From NCBI RefSeq assembly GCF_032854445.1, contig NC_088300.1, positions 52,860,984 through 52,924,983 of the forward strand: a stretch of 64,000 bases of DNA, read 5' to 3'. The notes under the pieces were generated by a model. The model was not told where the DNA came from. It saw only the letters and a program-made list of their open reading frames with translations, and made no database searches. A program made the translations under genes and the position numbers. The stretch comes from Liolophura sinensis. Lineage: Eukaryota; Mollusca; Polyplacophora; Chitonida; Chitonidae. This document shows, piece by piece, positions 1-64,000 of this stretch; the stretch's first letter is position 1, and each line of letters starts with the position of its first letter.

Positions 1-1196
1 TCTGTTGCTGCAGTTATCGAGGTGTGGGGATTTTTTTTAGTTTAGCGCATGTGCATGGCACTGTATTGATTTAGTTGTGTTATTGCATCGCCATTCATCT
101 TTGCATAGTGGCATATCAGACACTGTATGTCTGCAGTCATAAACGAATAGCGACATATTTGATTCCTGCTTATTGTTAACACTATCCTTACTGGAAAAGT
201 ATAATTTTGAACAAAATCATATTAAACCACATTAAACACTATACCTATGTACGTAATCCCAGAGAGTCATGGGTAAAATTAAGACCGGTGTGTAAAATAT
301 AAATGTCCCAAGATCTTTTGAACAGAATAAGGAGCTTTTGTGCTTAATTATCTTTAATTTACCAGTTCTCAATAATCTTTAGAGTACATATGCATACAGA
401 CTATAATAGCTATTGTGTAAAGTTTCAGTGTTAGTACCGTGTCATAAAGCGGGAGGATAATAAACTTTAGTATCCCAGCAGGGATTATTTTACAATTTTT
501 CATATAAGCACGTCGGTAATGTGTGATGTTTATACAGCCACTGCATTGTGTCGTGTCAACTCTTTACAAGAAAGTTGATTGTTAAACAACTTTCACTTTA
601 ATCGAGTAAAATTAATGCAAAATTTACCAATTTCAAATTTAAGCAACCAGTTTGAAAGAAGTCTCTGCAGAAATCTTCTATGACGTAGTAAAATTCCTCG
701 ATTTGCTCAAAGGGTACCGTCTATGCATTCATAAAAATTGAGCGTATGGAACAACAAACTACAGCCTTACGTGATCTATCAATGGTCAGCGAACATAATT
801 AATATCATAAACTTTTAAGTAGCCTAATTGTTCAGAATTGCATGGATAAATAAATTTTAGTATGTTATGTTATTGTGTATACAGAGTATATAGACAATTC
901 TTGTCATCAACGTGTAATGTTGAATAGAATCAGCCGGCTCTAAGTAATATATCAACAATAAATTGGGGAACACTCAGCATATGAACTATTGTCTTGTCTG
1001 TGATCTGTTAAGTACACGCTGACTCTCCGATACCGGAACAGGGCTCAGTGTTAAGGCGCGAGACTTGACGCGCAGGTTTAGGGCGGGGGCATTGCTCCAT
1101 TAACACATTAGTCTAATTGGATACATGTTTTACGCAAATGTGCAGATTGCACATAACAATAACAATAATGTCCAAGATTAAAAATAATATAATAGA

Positions 1197-1251
<55 letters not shown>

Positions 1252-1310
1252 TGTACGAATTCAAATTCCTCTCCCTCTCTGGTTTAAACGTGTCAAGCTC
1301 GTACATATAT
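1..1310. other. AT-rich intergenic DNA with a (TA)n run
   Basis: No exon-like open frame is visible here. The block is AT-rich and ends with an uninterrupted TA microsatellite at about 1200-1250, just ahead of a SINE insertion. The minus-strand open frame crossing the TA run and the SINE is repeat-derived. Confidence 0.6.
1200..1250. repeat. (TA)n microsatellite
   Basis: About 25 uninterrupted TA units. Likely length-polymorphic. Confidence 0.95.
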
Positions 1311-1312
1311 TG

Positions 1313-1449
1313 ATTTATTTTATTTGACGCCCTACTCAAGAGTAATTCATTAATACGACGACGGCCAGCATTATGGTGGGTGGAAACCGGCTGAGACAGG
1401 TGGAAACCCATGACCATCGGCAGGTTAATGGCAGACCTTCCCACTTACC
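1313..1449 (-). mobile_element. SINE-A copy with 12-bp target-site duplication
   Basis: Antisense copy of the main SINE of the window (body GACGGCGGCCAGCATTATGG-like, A-rich tail on the left). It is flanked by exact direct repeats GTACATATATTG at 1301-1312 and 1450-1461, the footprint of LINE-driven insertion. It is 5' truncated: the tRNA-like head is missing. Confidence 0.85.
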
Positions 1450-2465
1450 GTACATATATTGTATTCTGTTCTGTGCTTATTGCGTTTGAGTTTTAGGTAT
1501 ACATGTTTTAATTAAATGGTTTACATAATTCTGTGGAAAAGCGATTTATTACTCAGTGTTATGTGCTAATTGACAATTTAATAATTTGTTGCGTACTAAT
1601 GTTTGGGCTGTGTTTAAACGTTTTTGTCTATGGTGTATAACCCAGCAGTTCATGATGAGGCAATGACTTCAACATGTTTAAATTATCATATACATTCTCA
1701 CATATATAGTTGCAAGAATACACACGTTAGGTTCAGAAAAAGTGATTTTCTTTTGATTAGATTTATTTTGAAATGCTATACCGCTATGTCAGTAAGAAGA
1801 ATCTTCTCATACTGAGAATTGTCATCTTGCGCCTTTGTATGTGAGTATTGCGATCTGAACTTTTTTTGTTCTTTGTTAATGTTAAGAGAATCATAAACGT
1901 CTGCGAATATTAAAACAATTATTATTATTAATTATTATTATTTAATAATCACCTGTATACTCTGATAGATTAAAGTAACCCGTAAGTACTCTATTTCGAT
2001 ATGTGGGGCATATTATTTTTCGGCATTTACAGCACGAATTTGTTATTGGAAAATGGCGTGATTCATGATGTATTCAGAAATGGTTTAATAGTTTGTTACT
2101 GACCTGCAGTTTGTTACAAACTACATCTTCACCACATCGATGCACGCAATTAAGTGGATTTTATGCATCAATTATATATGTTAATATGCATCAGTGTTTG
2201 TACCCATCATTACCCTTCAAAGCGCGTTTGACTTTTAAATAGATATACTGAACACCGAGTCACTGTAGTCTGTCTGGAATGTCAGTTAATTCCTTGAACG
2301 AGAAATGAATATAAATACATTGTACTTTTTTTTTAGTTTCTGTACTATCAAATTTGTATTTGATATACATCATGTGTCATATACACATCATACATGTCAT
2401 TGTTTTCATATACCTCCATATACCTATACTCATACATTATTAAAACTTTTTTTTACTTTTACTTT

Positions 2466-2580
2466 TTACTTAGGGTACTCTGACTCCCCCACCCACAAAG
2501 CTGACCGACATCGTGTCAGTTCTGATATGCTGCGGTGCATTATCATAATAAATATGTTATCATGTATAAATAAATAAATA
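2466..2580 (+). mobile_element. Divergent SINE fragment (SINE-D)
   Basis: A segment with CCCACCCACAAAGCTGACCG followed by a (AAAT)n tail. It resembles the segment at 29435-29592 (CCACCCATAAAACTGACC) more than SINE-A. I infer a second, older SINE subfamily. Confidence 0.4.
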
Positions 2581-3334
2581 TTAACAGTCTACTTCGCTTA
2601 AGTACTTTTCAGTACTCTGTAATTCTAATTTTGGCATTTATGTTTTGGTTAAACCGGGTTCAAGTTTTTTTTCGACTTATTCAGTTGTTAAAACCTTTCT
2701 TCTCTGGACCGTGTCCAGGCATTGTTCTATACGTTAAATATTAGACCTGCACGTTATATGGATATGGCGTTATTGCCCAAAATAGTCTTTATTGGTAATA
2801 AGTAAGTACGAAAATAGTGATTGTCTGTGCTACGTAGACACGACGGAAAGTAAAATGTTAATTGCAATACAAAAACAACAGTTTTCAGTGAGTAGGTAAA
2901 GTTAAACGGAGTAAAACTGTTTGCGCTTAGAAGTGGGGGGCGGGGGTGTTTATAAAGCTGCATTACTGTATCGGATTGGATTGGAACAAAAAATCTCACT
3001 TAAGGAAAGCTGATTTTTGTTTTCGGGAATCATAAAACAGTCTTAGGCTTATATAAGAATTAGTCTTAACTTGTGGCATTTTACCTGAACATGTATTTGA
3101 TTGTATATAGTAGACATAATTCATAACTCCGAGAATCGATGGACGTTGCATGCATGCTGATTATATACATCGGGACTATCCTACTTGAGCCATCTTATAA
3201 GAGATGTTTCAATAAACCAAAATACAGTTTCAACACTCTGATGGCATCTAATATATTACAGTTAACATCAGTGCATTACTCTTTTATCCGAATCTGCCAT
3301 GGTTCAATGTGGTGTGGGGGGTGTGGGGGGTGTG

Positions 3335-3485
3335 GTAAGTTACTGCTATCTGAGCATTTGCTTGAACAAACAGAATAAAACCTGACAACATGAGGTAAAT
3401 TTCACAGATTAGTTGTGACCATTCGTCAACTATCACATTGACGTCGTGGTTTTACTGTCTTTTCGGTGGTCTTTTATATGTTTGT
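3335..3485 (+). repeat. Dispersed repeat family C copy
   Basis: One of at least seven related ~150-bp segments. Its core is GCATTTRCWTGAAC, then AGAATAAAACCCTAACT, a segment ending GACCATTTGTCAACTATCAC, and a final GGTTTTACTCTCT. Other copies: 6235-6395, 27435-27590, 46440-46590 and 54200-54285 on plus; 33760-33895, 36600-36785 and 38700-38790 on minus. No coding potential is seen. It may be a non-autonomous DNA element, but I could not define its ends. Confidence 0.6.
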
Positions 3486-3627
3486 CTTCTATGTTAAACT
3501 ATATCAGTTTGAATCACGGCATATTTATATTTGAGCCGAAACACTCGTAGTGTTTAAATAAAAAAAATTCAAAGGTGTTTCACTATTTTAGGACAGTAAA
3601 CTGTTTTGATTTCTTTATTTCTGTCTT

Positions 3628-3800
3628 TATTTATTTATTTATTTAGTTATTTATTTGAATGATGTTTTACGTCAAACTCAAGAATATTTCACTTATACGA
3701 TGGCGGCCAACATTATGATGAGAAAAACAGGGCTGGGCCCAGGGGAAACCCTTGACCATCCGCAGGTTGTTGCAGGCCTTCCGACTTTCGCCCAGAGCTG
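3628..3800 (-). mobile_element. SINE-A copy
   Basis: Antisense SINE-A with a long (ATTT)n tail on the left, then the body and the region around GACCATCCGCAGGTTG. It is diverged from the copy at 29096. The open frames covering it are repeat-derived. Confidence 0.75.
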
Positions 3801-4128
3801 AAGCCAAGGAAGAGAAGAGTGCTTCGGCTGTTGCGTCAGGCCTACCTGGAGAAGAGTTTCCACAGGGCTTTACCCATGCAGCTTCCTGTACTCCAAATCC
3901 GATGGTCGTCGCCCAAACGAAATATTCTCATAATGGGTGAAAACACAGTCACAAATAATCGTATAAAAACGAATTCTCTGATCGAATCGAGATATAATTC
4001 TGACTTTTGTGGGATGTTTAGTGGACTTCTAATCGTGTGTTAGAATTTATGTATAGTCTCAGATAATTCTCCTTGTATTCCATAAACATCATAAATTTAA
4101 ATCGGATAGTAAACATGTAAGCATTCGA

Positions 4129-4215
4129 CATATTGGATTTTTCTTGCGATTTTTGACCGGGAAGGTCCATTATGGTTGACAGCTGGTGTACAAAAATTTG
4201 TTTCGACACCTGGAT
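4129..4215 (+). repeat. Dispersed repeat family B, degenerate copy
   Basis: Carries the family B core GGTTGACAGCTGGTGTAC followed by TTGTTTCGAC. Better copies are at 15340-15455, 36410-36545, 39975-40110 and 46625-46755. Confidence 0.5.
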
Positions 4216-5433
4216 TGTGATACACGTTTTTGAAAACTAAAATGCCATACTTTAGCGATGGGTGCTCTCCGTATATAATTCAACCACGGAGTTACAAGGC
4301 ATATCCGCTTCTATGCTAACAAGGACTGTCAACCGAAGTTAAAATACCAATCTAACTATTGTAAATATTATAAGTGTTGTTGTTTTATTGGTTGTGGGTG
4401 ATTAGACGTCAGATATCATACAGTGGCTGCGTTACTGTAGCTCAAATATGTGGATTTCTTTTCTCTTGTGATAACTACGATCATTTCTTTGATTTGATAG
4501 TAGGACAAAACATATGATAAAATGGCAACATGGTGATAAGGGGCTAAATACACTGGCGGTCAAGAAATAAATGCAGCATGCATGTATAGGCCTAGTATAT
4601 AGAATTAATCTTGGACTCCATGATAACGAATAGACATCATGTCAGTCCATATTAAGCGATATACATTTTTGATTCCTATTAAAAGACAAGCTTCCAGATT
4701 CCTTGGGTGAGTACTTTTCGGATCAAATATATTTCATTTTGTCTTATATTTTTTTATGGCTTGGCAGATACTTAAGGTCATATCCCCCAGGAAAACACAG
4801 CGATACGTGTATCATTTCACAAGGTGAAAAGGTCTGTCTAGATTTACCACAACCGCGTAGCCTTTCAGGAATACTTATCTGCCGGGGTGAAACTGTGGTG
4901 AGCAAAATATCCGCCAAATCTGCCTTTGTTCTGGCGTGTCAAGGAGCTATTCTTATCCTAAATAATATATATCACATGCTCTATGCGAAACTTTTTGTTA
5001 TTACTATTATTCACAGACGCCTAGTGCGATAAATATACAAATAATGGCAGTTTACAAAATATAACACTGTAGATAGCATAATTGTTCCAGGTAATTTTTG
5101 CTCCTTTTTATTAAGAAAGAATAATGTTATCGCATAAAACAAGAGGTAAGCTAATTTAGAATCTGCATAAATTAATGTACAAGTAAGTTATTACTTAAAT
5201 ATAGTCATTTGTGACAGTATGATGCGATTTAGGGTCTGCTGGATTTCTTTGTACGATATAACTCTGTCGTGGATCAAGAGTTACATATTAAATCTATATT
5301 TTACGATAACTAGCGGAGAAAAATGTGTGATGACTTTGAGGTGTATTAGGCATCCTCGAGGCCTGGCCCATTTGCAGTGTTTAATGTGAAGACAATCCAG
5401 CATTTTGAATAATTCTAGACCAATGACGTCTGA

Positions 5434-5570
5434 GAGGAAACCGTACATACCATCCGTAGATTGCTGGCAGGCTTCGCACGTACGGCCAGAGAGGAAACCA
5501 GCATGAGCTGGACTTGAACTCAAAGCAACCACATTGGTGAGATTGGGTCATTGTGCCACGCTATGTTAAT
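5434..5570 (-). mobile_element. SINE-A 5' half (box B region)
   Basis: Antisense copy of the 5' half of SINE-A: on the minus strand it reads a tRNA-like box B (GAGTTCAAGTCC), then CAGCTCATGCTGG and CGTACGTG. It lies inside the segmental duplication and matches the same part of the 7725 copy. Confidence 0.65.
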
Positions 5571-6702
5571 GTATGATTGTTCCATTCAGGAAAATCAGTG
5601 AATAATATAGTTTATTTTTAGAAAGTGTTACTGAAAACTGCCATCGGCTATCACTATAAGAGTCTAGCATAAGACACACTGGATACTCAAAAAGCAAAGG
5701 AAAATCATCTAATGTCAGATTTATAGCTTTGGAAAACGCACAAAAATGTAGTTTACTTTCCTCAATGAAGATTTACTGAAGGACATGTAGGTTCAAGGTG
5801 AACTGCAAATGTTTTGATTGGAAAATTAAAGTTATCTCAGTAAATGCATGGTTAGGATTTTGCTACTCTTTACAGTATTTTGTACATGTGTATGCCATTT
5901 GTAGCTTATATATTGTCAGAATTAAATCGCACAGATGTGGAAAGTTGTTAATTTGCTAAATATGCCATGACTTCTTCTATTTGAATTTTGGAACGCCAAG
6001 ACATCAAAGTGGCCTTGGATCATTCACCCGACTGCCAACGGTGTAAAAAAAAATGCTACATTTTTTAAAATATGAATTACAGACAAAACCAATGACTTTC
6101 CCACTCCCTATACGCAAAGAGAGATAAGCAATGCGATTGTATGTTAAATGTGATGAGATGTTAAATATATTGCAATTAATATCATTGCATTTTTAAACCC
6201 AGTTCTGATTAAACCGTGGTGTTATCGGACATGTAATTTGCTACTATTTATACATTTACATGAACAGTTAGAATAAAACCCTAACTGATGTAAATTGACA
6301 AGAGGCTGTATTTCCCCGGTTACGTGTCACCATTTGCCAACTATATCACACTGTCGTCGATGATCTGGTTTTAATCTCTATGCTGTACGTCTTAATTATA
6401 ATGTAGATTTTCACCACAATTTTTTGCATTTGAATACTGTAAAAATTTAAATTAAAATGATGTAAGGAAATATTTTCACAAAAAATAACTTCCACAATCC
6501 TATACAAGGAGAAGGCTGTTGACTACATTTTTTGCAAAAATTGGAAAGTGTTGTAGTTATAACATATATTGGAAATAACGTAGTGCTAATTTCCCTAGAA
6601 AACTTGGAAGCACAATGTATGTGGATAGTTAACTTAACACGGTGACATTAAACGGTTAGATTTAAACAATTTACTGCAATGTGCACATGCATGTATCCAT
6701 TT

Positions 6703-6808
6703 GATCGGTTTCCTCCTCCATAATGCTGGCCGCCATCATATAAGTGAAATATTTTTGAGTACGGTGTAAAACATCAATCAGCTACATGAATAAATAAATA
6801 AATAAATT
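6703..6808 (+). mobile_element. SINE-A 3' half inserted in duplication copy 1
   Basis: Sense 3' half of SINE-A (CCATAATGCTGGCCGCC, then TAAGTGAAATATTTTTGAGT) with an (AAAT)n tail. The homologous place in the second duplication copy has no SINE, so this insertion probably postdates the duplication. Confidence 0.75.
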
Positions 6809-6964
6809 TAGCGCAACCTCGCAGTGAAGATTCACTAATGAACAGGTAACCAGATGGCACTTTTAATCCTGAGTTCCAGTCTATTATTAATGGTTAGATT
6901 ATTTTAAGTTCAATTTTGTCAATTATCTATATCTGTGGATAGCACTATTTATACAGAGTTGTTC

Positions 6965-7152
6965 TTATTTTACTCTCTTATACTACGTAAGTCCTTAATA
7001 TTCAATGTGTCCCCGTTTTATTGTTTTGTTTTAATCTCTTTTACTATGGAAGTTTTTTACATTCAGTGTGTCCCCGCTTTATTTTTTGTTTTTCTTTCTT
7101 ATACTATGTATGCAAGTCTATTATGTTCAGTGTGTCCCTGTTTTATTTTCCT
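6965..7152. repeat. ~60-bp minisatellite, three copies
   Basis: Three imperfect units, each with TACTATG- or TACTACG-like sequence, then ATTCAGTGTGTCCC and a T-rich stretch. The two overlapping plus-strand open frames here come from the repeat and are not genes. Confidence 0.75.
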
Positions 7153-7724
7153 CAACATATTTTCTTAAACTTTATCACGTGTCATTATATCTGGTATCGT
7201 TCACAACAAGGTTGCTTATAATGAGCTAGAGAATAGAGATATATGGTGGCATGCTGGACGCTGCGTTGAAGGCTGCAAGATCCCAATCCAAGCTTTATTA
7301 ATTATTATTACTATACACCACACTATTTTCATTGATAAGTAGAATGTGTGTTAAAGGTTAATGAGGTGGTAACCATGCGATTTCATTTCTAAATCGTATC
7401 AACGTCCAAAAGGGAAGCTTAAAATAATTAATAAAAAGTTCATAGTACAAAGAGATAGCCGATAAATATTGATTTAAACGTGGACTCGTCGATCAGTAAC
7501 TTTTAAAATATCGGTGATTAAGGAAAGAAAGAAAAAAAGAGCTACAAGATTTCGATACGGCTACATCTAGCAAAATCAAATTTAGGTGTAAGATCTAAAC
7601 TTCAAGTCCGACAATGGTATATCACTCGTAAATCATGAAGGGGCCTTTCCTGTCGATAATATAATCGCCTCATTTTTAAAACAACCTATAACACCAGTTC
7701 CCAAATGATATGTAAGAAATATTT

Positions 7725-7912
7725 ATTTATTTATTTATTTATTTGATGTTTTACGCTGCACTTAAGAATATTCCACTTATATGACGGCGGCCAGCATTAT
7801 GGCGGGAGAAAACCGTGCAGACCATCCGTAGATTGCTACCAGACTTCCCACGTACGGCCAGAGAGGAAACCAGCATGAGCTGGACTTGAACTCAGAGTCA
7901 TTGTGCCACGCT
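7725..7912 (-). mobile_element. SINE-A copy, nearly full length
   Basis: Antisense SINE-A from an (ATTT)n tail through the body to the box B region and a partial box A remnant (GTCATTGTGCCACGCTG). It sits at the left edge of duplication copy 2. Confidence 0.8.
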
Positions 7913-8800
7913 GTGTTAATGTATGATTGTTCTATTCAGGAATCAGTGGATAATATAGTTTATTTGTAGAAAGTATAATTGAAAAGTGCCATCGCCTATC
8001 ACTATAAGGAACCAGCATAAGACACACTAGATACTCAGAAAACGAAGGAAAATCATCCAATGCCAGATTTATAGCTCAGGAAAATGCACAAAAAGTGTGA
8101 AAATGAAAATTAACAAGAGGAAACTTAGTTTAAAGGTCAACCGCAAATGTTTTTGATTTGAAAATGACCTTGGATCATTTATCTAACTGCCAACGACTTA
8201 AAAAAAACTGTTACATTTTTTAAAGCATGAATTATAGACAGAACCAATGACATCACTTCGTCAAAGAGAGATAGGCAATGTATATTTTGACTACAATGTT
8301 AAATTTGAATTTATCAAATCATTCAAATCAAAAATACAAAGAAAAAAAATTCAAAGAAAATATTTTCACACAGATAACTTCCACAATCCTATAAAATAAA
8401 AGAAGGCTGTTGACAACAATTTTTGGAAGCGTTACAATTAACATTTAACATATAGTGGGTATAGCATATTCCTAGCTTCTCTAGAAACTTTAATCTACAA
8501 CGATGTGGCTTCTAAACACTATTAAACCCCACATGGTGATATTAAGCAGATTTAAACCGTCTACTACTATGTGCACATGCATGTATCTACTTGTGTTGGA
8601 TTTATTGACTCTTTCCGTTCTGATCACACACTGCAATTTAGTGCAACCGTCTAGAGAACATGCACAAGAGCAGATAACCAATATGCTCTATAGATGAGAA
8701 CTTTTAATCTTGGCTTCAACTCCAGTCGATTATTAATGTCTTATTATATGTCTTATTAATGATTCTTAAAGATTATTTCAAGTTCAATATTTTTAACAAG
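7830..8800. repeat. Segmental duplication, copy 2
   Basis: Colinear with 5434-6920 (see that entry) but shorter, lacking the family C and SINE-A inserts of copy 1. The two open frames at about 8490-8697 overlap on opposite strands inside it and are not conserved in copy 1, so I do not call them genes. Confidence 0.8.
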
Positions 8801-9699
8801 TGTGTCAAGGAGATTCCATGACACGCTTTTTGTCTAAGCTTCGTGAATGTTAAGAAAAGTATAATTCTCTTGATAGTAAATAATCCCCAAAACTCTGTTT
8901 ACTGTCATTGTGTTTGATACCTCTTGGCAAGGGCTAGGGTGGTCTATACATCGTGCTGAACCATATTGCCACTTTTGATATATGAACAATTCCACTGAAA
9001 GCTTAGATATATATATTACCAACTTATAAACTATCATATCGCACACTAGATACTGATAAAATTTGCTTTAAAACCCTGTTCTCTTTACATAGTCACTCTG
9101 TGTTGATTCCTTATACTTTATAAACTTGTTTTGGTGGCTTGAGATGAATGTTTTTTTTTGGAAATCGGCCTTGACCTGGAAAATCAGTATAATTGACTAT
9201 AGGTATATACGAAAATCGCAGTGCTAAGGGAGCACAGATTCACTAGTTCATAATTCAAAGTGCAATGGACTCTCATATCTCTATAAGTACAAGCGTACCA
9301 AGTGGAGCTGTCTACAAGCTGTTGTAACGACATTAATTGGTTAACATGTTCACTGTTTTAATTAATGCAAACTTTTTATTGACTGTTTTGTTTACTGCTC
9401 ATTGCGAATGCTAAGATGGACCATTGTCCTCAGCATGTCATGCTCACCATGTCATAATGCTATTTTTGTTGCCTGCAATTGTTGCATTTTATATACAAGT
9501 TTTTGCAACAATTCATTGACGATAGTTACGTAAGTTTTCTCTCAGTAGATTTGCGAAAAAGTTAAACACGCAGAAAGGTAAGATTGTTGAGTCAGCGACA
9601 AGTTTCAGTGTTTAATTGCCTTGTATCAGACGTCCATTTGTGTAACAGCATTTGTTCAGTTGTTCTGCATTAAAGGATATTAAATACATCGTGTATGTG

Positions 9700-9775
9700 T
9701 GTATCACATGAAGTGTTATGTATCACATGAAGTGTTGTGTACCACATGAAATGTTGTATATCACCTGAAGTGTTG
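9700..9775. repeat. ~20-bp tandem repeat, four units
   Basis: Units of the form TATCACATGAAGTGTTGTG, with drift to ACCACATGAAATGTTG and ATCACCTGAAGTGTTG. Confidence 0.8.
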
Positions 9776-10396
9776 ATTTGTATTATCAGTATTTGTAACT
9801 ACATAATAAACTTTTGGTGTTCTTTTGTCAATGTAAGTGTTGTTGACATGTGTCGATGGAATGTGTTAGCAGAGAGCTACGGTAAATCATATTGGGTTTC
9901 TACAAAAAAGGTCAATGCCTACACATGTAATGCGGACACTTAACTTCTTATAATTGGTTGTTACACCGATGAATACATCAAAATAGCTAATTAATAGGCA
10001 GGAACGCTTTATTTCATAAATGAATCAGGAGTATATTTTTAAACCGTATCATACGACAAACCACCAAGACTAAATTTTCCCTACAAATACATGAAGATAT
10101 TACTTTATGTTGGAAATTTATTTTGATAAAAAGTGTCTTATATGTATGCTGAAAAAAAAAACAGAAAAGAAATGAAAACACATGGTTGATTAGGACTGAA
10201 GTCATAGAAAAGAGAGATTTTGTATGTTTTATCTCATATCTACTTCTGCAGTTTCGGTGAGTTAAGTTGCTCATGTTTATTTAGCTAATCTTGAGCCTAT
10301 AATGAGGCGTTTTTGTTTGTGTTTAGCATGGGATAAAGTACATGGAAGAACAATTCTTTGTTGTGGCGATTCTTTTGGGACATTTATGAACATTTT

Positions 10397-10615
10397 ATTT
10401 ATTTGATTGGTGTTTTACGCCGTACTCAAGAATATTTCACTTATACGACGGCGGCTAGTATTATGGTGGGAGGAAACCGGACAGAGACAGGAAGAAACCC
10501 ACGACCATCGGCAGGTTGCTCACAGACATTTCCACGTATGGCCGGAGAGGAAGCCAGCATGGACTGGACTTGAACTCACAGCGACCGCATTGGTAAGAGG
10601 CTACTGGATCATTAC
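10397..10615 (-). mobile_element. SINE-A copy, near full length, 12-bp target duplication
   Basis: Antisense SINE-A from tail to body to box B (minus strand GAGTTCAAGTCC) and on to the ATGATCCAGTAG stretch. It is flanked by exact TATGAACATTTT repeats at 10385-10396 and 10616-10627. The short open frames inside it are repeat-derived. Confidence 0.9.
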
Positions 10616-11181
10616 TATGAACATTTTGTAAATGAACTATGCTTCTTTTGGGGTTTTTGTAGTGAGCTTGTAATCTTGTATTGTAATTGTATTTAAAGCA
10701 TGTTTATATCGCTTCAGAGGTTTTAATTATTCACACATGTCGTAATGTTGAGGTCGATAAGTGGATTATCGAGAAGTCTTATTTACATTCTTCTTTATAA
10801 TGTTATGTAATTTGTGACATATTTCATTGGCATTTATAAACTGATAAATTTTTATTTCTTACATAGGATCAAGATCGAAACTTTGTAATAAACGTAGAAG
10901 TTGCAGTGATTTATTGGCTTGTGTAAGTCGAATTAAGTATGATATATTTTTATACAGGTTTTATACTTAGCCTATACAACCGTAATTGCATTCATTCTAC
11001 GACCATTTATGTAACACCACACATTAAGTTCCATTTTTATATGTTAGATGTGCATTTCTGTTGTATAACATTCAACTAGAATTAGAATTAATGAAATATT
11101 ATATAATACTTCGATTTGTGTACAGCAATTAAATACGTCTAATGGAACTAATACACCATAATTTTATAATGAATTCCTAAA

Positions 11182-11583
11182 ATGCACTTACAGCTCAAAT
11201 CAACCCTTATCGACCCTACTGACGAGAGTCATCTGAAATCATTTTTGTATACTGTTGTGCCATTCCATGTTAAATCAGGTGCCTCCATAACAACTGAAAG
11301 CGGCGCACGGATAAAACTGGACGCTCAGCACCACATGTCCATTTGGGATTTTTGCACTCTCCACATAATAATGCATCACAAAGATGAAACGGACAGAATT
11401 TCGTCGTTAAATGAAACGATGTTATCTAAAACAGGTAACCGTTATATTAACGTCAAAACCAACAAGGTTTTCTTTAGTTCGGTTCGTAAAGGGTACAATT
11501 CATGGGATGTTTTGTTGTTCACTGAAGGACTAGAATTTCTTATTAGTAATATTTATGCCAAATTCGGTGATACCATTTACTAA
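11182..11583 (+). CDS. Unrecognised 133-residue open frame
   Basis: This is the longest open frame in the first 28 kb. It looks more gene-like than its neighbours: balanced codon use, GC content above the flanks, mixed charged and hydrophobic residues, and no low complexity. I do not recognise the family. Visible features are a D/E/H-rich start, a central MSIWDFCTLHIIMHH stretch and a C-terminal half with SSVRKGYNSWDVLLF. No signal peptide or membrane segment is evident. The ATG at 11182 has an unexceptional context. An in-frame splice-acceptor-like TTACAG at about 11188-11193 means it could instead be the last exon of a longer gene. AATAAATAAA lies about 105 nt after the stop and could serve as a polyadenylation signal. 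It could also be a transposon or retrocopy fragment. Confidence 0.4.
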   Translation: MHLQLKSTLIDPTDESHLKSFLYTVVPFHVKSGASITTESGARIKLDAQHHMSIWDFCTLHIIMHHKDETDRISSLNETMLSKTGNRYINVKTNKVFFSSVRKGYNSWDVLLFTEGLEFLISNIYAKFGDTIY

Positions 11584-12900
11584 CAGTTGTATACGAATAC
11601 TATATGCAGAAATTATTAAAACGTAATCTTTTTATGGTTCTGTTCTTTTCATTTACCAGGTGGTACATTGATGACTTTTTAGAAATAAATAAATCTCATA
11701 TTGCCGAAGCGGCGAAAACAAATCTATCCGTTTTTCGCCCGATTTGAAGCCTGAGACAGCAGGTCTCTTGTCACGACGTCTACCCGACAGATGTGATATT
11801 TCAATTTTGATATTCTAGACTAAATTATCCGTCTTTTGATAGTAATATACCAATGGGGCCATGTGCATTTTTCTTCTTTTTTTCTTCACCTAATGTGGAT
11901 TGATCTGCATGATGTAGGTAATATTGGCCTATCGGATCATATTCACAGTGCAACATGTCATACGTGAGGCAAGGATTTTCTATTTTAACTTTCACAGTTT
12001 TTAAAAGATATTCTTTAGTTGTGTTATGTGTGTTCAAGTACAAATATTAGCCATTCCAACCATAACTGTTTGTGGTGAATAAGTCAGTTAGTGAGTACAT
12101 TGTACTCACATTTACGTGCCAGACTATCTGCAGACTGTTAAACCTACTTCATTTATTTGGTTTTCGTCAAACTTTAAAATCACATTGTCCCTCAAAATAA
12201 ACAAAATACATGCACGCTTTCAAATTCCCCAAAACGTGAAAAATAAGATAATATTTTTAACACCAAAAAGCTTGTAACCTGAATGAATAGTACTTTATCT
12301 TAGTAACACTTTCATTATAACTGCTCTGATAAATAAAGGAATGAGAGTGATCTACCTCATGTTTCCATTTCTCTCAAGCCTCGAGTTGAGCTAGAGTTGT
12401 TTTCACTATACACTGTCTGACTTAATCATTCGTGTAAGTTGCAGCTTGCATCTCTGTATACAGCCTCCTGGTCCAAACGTTCAGTGATACGTATGATATG
12501 AAATTTTTTGTCACGCTATCAAGATTACCCAATGGAAGTCATCCATGTAACGACGGTAGAGTTTGATAGGTTAGAAATTAGGTAAAATCCTTCCCTCCAT
12601 GGAATCGTGTTTTTCACCGCAAGCACGTGTACACATGCAGGGTCAGTGCCAGCCATATATCACAGCGGCCACCCGCGTGTACATTGTCAGAGGGCAAAAG
12701 GCAGAAGATGGAAGATGTGTATATCAAAGCAGTGCGTGGTGAAAATGTGGTAACATATCTAAAAAAAGGAACATGAATCAAATAAACTGTGGCATCTGTG
12801 TGCGTCTTATGAGAACGCTGTTTTGCAGTTCATACCTCCAGTGTTAAACTGAGCAATAGTGTGTACATCCTCACAAATACATTTTTACATAGTCGTCAAT
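11584..12900. other. Intergenic DNA without recognisable genes
   Basis: AT-rich sequence after the 133-codon frame. A candidate AATAAA occurs near 11686. Nothing else is recognised. Confidence 0.5.
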
Positions 12901-12914
12901 TGTAACCCTTTCAG

Positions 12915-13830
12915 ACAGTTGAGGTGTATATGGGGTGTAGGCCTCATGTAGAGTGAGATATAGATGCTATATTATCTGAGGTGTACTGGACTTTGAAAAA
13001 GATCAACACTTAAAAGATATACCTTAGGTACACCTTAGAAACTTTGAAAGTTTTTGAATATGAGATAATGTACCCCAAATACATTTTGATTATAATTTAG
13101 TAGTCATTTAGCACAGGCTTTTTTAAAGTTTTGAAAGAAGAGATCAGATTTAGACATTTTACTTCAGACAGTATGTTGAGTACAAAGTTATAAGTGTTTT
13201 TTGCAAAAGAAAAAAGTTTACTAAATAAATTAAAGCCTTTCCCTCACCCTATACTGACTTGCCATTCTCTGTGCAAATACTGACCAGTCAAAGAGCATGG
13301 ATATATTTGCCCCTGATTATTCCAAGATGGCTGCCCTGAACAATGTGAGTATGCAAGGATGTAGGAAAACAATCCAATTATGCATTGATTGATGCTTCCT
13401 GGGACAGAGTTTGTAACATATTTGGACACATGAACAGTTCTAAATGGCATAGAAAGGGAGTAGCACTAAATTTTGATCAATCAGATTGAAAGCCTCATGT
13501 AAATGTATATCACTGTTGTTGCTGTAAATCATCTGAAATTTACACGTACTGTAGACAAAGAACAGCATGCACTTACAAACTCACTTAAATTTATCTATAA
13601 TTTATGCAGCCAATATTTAAGTGTTTTGAGCTTGTTTTCTATCAAAATAAGAGTGAAAGCATTGTATATTCCCCTTGCATATAAACATGTACCTCAGGTA
13701 TACCTCAGCTGTACCTCAGACACACCTCAGACATCATATTTTTTAAATAAAATTTATTGGGTATACCTCAACTGAGGTGTACTACTTTAGGGACTAATTT
13801 GCATAATTGGCAGTACCTCAGATACAAAGT
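12915..13830. repeat. Region with repeated ACCTCAG / CTGAGGT motifs, possible DNA element
   Basis: The left edge has AGTTGAGGTGTAT and TCTGAGGTGTACTGG. The right edge has clustered TACCTCAG units (13690-13740) and ATACCTCAACTGAGGTGTAC. The opposed orientation of these motifs suggests short terminal inverted repeats of a ~0.9-kb non-autonomous element, but the match is only 8-10 bp and I could not define target duplications. Confidence 0.3.
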
Positions 13831-14099
13831 TAAACATATCTGAATTACACGTAAGGCCATGTGGGCGATGACGTCATCTTATGCCATGAGAATTCTAACT
13901 AGGCGCGGTGATCGTATCTGTTGATATAACAGTACAATATCGGTAAGTGTAACGTACAAAATACGATAAATACAAACCACTGTAAACCAAATGTATGAAA
14001 TATGTCAACAAGAAAGATGACTGGACTCTAACACTGTTTTGATTTTTGTGAAGTGACGTAACTTATTGATTTAGAACACTATTGGTGATTTTAGTTCTT

Positions 14100-14485
14100 C
14101 ATTTGATGGGTGATCAACGCCGTGCGTAAGTGTTTTCGACCTTTATGACGGTGCTCAGGTTTATGGGTACACAAAAAAATTAATCCTTTAATATTATCAA
14201 AAATTCTGATAAGTCTGCGTGATGTATTCTGCTATTGCAGCAGAATATTCTGTTAAACACACAAATTCTATTAATTCAACATAAAGATTCTATCAGACTG
14301 ACATGATGTTATGATGATTATGACCGAAAATTATGTTATAATAATAGAACACACTGTGAATCACACAGACAGCAGACTATGTGTTAAAATTAAAAGATAT
14401 TTTTTAAGTGTAGAGGAAATCGGACTCCCGGGAAAGTATACATCTATACATATGAGCCTGTGCTCTAACCGACTAAACTAGTCAG
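14100..14485 (-). mobile_element. SINE-A copy split by a MITE
   Basis: The left part, 14100-14167, reads as antisense SINE-A 3' sequence (ATCAACGCCGTGCGTAAG, then GACGGTGCTCAGGTTTATGG). The body resumes at 14413 with GAGGAAATCGGACTCCCGG and runs to a tRNA-like box A remnant near 14460-14485 (TCTAACCGACTAAACTAGTC). The 241-bp intervening sequence is a MITE inserted at a TA. Confidence 0.65.
14170..14410. mobile_element. MITE with TA target duplication, nested in a SINE
   Basis: Terminal inverted repeats begin CACAAAAAAATTAATCCTTT on the left and CACTTAAAAAATATCTTTTA on the right (minus strand), about 21 of 27 positions matching. TA dinucleotides flank both ends (14168-14169 and 14411-14412). 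This is consistent with a Tc1/mariner-type non-autonomous element. It shares A/T-rich TIR style and internal TTCTGTTAA-type motifs with the element at 15655-15778. Confidence 0.65.
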
Positions 14486-15299
14486 CTCCTTTCATTGTTC
14501 AGGAATTCGTCATGTATATCTTTATGCCCTGGTTAGTGGTGTTGCGCAACCACGAAGCTATGAATCGCCTCTGTGCTGAGCGAAAAAGAGTAAGCATTTT
14601 GTGTTAACATGTAAATAAAACGTTGTAAGCATCTTCTCAGTCGCTCCATTGTGTGCCTTTTACTGTGTGTGCATACGTCGCCATTCTTTGCGTCTTTCAC
14701 GGAAAGTTACAAAGACTTATATACGAGGACCTAAAAACCTGGGGTAAGTCCAAGTGGTACTCGTTAATGGTTGATGTTATCAACATTTGAAAAACTTTTT
14801 TTCTCAAGCATTGCATTACCCGATTTCTATCGGGTTCACGCACAGTTCACTTCAGACTAAGTAAACAGATCTTTATTAAAATAGAATAAAAGGTCACGTA
14901 AGTAGGAAGTAAACATTTGTATTCCCCAAGGAGTGTCGCGTGCATGAGTAATGTATTACGACATGCATGTATTCCCAGGCACAAAACCCTATTAATACCT
15001 TTTTTACTGTTCGTTCTTTGGAAATTTTAGTTTTTTTTTCCAATGTTAGTGAAACAGAATACACGCTGTATATATACATATATAGGTATATGGGCCAACG
15101 TGCTTAGCAATGACAGATAGTCATCACCATGCATCTAATAGCATGAACTCAGCGCGATATCATCACTTGGATAGGCTAGTCTTACACTTACGACACGATC
15201 CAGTCATTATTTCTAACATACCTTCAGATTCAAGATTTCGCTTACTCTTTCTTTCTATTTTCACCATCTGAATGAAATATATTTATTCAGTTTTTCTTG

Positions 15300-15470
15300 G
15301 CCTCATTCCAACATCATTGGGAAGTATTGACGGCTTCTCTTTGCATATATACTTTCTTAGTTCTTTGGTAGTTTGTGTTAAACGTCGTTCTGAAAATTGG
15401 CCTTGCAGTTCTGGTACGCCAATTTTGGTTCGCGGCTGGTATGGTAGGCATAGAATGTGATTGAATGTCA
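15300..15470 (+). repeat. Dispersed repeat family B copy
   Basis: Contains TATATACTTTCTTAGTTCTT, then GTTTGTGTTAAACGTCGTT, ATTGGCCTTGC and GGTACGCC. Upstream it has CCAACATCATTGGGAAG and GACGGCTTCTCTTTGCAT, which recur at 24960-25010 (minus) and 36355-36400. Family length is about 195 bp. The four overlapping open frames here are repeat-derived. Confidence 0.7.
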
Positions 15471-15654
15471 TACTTCACTCTCTTATGCTCTATATTCAAT
15501 CATGCGTGTTGGTTTGCTTGATGTGTTTGGCCATTCTCAAAAGTCTACACTCATTTTCGGAGACACAGGGGTTCTAACTCATTTACTACAGTTCTTCGTC
15601 CTTTGTCCGGTTTTGTAATGTGTGAATGTCATTCGTGTCAACGGAGTACCTGTA

Positions 15655-15778
15655 CACTCAAAAACTGATTAATCTGTTACATTCAACAGAACGTCTGCAT
15701 CTATAATAACAGAATACAATAAAGCATCATTCAGACAACAGGCTTTCTGTTAAAATTGACAGATTAATTTTTGGAATG
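15655..15778. mobile_element. 124-bp MITE with TA target duplication
   Basis: Near-palindromic element. The left end reads CACTCAAAAACTGATTAATC and the right end (minus strand) CATTCCAAAAATTAATCTGT; both continue to AACAGAA, giving inverted repeats of about 34-37 bp with small gaps. TA flanks both sides (15653-15654, 15779-15780). It has no coding capacity and is best explained as a Tc1/mariner-type MITE. Confidence 0.8.
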
Positions 15779-16930
15779 TATTAAACGCTGCTGGTTTATT
15801 TAAATGTGTCCTACGTACGTCCTGGTTTTCTGGACAAATGCCTTCTCAAAATGCAGTAAGAGAGTGACTTAGAGATGATCGCGAGGCTCTTGAACACTGG
15901 CCGCCTGCACAAAGGGATGGAAAGACTAAGTTAACTGTAAATAACTGAGATCACGATGGTAGCCCCAACTTACAATCGACAACCTCTTGCACGAAGGGAT
16001 TACGAACTATAATTATTGTCGTAACTTACAATCAAAAATTACAATCGTGTTCACCCTGTTGTAAATATTTACATCTGTGCGTTGAAACAGACATTCGTAT
16101 ACCAGCCGTCAACCAATACTGACGTTTTGATTTCAGTTATAAAATTTAAATTTACCCGCATGAATGTATAAAGTGACCCGTACTTTGCATTGTAAAGTAT
16201 AACAGCCGCTATATGCCTCTAACATAAAACACGCAAATTATTCCCAAAATCAATTAAGTTCTGTTTTTTCTTTACAGCAGAAGCAGTGACCGAGTCAGAA
16301 AGGCATGTTTCATTTGAGCGTGTTCACCTTCCCTAAAGAGACGAGGTTTAAAAGCCCACGGGTGGTCTTCTGATGGTATCCAGTGACCATGTATTTTTAC
16401 TTAGCGGTTCAGAAATAGATCATAAGTGTAGAGGATGTGTAGGGTTATATGTGTTTTGTGTAACACTACCCACAAGGTCAGGGGCCGGCCATGGAGTGGC
16501 GAGGCGGACCGGACATTGCCAGCCAGATAACCCGGTTAAAGCTGCTCGGCTAACATTGCCACATGTTAGATAAGGGCATTGGATAGCCTCGTGTGCTGTT
16601 TGGTCTTTTCACCTCTAAGGTCATCCGCCGGACAAAAGGGGCTCCATCAAGGTGTTTTTTCAACTAACGTATTTCGACCTTGACAATCTGTTTTAGTTCT
16701 TAAAACTGAAGATTTTTAACCTGACGCTAGAGGAAATACCTTTGAGGAAATATTTTTAGGAATTTTTGCCAAGTTTAATCAGGATTTCATCCTGCCAGTT
16801 ACATCATAGCCAGACTTTTAGAGAATTACACAAGAGAAATTGCAAGCATTTTAGGCATTGTATGTATAGCAGTATCCTTCTTGCTGGTTGTGAAGATGTT
16901 TTGTCCACGTTGTAAACCGCTCTACTAAAT
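15779..16930. other. Intergenic DNA; family B fragment
   Basis: No supported gene. A minus-strand family B fragment (CAGACATTCGTATACCAGCC followed by GTCAACCAA) lies at about 16078-16125. The GC-richer patch at 16290-16640 has no convincing coding frame. Confidence 0.5.
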
Positions 16931-16936
16931 ATATAG

Positions 16937-17080
16937 GCGTGGGAAAGTCTTTCAGCAACCTGCGGATGGTCGCGGGTTTTCACCGTGCTCTGACCGGTTT
17001 CCTCCCCCCATAATGTTGGTCGCCGGCGTATAAGTGAAATATTTTGAGTACGGCGTAAAATTCCAATCAAATAAATAAAT
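16937..17080 (+). mobile_element. SINE-A copy, 5' truncated, 10-bp target duplication
   Basis: Sense SINE-A from GCGTGGGAAAG through the body to an (AAAT)n tail, flanked by exact AAATATATAG repeats at 16927-16936 and 17081-17090. The head with the polymerase III promoter is absent. The minus-strand open frame over it is not a gene. Confidence 0.88.
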
Positions 17081-17485
17081 AAATATATAGATATATGGTT
17101 TCAAGAAGATTTCTATACTGAGAACACTGACACAGAAGAAATAGAAGTCCTAAACTGCAAAACACAGAGAATTCTCTCAAAATTTCACACTCTATAATTT
17201 AAACATGATCTGCATGTGTGTATAGGAACCCTATATACAGAAAATTATAACAACCCGGAAGGCACATATATTTCACATCAAAAGAGAACCTACTAGAGCA
17301 CGATGAACATCTCATTTATAGATCTCCTTGATCGTTGATATTTTCAAGTTTTCTTCAAGCTATACTTTGAAATGTCTGTTTACGTTTTGTCTCGCTGTGG
17401 ATGTTTGGTGATGCCTAACTGGTCCAACACTATTGCAACACAACCAGATTTTGCTGAAAAAAAAAGATCGAATTCCCACGGATCT

Positions 17486-17592
17486 ATTTTTTTATTTATT
17501 TGATTGGTGTTGTACGCCGTACTCAAAACTATTTCACATATACACCGGTTTGGGGAAAGCCACGATCATCAGCAGGTTGCTGACAGACCTCC
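17486..17592 (-). mobile_element. SINE-A fragment
   Basis: Antisense SINE-A tail and partial body (TTTGATTGGTGTTGTACGCC, then AGCAGGTTGCTGACAGACCT) with an internal deletion around the GCATTATGG core. A short GATCTA repeat may mark the target duplication. Confidence 0.7.
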
Positions 17593-19540
17593 ATTGATCT
17601 AAGGTCCGTTTTCAAAACAACGCATTTCCATTCAAAGAAACGAAACATGCGCCATCAAATACACAATTGATACCAGCCAATCATATGAGCGCCATGGTAA
17701 CGAACATGCCTTCAGTATCGTGAACAGCACAACTGATTCATGATGTAATCATACTGGCGTATATTGGCGAAGTTCAACTATAATATGATAACGCGTTCTT
17801 GCCAAACACCTGTTGTGAGTGGCATAATAAGGATTTAAAAGCGTTTTTGAAAATATTAGCTTTTATAAGTTTCCATATTTTTTGCCCTTTATACAGCCAT
17901 GCTTCAGTTATGGACTTTATAGTTTTGACTGTATTCTAGTAATGTAATTTAGGGTTATAAAAGAGTGCTTTTTTAAAATGAACTTGTATCTGTGTTCAAG
18001 CTCTACTTGGAAATATGTGGAATTTAAGACTGATTTTCTTTAGTTTTTGTAGGTAAGTAATTTTAGTGCGTGGAGGAGTAATATTAAAACAAAGTATAGA
18101 GCAGGGAGCACCTATATGAACCCCTTAGGAATAGTGTTTTTGTTTGCCATTGGCCGCTGGGTTCGCGCTCTAGAGCAAAGAGGTGAGAAAAGAGGTGAAG
18201 TGCAGTTTACTGGGTCACTACTGAAAAGGTGTTTATACAACATTCTGTAACACTGATGTGAAGTTATGCGGCTAGTGCCCGCCAGGCCAACTTTCTCATC
18301 CCACTTCTAGAATCGCGCGTTAGACTCAATCGCCCGCACTCCAGCAGCGTGGGAAGCCAGTGCGTTATTTGGGCCACACTTTTACTACAGCGTCCCTTCA
18401 CTACACATCCAACATGAGGTGTGCTATGCGATCTGGCGGGAAGTTCACTAATCGTTCGTGCAGCCTATATAGGCCTCGTTGACACATAATATATGTGTGA
18501 TAAAAAACTGCATGGTCATGTTGTTCTTCTACCCATTTGGATTTCCAATGAGTATGAATATTATGTCTATTTGATAACAATCTGCTACCTGAAATATAAA
18601 TACAATAGACATATATCCCGGCCCACACCTTGACAGAGTTAGCAACAGTGGTATTCCCAATTAAGGCTTTTTTTTACGACTAAACTTTGACTGGATCACG
18701 GGTTTTTTTTATTTTTATTTTCTATGCCACATTGAAGTTTTTGTATTCTTCAATTATGTCATATGGTGCACTTGTCCTTCACCAGGTGTTTACAAATGCT
18801 GTAGTTTTCCGTAAGACATATGTATGCAGTAGTATATATTTGTGAACACGTGGGCCAGGTGCGGGTGTGCATTCCCCAACGTCGTCAAATTGCCCACTCA
18901 GTGAACTTCTGCTTGTGATGCCTGGTGGCTTGTCCCGCGGCCGTCAGGTTCACACTGCGCAGATGCGGTAATGATGGCAACTGGCAGATGTCACTTGTCA
19001 TGTGTCTGTTTCCTTCCAGTGCCTAAATCGCCTTACCTCAGACTGCGCATCTGTATATACCCTATTATCCTCACTAAGTTTCGGTGCAATCTAGTTGACA
19101 GAAGTACAATCCTTCCACTGCTCCCTTCCCACAGGTTCACCCAGAATTAACAAAACCCAAATGAACCGCTGTGTTCTCGTACACAGTACATCCGTGTCGC
19201 TAGGGATAAGCTACGTATGTGCGCTCTACTTTCTAAGCCTTAGTGCTGGCCAGTGTGTTATCGGCTATATGGCGTAACGCTCTCCTTTTCTGGGCTCCTG
19301 TGTTTAGGGTTACATAATGTGAGCTGATTTCCTCATACATATGTATTACAGAGGAGTTCAAGTTAAGTTCAGTGTTTTGGTGTATGAATGAGTTCATCCG
19401 GAACTCTCTTTTATTTCAACTTCTTGTTATTTTTCTCAGATGCCTATCATTCCATCTGCCTCTTTTCTCTGTTACTTCACATTTTTATTTTGTCAGTGAA
19501 TATTTATTTCATTCCACGCTAATTTTGCTATGCATACATG
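17593..19540. other. Intergenic DNA, nothing recognised
   Basis: No splice-bounded coding frame or RNA gene could be supported. The short open frames at 18401-18628 and 19095-19277 have no recognisable similarity or exon signals. Confidence 0.45.
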
Positions 19541-19547
19541 TATTTCT

Positions 19548-19690
19548 TTATTTGATTGTTGTTTAACGCCATACTCCAGAGCTTTGCACTTAGACGATGG
19601 TGGTTAGTTTCGTGGGTGGAGGAAACCGCCTTGCCCGGCGTAAACCACCGACATTTTGGCAAGTTACAGACGAACTTTGGCAAGTGTGTC
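19548..19690 (-). mobile_element. Diverged SINE-A relative
   Basis: TTTGATTGTTGTTTAACGCC, then CATACTCCAGAGCTTTGCAC and GTGGAGGAAACCGCC follow the order of the antisense SINE-A body but with many substitutions. An old copy or a sister subfamily. Confidence 0.55.
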
Positions 19691-22245
19691 TTATAGTTTT
19701 GCACTCCATATTCATGCAAAACAGTAAAACGGCCTCGATGATCACTGAACTATGCACGATCTGCTCCTATTTCCTACAGGGTAACCTTTTATTTCATATT
19801 TGTTGTTAGTCATCATTACTTGAAGTTTTCTTTTTTTGCTAATGTTTTGTCTTATGTCGTCAATAATTTTTATCACATACGTTTCAACTTTGTACATATA
19901 CTGAACCATGCTGCCCAGTAATTAGTTACATGGCGTCACAAAATTTAAAGTTCCTTTTCCAGAATATTCCTCAAACAAACAACGAAAGTGCTATAGAAAC
20001 AAATTTGTGTGAAGTATGATATTTCGAGAAAAAAAAACTATCGTCTCCTTATTGTAAACACCGTTAATTTTCAAGATATGTATTTAAACCCTCTTTTGGG
20101 ATATCTTCGAGTGACCTGTGAACAGAAACATCTTTCCTTTTACTGAGATTCATGTATTTATTTATTTATTTATTTATGTAGATTGTACTTTAAGTCGTAT
20201 TGAAGAATATGTCGCTGTTTTTTTTAGATGAAACCGAAAATAGAGCCTTTAAGAAAAAGCTACCACGTTAATTCCGAGTGTAATGTAGGCAAGTAATTTC
20301 ACGACTTTTCACAAAGTCACATTTTTAGCCGAACAGTCCTCTAGACTGGGTACGCTACACCCAGCTCAAAAATAGACTGAGTATCATTCAGAAAGTGGTT
20401 TAATTAGCCCTGTTATTGTTATGTACAGATTCCTTGGTTCGAAACCTGGAGTGAATTACTCAGTGAGTGTACATCCCAAATAACTGTTTAAGATTCAGTA
20501 TGGATTCAAAGACCATAGAATATTCGTCACCGAGAAAGAAAAGTAAATGCTTTCTCACGATTTCACCAAGTACATGATATAGATAAAATGCAGCTTGTGT
20601 GAATATGTCAGTCAATCAGTCAGTAAATAAATCAAATGAACGGACCGTTCAATTGCATATGTATATATGACAGACCCAGTTTTACTGTTTTCGTCTGACA
20701 CATTTTACTAAGTGATGATATGTAATGTAAGCAGTAGACGGGTATATCAGCTACCGAGAAATGTCCGTGCCTGTGGTAAAGTAATAAAATATTTCCAATG
20801 CAAAAACGTACAGAGGATTAAGCGAAGCTATAAGCCAGTGAAAATGTTTACATAGCCTTTCACAGGCTTGCTCTTAATATTTTCATAACCTGATATAAAA
20901 AAAAAATCACAAGTGGTGTGGCCGAACGCTTCAGGTTATCAGGTTCCTAAATCACGAATGACCTCTCGGACTTGCCAGGTAACACAGAAGTATTTCTCAC
21001 CCACCCCCTCCACACCCCCCTATTCCCTGGATACCTTATTGCACGTCTCTCAAAGTCTCAGACAGTCACAGTCTACAAAAAACCATAACCTCATCTGACC
21101 GACCTAAGTATAAAGGTGAGACGGTGAGATAAAAAAAAACGCTGACCTGATGTATGTCTAATTCTATTCACTGGCAGAAAAAATGTGAAACCGGACTCCA
21201 CTGCTCCTCTAACCTTTATATTGACCCCTTGATCAGTATATTGGTATCATCCAGCTGATAGCATAGGTAATGATATACTGCCTCTGAGGTATGCAAATAC
21301 ATAAATATAACACAGCTTACCAAAATGTAATACACCTGAATTGGTTTAATTAACAGGTCATTAATTGAAGTAAATGAAATCGCCAAAAGACGGACTAAGT
21401 CTGCGCTATCCTTTGTCCAATAGCTTGCATTGCATGCGTGTCCTTGGTTTTCGTACACATTTCTGCGGGCACATGTACTGACAAGCGACTCCGGTAAACA
21501 ATTTATTTTCGTCTTGACTAATATCTATGTAATGTTGTTTACTTGCAAAAGGACACAGCCAGGTTGCAGCGGTTATATTTTCCAAGTGCAAGTGTTGACC
21601 CACATCCCTGGACACTGTTTTAAATCAAATTCAATTCTGCCCTTACCCACTTTTGCGCACATATAATGCATGCATATGTATATACTGAAACGTTGCTTTC
21701 AGGGAAAGTATACAATTTGACGAATTTGATCTTGCATCGGTCTGATTGATTCCACCTTTTTTAGCCGCTATCCAGGATAGAGGAGGATGCATTCATCGCC
21801 AAATTGCCAGGATCAGCTGTGAGGTATTTTTGCTGGTATTAACCACGTCTCGCTGTTTATCGTTTCGTAGCCTTGAACTCACGCCAAAACAAACTGCGCA
21901 GAGCGGGAAAACGGCCAGTATTTCATTCAGCATATTGTGAAGACAACGTTTCCCTTCCGGATGGAATGCACGTGATTGAAGCCTAGACGAGGGCTACACG
22001 CCAGGGGCCTTTGTGCCAAGTCTACAGCTGTAGTGTCCCAATTAACCTTCAAGTGAAGACGCTTTCATCTGTAATCTTTAATGACCAACGTAGTGGAATC
22101 GGGTCCACGCATTATACGCCTATTATATATTATGCACAATATATCCAGAAGTGTACTCAAGTAACTTATTGAACTGGTATTCAATTTATTTTTTTATTTA
22201 TTAATTATTATTAATTTCTGATGGTGAAATGTAATTTAAAAAACG
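19691..22245. other. Intergenic DNA, nothing recognised
   Basis: AT-rich, with a short (ATTT)n run at about 20155-20176 and a very degenerate SINE-like trace after it. The overlapping short frames at 21216-21666 lie on both strands without exon signals or family similarity. Confidence 0.45.
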
Positions 22246-22247
22246 GT

Positions 22248-22495
22248 ATTTATTTATTTCAATGTATTTGGTGTTGAACACCTTGATCAGGAGTTATCGG
22301 TCATGTTCATTTTTGGAGGAAAGCGGAGCGACGGAGGAAATCACCGCACTTTACGAGGTACCTGATAAACCTCTTGACTGTAAGCTACACCAAAAACAAC
22401 GAGAACTGGATTCGAGCAAGCATCCTCATTAGTCACGGGACTGTCGGTCACACCGAGTCTGGGCTTTCATCGTCTGAGCCACCGAGGGCCTAAAC
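22248..22495 (-). mobile_element. SINE-B, full-length tRNA-derived SINE
   Basis: On the minus strand this reads a tRNA-like head: box A-like GGTGGCTCAGACGATGAAAG, then box B-like GCTCGAATCC about 50 nt on. A body with a GGAGGAAAGCGG counterpart and an A/T-rich tail at the low-coordinate end follow. The layout matches SINE-A but the sequence differs throughout, so I treat it as a separate family. Confidence 0.6.
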
Positions 22496-23435
22496 TATGA
22501 CGTGGGAACTATGTTTATGCAAGAAGATGAAATTTCTCAGAAATGACAGCGAAAACCTGTATGTGTTAAAAACTACTCCAGTTGACTATCTGTGTCATCG
22601 TGTTTGAAGAAAATGAACTCGGGTATTCCGTCTGACAAAAATTGTTTAACATTAACTAATAGCATGTCACAACACAGTGTTGTCTGCTAATAACATTTAT
22701 GAAATTATTTACAGCCACAAACAGTTTTTATAAAAGTTAGTTAACAGGAAAAGAATAATAAGAGATGCTACTGGCTCTAAGGAGATATAACTTAACACCC
22801 CTTTGACGTCAATATGACGTAAGCGAGCGGTCATTCTACCGACTTTTACAGTCCCCACCACCCCCCACCCCCAACTCCCTTCATTTCCCCACTCGACCTG
22901 TGTATGGTTGCATGGGGTTGGATAGAGGACAAGCGATCTGTGAATAGAATCTTGGCATGTCCGCCCGAAGCTGCCCGGGGCACTTGCGTCAAGAAACATC
23001 TAACTTCCCAATCCTGTTCTCATCAACATGGTGCCAAACAAAGATTTTGCTATTGCCTCAGCAGATTAACACATTACCTGTTGTAAATATATCTGCATCT
23101 GCCAATCACTCAACTTTTTTTACACAAAATCAGCTCAGTCAGTTTGAAAGCCTGTGTTGCTGCGAGATTTTAATCAAGACACCTTATCTGTCCCACGTTT
23201 TAATTGCTTTTTACATCCAAAAATCTGACGACCGTCATGTGTCATAGTTGTCATTCAGTAAGCCATTCATCAGATGCATGTTATTAAAGAAAATATAACA
23301 AATTGCAGAAGTAGAATGAATATTCAATATATATGGAGGGCATGAAAGTCTGCTGAAAAGAATGCACAACTCGGATTTTAATTAGCACAGACAGGAAAAG
23401 TTCCCCAACTCATTTAAAATGTCCATGTCTCTGAT
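22496..23435. other. Intergenic DNA with a C-rich tract
   Basis: A run rich in CCCACC lies at 22853-22880. The three overlapping short open frames around 22709-23247 look like chance frames through this tract. No gene supported. Confidence 0.45.
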
Positions 23436-23439
23436 ATCC

Positions 23440-24095
23440 ACCTATCAGTGGATTTTGCATGAGGCTGCTTTTGACCACTCGTTAGACTGCCACTGACATT
23501 CCTATGTCATAGGTCCAAAGAATATGTGGATTTATTACACATAAAACTACTGATCATCCGCAGGACTGCTACTGGTCATCCATTGGGCTGAATTATAGAC
23601 CATCCAAGGGGTATTGACCAACAGTTGAACTGGTAACTACTTAGCTATTAAACAGCTATTGTCCACAGGACGGCTAATGTCCGTCTGCAGGGCTGCTATT
23701 GACCGTCTGAGGGACTGTGGTAATGACCATCCAAAGGGAGTCGGGGGGGGGGGGGAGCAGGGGCCTACCATTGGCAACAGTTGAACTGGTATGAGTTGGA
23801 CTGTTATTGACCGTTCATGAGACTGCTATTGGCCGTCCATAAAACTTCTACTGGCCATCCATAAAACTGCTACTGGCCGTCCATAAAACTGCTGCTGATC
23901 ACCTGCGGGCCAGCTGTGTGACTGCTGTTGAACAGCCACGTTATGGACTGCTATTGGCAGTACACGGAATTGCTGTGCGGACCGTCCATTGAATTGCTTT
24001 GACCGTCCACGGGAGAGTTCTTGACTTTTCACGGGACTGGCATGGACCGTCGACGGGACTGCTATTGACAATCCACGGAACTGCTATTGCTTAGG
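23440..24095. repeat. Degenerate minisatellite, ~24-bp unit
   Basis: More than twenty irregular repeats of the theme GACTGCTATTGACCGTCCA, with a poly-G interruption near 23740-23753. The 81-codon minus-strand frame within it is created by the repeat and is not a gene. Confidence 0.85.
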
Positions 24096-24819
24096 CATAT
24101 AATATGTTGGTATGCTTGGATTTTAACGTCGTATTTAACAATTGTTCAGTCATATGACAACAACAGACATATAATACTAAAGCATTGTATTGTCCATGGG
24201 TAACCTGCTTTAATAGGATATTTCACAATTGCAATATTACAAAAGGGACAGCAACACGTGTTTAGGAATAAGCGTCTAAGTGCACCGCAATGTAAGTCAG
24301 GGAGACCCGCTGTTACTTACGTCATCGATATGACCATATGCCAACTTTGTGTCGAGGCTGTTAGGTCGAGGCCGAGGGATTATGAAGTTTTCGTTATCTG
24401 TAAATGACATACATGTATGTGAAAGAAAAGACAAAAGCTAATCTGATAGAACATATTTTATTTGAGGTTCGCAAAAAGACACTATAAAATCAAACTTTTG
24501 GCTGGAGCCATTATCTGTTTGGTTCGATATCGGGAGAAAAAAAATTCTGCAGCCTTTGCTGAAGTATGAAATGGAAAATCGTCCTGTTTGATTTTTGTAA
24601 TTTGCAATGTTTCCATGCTGCCATCAATGTCAAACGCTTCAGCCCACTTCATGTTAGCATGTGACCTGTGCTGAGGTTGTTTGTCTCCCGTTACAGTAAG
24701 ACCAAAACCTTATGAAACCCAGCATTGAAACATCAGAGGTCAGTTCTGAGTGAGCATGCGCTAATTGTGTCACTATTGCTATACATACATCTCCAGTTGA
24801 CGTGAGAAAACTACGGTTC

Positions 24820-25015
24820 TATGCGTCGAAGCAGACATTCGTAGACTAGCCGTCAACCAAAATGGACGGTCCACAATCTCAAGAACAATTCACAAAATAT
24901 AACAAAGTATAACACAACCACCAAGAAATAAGAATGTCTATGAAGTTCGAAATTAGGATGGAATCATGCAAAGAGAAGCCGTCAACAGTTTCGAATGATG
25001 TTGGAAAGATACAAT
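24820..25015 (-). repeat. Dispersed repeat family B copy, antisense
   Basis: The left end has CTATGCGTCGAAGCAGACAT, then CGTAGACTAGCCGTCAACCA. The right end has ATGCAAAGAGAAGCCGTCAA and AATGATGTTGG. This is the reverse complement of the copies at 15300 and 36350, with a different or degraded middle. Confidence 0.6.
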
Positions 25016-25522
25016 GTTCTAGGCGAAGGAGTGAAATCAGTAATCAAGAGCATGGAACGATTCGTGGACAGCTGTATCTCCTGATCTGGCACCCTGCTTT
25101 GACTATTGTAGTCTGCGACCATGCATGGACACTGTTCTCTGCATACTCTAAAACTCTAATAGTATTTCTGTCTTGCATGGCGGCATGAACTCCTCAAATA
25201 TCACCAAACATTCGTCATATATCACAAAATATTGGTGAAATATCACCACATGTTATTATAGATAAGTTATTATATCAAGTACACGGTATGAATGTACCTG
25301 ACGAAGATCATTGTGCCCCAAGATGATCTAGAAGATTTAGGCAACTAGCCCATACCTTAGAAAAAGATCCAGAAAAAGTATTCCTTTATTAAAATGAGTG
25401 TACCTCATTATTGCGTCTCATAAAGACGAGTATCATTGTGCCTCATTGTACCTCACGGTCAATATGCCTCATGGTATGTGTACATCACGAAAATCATCGC
25501 ACTTTGTTACATCATTGTACTT

Positions 25523-25752
25523 CATTTATTTATTAATTTATTTGATTGGTGTTTTACGCACTACTCAAGAATATTTCACTTATATGATGACGACCAGCAT
25601 TATGGTAAGAGGAAATTGGCGGAAACCCATGGTCATCCACAAGTTGCTGCAAGACCTTCCCAATTACGACTGGAGCGGAATCAGGCATAAAATGGAACTG
25701 AATTCACATCGACCCCACTAGATGCTCCTGAGTCATTGCTCCGCGCTAGCAC
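25523..25752 (-). mobile_element. SINE-A copy, close to full length
   Basis: Antisense SINE-A from the (ATTT)n tail through the body to a box A remnant on the minus strand (GTGCTAGCGCGGAGCAATGA). Two overlapping plus-strand open frames are repeat-derived. A degenerate TACCTCATTGTGCCTCA-like short repeat precedes it (25395-25520). Confidence 0.8.
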
Positions 25753-25893
25753 GTTGAAAGCCTCGGTTACGGAGGAAAAATGTTGTCCTTTTAATAAGTG
25801 TACACAATATGGTCCATCTATCTTTCTCGTGTGTACTAGGTATCTATCCGAATTTCTCCGTGACCACATGCCGTATTTCCCACACTGACTGTG

Positions 25894-26680
25894 TCATACT
25901 TCCAAGTTGCCGTTTGGCTCAGACTCTCTAAGTCCAGATGTCAGTTATCCCACTGTCATTATACCGTATTTATCAAACTACCTGAGACCAGATGGCAGTT
26001 AACAATTTGTCAAGTTGCCTATTTCTCAGTCTCTCTGTAGCCCAATGATGTCATATTTCTGAGACTTTGACCAGATATCAGTAATTTCACTGTCAAGTTG
26101 CCGTTTTTCTCAATCAATCTGTGACCAAATATCAGTAATTATACTGTCAAGTTGCCGTTTTCCTCAATCTATCTGTGACCAAATATCAGTAATTATGCTG
26201 TCAAGTTGCCGTTTTCCCCAATCTGCCTGTGACCAAATATCAGTAATTATACTGTCTAGTTGCCGTTTTCCTCAATCTATGTGTGATAGATTGGGTTTCC
26301 CCCCGGGCTCTGCCCGGTTTCCTTCCACGATAATGCTGGCCGCCGACGTTTAATTGAAAAATTCCTGAGTACAACGTCAAACAATAATTAAATAAATAAA
26401 TAAAATAAATAAGATACCAGTTATCACTTCTCAGTCTCTTTGTAGCCCAATGCCTCTTTTCACACAGTTAAGTTTCAATCTTTCTTTGTCCTTGACATTC
26501 CAGAGGAGTGTTACGAAATGCTGAGCAATTTTAATACGCAATGAAGATGACATATTTATCATAACGTCTGTGATCAGATGTCAGTCATCACAATATCAAA
26601 TTGCCGCATTTATCAGGCTGTCTGTGACCAGGTGTTAATTATCGTGCTGTCATGTTACCATATTTCTCAGGCTGTCTTTC
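25894..26680. repeat. 54-bp minisatellite interrupted by a SINE
   Basis: Units of exactly 54 bp begin CAAGTTGCCGTTTT and contain CTGTGACCAAATATCAGTAA. Three near-identical units start at 26094, 26148 and 26202, a partial one starts at 26256, and degenerate units extend to both sides. A SINE-A splits the array at about 26290-26412. Confidence 0.85.
26290..26412 (+). mobile_element. SINE-A 3' half inserted in the 54-bp array
   Basis: Sense SINE-A (GGGCTCTGCCCGGTTTCC, then AATGCTGGCCGCC) with a long AAAT-rich tail. Repeat units continue on the far side, so the insertion postdates at least part of the array. Confidence 0.8.
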
Positions 26681-26924
26681 ACTAGAGATATCATTTATCA
26701 TACTGCCATTGCTGCTCCAGTATAGTACACCTCGCTTCGTTTTTCTGTATATACCATCTTTCTCTTTCCAGACACTAAATTTTCCATATGACTTAAATAA
26801 AGACTTAAATAGGTCGACGAGATTAAATGTCAAAAATTAGATTAAAACCTAAATACGTTAAGTGAGACAAGTCTTTCATATAAAGCTGATTCTTGAATTG
26901 ACTAAAAATTAATTAGAAGTGAGT

Positions 26925-27250
26925 GAGTGAGTTAGTGCTTGGGGTTTAATGTAGTATTTAACAATTTGTCAGTCATATGACGACGAAGGAATCCTTAGAG
27001 TGCATGTAGTGTGCCTCTTTGTTGCACGGCGGATTTCCACCGCTTTTTTATCTAGTTCTGCTTCACTGAGACGACTTACCGAAGGCAAGTAAGCTGCCCC
27101 GCCCCAGCCATTTTACTGATACGGGTCAACCTGTCGCTGCGCTATCCCCTTCACGCTGAACACCAAGCGAGGAAGTTACTTCCTCTTTTAAGGCCTTAGG
27201 TGTGACTAGGCTCAGGATTGACCCTGGATCTACCGCTCCCCAAACGGTAA
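26925..27250 (-). mobile_element. SINE-C, tRNA-derived, antisense
   Basis: Begins GTGAGTGAGTTAGTGCTTGG, then a TTTAACAATTTGTCAGTCAT and ATGACGACGAAGGAATCC stretch, and ends with GGATTGACCCTGGATCTACC. On the minus strand that end gives a box B-like element and a tRNA-like head. It resembles a repeat I know from mollusc genomes. The three SINE families share a tail-proximal theme (TTTAAYG-CGT-TA) but differ elsewhere. Confidence 0.65.
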
Positions 27251-27434
27251 GTGAATGACGTCTTTATATGTCATTTATATTGTACCAATGCATAAACCAG
27301 GATTCGTTTGCATCCTCGAGGCCATGTTATTGTTTATTACGTATGTTGACAACACACTATTTCAGTAATTCTAGACCAGTGACTTCAAATATACAGCGGA
27401 AAGCATTAAGCCATGATGTTGTGGAGTGTGTATA

Positions 27435-27590
27435 GTTTGCTACTTTGTAAGCATTTACATGAACAGTTAGAATAAAACCCTAACTAAGGTAAACTGACAA
27501 TAGGCCGTATTTCAGTAGTTACGTGCGACCATTTGTCAACTATCACATTTTTGGGGCTGCTTTGGTTTTACTCTCTACGCTGTAAGTCTT
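27435..27590 (+). repeat. Dispersed repeat family C copy
   Basis: The best-preserved copy: AAGCATTTACATGAACAGTT, then AGAATAAAACCCTAACTAAG, GACCATTTGTCAACTATCAC and GGTTTTACTCTCTACGCTG. It is close to the copy at 6235-6395. Confidence 0.7.
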
Positions 27591-27721
27591 TAATTTGCAA
27601 AGTCAAACCACCACTTTTCATTGACTAGCGGGTAGATTATATTTAAATTAGAGACAAAATGTTTCAGAAAGTTCACAGAACATATTTGAATGTAGGGCAT
27701 TCCAAGGAGACCCTTAAGCCG

Positions 27722-27779
27722 CATGGGGGGCCTCCATGGCTCAGTTGGTTAGCGCGGTAGCACAGCGTAATGATCCAAC
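27722..27779 (+). mobile_element. SINE-A 5' head with intact box A
   Basis: GGGGGGCCTCCATGGCTCAG followed by TTGGTTAGCGCGG is a textbook polymerase III box A (TGGCTCAGTTGGTTAGCGC). The sequence leaves the SINE soon after CAGCGTAATGATCC, so this is a 3'-truncated head and not a tRNA gene: there is no anticodon arm, box B or acceptor stem closure. It supplies the 5' end missing from most other copies and shows that the family is tRNA-derived. Confidence 0.8.
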
Positions 27780-28712
27780 TATAGTTCAGGTGAAAATAAA
27801 ACAACAGAAGGTCTATTGTTCATTTTTATTTGACTGTATTTGTTCAAACCCGTATCTCTTGTCAATAAATAATGTTCCACCAGACATATTTTATCTGGCC
27901 CCTACCATATAAGCCTGTATAACATCATTGTGAAGATCGCTACTCGCATACACTCGCTTATTTCACACCGCTACAAAGATATCAGGCTTCAAAGAAGTTA
28001 CTACAAAATGAAACACTAAGGCACTAATTTCATGCAAATGTTCTAAATAAAGTGTAGTAGTTGTGCATATGTATCCATTTTTAATGTCGCACTTGATCTA
28101 CAAATTTTCATCTTTTACATTCAGAAGTCAAGATTTAAATTTGTGCTCACTTCTCACGTTTGGTAATGGAATGAAGTAAGTTAAACAATAATTCAAAAAC
28201 AAAAAACATATCACATGTTCTTCATAACCCACTTTTTCAAAGTCCCTTTCAAAATAAAATGGTTTGATATCAGCAAGATTGTCTTTCGTAAAAGGAGAAA
28301 AATATATCATAAATTTAATTCTGGAAAAAAATTCACACACACCGGTATTCTATAATTGCGGACTTCCTTGGACGTATTTTACGTGTTTAGAAGAAACATA
28401 AAGCCCTTAAAACTATAATTTAGAAGAGTTCGCGAGCAGGGGATGAAATGAAATAATACACGCAAGGAAATTCACTCGGGAGAGATGTAACACATAAATC
28501 AACATACACACCATCATGTTATTACAGAAAACAGCAGATAGACAACGTGTGAGCGAATTGTTTCCGCCAGTCCTGTGTGATATGGCGTCCGCTGATAACG
28601 TCTGGTGTTCAACAGAAGGCTTCCATGAAGAAACCACGGCAACGTTTACATCGGTCTACACCGTCGTCAATACTCTTAACCCAGATAACTGTTTCGACGG
28701 GATCCCTCAGCA
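27780..28712. other. Downstream flank of the P450 gene
   Basis: Probably includes the 3' untranslated region of the minus-strand P450. A minus-strand AATAAA (plus TTTATT at 27825-27830) is a candidate polyadenylation signal but is about 890 nt past the stop. No other gene seen. Confidence 0.4.
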
Positions 28713-31700
28713 TCACCGCTTTAGCCTAGTAAAGTTGACCCGGACATCTTTGTCAGGTTTGGGGGTTGGGAAAAGCGCCATATTATAGCTGTCCAATACA
28801 GTCCATTTGTATGACCGGCAAAGTTCCAATATGGTCAGTTTCATGGCCATCTTGGCGAACTCTTTCCCGGGACATGATCGTACTCCAGCCCCGAAGGGGA
28901 TGTAGGCAAACCTTTGTTTGTCCGGTCTGTCTGGATTATCCTCCTGCCATCTGTCCGGATCGAACTGCTCCCGCAATGGGATTGACTGGTTCTCGTGGGT
29001 CTCTCTAATACTGAATGAGACAGTCCAGTCCTTAGGGATAAGGTATCCCTGAAATGAGACAAAAAATATTGTCCTTCGTCGGTACAGGTGTTTAATATTT
29101 ATTTGATTGGTGTTTTACGCCGTACTCAAGAATATTTCACTTATACGACGGCGGCCAGCATTATGGTGGGTGGAAACCGGCCAGAGCCCTGGGGGAAACC
29201 CACGACCACCTACAGGTTGCTGACAGACCTTCCCACGTACGAATCGATACAGGTATAGTTATAATCAGAACAGAATGCTTGTTCGTTGTCTGAATATTGC
29301 GTCTATTGCATGCACTCATCTGCCATATCCAACCAAGAATATTTGATCCAAAGATTTTGACCTATTTACTCACAAATCGTGAATTACATGGAGGATATTC
29401 TGCCTACCTCACTACCCCGTGTGACTGATGGCTTCTGACGGCATGTACCGAGCCCCTGAATAATGGGGCTTTGGGTGAGGATTTTTCAGTTACGTGGTGA
29501 GGTGTGCTCTTTACCTCCACCCATAAAACTGACCACCGTGATTTAACTCAACAGTTCGTAGGAACGACTTTAAACACCAATCAAGTAAATAGCATCTGAA
29601 AACGTTTAACTGAAATCAATTACTTAAAAGCATCAATCTTGCATGGTATTTAATGGTGTAACTTACATCAAGCTCAAATGCTTCCTTGGCTGTCCTGTAG
29701 CCACCACCAACTGGAGGATATACTCGGAGCACCTCCTTCACAATGTTGTCCAGGTATGTCAGAGACTGCAGCCGTTGCAATCCAATGCTGGAGAGGGGAG
29801 CAGTGACGGGATCGTCTAAATAGTGATCTGTCAACTCTTCGTAGAGCTTCTTCATCATTCCTTGGTTCTTGCCCAGCAGAAGTATGGAATTCATGATGGT
29901 TGAGAAGAGGGTTCCAGTGCCAGCCACGATGATTTCCACGCTGGAATCGGTCAGCTTAGTCAGAAGTTCTTCTGTCACATTTCCATCCTCATCAAAATTC
30001 GCATCCTTTAGAATCGTCACCAAAACAGGAGGCAAGTTGTTATTCTTCACTTTGCCGATCAGGTTTTTTGCAAATTTTTTGGCAAATAGTTCTAAATGAT
30101 TTCTTGCTGTAACTGCCTGCAAAATACACACAATATATAATTATACTGCTGTAGCTATTAACGAAGAGGAAATATGGCATCGGTTTCTCTTTCGAGCATG
30201 ATACAAAATTAGAAATCATCTGTAATCGAGTCTAATCCAGACCAAAAAATAATGACAGGGAGATATTTTTTGTAATCTGAGAGCACTCTAATTTGTTCAA
30301 CAAAAATGTGCATTGAGCGAGCAAATAATTCCATGCGAACGTCTAATTCCATGTGCACATGCAGTTGGTTGTGTCGAATCGAATATCGAAGTCGACTGAA
30401 AATAATTGCTTCATATGATCTGTTCTTTTCGCTAGAATTGACACTTCACACTTTTCGATTTTACTGAATTCGACTAGACGATACGACATATTCGGTACAC
30501 TGCAACGATTTAGATTTCATAGTACGCCGATTAAACCACTCTTACCTTGTTGTAGGAGCTGCCAGGTAGATTCAACGGCAGACTGAACAGGTTCGCCAGT
30601 ATCGTAGCGGCATGGGACCCTAACACCTTTATATCCTCCTTTGATATGTTCGGACCGTACAGGATGGACATAACCAGCTGTAGGGTAAGCAATTGCACAG
30701 AATCAGCGAGCTCCACACGGCTCTGAGAACTCCAGTCCAGCAGGGCCTCTTGGATCATGGCGGCCATGCCGTTTCCGTAACTCTCCAGATGCCTTCCCGT
30801 CAACCCTTGCATAAACCCGCGCTTCCGGTATCTGTGAATTTTCCCTTGAGACTGAGACAAAGATTCAGTTCCTAGGAGAGTACGAATCCCTGAAGGGTGA
30901 ATGGCGTTTACAATCTTATCGTCGCCCTTAAGAATCTGCTTGAGATTGCTGGCACCACTGACTCGCACAATCGGGCGGAAAAACAAGTGCGTCTTGAAAA
31001 TATCTCCAAATTTATCTCTGCGTTCACGGAAAAATTCAACCTGAAAGACAAAAATGGAAAGTTTCACGCCCTTTGCGATCGAAACGATTATGAACGCATA
31101 CGCTGTGACAGTTAGTCTAATCAAAAGAAAAACCACAGTTTGTTCCCCTTAACTAATTGCAGTGTAACGCGGCGATGCGAAAAGCGGATTTCCTGTGGTG
31201 GCGTAGGTGGTAATGGACGACACAGTCCGATTTGCTTTCTTTCCAAACCGGGCACTAGAAAGCCACATTGCAAGAGCGCGAACAAAGCATCAATGAAAAC
31301 TCTTTGAAGTTATTTAGCAAAACTGAACTTATCGTATCATTTTCAAGATTATTCCCTTTATGTAATACTCCTTGGCCGTAATACTATATTTATGAAGTGT
31401 TTTACACAATAAACACAACTTATGAAGTTTTGTCAAAAAACAAACCATGTTTAACTTAGACAAAAAACTATCGAAAATTTTCTGAACTTAGGAAGTTTTA
31501 TGAAACCGGGCCCTGTAGTTTTCTGAAATTAACTTGGCACCTGTGAAACTTGCTGTCATGATACCACGTACGAATCAGTTGGGACTGGATTCAACATCAT
31601 AGAGCGAAGTTGTCAGTCTGCTTCTTTATGAACTCGTTATCGATGAACGTATTTGATGACCACCTCTAGGACTAAATAGTAAGCCATGGATCCAGATAAT

Positions 31701-32091
31701 AGTCCGGGCCGTCAGTAGTTAAAACAATATCAAAAGTGACGTTTCCACAGACCAGTTTCATCTAGTGAACATAGTTTGTGTCCGTCATGTGAGTCAAATT
31801 AAGACATCTAAATGTTTAGCTAAGGTGTCCAAAAGTCACTGACAGTAGTACAGGTATACGGATGTCACCGGGCAAGACTTAGGACATGATTTTCTCTCTT
31901 ACCTTCTGACGGGCCAGGCTTATGGTCTCACCCAGGAGAGGTAAACCAAGTGAGCCCGGGGGTAACTTAAGCCCACCGTAACCACCGTCTTTCTTACGGT
32001 GACAGTACCAAAGGACGCACGTGAGGATGAAGAGAGCCCCCGTGACGAAGAGGCGACCAGGCGAGCACACATCTACACTTTCTACCTTCAT
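28713..32091 (-). CDS. CYP26-like: Cytochrome P450, CYP26-type (retinoid hydroxylase family)
   Basis: Four minus-strand exons, all joined in phase 0: 32091-31903, 31040-30546, 30116-29667 and 29048-28713, with GT donors and AG acceptors. They total 1,470 nt, giving 489 residues, close to the usual ~500. In order: N-terminal signal-anchor (about residues 13-30), proline hinge LPPGSLGLPLLGE (43-55), a FKTHLFFRPIVRVSG stretch typical of CYP26, I-helix AGTGTL (293-298), K-helix ExxR as EVLR (356-359), PERF-type FDPDRW (407-412) and heme loop FGAGVRSCPG (430-439) with the axial cysteine at 437. Known CYP26 enzymes hydroxylate retinoic acid in the endoplasmic reticulum; substrate here is inferred only from family resemblance. 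Oddity: the I-helix acid before the conserved threonine is a glycine (G296), and the residue after it is leucine. Intron 3 carries a SINE-A and a second SINE-like segment. Confidence 0.92.
29096..29241 (-). mobile_element. SINE-A copy in P450 intron 3
   Basis: One of the best-preserved bodies in the window (TTTGATTGGTGTTTTACGCC, then GACGGCGGCCAGCATTATGG), lying in the intron between exons 3 and 4 in the gene's own orientation. TACAGGT occurs at both borders and may be a short target duplication. The tRNA-like head is missing. Confidence 0.88.
29435..29592 (+). mobile_element. Divergent SINE-like segment in P450 intron 3 (SINE-D)
   Basis: Ends TTTAAACACCAATCAAGTAA, the tail type shared with SINE-A, but its body (CTCCACCCATAAAACTGACC) is that of the 2466 segment. 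Orientation is opposite to the P450 gene. Confidence 0.5.
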
Positions 32092-32149
32092 GCCGGCGAC
32101 AATTCCACTAACACCGGTAGATAAGACCTCTTAACACTAGTGAATGAAG

Positions 32150-32251
32150 TTATATACTACAAATGTACTCAAGTGACTCAAGCTCTTCTAGGTTGATCAA
32201 CGAATGGATGGACAGACCCTGGAGACACAGTGATTACGAGCCGCTGATTGG
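32150..32251 (-). promoter_or_regulatory. Candidate P450 core promoter: CCAAT box and TATA box
   Basis: On the minus strand, CTGCCAATCAGC has its CCAAT at 32247-32251, and TATATAA lies at 32150-32156, about 91 bp downstream of the CCAAT and 59 bp upstream of the start codon. This predicts transcription start near 32120 and a short leader. A second TATAAA-like sequence lies near 32297. Inferred from motifs only. Confidence 0.4.
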
Positions 32252-34201
32252 CAGAGCTCTGTCCTATGTGACAAGCTCCGCGCCGGCCGGCCTTCTTTAT
32301 AAACACACCCTCTTCTCATCTCCATGAAGCACGTGCGGACTTACTACAGAAAGTTGGCACGAAGTCAAGAAAGCTGCTTGAACTACGGATAACCTTATTT
32401 TTTGCTAGGCTATACCGTTTTTAGCAAAATAAAGTTTTTTTTTATACTGTCATCCAATTTCATTGTCCTGCCATGACATCCGGTAGTCACCTCAAGCATG
32501 CAACCTACAACTGTGACAACTTTGAAACCCTTCCCATTGTTGCATATCACAGGATACATGTTACGGCCATATCAGGATCAGGAGAGAGCTGTTGAAGTCC
32601 CTGGTAGAACTGGCGTCAGAACGCCTAGTTAACAATCCGTCATTTTCTTGAGACTTCTTTTTATATTTTATTACCTGGACTCCAGAGAGTGAGTGTTCTG
32701 CATCGTAATATGCTTATAATTCGTAAGGCCGGAGTACAATCAACAATATCCCGCTTTGTTCAACCAATAGATGCATACATATCCAGAGAATGCATGTGCA
32801 ACATATATGTATCTCTGATGGACTTCTCCCAAAGCGGATGTTGGTAATTTCCTAAGTCTTTGAAATATTTGTATGCACTTTTTGCAACATGCACTGTACG
32901 CCTATATTCCTTCAATGATTAGTTCTAATGTAGACATTTTGCTGCTTATTTTGTGTCTAGCTTTACTACGCATCTGAAGCTCATCACAACAAAAAGCTAT
33001 TTAATAATTTATAACACTGAAAACAATAATTCTATTCTTGATTTAATTAAATATGTATTTTATGATATTTCAAGTTCTTTAGACTTTCTTCTAAATTTAA
33101 TTAAAATGTAAGTTAAATTTTAATCGCCGCTAGTTTCCTAAATGTGCATACATTTCGTGATACCATCGGTCTTCGATCAGTTTCTATACCGATACTTCCT
33201 TTCAACTATTAATGGGTTTATATATCAGTTTTCCACACTTGATAATTTCCCAATGCTCGTCTGCAACTTTTGACACAGACCCTATATTAGCATGATATTC
33301 CATAAACCACTCTTCAACAGAAAGTTTTGTGTCCAGATCGAATACAAAGACAAGATCATTGTCAGGTTTTCATAAAAATTCATAAAAAGTAATGCTGATG
33401 GAACCAATCAGTGAGAGAATTGGATTCAATAAAAGTACAAATTTAAAGTTTGTATGTTGAGATACTAACATATCCATCAGCTATCTTCATTCAGGGTCTG
33501 TGACTTCTTTCTTTTAAACTTATTTACCACTCTATAACTACAGTCTCTATGACGAACTGGTTTCTAGCCTCAGTCAATTTCGATAGTACTTGTTCATCCG
33601 ATACTTTTAACAGATATACCAGAGTTATTTTAATCTGGCCGATGCTGTGCAGATAAATGTTGACTTGCCACAGATACTGAATGCTCTCAAAAGTTGTCTG
33701 TGGCTTCTTGCAAAATGATAGCATATGATTCTGAAAAAAGAATCCCGATATGATACAAAAGACTGCAGCATTGAGAATAAAATCAGGGCAATGTAGCGGG
33801 TGAGATCCGGATTCTTGTCATTTACCTCAGTTAGGATTTTATTCTAACTGTTCATGTAAATGCATAAATATTGGCAACTTTATACATCCACTAAAACAGA
33901 GACCTACCATTTGCAACTGTGATACAATCTTGACAAAAGTTTCAAGTCTGTCTTTACTCAGATGCTAGTATGGTTATACTAACTACACTTAAATGATGGT
34001 AATACTGTTTTAGAAAAAGAATGGGAGTTAAAACTAAGATAGGGTTTGGTCAACTGAAAATAGAGCTCGTTCATTTGTTCAAGGTATCCCAAACAGACCA
34101 ATACTTTCAACTTCATGCCCTTTATACGCATGTAGTATTCTGGTCTAACTAGCTCCATATGCAATACGCAGTAAGTGCCATACATATATATAGTATATAT
34201 A

Positions 34202-34246
<45 letters not shown>

Positions 34247-35980
34247 GTGGATAGTGGATATAAAGTTCTTTTCAAATGCACCTTCTGTTCAAATGCAAAC
34301 TTATGATCCCCGCAGAATGTTTTGTAAAGTACTGTATTGAATATATTTTTCTATAAGTTTTTGTATTTTTGAACCACTTGGAACATTTTTGTCGTACACA
34401 GTTTAACATTATCAAAATGAAATCAAATAATGCACACATTGCCGGAAGTCTGAAAAATTACTTCAAAAAGGTTGTGGTAGACATGATCGTTTCATTGACT
34501 GGCAGTAGTGGAGGGCCTGTGAACGCCGTCGTTCAATACGCTGACTTCCCCAAGCGCCCCATCTCGTAGTCCTGTGTCAACACATGTATTACACCCACTT
34601 ACACTCTCACTCCCCCATTCGGAGCTGTTCTCAATAATTACATAGTGGGAAAACAGCGGAGTGTGTGTGGAGATCGTTCTGGGAGTTACGCGTTGGTGTT
34701 GTAAATTGAGCTCAGTAGTTACAATTTAACGGAAGCCCAAACACATCTGTTTTATAAACTAGGTTGAAAAGCATATCAGTGTCACTCTGTAAGTTTCTCA
34801 TTCATCTGGTAGATCTAATTGAAAAATTCACATAAACGAAAGTGTAAACTCCCAGAAAGGGTAACTGACATACAAGTAAATGATGAAGTTCTGGCTTACT
34901 TTTTGAGTCCGTCGACCCCGTGTGCGTTTGTAATGAAGGAATTATCTCCCCTGATTACACAAAACTAATTTCCTGTTATTTCCAATAATTCCGCGGCATC
35001 AAAACATCATATAAACATCAAAATATATGTTACAACAATGTTGTCCTCAGTTTATATGCTGCAATCCACAAATCACAAAAGAACTAAGGAAGTACGGTAT
35101 ATAAAGTAAGAAATTAAGGTGGAGTTTTTCAAGAAGAAGCCGTCAATAGCATCAGCATAAATTAAATCAGCATTCAAATCGTGTACCAGCACTCCAGTTT
35201 ATATGGTATTGTTAATCAAAATATGTATTTCAGTGCAGCATCAAGTCTCTAGCAATTAACAGCACCTCCTACGTGGCCACTTTAGTCAGCACGATGCATA
35301 TACTTTCCCAGACCCTTAAGCGGGCATTAAACCATTTACGAAACACAGCGCCATAGATTCTCGATCCTCTGTTCATATGTAAAAAGAATTACACTCATTG
35401 ATGGTTGTTGATCGAAATCGTCACACAATAGAAAGGGCTACGGATATGTACACGCCATGTGCAGGGCCCTACAATATATTGCTTTCCGGATGAGGATTTT
35501 AAAAGGATGTCAAAACTGATACCATCCCTATTGTCCTATAGGTGTTGTGACAGAAAACTGTTGTCTTCTTTGTGCAGATACAAGTCTAAAACTGAATCTA
35601 TCAATTTATGCATCGAAATAAACATTCGTGTACCAGCCGTCAACCAAGATGGACGTGCCAAGTCAATTTCACCCTCCAATGCCCAAGTCACCAAGACATC
35701 GTTGATGAAACGGGGAAAATGCTTAGTTCAGAATACCACTGGAATCAAATGTTTGTGTCAGAAGTGTCTGTAATCATATTATATAATACATGTACATATA
35801 CTAATATCTTCATTCATATAAATACATACATGTATGAATCCAAGAATTCTTTCTCATCTTCACCTTTCTTGATCTTTCTCATTCACTCACCACTATATTG
35901 GTACATGGACCAAATCGGTTTCCTCTCTCGCACACTTCGTCAAGAGGGATAGTTTCAGTTCTGACGCTGTAAATTATCCT
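32252..35980. other. Intergenic DNA between P450 and repeat cluster
   Basis: Contains a minus-strand family C copy (33760-33895), a TA microsatellite (34178-34241) and minus-strand family B fragments (35115-35160, 35590-35690). The frame at 34369-34569 has a GC-richer end but no recognisable family or exon signals. Confidence 0.5.
34178..34241. repeat. (TA)n microsatellite
   Basis: TA run with three TAG interruptions at its left side and a (TA)~17 core. Confidence 0.92.
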
Positions 35981-35984
35981 TACG

Positions 35985-36545
35985 TGGACAGCAATATAAG
36001 GGTTCTATATTCGCCTTGTAGCATTTGTTAGATCCTATGTGTTATGTAGCGATTTCAATCAAAGTCACAAGTTATTACTGCTAGAACTAGTTAGTCAAAG
36101 TTTTCCCATCAAACGCCAGCATTTTAAGTTTCTTAAGTTTTACAATGAGTAGAATTCTCTTGTAAATAAATATGGCCAGATAGTCCAGAACCTCTGGCGC
36201 TCTGCTTCATGATTGTGTCTAATTTCGCGTAACCTGGGACTAGGGCGCTATATTCATTCATTCATTAAATTATATCGCTATGTTGGATATATGAATACGA
36301 TTTGAATATTGATTTCACTCATTGGTCTAGAATATACCTTGCGTTTTTCCAGCATCATTGAAAACTGCCAACTTCTTCTCTTTGCATGATTCCGCACTAA
36401 TTTCCTACTTCATATATACTTTCTTAGTTCTTTGTAGTATATGTTAAACGTCGTTTAGGGAATTGCCCTTGCGATTATTTACCTGGAACGCCTATCTTGG
36501 TTGACAGCTGGAATTCAAATGTCTGTTTCCACGCATAGATTTGTA
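35985..36545 (+). repeat. Composite repeat (families D and B), copy 1
   Basis: Shares segments in the same order with 39690-40110: TAGCATTTGTTAGATCCT, CACAAGTTATT, TTTAAGTTTCTTA, GATTTCACTCATT followed by CTAGAA, then the whole family B unit (ACTTTCTTAGTTCTTTG onward). This suggests a ~550-bp element of which family B is the right part. No open frame of note. Confidence 0.7.
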
Positions 36546-36599
36546 GATGTGTTTGTATATTAAATGTGATGACGATATAGGAATTTGATGTAAATGACT

Positions 36600-36785
36600 T
36601 ACAGCATAGAGAGCAAAGCCAGAGCAGCGAAAACAGTGTGGCATTTAGCAAATTGTCACAAGTATCCGGTGAAATACGGCCTCTTGTCAGTTTAACTCAT
36701 TTAGGGTTTTATTCTAAATGATAATACAGAAGCATTTTGTATTCTAGCTGTTCATGTATATGCCTAAAAAGCAGCAAGGTATACG
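36600..36785 (-). repeat. Dispersed repeat family C copy, antisense
   Basis: Reads TTTAGCAAATTGTCACAAG, then GAAATACGGCCTCTTGTCAG, TTAGGGTTTTATTCTAA and GCTGTTCATGTATATGC, the reverse complement of the 27435 copy, with a 30-bp insertion. Confidence 0.65.
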
Positions 36786-37670
36786 CTCCTAGAACCATGA
36801 CATTCTGCTACATCGTTATCATCATCCATTCTCTGGGCCTACATTGCTGAGATTCGTAAATCAACCATGATCTGTATGGTCCATAAACTCTGGTGTAAAG
36901 CACCTGGTGCGGTGAGGCGGAAAATCGGCCCCAGAAAGGTACGATAAGAAAGTGCAAATTTCAAAATCCCAGCACATTTCTGTAAATTTCCAAATGAGAA
37001 GTATAAATCTTGGTCGAAGCACCCATGGAAGTTATATGGCCATAAAAGAAATAGTTACTTAGTAGTAACCCGCCAAAAATGCACTCTCCACCAAAAACGC
37101 CAATTTTTCGTTCAAACGAGGCATTGTGTTTTTAATTTACTGTATGAAGATTAACGTTAACCAGAAAAATATCTTATTATGGCAAGTCTAAAATCCATAT
37201 TTCTGCGATAGTCTCTCAGGCATCCTCCCAAGTACAGTGAACTAACGAAGTTCATCTTGAGAACATGTTGGACATCGAGTTCGAATCTTTCAGGCTCTTT
37301 TTTATTCTTTTCTTTGGAAACATTCTTTTGTGTGAGTATCGATAAAGGCCGCCTTGCATCTAACAAATGTTATAATGAATTAGAATGGTTGATCTATGGT
37401 ATTACGCTTCAGTGCATGTTTGGAGCTTTACAAGTCGCATGCTTGCCATATAACAGGAAAAGAAGAGTAAAACAGAGCAGAAAATAGAACTGGCCTTACG
37501 AGTGGGTCAGTTGCTGTCACTCACAGCTCTAGGTAGTTTCGCTACTTGAGGTGCACAGTTTCTCGCACTGGGGCCGATTCCTCGCCTTGCCATACCAGAT
37601 CCTTTATTACCCACACGATGGACTAATCTATGACTTGCAGACATCAGCGAAAGCAGCATCAAGGGTAAGG

Positions 37671-37707
37671 ACACATTCCGGCTACTCCTGGAGTAGCCAG
37701 AATGTGT
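37671..37707. repeat. 18-bp inverted repeat with one-base spacer
   Basis: ACACATTCCGGCTACTCC is followed by one T and then GGAGTAGCCAGAATGTGT, a palindrome with a single mismatch. It lies 80 bp from the larger hairpin at 37787-37948. Confidence 0.9.
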
Positions 37708-37786
37708 GAACATAATCACTGGGATTCGATATCTTTGATTCCTAATCACTAGAAATCTGCTTTCTTCACATCGTTTGTTTAAGGGT

Positions 37787-37948
37787 TTAACTCCTTCCTC
37801 TTGGTGTTTGTTGTGTAAACCGATACCACTGAACCTTGTTTCGTACCGAGTTAAATCCCGAGAATACGCATTCGAGGGATTTGACGAGGTACGAAACAAG
37901 GTTCAGCGGTATCGGGTTACACAGCAAACACTAAGACGAAGGTGTTAA
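37787..37948. repeat. Long hairpin: 73-bp arms, 16-bp loop
   Basis: Left arm 37787-37859 and right arm 37876-37948 are inverted copies with about 9 mismatches in 73 positions, e.g. GAACCTTGTTTCGTACC on the left and GGTACGAAACAAGGTTC on the right. A transcript would fold into a long duplex. Two minus-strand open frames (37507-37899 and 37917-38099) run into the arms and appear spurious. It could be a foldback element or a precursor of small RNAs; the sequence alone does not decide. Confidence 0.85.
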
Positions 37949-38099
37949 GGTCTATTCTCCCCCATAAACAACCGAAGAAAATGTGGTAAAAACTGCATAT
38001 TTCATACTGCCGTTCTGTTTTACTCCCTCCACAGAGGTCATGCATTTTAGACCAGTCAACGGCAAGCTTAGGCCATAGCAGCTGACCTAGATACATCAA

Positions 38100-39690
38100 A
38101 GCTGCGTATGTATGACGTCGTGTCTTACTGTTGTATTACGTGTTGTATTATTGCTGTATTGTGGAGAAATGTAAAAATTTACTGTACATGTATTAAGTTG
38201 TAATACGGCTGAGCTCAGATTGGAACGTCTTGAAATAAATGTTTCTCTTCAACCTTATGGAGATGTCTATAAGTTGTGTGAAATAACACTTTTACCACTG
38301 AAGGAAATTCAGATTGTTAACCATTATACAATTCTGGAAGCAACTCTAACAAACAAACTCAAATTCTTTTATTTGTAGACATAAACAACATGAAATGGTA
38401 TTACTCGGGGAGGTTAAAATACCGGCCGGTGTGTTGCGTAACACACTCGATGTCGTTTGAAAGGTCATCTCTAATTAATATGTATATTTGCACACAGCCC
38501 GTAAATAGCAACGGGGTAGAATAACTTTCCAACAGAATAATCGTGTTAGGTAAGAGAGTGTTAGAGAGTGCACGGATATGTCGGATGCAGTAAAGTATAG
38601 GAGGCACAGTATCATTGTCTCCAAAAATTCTCCTGTGCATTTATTTGCCTTAGATAGGTCATAAACCTGCCCCACGATATACAGTACGCAATGATGTCAC
38701 ATTATAAAAAAGACTACAGCATTAAGAACAAAACCAGAGCAGGGAAGACAGAGTGGTAAATGGCAAAAGGTGACTTCCATGACGTTCCAGTGATGTACGG
38801 CATCAAGACAAATCTGCCACATGAGGATATCGACGTGGAAAAGAGTATACTTGAAATGACGTAAACCCCTAAATAAAAAAAAACATAACATAAGGCTCAA
38901 ATCACTGCGAAAAACAAATTTTCGGTATGTTTTTAAAATTTATTTTGTTATACCTGTGTGCTTTGCAATACTTGCAACATGGTTTCGTTCGTGCAGACCT
39001 TGTGTTAGTAGCCTGTTGTGTATCACTCTTCACACTGTGCAGGGACGTTGTCAGGAATTACCGATATTGAGTGCATGAATCCTCTTGTGGCTGTTGGTGT
39101 TTTCATTAAGCGCAGTATAATAGACGTCACTACTCCAGTATTTAAGCTTAGAATATCGACTGTCTTCCCTGTATCGCTGAACACTGATGACTGTTCATAA
39201 CTTTACCAGCTTTATTTACTATTTATATATTATCTGTTACATACTCCTTGAGAACTGGTTTCTACCGTTGTTTTGGAATGGACCTAGTTGAATGATCTGT
39301 ATTGGAGGATCGAGACTATATTTTAAGAAGGTTGATCCGTCATTAGTTCCCTAATATTCATGGTGGTGTGAGTGCCTTTAAATTATGTGAGTTGACCTGA
39401 GTGTGTTAATCAGTATCTCTTGTGGTGTTGGTGTTTGTTTGCTGTGGTGATTGATGGATCTCTAGCATCTGGATACTGTTTCTTGTGTTAGTACACGAAT
39501 GTTCCTGCCTAATCGTTTTTAAATTTTGAGTACTGTTTTTTTTTTGTTCTTGGTTATATATTGTCAGGGCCTATCGTTCTTTACTTTTTGAATACACTTT
39601 CCTGGGTTGATATCATGGGTTGATATCGTGGTTGACAGAGTTGATTGAAATTAGACATAGTAAATTTTCCTTATTTGGACAGAAATATAT
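38100..39690. other. Intergenic DNA with repeat fragments
   Basis: Contains a minus-strand family C remnant (38700-38790) and a segment at about 39130-39290 (ACCAGCTTTATTTA, then TACTCCTTGAG and AACTGGTTTCTACC) that recurs at 44610-44700. No gene recognised. Confidence 0.5.
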
Positions 39691-40480
39691 CGATGAGTCC
39701 TGCATATGGCGTGAACATATCTCGCCTTTTAGCATTTGTTAGATCCTGTGTGTTGTGTGATTACAATCAACGGCACAAGTTATTTCCACAAAAACGAGTG
39801 TGTTAAGGTTATTCCATCAATCGCCTTCACTTTAAGTTTCTTATATCGCCACGTTGAATGTATGGAGAGTTGCAGTCAAGGCGCAAGTGAGATACATATT
39901 TTATCATCGATAATTTATTCACTAGGATGATACACGATTTGAATTCTGATTTCACTCATTCGCCTAGAACATACCCGTATATACTTTCTTAGTTCTTCGG
40001 TGGTTTGTGTTATGCGTCGTTTTGGGAGTTGGCCTTGCGATTATTGCTCTAGTACGCCCTTATTGCTTCGCGGCAGGTTTACAAATGTCTGATTCTAGGC
40101 ACAGATTAGTTTCTGAAAATCCTTTTGTGTCAAAAATATTAGCAGTGCCAACAGGTTTATTGATTTTTAGTAGTCTTTGTGGCGTCGGTGTCTAAATGCT
40201 GTCAGTGTGTTGTCTCCGTATCTGATTTGTCGTTTTTAATCTCTGAATAATCGTTTGTTAGTTTCTGAATACCCTTTCTTGTGTTCATGTATGGATGTAG
40301 TCAGGATTCATCATTATTTATATTTTAAATACTCAGTCTTGTGTTGATGTACGTTCCCAGGGATGATCGTTCTCCAGTAAGGAATATTCCGTCTTTTGTG
40401 CAGGACTGCCCGAATATTATAAATGTTGACCACTCGTTATAGTTTCTGAGTACTCCCTGTTAATGCTGTTGTAAACGTCG
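39380..40480. repeat. Composite repeat copy 2 with flanking degenerate ~65-bp repeats
   Basis: 39690-40110 is the second copy of the D-plus-B composite. Both sides (39400-39600 and 40180-40480) carry degenerate repeats of the theme TTTCTTGTGTTRATGTACG followed by ATCGTT and GAGTACT. The short frames here are repeat-derived. Confidence 0.55.
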
Positions 40481-40489
40481 CCGAACTGT

Positions 40490-42336
40490 GCACTTTACCT
40501 ACAGGGTTGGTTATGGTTATGGCTATATGGTTATAGCGGTTAAGTACTACTACCACCACGATATGGTTTGGTTACTGCCAATATGCAACTCGTTGAACCC
40601 AACCATTCATTCATTTCAAGTGCTACTACTCTGTGTTGGCGAAAAGACGAGGACATGATCTAAAATATTACCAGCATCATGGTTTCAATGAAATGTACAT
40701 CATCTCTTTTTGGTCAGCGCTTAGCCAAATATTGCACTACCTTATTGCTTCTGTAGAAGTGTTTCGCTAAAACAGGGGCATCTTCTCAGCGGTCTTTCGG
40801 CCCTTTAAGCGGCCATCAAGGAATCAGCATCCATAAATTCATGAACTGTCATATGTCCATCAATCAATGCATACAGCAATGGGAAGAACTGCAAAAAATA
40901 TCTCTTTCTGTGGTTTCCATGACTGCCAGCACTGCCTCTTTGGAAGATTCTGCCAGTAAGTGACTTAATTCCATTGTGCTATTAAGTTCTAATCTACCCG
41001 AGCCCAACCTAGCCTTCTAGTTATCCAAGGCGATCAGGCGGAAATTTTCAATTTTTCCGCCGCTTGCGCCCGGCCCCTTAAGGAAGCTGACTAGCTGGGG
41101 GCCACAGAGACGTTAGGACATATTCCGTACGCAGCACTGTGTAGACAGAAGGACGGTGCGAGGTGGTAATTTCGCAGATGACGAGTTTGAGAGTGGGCCT
41201 CGGGTTGTACCTGTCGTCACTGTTACTGAGAGGTTCCGCATGGTGGAGAGTCTGACACTGTGCCGACTCTTCCCAAGTACCTACCTCTTCTAGACACTTA
41301 TACCCGTGCCCATTAAGCTTCCCAAAGGAAGGTAAGTACTTTAACTACTGCTTGTTGTGAATGATATCGTATTCCATCACAACGCAATGCCAAGTCGGTC
41401 AAATACTCACACTTGTTCACATCCAGGGATGTTTCAAGAAGTGGATGCAATGTTGGATAAAAAATGTCGTCTATTTTACGGATGTCGGCTTCGGTTATGC
41501 ACTCCACCTATTCTACCGGTCAAAAGCATGGCACTGGGATAACAATGCCAGTCCTCTTGAAAATATATGTAAAAAATGTATAGCAATGTTTGCGCGCAAT
41601 TCTATAGATTAATCGAAAAATGAAATGATATGAAGCATAAAGTAAAAGTGACAATATAATGGTATGACTGGCATAAGAAAACATAGCATAAGGATGGCTT
41701 GTTTTCGAAAAAAATACCGATAAGATGGAAATGGAAGAAGTGCTTCTCATACGCCCTGTACAAGGCGCTTATCGTTTGAAAAGCATTAATACAATGAAGT
41801 CAAGAAACAAACGCACACGTACAATCACAGCCAAAGACGATAACGAAGATTAGGGCATTGATTCAAATATCTACCGTTTCGACAGTTTTACCCAGGCTCT
41901 AACATGCTGTCATAGTAAAACACGAAAAAAGGAAAGCAAAATATTCCGTTTTTTTTATTCGTTTGCCCTGTTCAAAGTTGGAAGAATGTAAGAAACTAAC
42001 TTTATATGTAATTTGTTATTCATTGTATGTCTGTCAAGAAAGCTTGGCGTTTTCTGTAATTTTGACGAGTGTCGATGGCACGCCCTTATTGGCCCTGCTA
42101 CCGAAAAAGACCCAATTAGTAAACAAGTGTAATGAGATAAGATTAATGCTGTTGAAGAAGAATAATTAATATTTTGTAAGCTTATGTTTGTACCCATCTC
42201 ATATAATTATTGAAAATTAATGACTGGCATCGCAGAAATAACAGTTGTAAATATATCAGTTCGGCAACGAGCTTATGGTTTACATATAGAAATATTAAGA
42301 ATTATAATGTTGATACATTTCATGAACTTCTTTCCC
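40490..42336. other. Upstream flank of the SLC18A-like gene
   Basis: GC-richer around 41030-41335, otherwise AT-rich. An 8-bp inverted pair GGCGGAAA and TTTCCGCC lies at 41037-41060. A candidate untranslated exon ends at 41334 (separate entry). The four overlapping frames at 41313-41750 have no family resemblance. Confidence 0.45.
41100..41334 (+). other. Possible 5' untranslated exon of the SLC18A-like gene
   Basis: A GC-richer block ending CCCAAAGGAAG followed by GTAAGTAC, a strong splice donor, about 1.4 kb before the coding start. A matching acceptor could be TTCTTCCAG at 42663-42671. Start is arbitrary. Supported only by splice-signal quality and composition. Confidence 0.25.
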
Positions 42337-42344
42337 TGACGTCA
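42337..42344. promoter_or_regulatory. CRE palindrome upstream of the SLC18A-like gene
   Basis: Perfect TGACGTCA about 380 bp before the start codon. Cyclic-AMP response elements are known regulators of vertebrate amine transporter genes; function here is inferred. The same 8-mer also occurs elsewhere in the window, so chance is possible. Confidence 0.3.
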
Positions 42345-42673
42345 TGACACCATCATTTGCGTAGTCTTACGTGGAAGATATCAGCTTCTTTTTGTTGGTA
42401 TATGTGTGACCCTTTTAGAACACAAAGATGGAATAATCTTAATGTCGTGTAGTGTTGTCCTAAGTATCTAAAACTATTAGAGATTTTCCTTGATCATCAT
42501 GCAATTTTGACATACATGCGCAGTGTTACATGAGTTTGCTTTTAATTTTGCGTTTCTTGTACATTCACAGGGCTTTTGCCGGTATTTCTAGTGCTGAAGA
42601 AGAGCATTATTGCTGAAATTCAAGCAACTGTCCTTACATCGTGGATGATCCACTGCTACCTGTTCTTCCAGAA

Positions 42674-42680
42674 TATAAAA
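42674..42680 (+). promoter_or_regulatory. TATA-box-like motif before the SLC18A-like start codon
   Basis: TATAAAA at 42674-42680, 47 bp before the ATG. It would imply a start site near 42704 and a leader of about 20 nt. The splice acceptor TTCTTCCAG just before it is an alternative explanation; both cannot apply to one transcript. Confidence 0.3.
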
Positions 42681-42726
42681 GGCGTCTGCAGTGTTCCATC
42701 TAGCTTGGTGTTTGTTATCCAACCCG

Positions 42727-45700
42727 ATGAAAATGGTGTTCGAAGTGTTCTGTAATATGTGTAGTAAGGAAGGATTTAAGGAGTGTCTTGGACGTGTCCG
42801 AAATTCCAGACACACTGTTCTCTTTTTGGTCTTCCTGTCCCTGCTTATCGATAATCTTCTACTGACAACCGTTGGTAAGTTCACGATATCAACCGATGGA
42901 ACATGGAGACACATGCATCATGTTATGACAAATGAGACATACCACATTCCTAACAGACTGTAAAGTGCTTTGATACACACAACGGGCATTAACACTTAAC
43001 ATTCTTCTAAGAGAACCGAACACCATGTAACAAAAAAACCCCTAGAATGTAATGGTTTAAAGTACATATCTGTCTATTTTGATGTGAAAAGCACTCCCTG
43101 GCCAAACCAACTGAAGCGGTGTTGGCGGCCTAGCCGATTGCCACCTCACCAACAAGTTCATAAATCATATGTAGTACGTCTGTGGATTTAAGTCAGAAGA
43201 TTTGTTTGGCATCTGGCGCATGGAGGTGGTTTACTTCGGTAACTTCACTTCCATCCTTATATAGGATCATCTCCGCCTTCATACAGGCTAAAAATTGTTG
43301 AGTAAGCCATGTAAATGTACATATATCTTGAAATACACTGTTTAACTGCAGTTGCAGTTCAGGACTCGAACCACAAGAAATCGTTATAAAAACCTTTTAA
43401 AACAAATTTCAACGAATATATTAATTTTAGTGAATAGAAGTGTTTACTCTGATCAATACAAGGCGACATTTATTAAATTTAGTTTGTATGTACTTGTTTT
43501 CAGTTCCCATAATTCCGGATTATCTCTTTGGAATCGACCAGAAAGAAGTCAAAGAGACTATAAAATCAATGAACCGGACACTGATATGTTTGAAAAATAG
43601 AACTAGTGGTCAACATCATCTTTTTCCTCATGAAAACAGCACCTTGACTTTAACACAGGAGTTACTGTCAAAGTCTATTCCGTTGGATATCATCAGTGAA
43701 AACAGCAAAGTTGGATGGTTATTCTCTTCCAGAGCGCTTGTGCAGATTGTAACAAACCCTTTCATTGGACCGTTGTCTAACAGGTAAGAGAGACAAATCT
43801 AAGAAACAATTTTATCAATGGATAGACTATAACGACATAAAATATATTTCAGAATTATGGTCTTTGTGCTCCATTCTTCTATATATGCGATTTGCCTTTC
43901 TTTGGTTAAGGGATTTATTTATGGCTGTGTTCAAAATAATGCATGGATCATTTTAAGAAGCTGACTTATTTTCCTCCAGCCACATTATAAGACAACCCTT
44001 TTGGCAATGCAGCAACAGTGATATATTGTTGAATTATCATTGCCACGAAGCGTTTGACGTAATATGAAATGAAAACTAAAAATGATAAACTTAGTACTGA
44101 TGATAGTGACATTCTTCAAATGCTCTCAAGAAAAAAATCCCCTGCCCAACGCTGCAGCCATTTATTTCTATATCCTTTCTTCTATGACGGTCACCGAGTT
44201 CACTCTGTGATGTCGTCAAATGCACATAGATACCTAGAGGGAAAATCCGAGGAAAGCGCCTTGAGTCTATGCGTCGAAACAGATATTCGTATCCCAGGCG
44301 CCAACCAAGATTTACGTTCCAGGTGTACGATATCTAGAAAAGACAAGTGAATAACATACATTGGTTGTGAAGAATGCTATAAGCATAGGTCATTTGTAAA
44401 GCGACGGTGGCCATGTTGGTTTCCTATTTTGAGCTTCACTTTGATCAAACATGATAATATTTCCAACTGTCTACAATGGTAACGTGTGTTGGAATGAATG
44501 TATACACGTCAAGATATATAGTCACCAGACAAAGTTCTTTGGTTTGATGTTGAGAATATCGACTTCCCTGTGGTGATCATGGGAAACTAATGACTCCTTG
44601 CCTCTTACATGCTATACCAGCTTTATTTAAAGGCGGTGTATAATTTCTTACATATTCCTTGAGGAACTGGTGTTTTAGGTTGTTCTGGAAATGGATCTTG
44701 CGATTATCGACGTGTAACGCCACTTTATAGTGTACTCCTCCTATGCGAATGTCGAAAACTCCATAATTGCGTTATGCTTTAGATTTATGTAGTTACATGT
44801 AGTGTTGGAGCCAAACCATTCCAAAAATGTAGCTTGACGGCTCTCAAAAGTAGGTTAGAAAGATTCTCCTTACATGTATGCTAATTTGTATATGTGTGCT
44901 ATATTATGTGTTGCATTTGAATATGGTTGTCTTTTTCACTTATTTGTGCCTTCTACTTGAATTAACTTCTCTATATTTCTTTGTTTCTGATTCTGAAATT
45001 TCTCAAGGAAACTGCGCAAGATTTTCTCTATAATCATGAACATATTTACAGGTTAAGAGAAGTGACCACGAACTGGACTGAATCTACCATGATAAATCAT
45101 ATATAGCTAAACGCCAGTTAACTTATCAGATATCCTTGGACACGGTCGTATCTTGGTAAATACTTATCATAATATTGAATTTTGGTTTCGTCAAGAATGA
45201 TAAGAAGTAGTTATATTTCTATACAAAGATTATCGTGCGGCTCCAAAGGTTACCGTTTCTCCAAACGTTACTGTTTCTCCAAAGGTTACCGTTTCGTTTA
45301 AGACATGAGCTTGCTCTTATTCCACCATATAAATCACATTTAAAGGTTAATAATTTTTGCCTTTCTTCTTTTTTCCTTCATCTGCTTTTCTGTTGTTTAG
45401 TTTTAATTTTTCTTTAATTATATCACAGCTGCTAAAGAGATTATTTGCATTTCATTTGATATTTCAAAGATGTAATAAGAAAACAATTAATCATCATTGC
45501 TAAAGGTTCTGTTAAAAACTTTAACGCTGTTAAGTGGATGTTCAGTTGCTATGGCAAGTCGGTTAATAACTTTAGTTGACTTTGCAGAAAAAATATGTGT
45601 TTTTCTTTTAGCTCCGGAGTAGACAAAGTTTGTTGAATAGTTATCAGACAGGCGAAAGTCTCTAAACGTTTTGTAGCCGTTGAAAAATAGTTGAAGAGAA

Positions 45701-48700
45701 ATTATGTGTGGCTCGCTTGTCAATCACATGTGAAATTGGTGCAGAGGTGGACGGCAAAGCACCTGTGCGGGGTCAGAATGCGCAAATAATTCAATTTCAC
45801 GGCAAGCGAACTGACAATGAAATAGCCTTGGGATGGAGAGCTGTGTTATCTGTCAGTTCCAGCTCAGTGCTGCTGTCGCATTAGAACGGCCAGTCTCCGC
45901 GCAGTGGTGTCCAGACAGCTATTAAAGGAAGCCTTTTGTCGGTTATAAAGTCTTAGAAGTGCATGAATGGGGCTGACCCGTGCTTCCCCAAGAACACAGC
46001 GTATCGGGTAATAAATGATCAATGTTCAATCGCGCCCTGCAAATCCTGTTAGAAAGGAAGTAACTTCAACATACTCTATTATATCCGCTGGTGTGGAAGT
46101 TCATAGGCTCGTTACATTAGGCGACACATAATAAGGTGGTTTAGAGAGTTTTATGAATGGACAGAATCTTCAACTAGAATTGTATAACTCATGTAGTATT
46201 ACATGAACAAGAGAAGGGATTCTATATTACACATATACATGTAGTTAATAACTGCTTAATCCGTCTGATCAGTGAGAGATGATGACTTAACAACAAGGCG
46301 TGGAGGTCCTCGCGAGGTACAATTGCAAACTGTTGCACGAAGTTCCATTTTATTCTTCACGCTGATTATTCTGGAATTGAAAGCACCATGTCTTTAGGAG
46401 ATGTATAAATTTCTGCTATCTATAAGTTACTGCTTTTTATAAGTTACTGCTATCTATAAGTTAGTGCTACCTAAGCATTTACTTGAATATTGAGAGGCAA
46501 ACAGGATTTCACTGATTTTGTATAACAGTTTGCCAACTATTACACTGTAGTCGTTGCTATGATTTTGGTCTCCATGCTCTAGTCTTTTGTGTTAAAAGAC
46601 AAATGTGCTTAAATAATTTCCCACATTCTTCATATACTTTCTAAGTTCTTTGGTGGTTTGTATTTTACGTCGTTTTGGGAATTGGCATTTCGATTGTTGA
46701 CCTGGAACGTCCTTATTGGTTGACGGATGGTATGCGAATGTCTGTTTCGACGCATAGATTACATAAAAGTACTTTAAAAGGTGCATATATTCATCTGTTG
46801 ACTTACACGTATATGATAATTATACAACATAAAAATAGAACAAAATCATAATTTCAGGGGTATAAGACACGGTTCCCTAATATCCCTTCGTAAAACATCT
46901 GGGGCCGATTCCATAAATTTGAACTTGATTATTATGCAAAGTTTACATTTTAAATATAGTTCAAATTGGGATTGGTTTGTCCTAACATAAGATTTTTTAC
47001 ATATTTAAACTTTTTTTACATTAAAAGTCCAAAAAAAAATCAATATAAATCAACTTTCAAATTTTGACACAAGTCAAAACTTTCTTCTGTGAATTAGGTC
47101 CAGTAGCTACATCGTCGTTTGCCTCACTTCTACTTTAAAAGGTTGGTCTTTTTTACGGTTTGTTTTCAGAGTGGGTTACTCTATCCTAATGCTATCCGGG
47201 TGCCTCATCATCTTATTGTCGTCCATAAGTAAGTTCATACGTTTATAGGTTATCTAGTCCTAGTTTGTTGGCTTCCTCTCAGGCCGTACGTGGGAAGGTC
47301 TGCCAGCAGCCTGCTGATGGTCTTGGGTTTCCACTGGGCTCCGCCCGGTTTCCCCCCACCTAAATGCTGGCCGCCGTCGTATAAGTGGAATATTCATGAG
47401 TACGACGTAAAACACCAATCAAAAAAATAAATCAATAGTGTTTGTCTTTTAGACACTTTAGGTCAACTCTTTGTCATATGTACTGTTATGTAGAAACACA
47501 CACAGATGACCAAAGAAAAATGAAGTTTATTTAGCATCTATACATATTTTTTTCGTATGAAACACCCATGCATAATTTACGGTTACTTTATTTATTTATA
47601 CTTGCACAGTTTATGAGTCCTCGAGTGTTTATCAAAAAAAAAAAACTATGAACAAGTTTTGATAAGATAATATTAAGACCTTATTATCTGTCAAGAACGT
47701 ACAATGTAGTACCATGCATTTATGATGCATTGAAACGCAGGTAGACGTACAATGGCTTTTTACGCACACATTGCTGTGGGGATGTTAAAAAGTTAGATCA
47801 TATCTATAACCATGTATTTCCTCTCTCTAAATCTAGTTTTCGCTGTCGGAGAAACGTTCGTACCTCTGCTAATAGCGCGTGCCATCCAAGGCTTTGGCTC
47901 AGCCTGTATGGCGGTATCAGGTGGGAATACAGTACCGTTAGTTTTTTTTTTGGTCTTCTTTCAATGCATACTCCTTACGCTCCCGTCGCTCGCTTTACAT
48001 CTCTTCCACCACTACTAGGCTTGTTTAGATTTAGCTTCACCATTGGTGTCCTAGCGCGGAACTATTTAATCAGGATTCAGCAATAAACTTGTCTCCTTTC
48101 CCTCTCATCACCGCGATCCCAGTGACCTCGGCGTTGTTCAGGATTTCTGTACAAAATTTGCTAGTGGCGGCAGTAATGTAAAATGAATGTAGAGAGCGAC
48201 GTATGCGCTGTAAGGAGTATGGTATCAGTGGTTCACACAGATGAGTTGTACTAGTTCTTGCGGAATGATGTAACGTTTTTATATCCAGATCTTTTCGGTT
48301 TCATGTCAGGTTAGCGAGGTGATGTGGGTTGTCACAGACACTACTTCCTCCTTGCGTAAAGCTGATCACCTTTGACTTGTTGGTTTCATTTAGAGTGTTG
48401 ATATCAATACGATTCTCTCTGTAATACATTTGCGAGATCACAGGCTTCACAAGATTTCAATACATTTTCTCAAAGGCAGAATACCATTACTTAAATATTA
48501 CTTAGTAACGAACCCAGTAGAGTTTGTTATATTAAGTGCAATCTGTGTGCCGTGTTTACTGTACTAGTATTGGACACGTCTTACATGTGCTAACCGCCAT
48601 TACCTTTGTTCTACAAACATGTATTGATTATTTTAGGAATGAGCATGATCGCTGAGAAATACCCGGATGATGTAGAAAGAAGTCGAGCAATGGGGATTGC

Positions 48701-51700
48701 TATGGGAGGCACGGCCGCCGGGACTTTGTGTAAGTTTGTAGGACAAATGGGAATAAGGAAGCCTTTTTTCAAAGTGGTGTTGATGTGAGAAGACGAACTG
48801 ATCATTTGAACCGGTCAAAATGCCCTTTATATAATGTAATGTTATAGTCTTACTTCAGTGAGGTAACCAAAGAGATTTGCTTTAAAACGGGTTGTCATTT
48901 TACTTATAAAGTAATGTTTAAAATACGGTAAATCAGAAATTGCCTAATCCTTGGGAAAAAAATAGCACTGAAAAATCGACAAAGCAGAATTTGACCAGTG
49001 ATGTCTACATTGTCAGTATCTGTTATGCCCAGATTTCGTTAACAGGGAGAAACTTTGGCAGTTTGGAATTCTATCAGAGGATACATAAAATGCACATGCA
49101 AATGTCTATGAATATTCAAGCCTTGAAAAAAATACTTCCAAAAGGAAACCATTAGGCTGACATAATTATTGTGCGAGAATGTTGCATAATTGGCGTAAAG
49201 AGATAGTTCCGAGGTTTATGAGTTCAACTGAATAAGAACAGCAAATGCCCAGTTGGTACTTTTCCATTTTAAACATAGGGACATGCATGTATACAGAAAG
49301 GAGTATGAATAAATGGGTGCCTCCTTCCAAACTTTTCGTCATTGTATATTATCACATATATGAAACACATGTTAGTCTGTCATCGCATTTAGCAGCCAAA
49401 TCATTATTGTGTAAAGCTTGATGAATGTTTCTGTTTCCCCAGTGGGTTACCCGTTTGGAAGTATCATGTACACGTTTGTGGGTAAGACGGCCCCATTCCT
49501 AATCATCTCCGCGCTGACAGCCACTGAAGCAGGTACGCGCTGTTGCGTGACGTAATCACTACGAAGGACATCCTGTCATAAGTACAATAACATTTTACCA
49601 CAAAAGCCTGATCATCATTGTGAAGATCATTAATACTCTGTCATGCAGCGTCGACTGATAATTAGGCAGCTTAACGATAAAGAAAATAGTAAAATAAAGA
49701 ATTTATCAGATCCTTTGATTTGTTTTTTAGAATTTTTCTAACCGACTTAAATGCCGAAAATTATTCTAAAAAAGTAAATCAAACTATTTTCCCGGAAATA
49801 TGTAATGGTCTTTCATCTAGAATGTGTTACATGTTAGTGTGTTCTTTTCCTCTAAATCCAGCTCCGGCTGGCAAGACTGTGATTTAAGTCAGAAGTTTTG
49901 TAGGAACCTGGCAAAAGCCGATGGATTGCTATAGGAGTTCTGGTTTGCTCTACCTACCTGTCCAGGCTGGTGAATAATTCTTGAGTGTAACGATAAACAT
50001 CATTCAACTCTAATCAATCAACTGGTGAATCAAAATGCTATGTGTATGGCATTTCCAGTTCGATATTTTCCCAGGAAAGCTTTAGTGTTCGTAATACATA
50101 TTCTCCTGAACTGTACAATTTCCTCTTTTACCTCCAGGTTTGCTGGCCACAGTACTACGCCCCTCTTTCCATGACAAGGTCAATATGCCAGTTTAAAACT
50201 CACTCGCCTTTCGAATCTTCGTTAGTTGTCATAAATATTTGTTTAAGGTCAACATATTTAACAATTATAACCTTCATGTGTTATTGCTGAAACATTATAG
50301 ATATGTTTATTGACCGTTTTCAACATATCACTTGTACATGATAAACACATAATGTGGATGAATAACGTATCACGTAATGATACTTTTTCATTTCCTGTTA
50401 TAGACGGCAAGAGACGGAAACTCACTTCCGGAACTTCTAAAAGACCCACTAATTTTAATTGCCGCAGGTAAATACCTAAGGTTCTACTGATCAAGTACTT
50501 TAAAGAAAAAAGAGAGAAATCTTCAGCTTTGAAGATCAGAAATAATTCATAGCCACTACGTACCGAATCACTGGGTTTAGAGCATGGAACATAGCTGGAA
50601 GTGTGTGCCCACTTGGTCATTTTTTGGTTTCACATATACTTTTTAAAAGACGCGTGACACTCATACTAAGACAGACAGGGATACATGTTATTTTATTTTA
50701 CAGGAATTTGGCTTTTGTCCAAATGAAGTGCTTGGCTAAATGCTGGCACCACTGATTCTTGTTGTAATTCATGTATCTTCACATCTAGTTGCGAATAGTA
50801 TACGGGTGTCAAACCAGTAGAAAATCCAAATTGCTGATCTAGATAGATGTACCAATGGAATGTTGACAAATATCAAACTGATTTCACTGAACCGTGACCT
50901 TCACGTCTTGATTTTGATTTTATTCATACTTTTGCGCGTTCGACATCATGGTGTCGTATGAGGAATGTTGTCCCTTAAAGCAAGTCATTTTTATCTTGTA
51001 TATTTTTTGGTTCTTTCAGTTGTTTGATATTTTTACCATTCTAGTTTTATTTTTCGGTCAACCTCTCGTTAAATACATTTACGTTGCAGTATTAACAGAA
51101 ATTTCTCTCCCGTAACACGTTCATGATGCAGCATTATTTATTTGTACACTGTCTTCAACGAACGAAACGACCATACGAGCATCGTCTTGTGCTTATTCAC
51201 TGTCACCAGGGCCTCACGTGAGAACAGTGAGGACTGGTGGAATCCAACGGGACAGTATCATGATGGAGACTAACAATTCTTGTTCTTTTGTACACGCGTC
51301 ATATACTGTATAGCTGAGCCCGTGGACGAATGTTCTGCCGTAATATTGAGCTCCCTTAACTTACACTGTGATTGATAAGTGCTCTGGCTTGTGTCCTGTA
51401 GGGTCGATCATGTTCAGCACCATGTCCATGGCTGTACTGGAGCCGACGGTTCCAATCTGGGTGATGGATACCATGAACATAGAGAAATGGCAGCTGGGTA
51501 AGCTTACCGATTTGTGAACATTACTAAGCCACGTGTTGTAATTCATCAAAAGACAAGAACACAATACAAGGTGGCGAGTAATACTCATGTGAAGATTGTT
51601 TCGAACTCAATTTAATTAATAGGGAAAGTGAAAACAGCACGGATCTTGAACGCCTATATATACCCATACTGTCACAACCACAGTTGATGCGTTATTAGTT

Positions 51701-54700
51701 ATTTGCATTAAAGATGATAAGTATTTGAAGATGACATTTACACATATATACATATAATTGCAAGGGATCCCATATAGCAACACTGGTTTTGAAAGTTTCA
51801 AGTGTATAAGATACCTGATCCTGTCAAATGTTATTAAGGTTCCTTTGCCATTCCAGGTTTGATATTCTTACCAGACAGCATTGGGTATCTTATTGGGACG
51901 AACATGTTTGGAGTTATAGCCCAGAAAATAGGCCGGTATGTGCTTTTTGGCCTATATTACATGCATGAAATACAAAGTCAAACTGGACTGGACGTTTTAC
52001 ATATCATTATACATTGAGTGTCTTACACATGTGAATGCATTACATATACCATACTCTTTGATGTTGTTTAGATGTTGTGGTTTTGAATAAATCGTCATTT
52101 CACCAGTTTAAGGAAAATTCTAATTCTATAAATATAACAAAGAAATACATGCACATGTAATAACATTTTCTTGTATACGCCGTAACATTTATAGGAAGAC
52201 ATTTATTTCCCTGTTCACAGTGTGTTTCAAAAAAAATTTTTGTTTGTTTTCCAGATGGATTTGTGCAATATCATGTCTGATTATGATCGCATTTTGCTTG
52301 GTTTGCGTGAGTATATATCTTTCCCAATATCTGATTATCTCCTTCATATAACTCAGCATGGTATGCATGTATGTCGTGTTGAATGACATCACCAAGTTTG
52401 TATCTGACCAGGTGTTAGTAATGCTCAACTGAGACGCTTGTTTGAGTACGCACTATTATTTCAATTTGCGCGTTTTGCAAACAAAAACAAAGGGGTTCTG
52501 GAATGATATCACTGAATAATATCACATGACTTAAAGCTGCACCATATTCAGGAAAGCCGCACCCTATTCGGGAAAGCTGTACCCTATTTGGGAAACCTGC
52601 ACCCTCGGGTGTAGCAAAATGATTTCAGGTAGGCCTACTTATATAACGACACATTTATTTGAATGACATATGGTTTTATGTCAAATAAAAATAAAATCCT
52701 TATTAAGGTTTTCTTACCGCGTATTGTGTTTTCCAATTCACAGATTCCTTTTGCCTTGAACCTTACTCATCTCATTCTGCCACATTTCGGGCTTGGTCTT
52801 GGACTCGGTAAGGAAACAAAAGCATGCGTCATAGTCATTACTTCTCTACAATATCTAATATGACTTTTTAGTCTAATAGATTATCCCAGCATATAGTCCT
52901 TAATCTTCTAATACTGCAGAACGTGCGAAAGGTCTTCGGCAAACCCGCGGATGATCGTGGGTTTCCCCCGGGCTCTGTTCGGTTTCCTCCCACTATAATG
53001 CTGGCCGCCGTCAAATGAGTGAAATATACGGCATAAAACACCAGTCAAATAAATGAATAAATCTAATACTGCAATATCATGACAACATGGTAAAGTAAGA
53101 AATGATCATTGAAACGAATCCCGTAACTGCTGTAGAGCTTGAACTAGCTTATCAACAGTGGTTTAGCAATTAGCGATATTCAGACATTTCACAAGCACCA
53201 ATTAACGTACCGGTATATTTATCTGTTTACTCTACATTTTAAGTTGAATTATTAACTTCATCTTATGTACATGTGGCTAAGTGAATTTACTGAGAAAAAA
53301 ACAATGTTGCATTCTCCGCACTGTTATACCGGCTCGTACCAGTATGTTGATTGCATTTTACTCGCAGGTATCATTGACGCCGCCATTATGCCCCACCTGG
53401 CCCTATTGGTTGACACACGTCATGTGTCAGTCTACGGAAGTGTCTACGCGATTTCTCAGCTAGGCGTCTGCTTGGGATACGCTCTTGGTAGGAACTTTGA
53501 CACCACAGTCCGTGTTTTAATTACAAAACTACATACATGTTAATAAAACAAGTAATTTTACCGTGGTGTGTACGCTATTTCTTAACTCGGCGTACTTGTA
53601 CTTTGGATACGCTCTTGGTAGGATATACTGAGCTACAAACCACATGTTAATTACAAAACCACATACAGGCTAACAAGAACAAATAACTGAATAGTTGTGA
53701 GAATATACAGCCCTTATCGAGTATGCAGAAAGAGTTTTTTCCCAGCTTCTGCATGTTGGCATTCTTCACACGTTTTCGCTGGTTGAAACATGTTAAACAG
53801 GGCAGATTAGGTTACCATTGCTTAATAAATGTCTTAAGATGTATGCTTTAATAAGGCAGAATTGGAATTTTTGCCCCTTGTTTGGATTCTGTTCTTGTTG
53901 ACTCTAAGAGCGCTTTACGTCGGGAGGTTTGTAATGTTCTCGATAATGAGCGGCAATTTCCTTCGGGGCTCTGTCGAGGTTCCACAAGACGACCTCTGCC
54001 ATGAAGACAATTCTTCAGTCTATTTTTCATCATAAATGAAATAAAGATATACATCATCTTAACCGTAACCTTTTCAGGTCCCTCTATAGGTGGTCAGGTG
54101 GTCAAAAAGATTGGATTCCCATGGTATGTATATACTATCGATGGCTCTAAAACTAATGTGTTTGCAGTAGGTTGTCCTTATATAGCTGTGTACAGGTATA
54201 CAGACGTGAGCAGTTCACTAAGTGAAGTAAAATGACAAGAGGACAGATTTCACTGATTACGTGTGATGATTTGTCAACTTTTTATATAATTGTAACACTT
54301 TCTATATACTTGTAACACTTTCTATGTACTTGTAACACTTTAATTATGTTACCTTTTTCATATTCACAAAATTACGCGTAATATAGGCAATCAGTATAAA
54401 GCAGGTTCTTAATCATCTTATCGCTTCCATGTAAAGCTTGTCTAATATTATAAAAGTGGTTAATTCAAGAAGACAAAAATAATATTAATGAATGCTAGGT
54501 TTACATATGCTTTGGTCAACCAAAAACGCAACCTGAAATTTACCTGCTTCCTGGTTTGATGCTAGGATACCTCCCAGAGGTGTAGTTCAGCTGAATATGG
54601 GCCTTTTTGTTGTGGTCGGCAAAAAGGTATGACAAGTGTGAACATGAGAAAGACAATAAGCTTTGTCATATACAAGAGCCTTTGGAAACAAAAACAAACT

Positions 54701-55952
54701 AACTGGCACTTAACACTTTCACCTTTGCATGTAAAGTAATCATATTGTCCTGCTGGGTCCTAGGTTGATGCGCGGAATGGCCATCCTGAACGTCGTATAC
54801 AGTCCGCTCTGTTGCTTCCTGAGGCCAACCCATCAAACCGACGAGACCTCGGTAAGCAACGAATATATGTCTTTCTTTGTTGATTCATTAAAGTAGATGT
54901 GATCCTTTAATTAGAAGCCTATACTACTTATAACACCTAGCAGACCTTATATATAGATGGACAGTAGGACATTTTTCTTTCCAAATGGAAAAGTTTATAT
55001 TTCTTTGACAGGTTATGACTAGTTATAAATTTGTCATTCCGAAAGAAAACTAAAACGAAAAATAGGGTGAGGATCAGCTTTTCCCAATCTATAGTCGCGG
55101 GTTTCAGTGTTAGAATTATCTCTTATTACCTGTTAGTTACCTGTTTAAGATTACTTAAATAATGCTGAAAAAAATTTCGCCTGTATGGACAAAGATGGTT
55201 ATATGACAGTGTGAGGTCCTTCAAGGTCACTGTAGTGTCTGGTTGCGGAATGGGTTAACTCTTATTACAGAGTGAAACGGCCACAAATGTGTCGTACTGA
55301 CGGTAAATATTCCCTAGGATAAATCGATGTCAACTGAAGGTTCCTACAAAATAACTAACCTGTTCTTATAGTTGGCCTAACCAAAACTATTCCGTGACAA
55401 GATCACAAATTGACAAAAAGGACCGTTTGGTTTGCCGAATCTCACAACAGGGTATTTAATAACAAAGACTATACGGTTGGCGTAAATTTGTACTAGGGAA
55501 GATGTAATGGTCGTGTGAACAGCTGTAAAGGTTCCGTACCGTCAATCCGACACATTTGGGGCTGTTTCATTCTGTAACTCTCGCAACACATATGTTGCTG
55601 GATGAGAGTTACCTGGACTCTGCAGCTACGTAGTTTCAGTTCAGTTGCATATCTAGTTTACTGTTAGGATTACTTTTGAGCTGTCTTCGTTTAACATGCA
55701 TGTGCTTAATCCTCCGGACGATTTGACTAAAAGAGTTGTTTAATATGTAGGCCCAAAAGTAAGCTTTCTATAGCACTGCATGGTTACCACATGTGTGACA
55801 GCGCAGTTTTATACCCAATTCTTGCCTACATGACGTCAATAGTTTCTCTGTTTTAGGCAATCCTTTCAGAGAATGGTATTCCAAAGTACTTAGACGAGGA
55901 CAGTCTACGTGACAGCAGTTTCTCATATAACCGTCTACACGAAGAAGACTGA
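42727..55952 (+). CDS. SLC18A-like: Vesicular amine/acetylcholine transporter-like protein (SLC18A family, MFS)
   Basis: Sixteen exons with GT/AG borders: 42727-42874, 43504-43783, 47170-47228, 47837-47920, 48637-48729, 49443-49532, 50138-50178, 50404-50467, 51402-51497, 51857-51935, 52255-52306, 52744-52807, 53368-53487, 54078-54123, 54764-54851, 55857-55952. They total exactly 1,500 nt, a 499-residue protein (human VMAT2 is 514). Family members exchange vesicular protons for cytosolic amines or acetylcholine. Visible: TM1 [19 protein letters not shown] with D42 and N43; a luminal loop with sequons at N73, N81 and N94; TM2 with [21 protein letters not shown] after TM4; TM7 [14 protein letters not shown] with E300 and W306; TM10 [18 protein letters not shown]11 [14 protein letters not shown]; a short acidic tail. 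Oddities: the TM2 lysine of VMAT2 is R126, the TM10 aspartate is Q414 and the TM11 aspartate is N448. Start chosen at the first in-frame ATG of the exon; a second ATG is two codons later. Substrate unknown. Confidence 0.93.
45241..45296. repeat. 18-bp tandem repeat, three units
   Basis: Units of TCTCCAAAGGTTACCGTT type inside SLC18A-like intron 2. Confidence 0.85.
46413..46472. repeat. Short tandem repeat of CTATCTATAAGTTACTG
   Basis: About three imperfect units, directly abutting a family C copy whose first bases (AAGTTACTGCTATCT) are the same motif. The array may therefore have grown out of that repeat's end. Confidence 0.75.
46625..46755 (+). repeat. Dispersed repeat family B copy
   Basis: ACTTTCTAAGTTCTTTGGTG, then TTTTACGTCGTTTTGGGAAT, GACCTGGAACGTCC, GGTTGACGG and TGTCTGTTTCGACGCATAGA. 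Good agreement with the 36410 copy. Confidence 0.75.
47268..47436 (+). mobile_element. SINE-A copy in SLC18A-like intron 3
   Basis: Sense SINE-A from GGCTTCCTCTCAGGCCGTAC through CGCCCGGTTTCC, AATGCTGGCCGCCGTCGTAT and an A-rich tail. It lacks the tRNA-like head. Same orientation as the gene. Confidence 0.88.
52536..52610. repeat. 20-bp tandem repeat in SLC18A-like intron 11
   Basis: Three and a half units of GCTGCACCCTATTCGGGAAA, with one to three differences per unit. Confidence 0.88.
52919..53061 (+). mobile_element. SINE-A copy in SLC18A-like intron 12, 12-bp target duplication
   Basis: Sense, 5'-truncated SINE-A (GGTTTCCCCCGGGCTCTG, then AATGCTGGCCGCC) with an (AAAT)n-type tail. Exact TCTAATACTGCA repeats flank it at 52907-52918 and 53062-53073. 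The clean duplication suggests a fairly recent insertion. Confidence 0.92.
53575..53690 (+). pseudogene. Degenerate duplicate of SLC18A-like exon 13 end and its donor
   Basis: A ~115-bp direct copy, offset by about 130 bp, of the end of exon 13 and the first part of intron 13. GGATACGCTCTTGGTAGGA is repeated exactly, and TTAATTACAAAACYACATAC recurs in the intron part. The copy of the coding part has a stop (CTTAACTCG for CTCAGCTAGG) and a 4-bp insertion, so it cannot replace the original exon end in frame. Confidence 0.8.
54281..54340. repeat. 20-bp tandem repeat, three units
   Basis: TCTATATACTTGTAACACTT repeated three times in SLC18A-like intron 14, right next to a family C remnant (54200-54285). 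Confidence 0.9.
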
Positions 55953-56059
55953 AGCCAGCTTTACGACTCCTCTCAATACTTTTCAATTTAATTTCAACTC
56001 CAATTTCATTACATGCGCGATATTATGGTTATTTAAGTCATATGTTTGTCCCACATGGA

Positions 56060-56065
56060 AATAAA
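56060..56065 (+). terminator. Polyadenylation signal of the SLC18A-like gene
   Basis: AATAAA 108 nt after the stop codon, the first on this strand downstream of the gene that I noted. It implies a short 3' untranslated region ending near 56080. Confidence 0.55.
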
Positions 56066-57529
56066 CTGAATGCTCATTTGAAACCTCAAAGAAAGGATGT
56101 CGAACGAGTTATGATTCAGTGACAAGGGAAGCCTTATTGATATGGTTAGAAATGTTCAAATGTCTCGTGCTCACTTATAGCGCAGCCATTACAAAGACAT
56201 CTTCTATATGTTATATGATGAGTGTATAGATCTATATATTTCTAATAATTCACTATCTTAGAAATGAACAAGCCGTAGGCCTGTGTAGAAACAAAACGGA
56301 ATTTCCGGTTGTGAAGTTGGGTGACATGTTATGTTATTTAAAACTTTCTCCGAAATTGATTTGAGACTTTCCAAACATTTGAGACTTTAATTTAACTTTA
56401 AATTCTCGGATTTGTCAATCAACACGGAATATTAATCAAGAACTGGTTAGACCTGTGTCAGTACACTGCCACTGTTTGTTGCGTAAAGTCCTGGCCTGTA
56501 AAATCAGTCATACTCTATTACAAGGAAAATGCAATTAGAGTGCTTTTTTAATTTATCAAGGGCCTGGTTTCAACACAGGAACGCTTTTCCTCGGGTGACG
56601 TCATACTTATTTTAAAACAAGTCCAACAAATGAGCTGGACAGTTGGCGTGGAGAGTGATTTGTATAGAACTCTTGATCAACGCAGAGGTGCCTGGGGTCA
56701 CGGTGGTGAGGCAAGATGTGGCGTCCGAAGATACAAAAACTCCGTCTCGACCTTTGTTTCTTGTAATACTTTGCATGCATGCATTCTCTTTATCTGAAGT
56801 CTTTACCAGAACCATATCTGGGAAACTGTTTTCTCCCATAAACCCATATTATATTGCCCCGTTTGACCCCTCCGGCAGAACTTGTGCAGGGAGGGAGATA
56901 TAACATTTAACATGGGTGAATGAGACTTTGACCTGGATTATTCTAATGCTGTAAGGAAGTAAGTATACATATCCAGTACGTTGTCCTTGTCCGCATTTTC
57001 TATTGACCCTCGAGCAGATGATGCCTTTCTAGTAACCCACATGCACGTGGTAATGTGACTGACACTGATACAGCTTACGAGGGTTTGGATTGTGGTAAGT
57101 GTTTTTCACTAGTGACAGTAATAGATTACATCTGTTAGTCTGTTAAATAATTGGAGCTGTCTGTGTATTTTAAGTGCTGGTTATGACAATCTGTAAAGAA
57201 AGGACATGAAAATCAAACTAGAATCACCGCCGGACGTGTTTCATGACTACATGTACCTACACTATATGTACCACAGGAGGCCCAGTTTTCGTTGAAGAGC
57301 TACTCTTATGGTTTAGGAATTTTGAAAAATATCTCTGGAGTGGAAAAAAAGTTTAAGATTCAAAAGGAGTGAGCATCATCAGTTGAATGAGTAAAGACGA
57401 ATGAGCTTTTCAATGTGACTGGAGTGGAGCATTTCGCCTTCGTTTTCTTACCGAGTGTCTCTAATCCGAATGACGAATGACCACACTATATTTATTTATT
57501 GAATGCTCCGTTACTTACTATAGGAAAAC

Positions 57530-57870
57530 GAATGACATTGATATCGTATGGCATAATAGTAGACACACTGTTGGTTTAGGTGTACAATGACATTGATATC
57601 ATATGGATTGACACTGATATCACCTGTCATTCTGCATTTTCTGCTGTACACAACACTCTACTAACCATGCAATCCTGCACTAGAGATATGGAATGACACT
57701 GATATCACCTGTCATTCTGCATTTTCTGCTGTACACAACACTCTGCTAACCATGCAATCCTGCACTAGAGGTATGGAATGGCACTGATATCATATAGATG
57801 GACACTGACATTAGCTAGTCATTCCTCACTAGGACACACCCTACTGACCAGTGCTACTCTAGGGATGCGG
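57530..57870. repeat. 85-bp tandem duplication with shorter degenerate units
   Basis: Units 57610-57694 and 57695-57779 are nearly identical, each beginning GACACTGATATCACCTGTCA. Shorter units with ATTGATATCRTATGG precede them and a diverged unit follows. The near identity suggests a recent expansion. Confidence 0.88.
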
Positions 57871-58189
57871 AATGATACCATTTGAATCAGAGTTACACAT
57901 TTACAACTACTGTAATATAATTATTAGCTGTTATGCGCCAGTCTATTAATCAGTTAGTTAATGTGATTGTCACCTGACGTGCAAAATTTCACACTCAAGA
58001 CCCATAAGGTGCGGGCTGAATCCTTGCCTTATACGGGGAAGGGAAATTTCTTGAGTATGACATAATATACTATTAAAATTATGAAATGATAATCATGGAC
58101 TTGATTTCACCACTTGTGCTTTTATCTGATACAGAGATATTATTCAGATGGTTGAGCATGCATTTATGATTTTTTCCTTGTCTGTTTAG

Positions 58190-58208
58190 TGTTTACCTCC
58201 ATGGAATA
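58190..58208 (+). other. PBDC1 5' untranslated part of the first coding exon
   Basis: Nineteen bases between a good splice acceptor and the start codon. An ATG at 58201 here is followed at once by an in-frame stop (ATG GAA TAA) and overlaps the region just before the true start at 58209, a minimal upstream open frame. Confidence 0.45.
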
Positions 58209-61200
58209 ATGGATGCAGGAACGCTTCCCCCAGAGTTGGCAGGCAATCGAGTAAGCGTGTTCATCATTTGAGTATTATCATTTTAGGCAAACTGTGTTAT
58301 AGTTCAAAGATTCTGTGAAGTTCTTTCTAAATCTGGTTGGTATTACACATTCCAAATTTATGGACTCTGACATTCTAGACAACTTTGACTTGCAGCTGCG
58401 AACTGACATCCAGTTCCCAGTTTTCTGAAGCGCATTATGCTAAGTAAGCTGTTAACTACCATGACATCATATGTTGTAGAGAGTCTTTACACTTACCTAT
58501 GTGCTAGTTAACATTGAGTAGCCTTCGTGAAACTGGGACCAGGTCACTCAGAGCAGCTTATGGCATATAACAACATACTGTGACACTGGAAGTAGTGCCA
58601 GCCTAGCTGTACCACTTTTCATTTTTCCCAAAAAAATGTAAAAAAAATCAGTAAAAAAAAAAAAATTAAAAGCAAAGTCAGACCAATTTAATGGCGTTAA
58701 CAAAATGACAGGGTTCCCACTCTACCTGGAAATCAGGGAAAACCTGGAAAAAATATTTCAGTTTTTCCAGTCATGGAAAAATCAGGGATTTAAAAAAAAA
58801 TGAATAAAATCAGGGAAAAATCAGGGAATTTTGTTTGCTGAAGGTGTTGAGGTTGCGTAATGCTGAAGTCCCCATTATACACACACACAGTCCCGTATTG
58901 TATGCTTGGTTATGGTGGCTTTTTAGTGTGGAAACTTGATCCTCTCTACATTTATTTCTTTCTTGCTTGATGGCTGTGTTGCATGAACTTTCGGTATATT
59001 ATAACCTATCAACACCTTTTAACACTAAAAGTCCAAAAGGGAGTAGCGCCCCTTGCCTCCAGAGCTGCAGCTGCTGTCTCCTGCTGCATATATGATGTAG
59101 CCTAGGCCTACATCATTGTGTAAGGAGATTGTAAGTTAAAAATACTACATGTCACAAAGCGTTAATGCCAATATGCATGGAGAATGACTTACATGTAGGT
59201 TGATTATGTTAATTATAACCCATGCTTCTGTGAAAGCAGGGCCAGGGATATTAATTTACAAGTACATGTAGGTCTGTCCATGCACCCATCATTCTTGCTA
59301 CATATGTATGTCTGTCCACCCTGATTTCACACTTCTGTTTTCAAACAGTACATGCAATTTCCCAACTTATTTCATTTTGACTAAAATAGGTATCCACATT
59401 TATTTCAGGAGTCCTCACAATATGTTTGAAAACAGAAGAGTTACATGTTTTGCATATCTAATGACCCCATTCATTTTGATTGGTTCTGTGTCAAACCAAG
59501 ATTGCTGAGAAGAGTGGATGCAAATTTTTTATATAGGTTGTAAATTTATTTTCTATTTTCTGATATTCTTTAAAATATGATCAGTTATTAGTGAAATGCC
59601 CAGTAGATCATTATAAAACCTGCTGAAACCACCATGCTCGCGTATAATGCCGATTGAGACACGATCCTGACCGTTCCAAAGTATAAACTTCCATTTATGT
59701 GTTTTAATCAAAGATGAAATAAAAAGAGGATGAACTTATTTAGAATTTCATTCGTTATCTATTAGCTTGTTTGCTGCTTGCTACATATGTGTTGTTATTC
59801 TGTTGTAACTTTTGCTTTTTGCTATGGATCCTGTGGTGTTGTATGCGCTCTCTCCTTGCTTTGGCCTGATCCTGTCCAAACATACTGTAGATATACTGAC
59901 GAACTAAAACCCTAGTCTGTCAATCTTCATGTCGTGCAAATTCCGTCAGGATTGGTTGCAAAAGGAAGAGTATAAAAACTGGATAAAGGAAGTACCTCAA
60001 GATAGTAGCAAGGCCATCTGTGAAGTCTGCAAGAAGACAATTGATTTAAGCAGCATGGGGCAGACAGCACTCACATCTCACATGAAGGGAAAAAACATGT
60101 TCAAATTCTTTCCCTGAAATCTGGAGCAACATCCCAGCCGTCTATAAAACTGTTCTGCGCAGGCGACAATCCCTCTGATACAGTACCGTCAACGTCATCT
60201 GAACCAAGCGAAGCGAGGGATGATGACTTAGCAACAATGGATATTGAGACTCCTGGAAGGAATCTGATAACCTCTTACATCAGTTCTAGGGCTGTCAAGA
60301 AAGCCGAGATCATATGGGCTCTGAAAACAATTATGTCTCGCTTCTCCTACAACAGTAATGCAGACATTGGGGATGTGTTTAAGGCAATGTTTCCTGACAG
60401 TAGCATAGCTAAGAACTTCAGATGTGGGCCAACAAAATTGGCATACCTTATTTGCTTTGGTACTGCTCCATACTTTATGGACAAGCTACTAAATAATGTG
60501 AGAGCAGCAGTAGGCTATGTTGTCAGCTTTGATGAATCACTTAACTCTGTGATTAGGATGGGACAGATGGATATCATAGTCCGCTATTTCTATAATGGTA
60601 AAGTTGTCTCTCAGTACCTAGACAGTCAGTTTTTGGAGCATGCAACAGCAAAAGATCTTCTGTCTGCATTCAAACAAGGCACATCAATCCTAAATCCAAG
60701 TAAGCTGTTACAAGTATCCATAGATGGGCCAGACGCGAACTTCATGTTTCTAAATGACTTATTGGATGACAGGAAGAAAGAAGATCCAGGTCTCCCTGGG
60801 ATTCTTCAGCTTGGCAGTTGTAGTTTACATGTAATCCATGGGGCATTCACTACAGGCATCCAGAAAACTGACTGGAATTTGGAAAAACTTTTGGTACCAT
60901 TTGGTACCTTTTTTGCCGATTCTCCCTCTAGGCGAGCAGACTTCAAAGACATCACGAAGACCGAGCTATTTGGGCTCCAGTTCTGCAGCACAAGGTGGGT
61001 GGAAGATGTTTGTGTAGCTGAAAGAGCTGTAAAGATATGGCCTAACCGGGTGACGTATGTGAAGGAAACTCTCAAGAAGCCCAAGCGGCAAATACCAACG
61101 GTTGCATCCTTTGTTAATCTCCAGGAATCTGTGGTCAGTGATCCACTCATCCTGGCAAAGCTAGAAGTTTTCATCTCCACAGGCAACCTTGTTCAGCCAT

Positions 61201-63517
61201 TCCTGAAGAAATACCAGACGGACAAACCAATGGTACCATTTATTACAGAAGATCTGTGTGATATCTTGAGAAGTCTCATGAGCAGGTTCATCAAGCCATC
61301 AGTTCTAACAGAGGCCACTACATCCTACAAACTGGCATCTGTTCATGTTGATGACCAGTCAAACCTCCTAAACCCTGACAAAGTAGATCCAGGCTTTGCA
61401 GCAAAAAGGCATCTTGATGAAGCATTAAAATCTAATGCTGCTTCTTCCCTAACCAAGAAGGAATTTCTTGTGGTTTGCCAGAAACTGTACCTTGCTATTT
61501 CACACAAGATCTTGGAGAGATGCCCACTGAAGTATTCCTTCGTGCGTTCACTCCAGGCTCTTGATCCTAGGCTGATGGTTGCTCACCAGCAGTCTGCTGA
61601 AGAGAAGTTCAAAATAGTGCTAACCAAACTTGTGGACAACAGATGGCGACAAGACCGTGAATGTGACGAGATCCTACGTCAGTATAAAGAACTCCTTGGG
61701 TTACTCCAGAGACACCACAAGTTGGAATGTGAAAACTTTGCAGTTCACACTGATCGAGTTGACGACTTCTTCAATTCAGTGATTGACCTCCCCCACAAGC
61801 CAGAACTAAAGGAACTGTGGGAATTGATGAAACTCCTTCTTACACTGTCTCATCGTCAAGCTGCTGTAGAACGAGGTTTTTCTATTAACAGTGACCTCCT
61901 GGCTCCAAATCTGAAGACCCAGACAGTTGTGGCGCAGAGAATGATTTATGACACCCTTGCCCTTGCGGAAACTCAAGTTTCCGACTTTGAGGTTACTCCT
62001 GGGTTACTGCAATCTTGCAGTCACGTGCAATTCCAGATACATAGCTCACCTGCAGGCAGAGAAGGACGAGCATGAGAAGCAGCGCAAACTGCAAAAGAGA
62101 CAAGCAGATGAAAGCAAGATGCATGATGCTGAAAAGAAACTCAAGATGTTGGAGCAAACCCATGAAACACTAATCTGTGATGCTGACAAACAAGCCTTGC
62201 AGGCAGAGCAGAAGAACAACTTCTCTCTCCTAGCAAAGTCAAATGCTCTGAGACACAAAGCCAAGGAATTGGAGAGAGACATTCAGCAACAGAAGGACTT
62301 TGTTAGCAACCTATCTGCTTCTCTACATCAGGTGTAATGTGAAGATTTGTGCATGTGAAGTGACATTGTGCATGTGGACAACAAATCAATGTGTAAATAC
62401 ACACATGTGCTCCCAACAGCTAAAGTTTGATTCTTTTCTCACGTTTACATGTATGTTAAATTTATCAAAGTTCATATACAATTAAGTATTGAGGTTTCCA
62501 GACACTTTCAGTTGTATATTGTGTCAAAATAAAGCAGATATTTTTCACATAATGTTCTTGCTGAAAGCAGATACTTCTCAGATTATGTTCATGCAGGCAT
62601 TTGGTGAAGAGAGGATGGTTATAAGGGGAGAAGGGAGGCCATTACCTGCCTGTGAGCACACTAAAAATACTGAATAAATAATGAATATAGTAACATAGCT
62701 TTCTTTTGTTTCTTTATATTCTCTACAACTTAGAGCTACTTATTATGTTTTTTATAAGAATAATCATCATTTTGAAAGTGAAGTGTTATTTTCAGTATTT
62801 ACGATATCCCATGCTGGAAGTGGTGACACAGTGGTCCCAATCATCAGAAGATTTATTCAGGGTGATTGGAATCCTAATTCTGGGACCTAATCCTCACTAA
62901 TTACGTCCCACTCCAATAGGGATTCCGTCAATTTTTAACACTGGAATCTGTGGTCATTTCATGAAGTGTAGTCATAAGTACATTGTAACATAAAAGAAAT
63001 CCTTATTTACCGATAATTAGAGGGAAGATTGTATCCTGGATTGATCAGGGAAAAGTCAGGGAAATAGCAGGGAATTTTGTTTTTTTGAAATAGTGGGAAC
63101 CCTGAATGAAGGTCAATGCACACACGTGATCTGTATAGCGTTAAGTACATAAACTGCAATGGATCTACATGAAGAATAAAAAACCCCTAAAACAATTTCC
63201 GGGCATCTCTAGCCATCTAGCATTGCAGAGCTTCCTGGGTCTAGGCCTCCCCTGGACCCTTGCCTTTTGTGCTAGGAGAGTCGACCGATGCCATACCATT
63301 TTTAAATTGCTTAAGATGTGCCTGACATAAAATGACATGTAGGCACTGCCACAATGCAGGCTGTCTGATGGTTCACTCGAACAATTCCACTGGTTTACTC
63401 CATGCACTCTGATTCAAAGTGATATCCACTCATGCTGTAATTTCTTCCAATTTACAGGCGGATATTGAAATGGGCTGGGCGATTAAAGCATACGACCATG
63501 CGGAGACGTACTTCAAT
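58209..63517 (+). CDS. PBDC1: PBDC1 (polysaccharide biosynthesis domain-containing 1), first two coding exons
   Basis: Coding exon 1 is 58209-58250 (14 codons, MDAGTLPPELAGNR) followed by GTAAGC. Coding exon 2 is 63458-63517 (20 codons, ADIEMGWAIKAYDHAETYFN), preceded by TTTACAG and followed by GTGAGT; both junctions are phase 0. Joined, GNRADIEMGWAIKAYDHAE lines up with the GND-PDIEMAWAM-HAEVYY region near the N-terminus of vertebrate PBDC1 as I remember it. The family is small (about 230 residues in human), conserved and poorly characterised. The rest of the gene lies beyond the right edge. A strong acceptor (TTCCTTGTCTGTTTAG, ending 58189) just before the ATG implies a separate upstream untranslated exon. 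The 5.2-kb intron is about 84% occupied by one hAT transposon. Confidence 0.85.
58709..58721 (+). repeat. hAT left terminal inverted repeat
   Basis: CAGGGTTCCCACT, exact reverse complement of 63092-63104. Confidence 0.92.
59929..62337 (+). pseudogene. hAT transposase (BED finger, RNase H-like core, coiled-coil tail) with two frameshifts
   Basis: Three overlapping frames form one gene of about 800 codons. Frame 1 (59929-60117) starts ATG and encodes a BED-type zinc finger with CEVCKK and a following SHMKGK. A net one-base loss at about 60085-60095 breaks it just before the second histidine; the next frame supplies GKKHVQ. Frame 2 (open to 62075; first ATG 60237) is the hAT core: FDES (catalytic Asp at residue 99 from that ATG), SIDGPDANF (second Asp), the hAT CSLH motif at 195-198, and AAVERGFS near its end, the usual hAT dimerisation signature with the catalytic Glu. 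A second shift at about 62010-62035 leads into a frame ending at 62337 that encodes a ~95-residue, highly charged coiled coil. Few lesions otherwise, so inactivation looks recent, or the shifts could be assembly errors. Confidence 0.88.
62528..62533 (+). terminator. Polyadenylation signal of the hAT transposase
   Basis: AATAAA 190 nt after the stop at 62337; a further AATAAA lies near 62674. Confidence 0.5.
63092..63104 (-). repeat. hAT right terminal inverted repeat
   Basis: AGTGGGAACCCTG, exact reverse complement of the left end; followed directly by the AATGA target duplication. Confidence 0.92.
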
Positions 63518-63769
63518 GTGAGTAGATGACAGGCAGTCTTCTGCCACTCTATCATTGTACTGATAAATACCTGGGTTGGTCTGCAACACTTGAGGATGCA
63601 CGACCAAAGTAGTGATGAAATTTACATGTATACTCCGTTGTAAGCTCTAGAGGTAACTGTCAATGTTTTATATACAGACCCATTTAAAAAAAAACCCACC
63701 AACATGAATCCGTGAAAATATCATGATAGTTCGTTAATAACAACGGAAATATGCATGGTTAAAAGTTAA

Positions 63770-63973
63770 GGAAGCTCCAAAGATGTCAGGTTTGATAGCC
63801 TTGGTGTGAGCTATCACCAAAACATAGCAGAACGCAGTACTGGAAAACATGTTTTTACACCTGAAAAGCATGAAGAATTCAAAGAGGCATTACTTTTGGG
63901 TGCAGAAACGGGGTATAAAGGGAAGGCATTCAAAGACTATCCGCACATCACTGTAGTAGTGGAATCGCACTGA
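63770..63973 (+). other. Unexplained ATG-less open frame after PBDC1 exon 2
   Basis: A 67-codon frame with a protein-like composition that ends with a normal stop. It includes STGKHVFTPEKHEEFKEAL and GYKGKAFKDYPHITVVVES and has no low complexity. It does not match the next PBDC1 segment as I remember it (KLISSVDP onward). No in-frame ATG is present, so it would have to be a last exon, a fragment of a mobile element's gene, or chance. No family recognised. Confidence 0.3.
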
Positions 63974-64000
63974 GGACGCATTGCCGCGATTCACACCTGA

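What the first reader, a model, noticed from the sequence alone, without database searches (positions are those of the whole stretch)
42727..55952. SLC18-type vesicular transporter with three coupling residues replaced
The assembled protein is complete and well conserved (TM1 Asp-Asn, TM7 Glu and Trp, the [11 protein letters not shown] signature). Three positions that form the charged proton-coupling network of VMATs differ: TM2 Lys is R126, TM10 Asp is Q414 and TM11 Asp is N448. In VMAT2 the TM2 Lys and TM11 Asp are reported to form an ion pair, and the TM10 Asp is needed for transport. VAChT, as I recall, also has Asn at the TM11 place but keeps the TM10 Asp. This may be a third SLC18A class with a new substrate, altered coupling or a non-transporting role.
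Basis: partly seen in the sequence, partly recalled or inferred. Interest (0 to 1): 0.75.

Follow-up and report, generated by a model that had tools for sequence, protein, structure and literature searches.

The report
Divergent vesicular amine transporter in chiton
A chiton carries an extra, intact-looking gene for a vesicle-loading amine transporter in which two partner residues thought to help couple protons to transport, and part of the substrate pocket, have been replaced, which suggests that it loads a different small molecule or couples protons differently.

Summary
The gene is real: 16 exons, 15 of 15 introns GT-AG, 499 aa, closest to VMATs (49% to human VMAT2), in the chiton Liolophura japonica. 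R126, Q414 and N448 are there, but two of the three were matched to the wrong VMAT2 residues. VMAT2 Asp399 (TM10) is conserved here as D387. Q414 is VMAT2 Asp426 (TM11). N448 is VMAT2 Asp460, which is also Asn in this animal's own VMAT and VAChT and in human VAChT, so it is ordinary. The real changes are K138R and D426Q, the reported TM2-TM11 pair. They come with pocket changes not noticed before: N305T, V232T and a new acid, A337D (D325), in TM8. At 31 positions named in VMAT2 structure papers, the chiton's ordinary VMAT matches human VMAT2 at 31 of 31, the window protein at 21 of 31, and VAChT, whose substrate differs, also at 21 of 31. Best reading: a retained, long-diverged VMAT paralogue, probably still a vesicular proton/amine antiporter (D33, N34, E312, D399, Y341, R189 kept) but with altered coupling and an altered substrate. 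Orthologues, expression and transport are untested. New variant of a known kind.

The parts
42727..55952 (+). VMAT-type SLC18A paralogue, 16 exons (42727-42874, 43504-43783, 47170-47228, 47837-47920, 48637-48729, 49443-49532, 50138-50178, 50404-50467, 51402-51497, 51857-51935, 52255-52306, 52744-52807, 53368-53487, 54078-54123, 54764-54851, 55857-55952), 499 aa
   Evidence: VMAT2 chain 8ucj E=7.3e-138, 463.5 bits; Pfam MFS_1 179.6 bits
42850..42855 (+). D42-N43 = VMAT2 D33-N34 (TM1), conserved
43731..43733 (+). R126 (AGA) = VMAT2 K138 (TM2), changed
48723..48725 (+). T220 = VMAT2 V232 (ligand pocket), changed
51419..51421 (+). T293 = VMAT2 N305 (TM7; partner of D399 and of the substrate amine), changed
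51440..51442 (+). E300 = VMAT2 E312 (TM7), conserved
51874..51876 (+). D325 (GAC) = VMAT2 A337 (TM8, lines the ligand pocket), a new acid; Ala in 4 of 4 VMAT/VAChT comparators
   Evidence: pocket role of Ala337 from PMC11405867 (passage)
53376..53378 (+). D387 (GAC) = VMAT2 D399 (TM10, amine-binding Asp), conserved
53457..53459 (+). Q414 (CAG) = VMAT2 D426 (TM11), changed
54789..54791 (+). N448 (AAC) = VMAT2 D460; Asn also in own VMAT, own VAChT and human VAChT, so ordinary
54843..55865 (+). ETSAIL (466-471, split by the last intron): acidic dileucine-like motif aligned with the EKMAIL stretch of VMAT2; would fit vesicle sorting (role recalled, not tested)

Best explanation
The locus encodes a functional VMAT-type SLC18A transporter that arose by DNA-level duplication of a VMAT gene and has since changed its job. 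It most likely sits in vesicle membranes and exchanges luminal protons for a cytosolic amine by the alternating-access cycle of VMAT2. D42 (D33), E300 (E312) and D387 (D399) remain as the titratable and amine-binding acids. The TM2-TM11 pair K138/D426 is replaced by R126/Q414, so TM11 can no longer be protonated there. Q414 can still hydrogen-bond to the conserved Q130/N134 (VMAT2 Q142/N146), and R126 can pair with D42. A new acid, D325 (A337D), four residues before Y329 (Y341) on TM8, puts a further carboxylate in the substrate pocket, and V232T and N305T alter its base. I infer an amine other than dopamine or serotonin, perhaps one with two basic groups, with D325 possibly standing in for D426 as a proton site, and weak or no tetrabenazine and reserpine binding. 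Shown: sequence, correspondences, conservation, gene structure. Inferred: vesicular location, transport, substrate, the role of D325.
For: Intact 16-exon frame with canonical splice sites. 11 of the 12 exon blocks compared have exactly the length they have in the chiton's own VMAT; the twelfth (exons 7+8) is 105 against 102 nt and carries one extra intron. Of 31 positions named as functional in the passages I read of PMC10959523, PMC11405867 and PMC12721464, own VMAT keeps 31 of 31 (rest of the protein 255 of 406), the window protein 21 of 31 (rest 203 of 425), own and human VAChT 21 of 31 each (rest 169 of 416 and 148 of 398). Kept ones include D33, N34, F135, Q142, N146, R189, E312, W318, F334, S338, Y341, D399, D411, Y418, Y433. 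In VMAT2, D426N loses dopamine and serotonin uptake, prevents DTBZ binding and disrupts reserpine binding (PMC12721464), and D426N/A markedly reduce transport (PMC11405867), so Gln there is unlikely to be neutral in a VMAT background. Val232 and Tyr341 are suggested to help separate VMAT from VAChT substrates; col. 232 is Thr here, Ser in human VAChT (PMC11369146). The Asp399 equivalent is said to recognise the amine in all three human SLC18A proteins and is kept. An acidic dileucine-like motif and three NxS/T sites in the first luminal loop are present.
Against: No transcript, no orthologue, no assay. The branch is long (0.76 against 0.19 for own VMAT), and the window protein departs alone at 33 of 133 otherwise shared columns, so part of the pocket change could be general fast evolution. 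The 31 listed positions are only somewhat more conserved than the rest in the window protein (21 of 31 against 203 of 425, Fisher p=0.04). With an earlier, broader list of 37 positions that was partly recalled, the window departs at 14 of 36 VMAT-conserved ones against 104 of 285 over all VMAT-conserved columns, that is, no clear difference. I drew up the list of 31 after seeing the alignment. That both K138 and D426 are among the 4 changed of 17 family-invariant charged columns has a chance probability of 0.044: suggestive only. Human VMAT2 with D426N/A is impaired and VMAT2 N305Q was inactive in one study (PMC11405867), so loss of transport is possible. The effect of K138R is in no passage that I read (K138A reduces transport).
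Confidence: 0.5

Rival explanations
1. A VMAT with the usual monoamine substrates whose coupling network has drifted: R-Q replaces K-D without a change of substrate, perhaps with lower affinity or one fewer coupled proton.
For: D399, Y341, E312, N34, R189, S338 and Y433 are kept. N305A and N305D retain 17% and 70% of VMAT2 serotonin uptake (PMC12721464), so col. 305 tolerates some change, though N305Q was inactive in another study. In VAChT, D425N had no effect on vesamicol binding while D425A did (PMC11369146), so a polar residue can fill the TM11 place structurally. With the broader list the pocket is no more changed than the rest.
Against: A337D and V232T sit in the ligand pocket, and the 31 listed positions are all identical between human VMAT2 and chiton VMAT; D426N/A impairs human VMAT2. 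The genome already has a conventional VMAT.
Confidence: 0.27
2. A non-transporting or decaying paralogue (scaffold, regulator or gene on its way out).
For: Neutralising D426 abolishes uptake in VMAT2; long branch.
Against: 1500 nt open over 16 exons with all splice sites at about 50% protein divergence from own VMAT. A partial copy of exon 13 in the next intron has decayed, with a stop codon and indels, while exon 13 itself stayed open.
Confidence: 0.13
3. One reading: three coupling residues of VMAT (K138, D399, D426) replaced by R, Q and N.
For: The letters R126, Q414 and N448 are right.
Against: Asp399 aligns with D387 and is conserved; N448 aligns with Asp460, which is Asn in three other SLC18A proteins.
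Confidence: 0.02
4. Assembly or gene-model error at the two codons.
For: AGA (R126) is one base from Lys; no reads were available; HiFi depth of the assembly is 14X (PMC11068029).
Against: Asp to Gln (CAG) needs changes at the first and third codon positions; the assembly is built from HiFi reads; both codons lie inside exons with conserved flanks.
Confidence: 0.03

Closest known systems
VMAT2 / VMAT (SLC18A2, SLC18A1)
   Same: Best PDB match (463.5 bits against 273.6 for the best VAChT chain); 49% identity to human VMAT2 and to own VMAT; same exon lengths as own VMAT in 11 of 12 blocks; TM1 D-N, TM7 E, TM10 D, Y341, R189, W318 kept.
   Different: K138R, D426Q, N305T, A337D, V232T, S197A, S200A, N388H, F429V, Y182F.
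VAChT (SLC18A3)
   Same: SLC18A fold and the shared amine-binding Asp; hydroxyl residue at col. 232 as in human VAChT; same number of listed positions kept relative to VMAT2 (21 of 31).
   Different: 36% identity to own VAChT; lacks the VAChT residues at cols 37 (Y), 200 (D), 338 (F) and 341 (H); VAChT keeps K138 and D426.
portabella (insect SLC18-like)
   Same: Precedent for an extra transporter related to VMAT and VAChT (one sentence in PMC8566550, passage).
   Different: No portabella sequence could be compared here; two other SLC18-like genes of this genome on C7 are also unassigned.
SLC18B1 (polyamine transporter)
   Same: Same superfamily; weak match (50.4 bits).
   Different: Far more distant than VMAT or VAChT; its residues at these columns were not seen.

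Membership tests
SLC18A (VMAT/VAChT) family | Full-length similarity to SLC18A rather than to other MFS | tested here: met
   463.5 bits VMAT2, 273.6 VAChT, 50.4 SLC18B1, 33.3 NorA
VMAT subgroup | Closer to VMAT than to VAChT | tested here: met
   49% against 35-36% identity. In an unrooted 5-sequence tree the two VAChTs split from the other three with 100/100 support; a root on the window branch itself was not tested
VMAT subgroup | TM10 Asp (D399) with Y341 and N305 | tested here: inconclusive
   D387 and Y329 kept, N305 is T293
VMAT subgroup | TM2 Lys and TM11 Asp (K138, D426) | tested here: not met
   R126 and Q414; both columns invariant in 4 of 4 VMAT/VAChT comparators
VMAT subgroup | Proton-coupled monoamine uptake | not testable with these tools
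   Needs expression and uptake assay
VAChT | Tyr at col. 37 and His at col. 341 (VAChT Tyr50 and His338, PMC11369146) | tested here: not met
   Leu and Tyr in the window protein
Distinct third SLC18A class | R/Q shared by orthologues in related species and monophyletic | not testable with these tools
   No relative confirmed in genome contigs or viral contigs, which are not animal collections; placement among VMATs unresolved, AU p 0.19 to 0.82 for the three topologies over five models
portabella | Orthology to Drosophila prt | not tested
   No prt sequence was at hand

The most novel reading that the evidence does not exclude
A third functional class of SLC18A antiporter in molluscs, in which the TM11 proton site (D426) has in effect been moved to TM8 (D325): the protein loads vesicles with an unidentified amine, probably one with two basic groups (histamine-like or polyamine-like), that neither the chiton's VMAT nor its VAChT carries.
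Probability: 0.25. Interest if true: 0.68.

Novelty: new variant of a known kind. Interest (0 to 1): 0.42.

Why it matters
Two of the VMAT2 papers I read disagree on which acids couple protons (D33 and E312 in PMC12721464; Asp399 and Asp426 in PMC11405867), and the evidence in the passages I saw comes from mutating human and rat proteins. A natural VMAT relative that lacks the TM11 Asp and TM2 Lys, keeps the other acids and gains an acid in TM8 is a ready-made test of which sites are essential and of how substrate choice changes in this drug-target family. If it loads another amine, it points to an unrecognised transmitter or storage system in chitons.

Tried and rejected
A pseudogene was judged unlikely on the intact exons and splice sites. 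A tree to decide between a chiton-specific and an ancient duplication was built on 412 columns (those ungapped in the five VMAT/VAChT-type sequences; columns gapped in any of them were dropped); none of the three topologies is rejected under five models, and the best one puts the window protein with human VMAT2 at 63 (SH-aLRT) and 64 (UFBoot). Orthologue hunting in genome contigs and viral contigs gave 57 and 80 pattern matches, none confirmed, as expected for collections that are not of animals. Two weak hits of own VMAT on C12 and C13 (E 0.003 and 0.008) looked to me like other MFS proteins, monocarboxylate-transporter type, from their translations (no family search made) and were dropped.

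Literature: four searches that bear on mollusc SLC18 paralogues gave capped listings, 20 of 30, 15 of 78, 12 of 495 and 12 of 863 papers. No title or abstract start shown there describes such a gene. Of these papers only Goulty et al. (PMC10244343, passages) was opened for the question; a bivalve serotonin review (PMC8913902) that names VMAT was not. Merickel 1997, the source of the K139-D427 pair, is not held, so I rely on its description in PMC10959523 and PMC11405867. Papers seen as passages only: PMC10959523 (plus part 1 of section 9), PMC12721464 (plus section 9), PMC11405867 (plus section 7), PMC11369146 (plus part 2 of 3), PMC10244343, PMC11068029, PMC8566550. Structure prediction was not used: the tool takes proteins that the DNA gives letter for letter, and a spliced product does not clearly satisfy that, so I did not send it.
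Full report
What is there. The window holds a 16-exon gene at 42727-55952 (+) whose joined exons give 499 residues; 15 of 15 introns are GT-AG. It matches VMAT2 over nearly its whole length (8ucj, E=7.3e-138), VAChT much less and SLC18B1 weakly. G000 has 609,464,459 bases in 632 contigs, and its contigs C1 and C7 have lengths 96,433,062 and 60,359,117. The assembly paper of the chiton Liolophura japonica (PMC11068029, passages) gives 609,495,693 bases, 632 scaffolds, a longest scaffold of 96,433,062 and a scaffold_3 of 60,359,117. C6, which holds the window, is 82,489,547 here against 82,493,220 for scaffold_2 in the paper, so the held copy is a slightly different version, but the species is as good as identified.

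The other SLC18A-type genes found in the same genome. Searching G000 with the window protein and then with own VMAT (not exhaustive) gave: an intronless VAChT on C1 (60% to human VAChT); a conventional VMAT on C6 at 76.74-76.76 Mb, minus strand (65% to human VMAT2); and two more divergent SLC18-like genes on C7 at 43.65 and 41.35 Mb. The window gene is at 52.9 Mb on C6. It is 49% identical to both human VMAT2 and own VMAT.

The three positions. The human VMAT2 chain is the 514-residue protein, so positions can be counted in VMAT2 numbers; at the 31 positions I took from the papers the letters agree with the published residues. Asp399 falls in GMVDSS and aligns with GIIDAA of the window protein, D387: conserved. 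Asp426 falls in YAIAD and aligns with YAISQ, Q414: changed. N448 aligns with Asp460 of VMAT2 and is Asn in own VMAT, own VAChT and human VAChT. VAChT's equivalents of Asp399 and Asp426 are Asp398 and Asp425 (PMC11369146), and both are present there. What remains is K138R and D426Q. These two, with Gln142 and Asn146, belong to the TM2-TM11 network discussed in PMC10959523 and PMC11405867. In human VMAT2 D426N loses dopamine and serotonin uptake (PMC12721464).

How unusual. Of 133 columns shared by human VMAT2, own VMAT, own VAChT and human VAChT, the window protein departs at 33. The same leave-one-out count is 8 of 108 for human VMAT2, 4 of 104 for own VMAT, 6 of 106 for own VAChT and 16 of 116 for human VAChT. 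Among 17 shared charged columns it departs at four: K138R, E244T, D262E, D426Q. Drawing both K138 and D426 in four of 17 has probability 0.044, so the joint change is suggestive, not proof of a linked change.

The pocket. I listed 31 positions named as functional in the VMAT2 passages I read. Own VMAT matches human VMAT2 at 31 of 31 although the rest is 63% identical. The window protein matches at 21 of 31 (rest 48%). Own and human VAChT match at 21 of 31 each (rest 41% and 37%), and the two VAChTs match each other at 29 of 31. By this count the window protein stands as far from VMAT as VAChT, a transporter of another substrate, does. Changed in the window alone among these five proteins are K138R, Y182F, N305T, A337D and D426Q. 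A337 lines the pocket next to Ser338, which binds a dopamine hydroxyl (PMC11405867); here it is Asp. Kept are, among others, D33, N34, R189, E312, S338, Y341, D399 and Y433.

Against my reading. The window branch is long and its place among VMATs is unresolved. In the window protein the listed positions are more conserved than the rest at only p=0.04, and with an earlier, broader and partly recalled list the share of changed positions was about the same as elsewhere (14 of 36 against 104 of 285). Nothing here shows expression, location or transport. The alignment of the first luminal loop is poor, and own VMAT was assembled without part of it.

Mechanism (inferred). With D33, E312 and D399 kept, a proton-driven amine antiport of the VMAT kind is the most likely activity. 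PMC12721464 argues that protonation of D33 and E312 drives the switch, while PMC11405867 favours Asp399 and Asp426; the window protein would separate these views. With Gln at 426, either fewer protons are coupled or D325 takes the role. VAChT is a precedent for a different set of acids, with its Asp193 at VMAT2 Ser200.

The C7 pair shows the opposite pattern: both have Lys at 138 and Asp at 33, 426 and 460, but Ser at 399 and, by alignment of TM7, Leu at 312. Two lines in one genome have thus lost different members of the acid set.

Novelty. An extra SLC18A paralogue with altered residues is a variant of a known kind; insects already have portabella (passage). The capped listings of four paper searches show none whose title or abstract start describes such a mollusc gene; that is not a full literature search.

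Noticed in passing
window 53566-53686: Partial copy of the 3' part of exon 13 and the start of its intron, lying in intron 13, with TAA at the place of the Q414 codon and indels: a decayed tandem duplication.
   Followed up: partly
L002 (C6:76747268-76747497, minus strand): The chiton's conventional VMAT has two nearly identical TM4 exons in tandem, perhaps a mutually exclusive pair.
   Followed up: no
L004/L005 (C7:43.65 Mb, -) and L006-L008 (C7:41.35 Mb, +): Two related SLC18-like genes that keep D33, K138 and D426 but have Ser at the amine-binding Asp399 and Leu at E312; substrate unknown, possibly portabella-type genes.
   Followed up: partly
window 28713-31148 (-): Exons of a cytochrome P450 gene (Pfam PF00067 in three ORFs).
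   Followed up: no
window 60045-62075 (+): A 676-residue open frame with no Pfam match at E up to 0.001; its look suggests a transposon-derived protein, not tested.
   Followed up: no
L003 (own VMAT, exon 2 region): The luminal-loop part of own VMAT exon 2 changes frame, with a stop in the first frame: an unrecognised intron or an assembly error.
   Followed up: no
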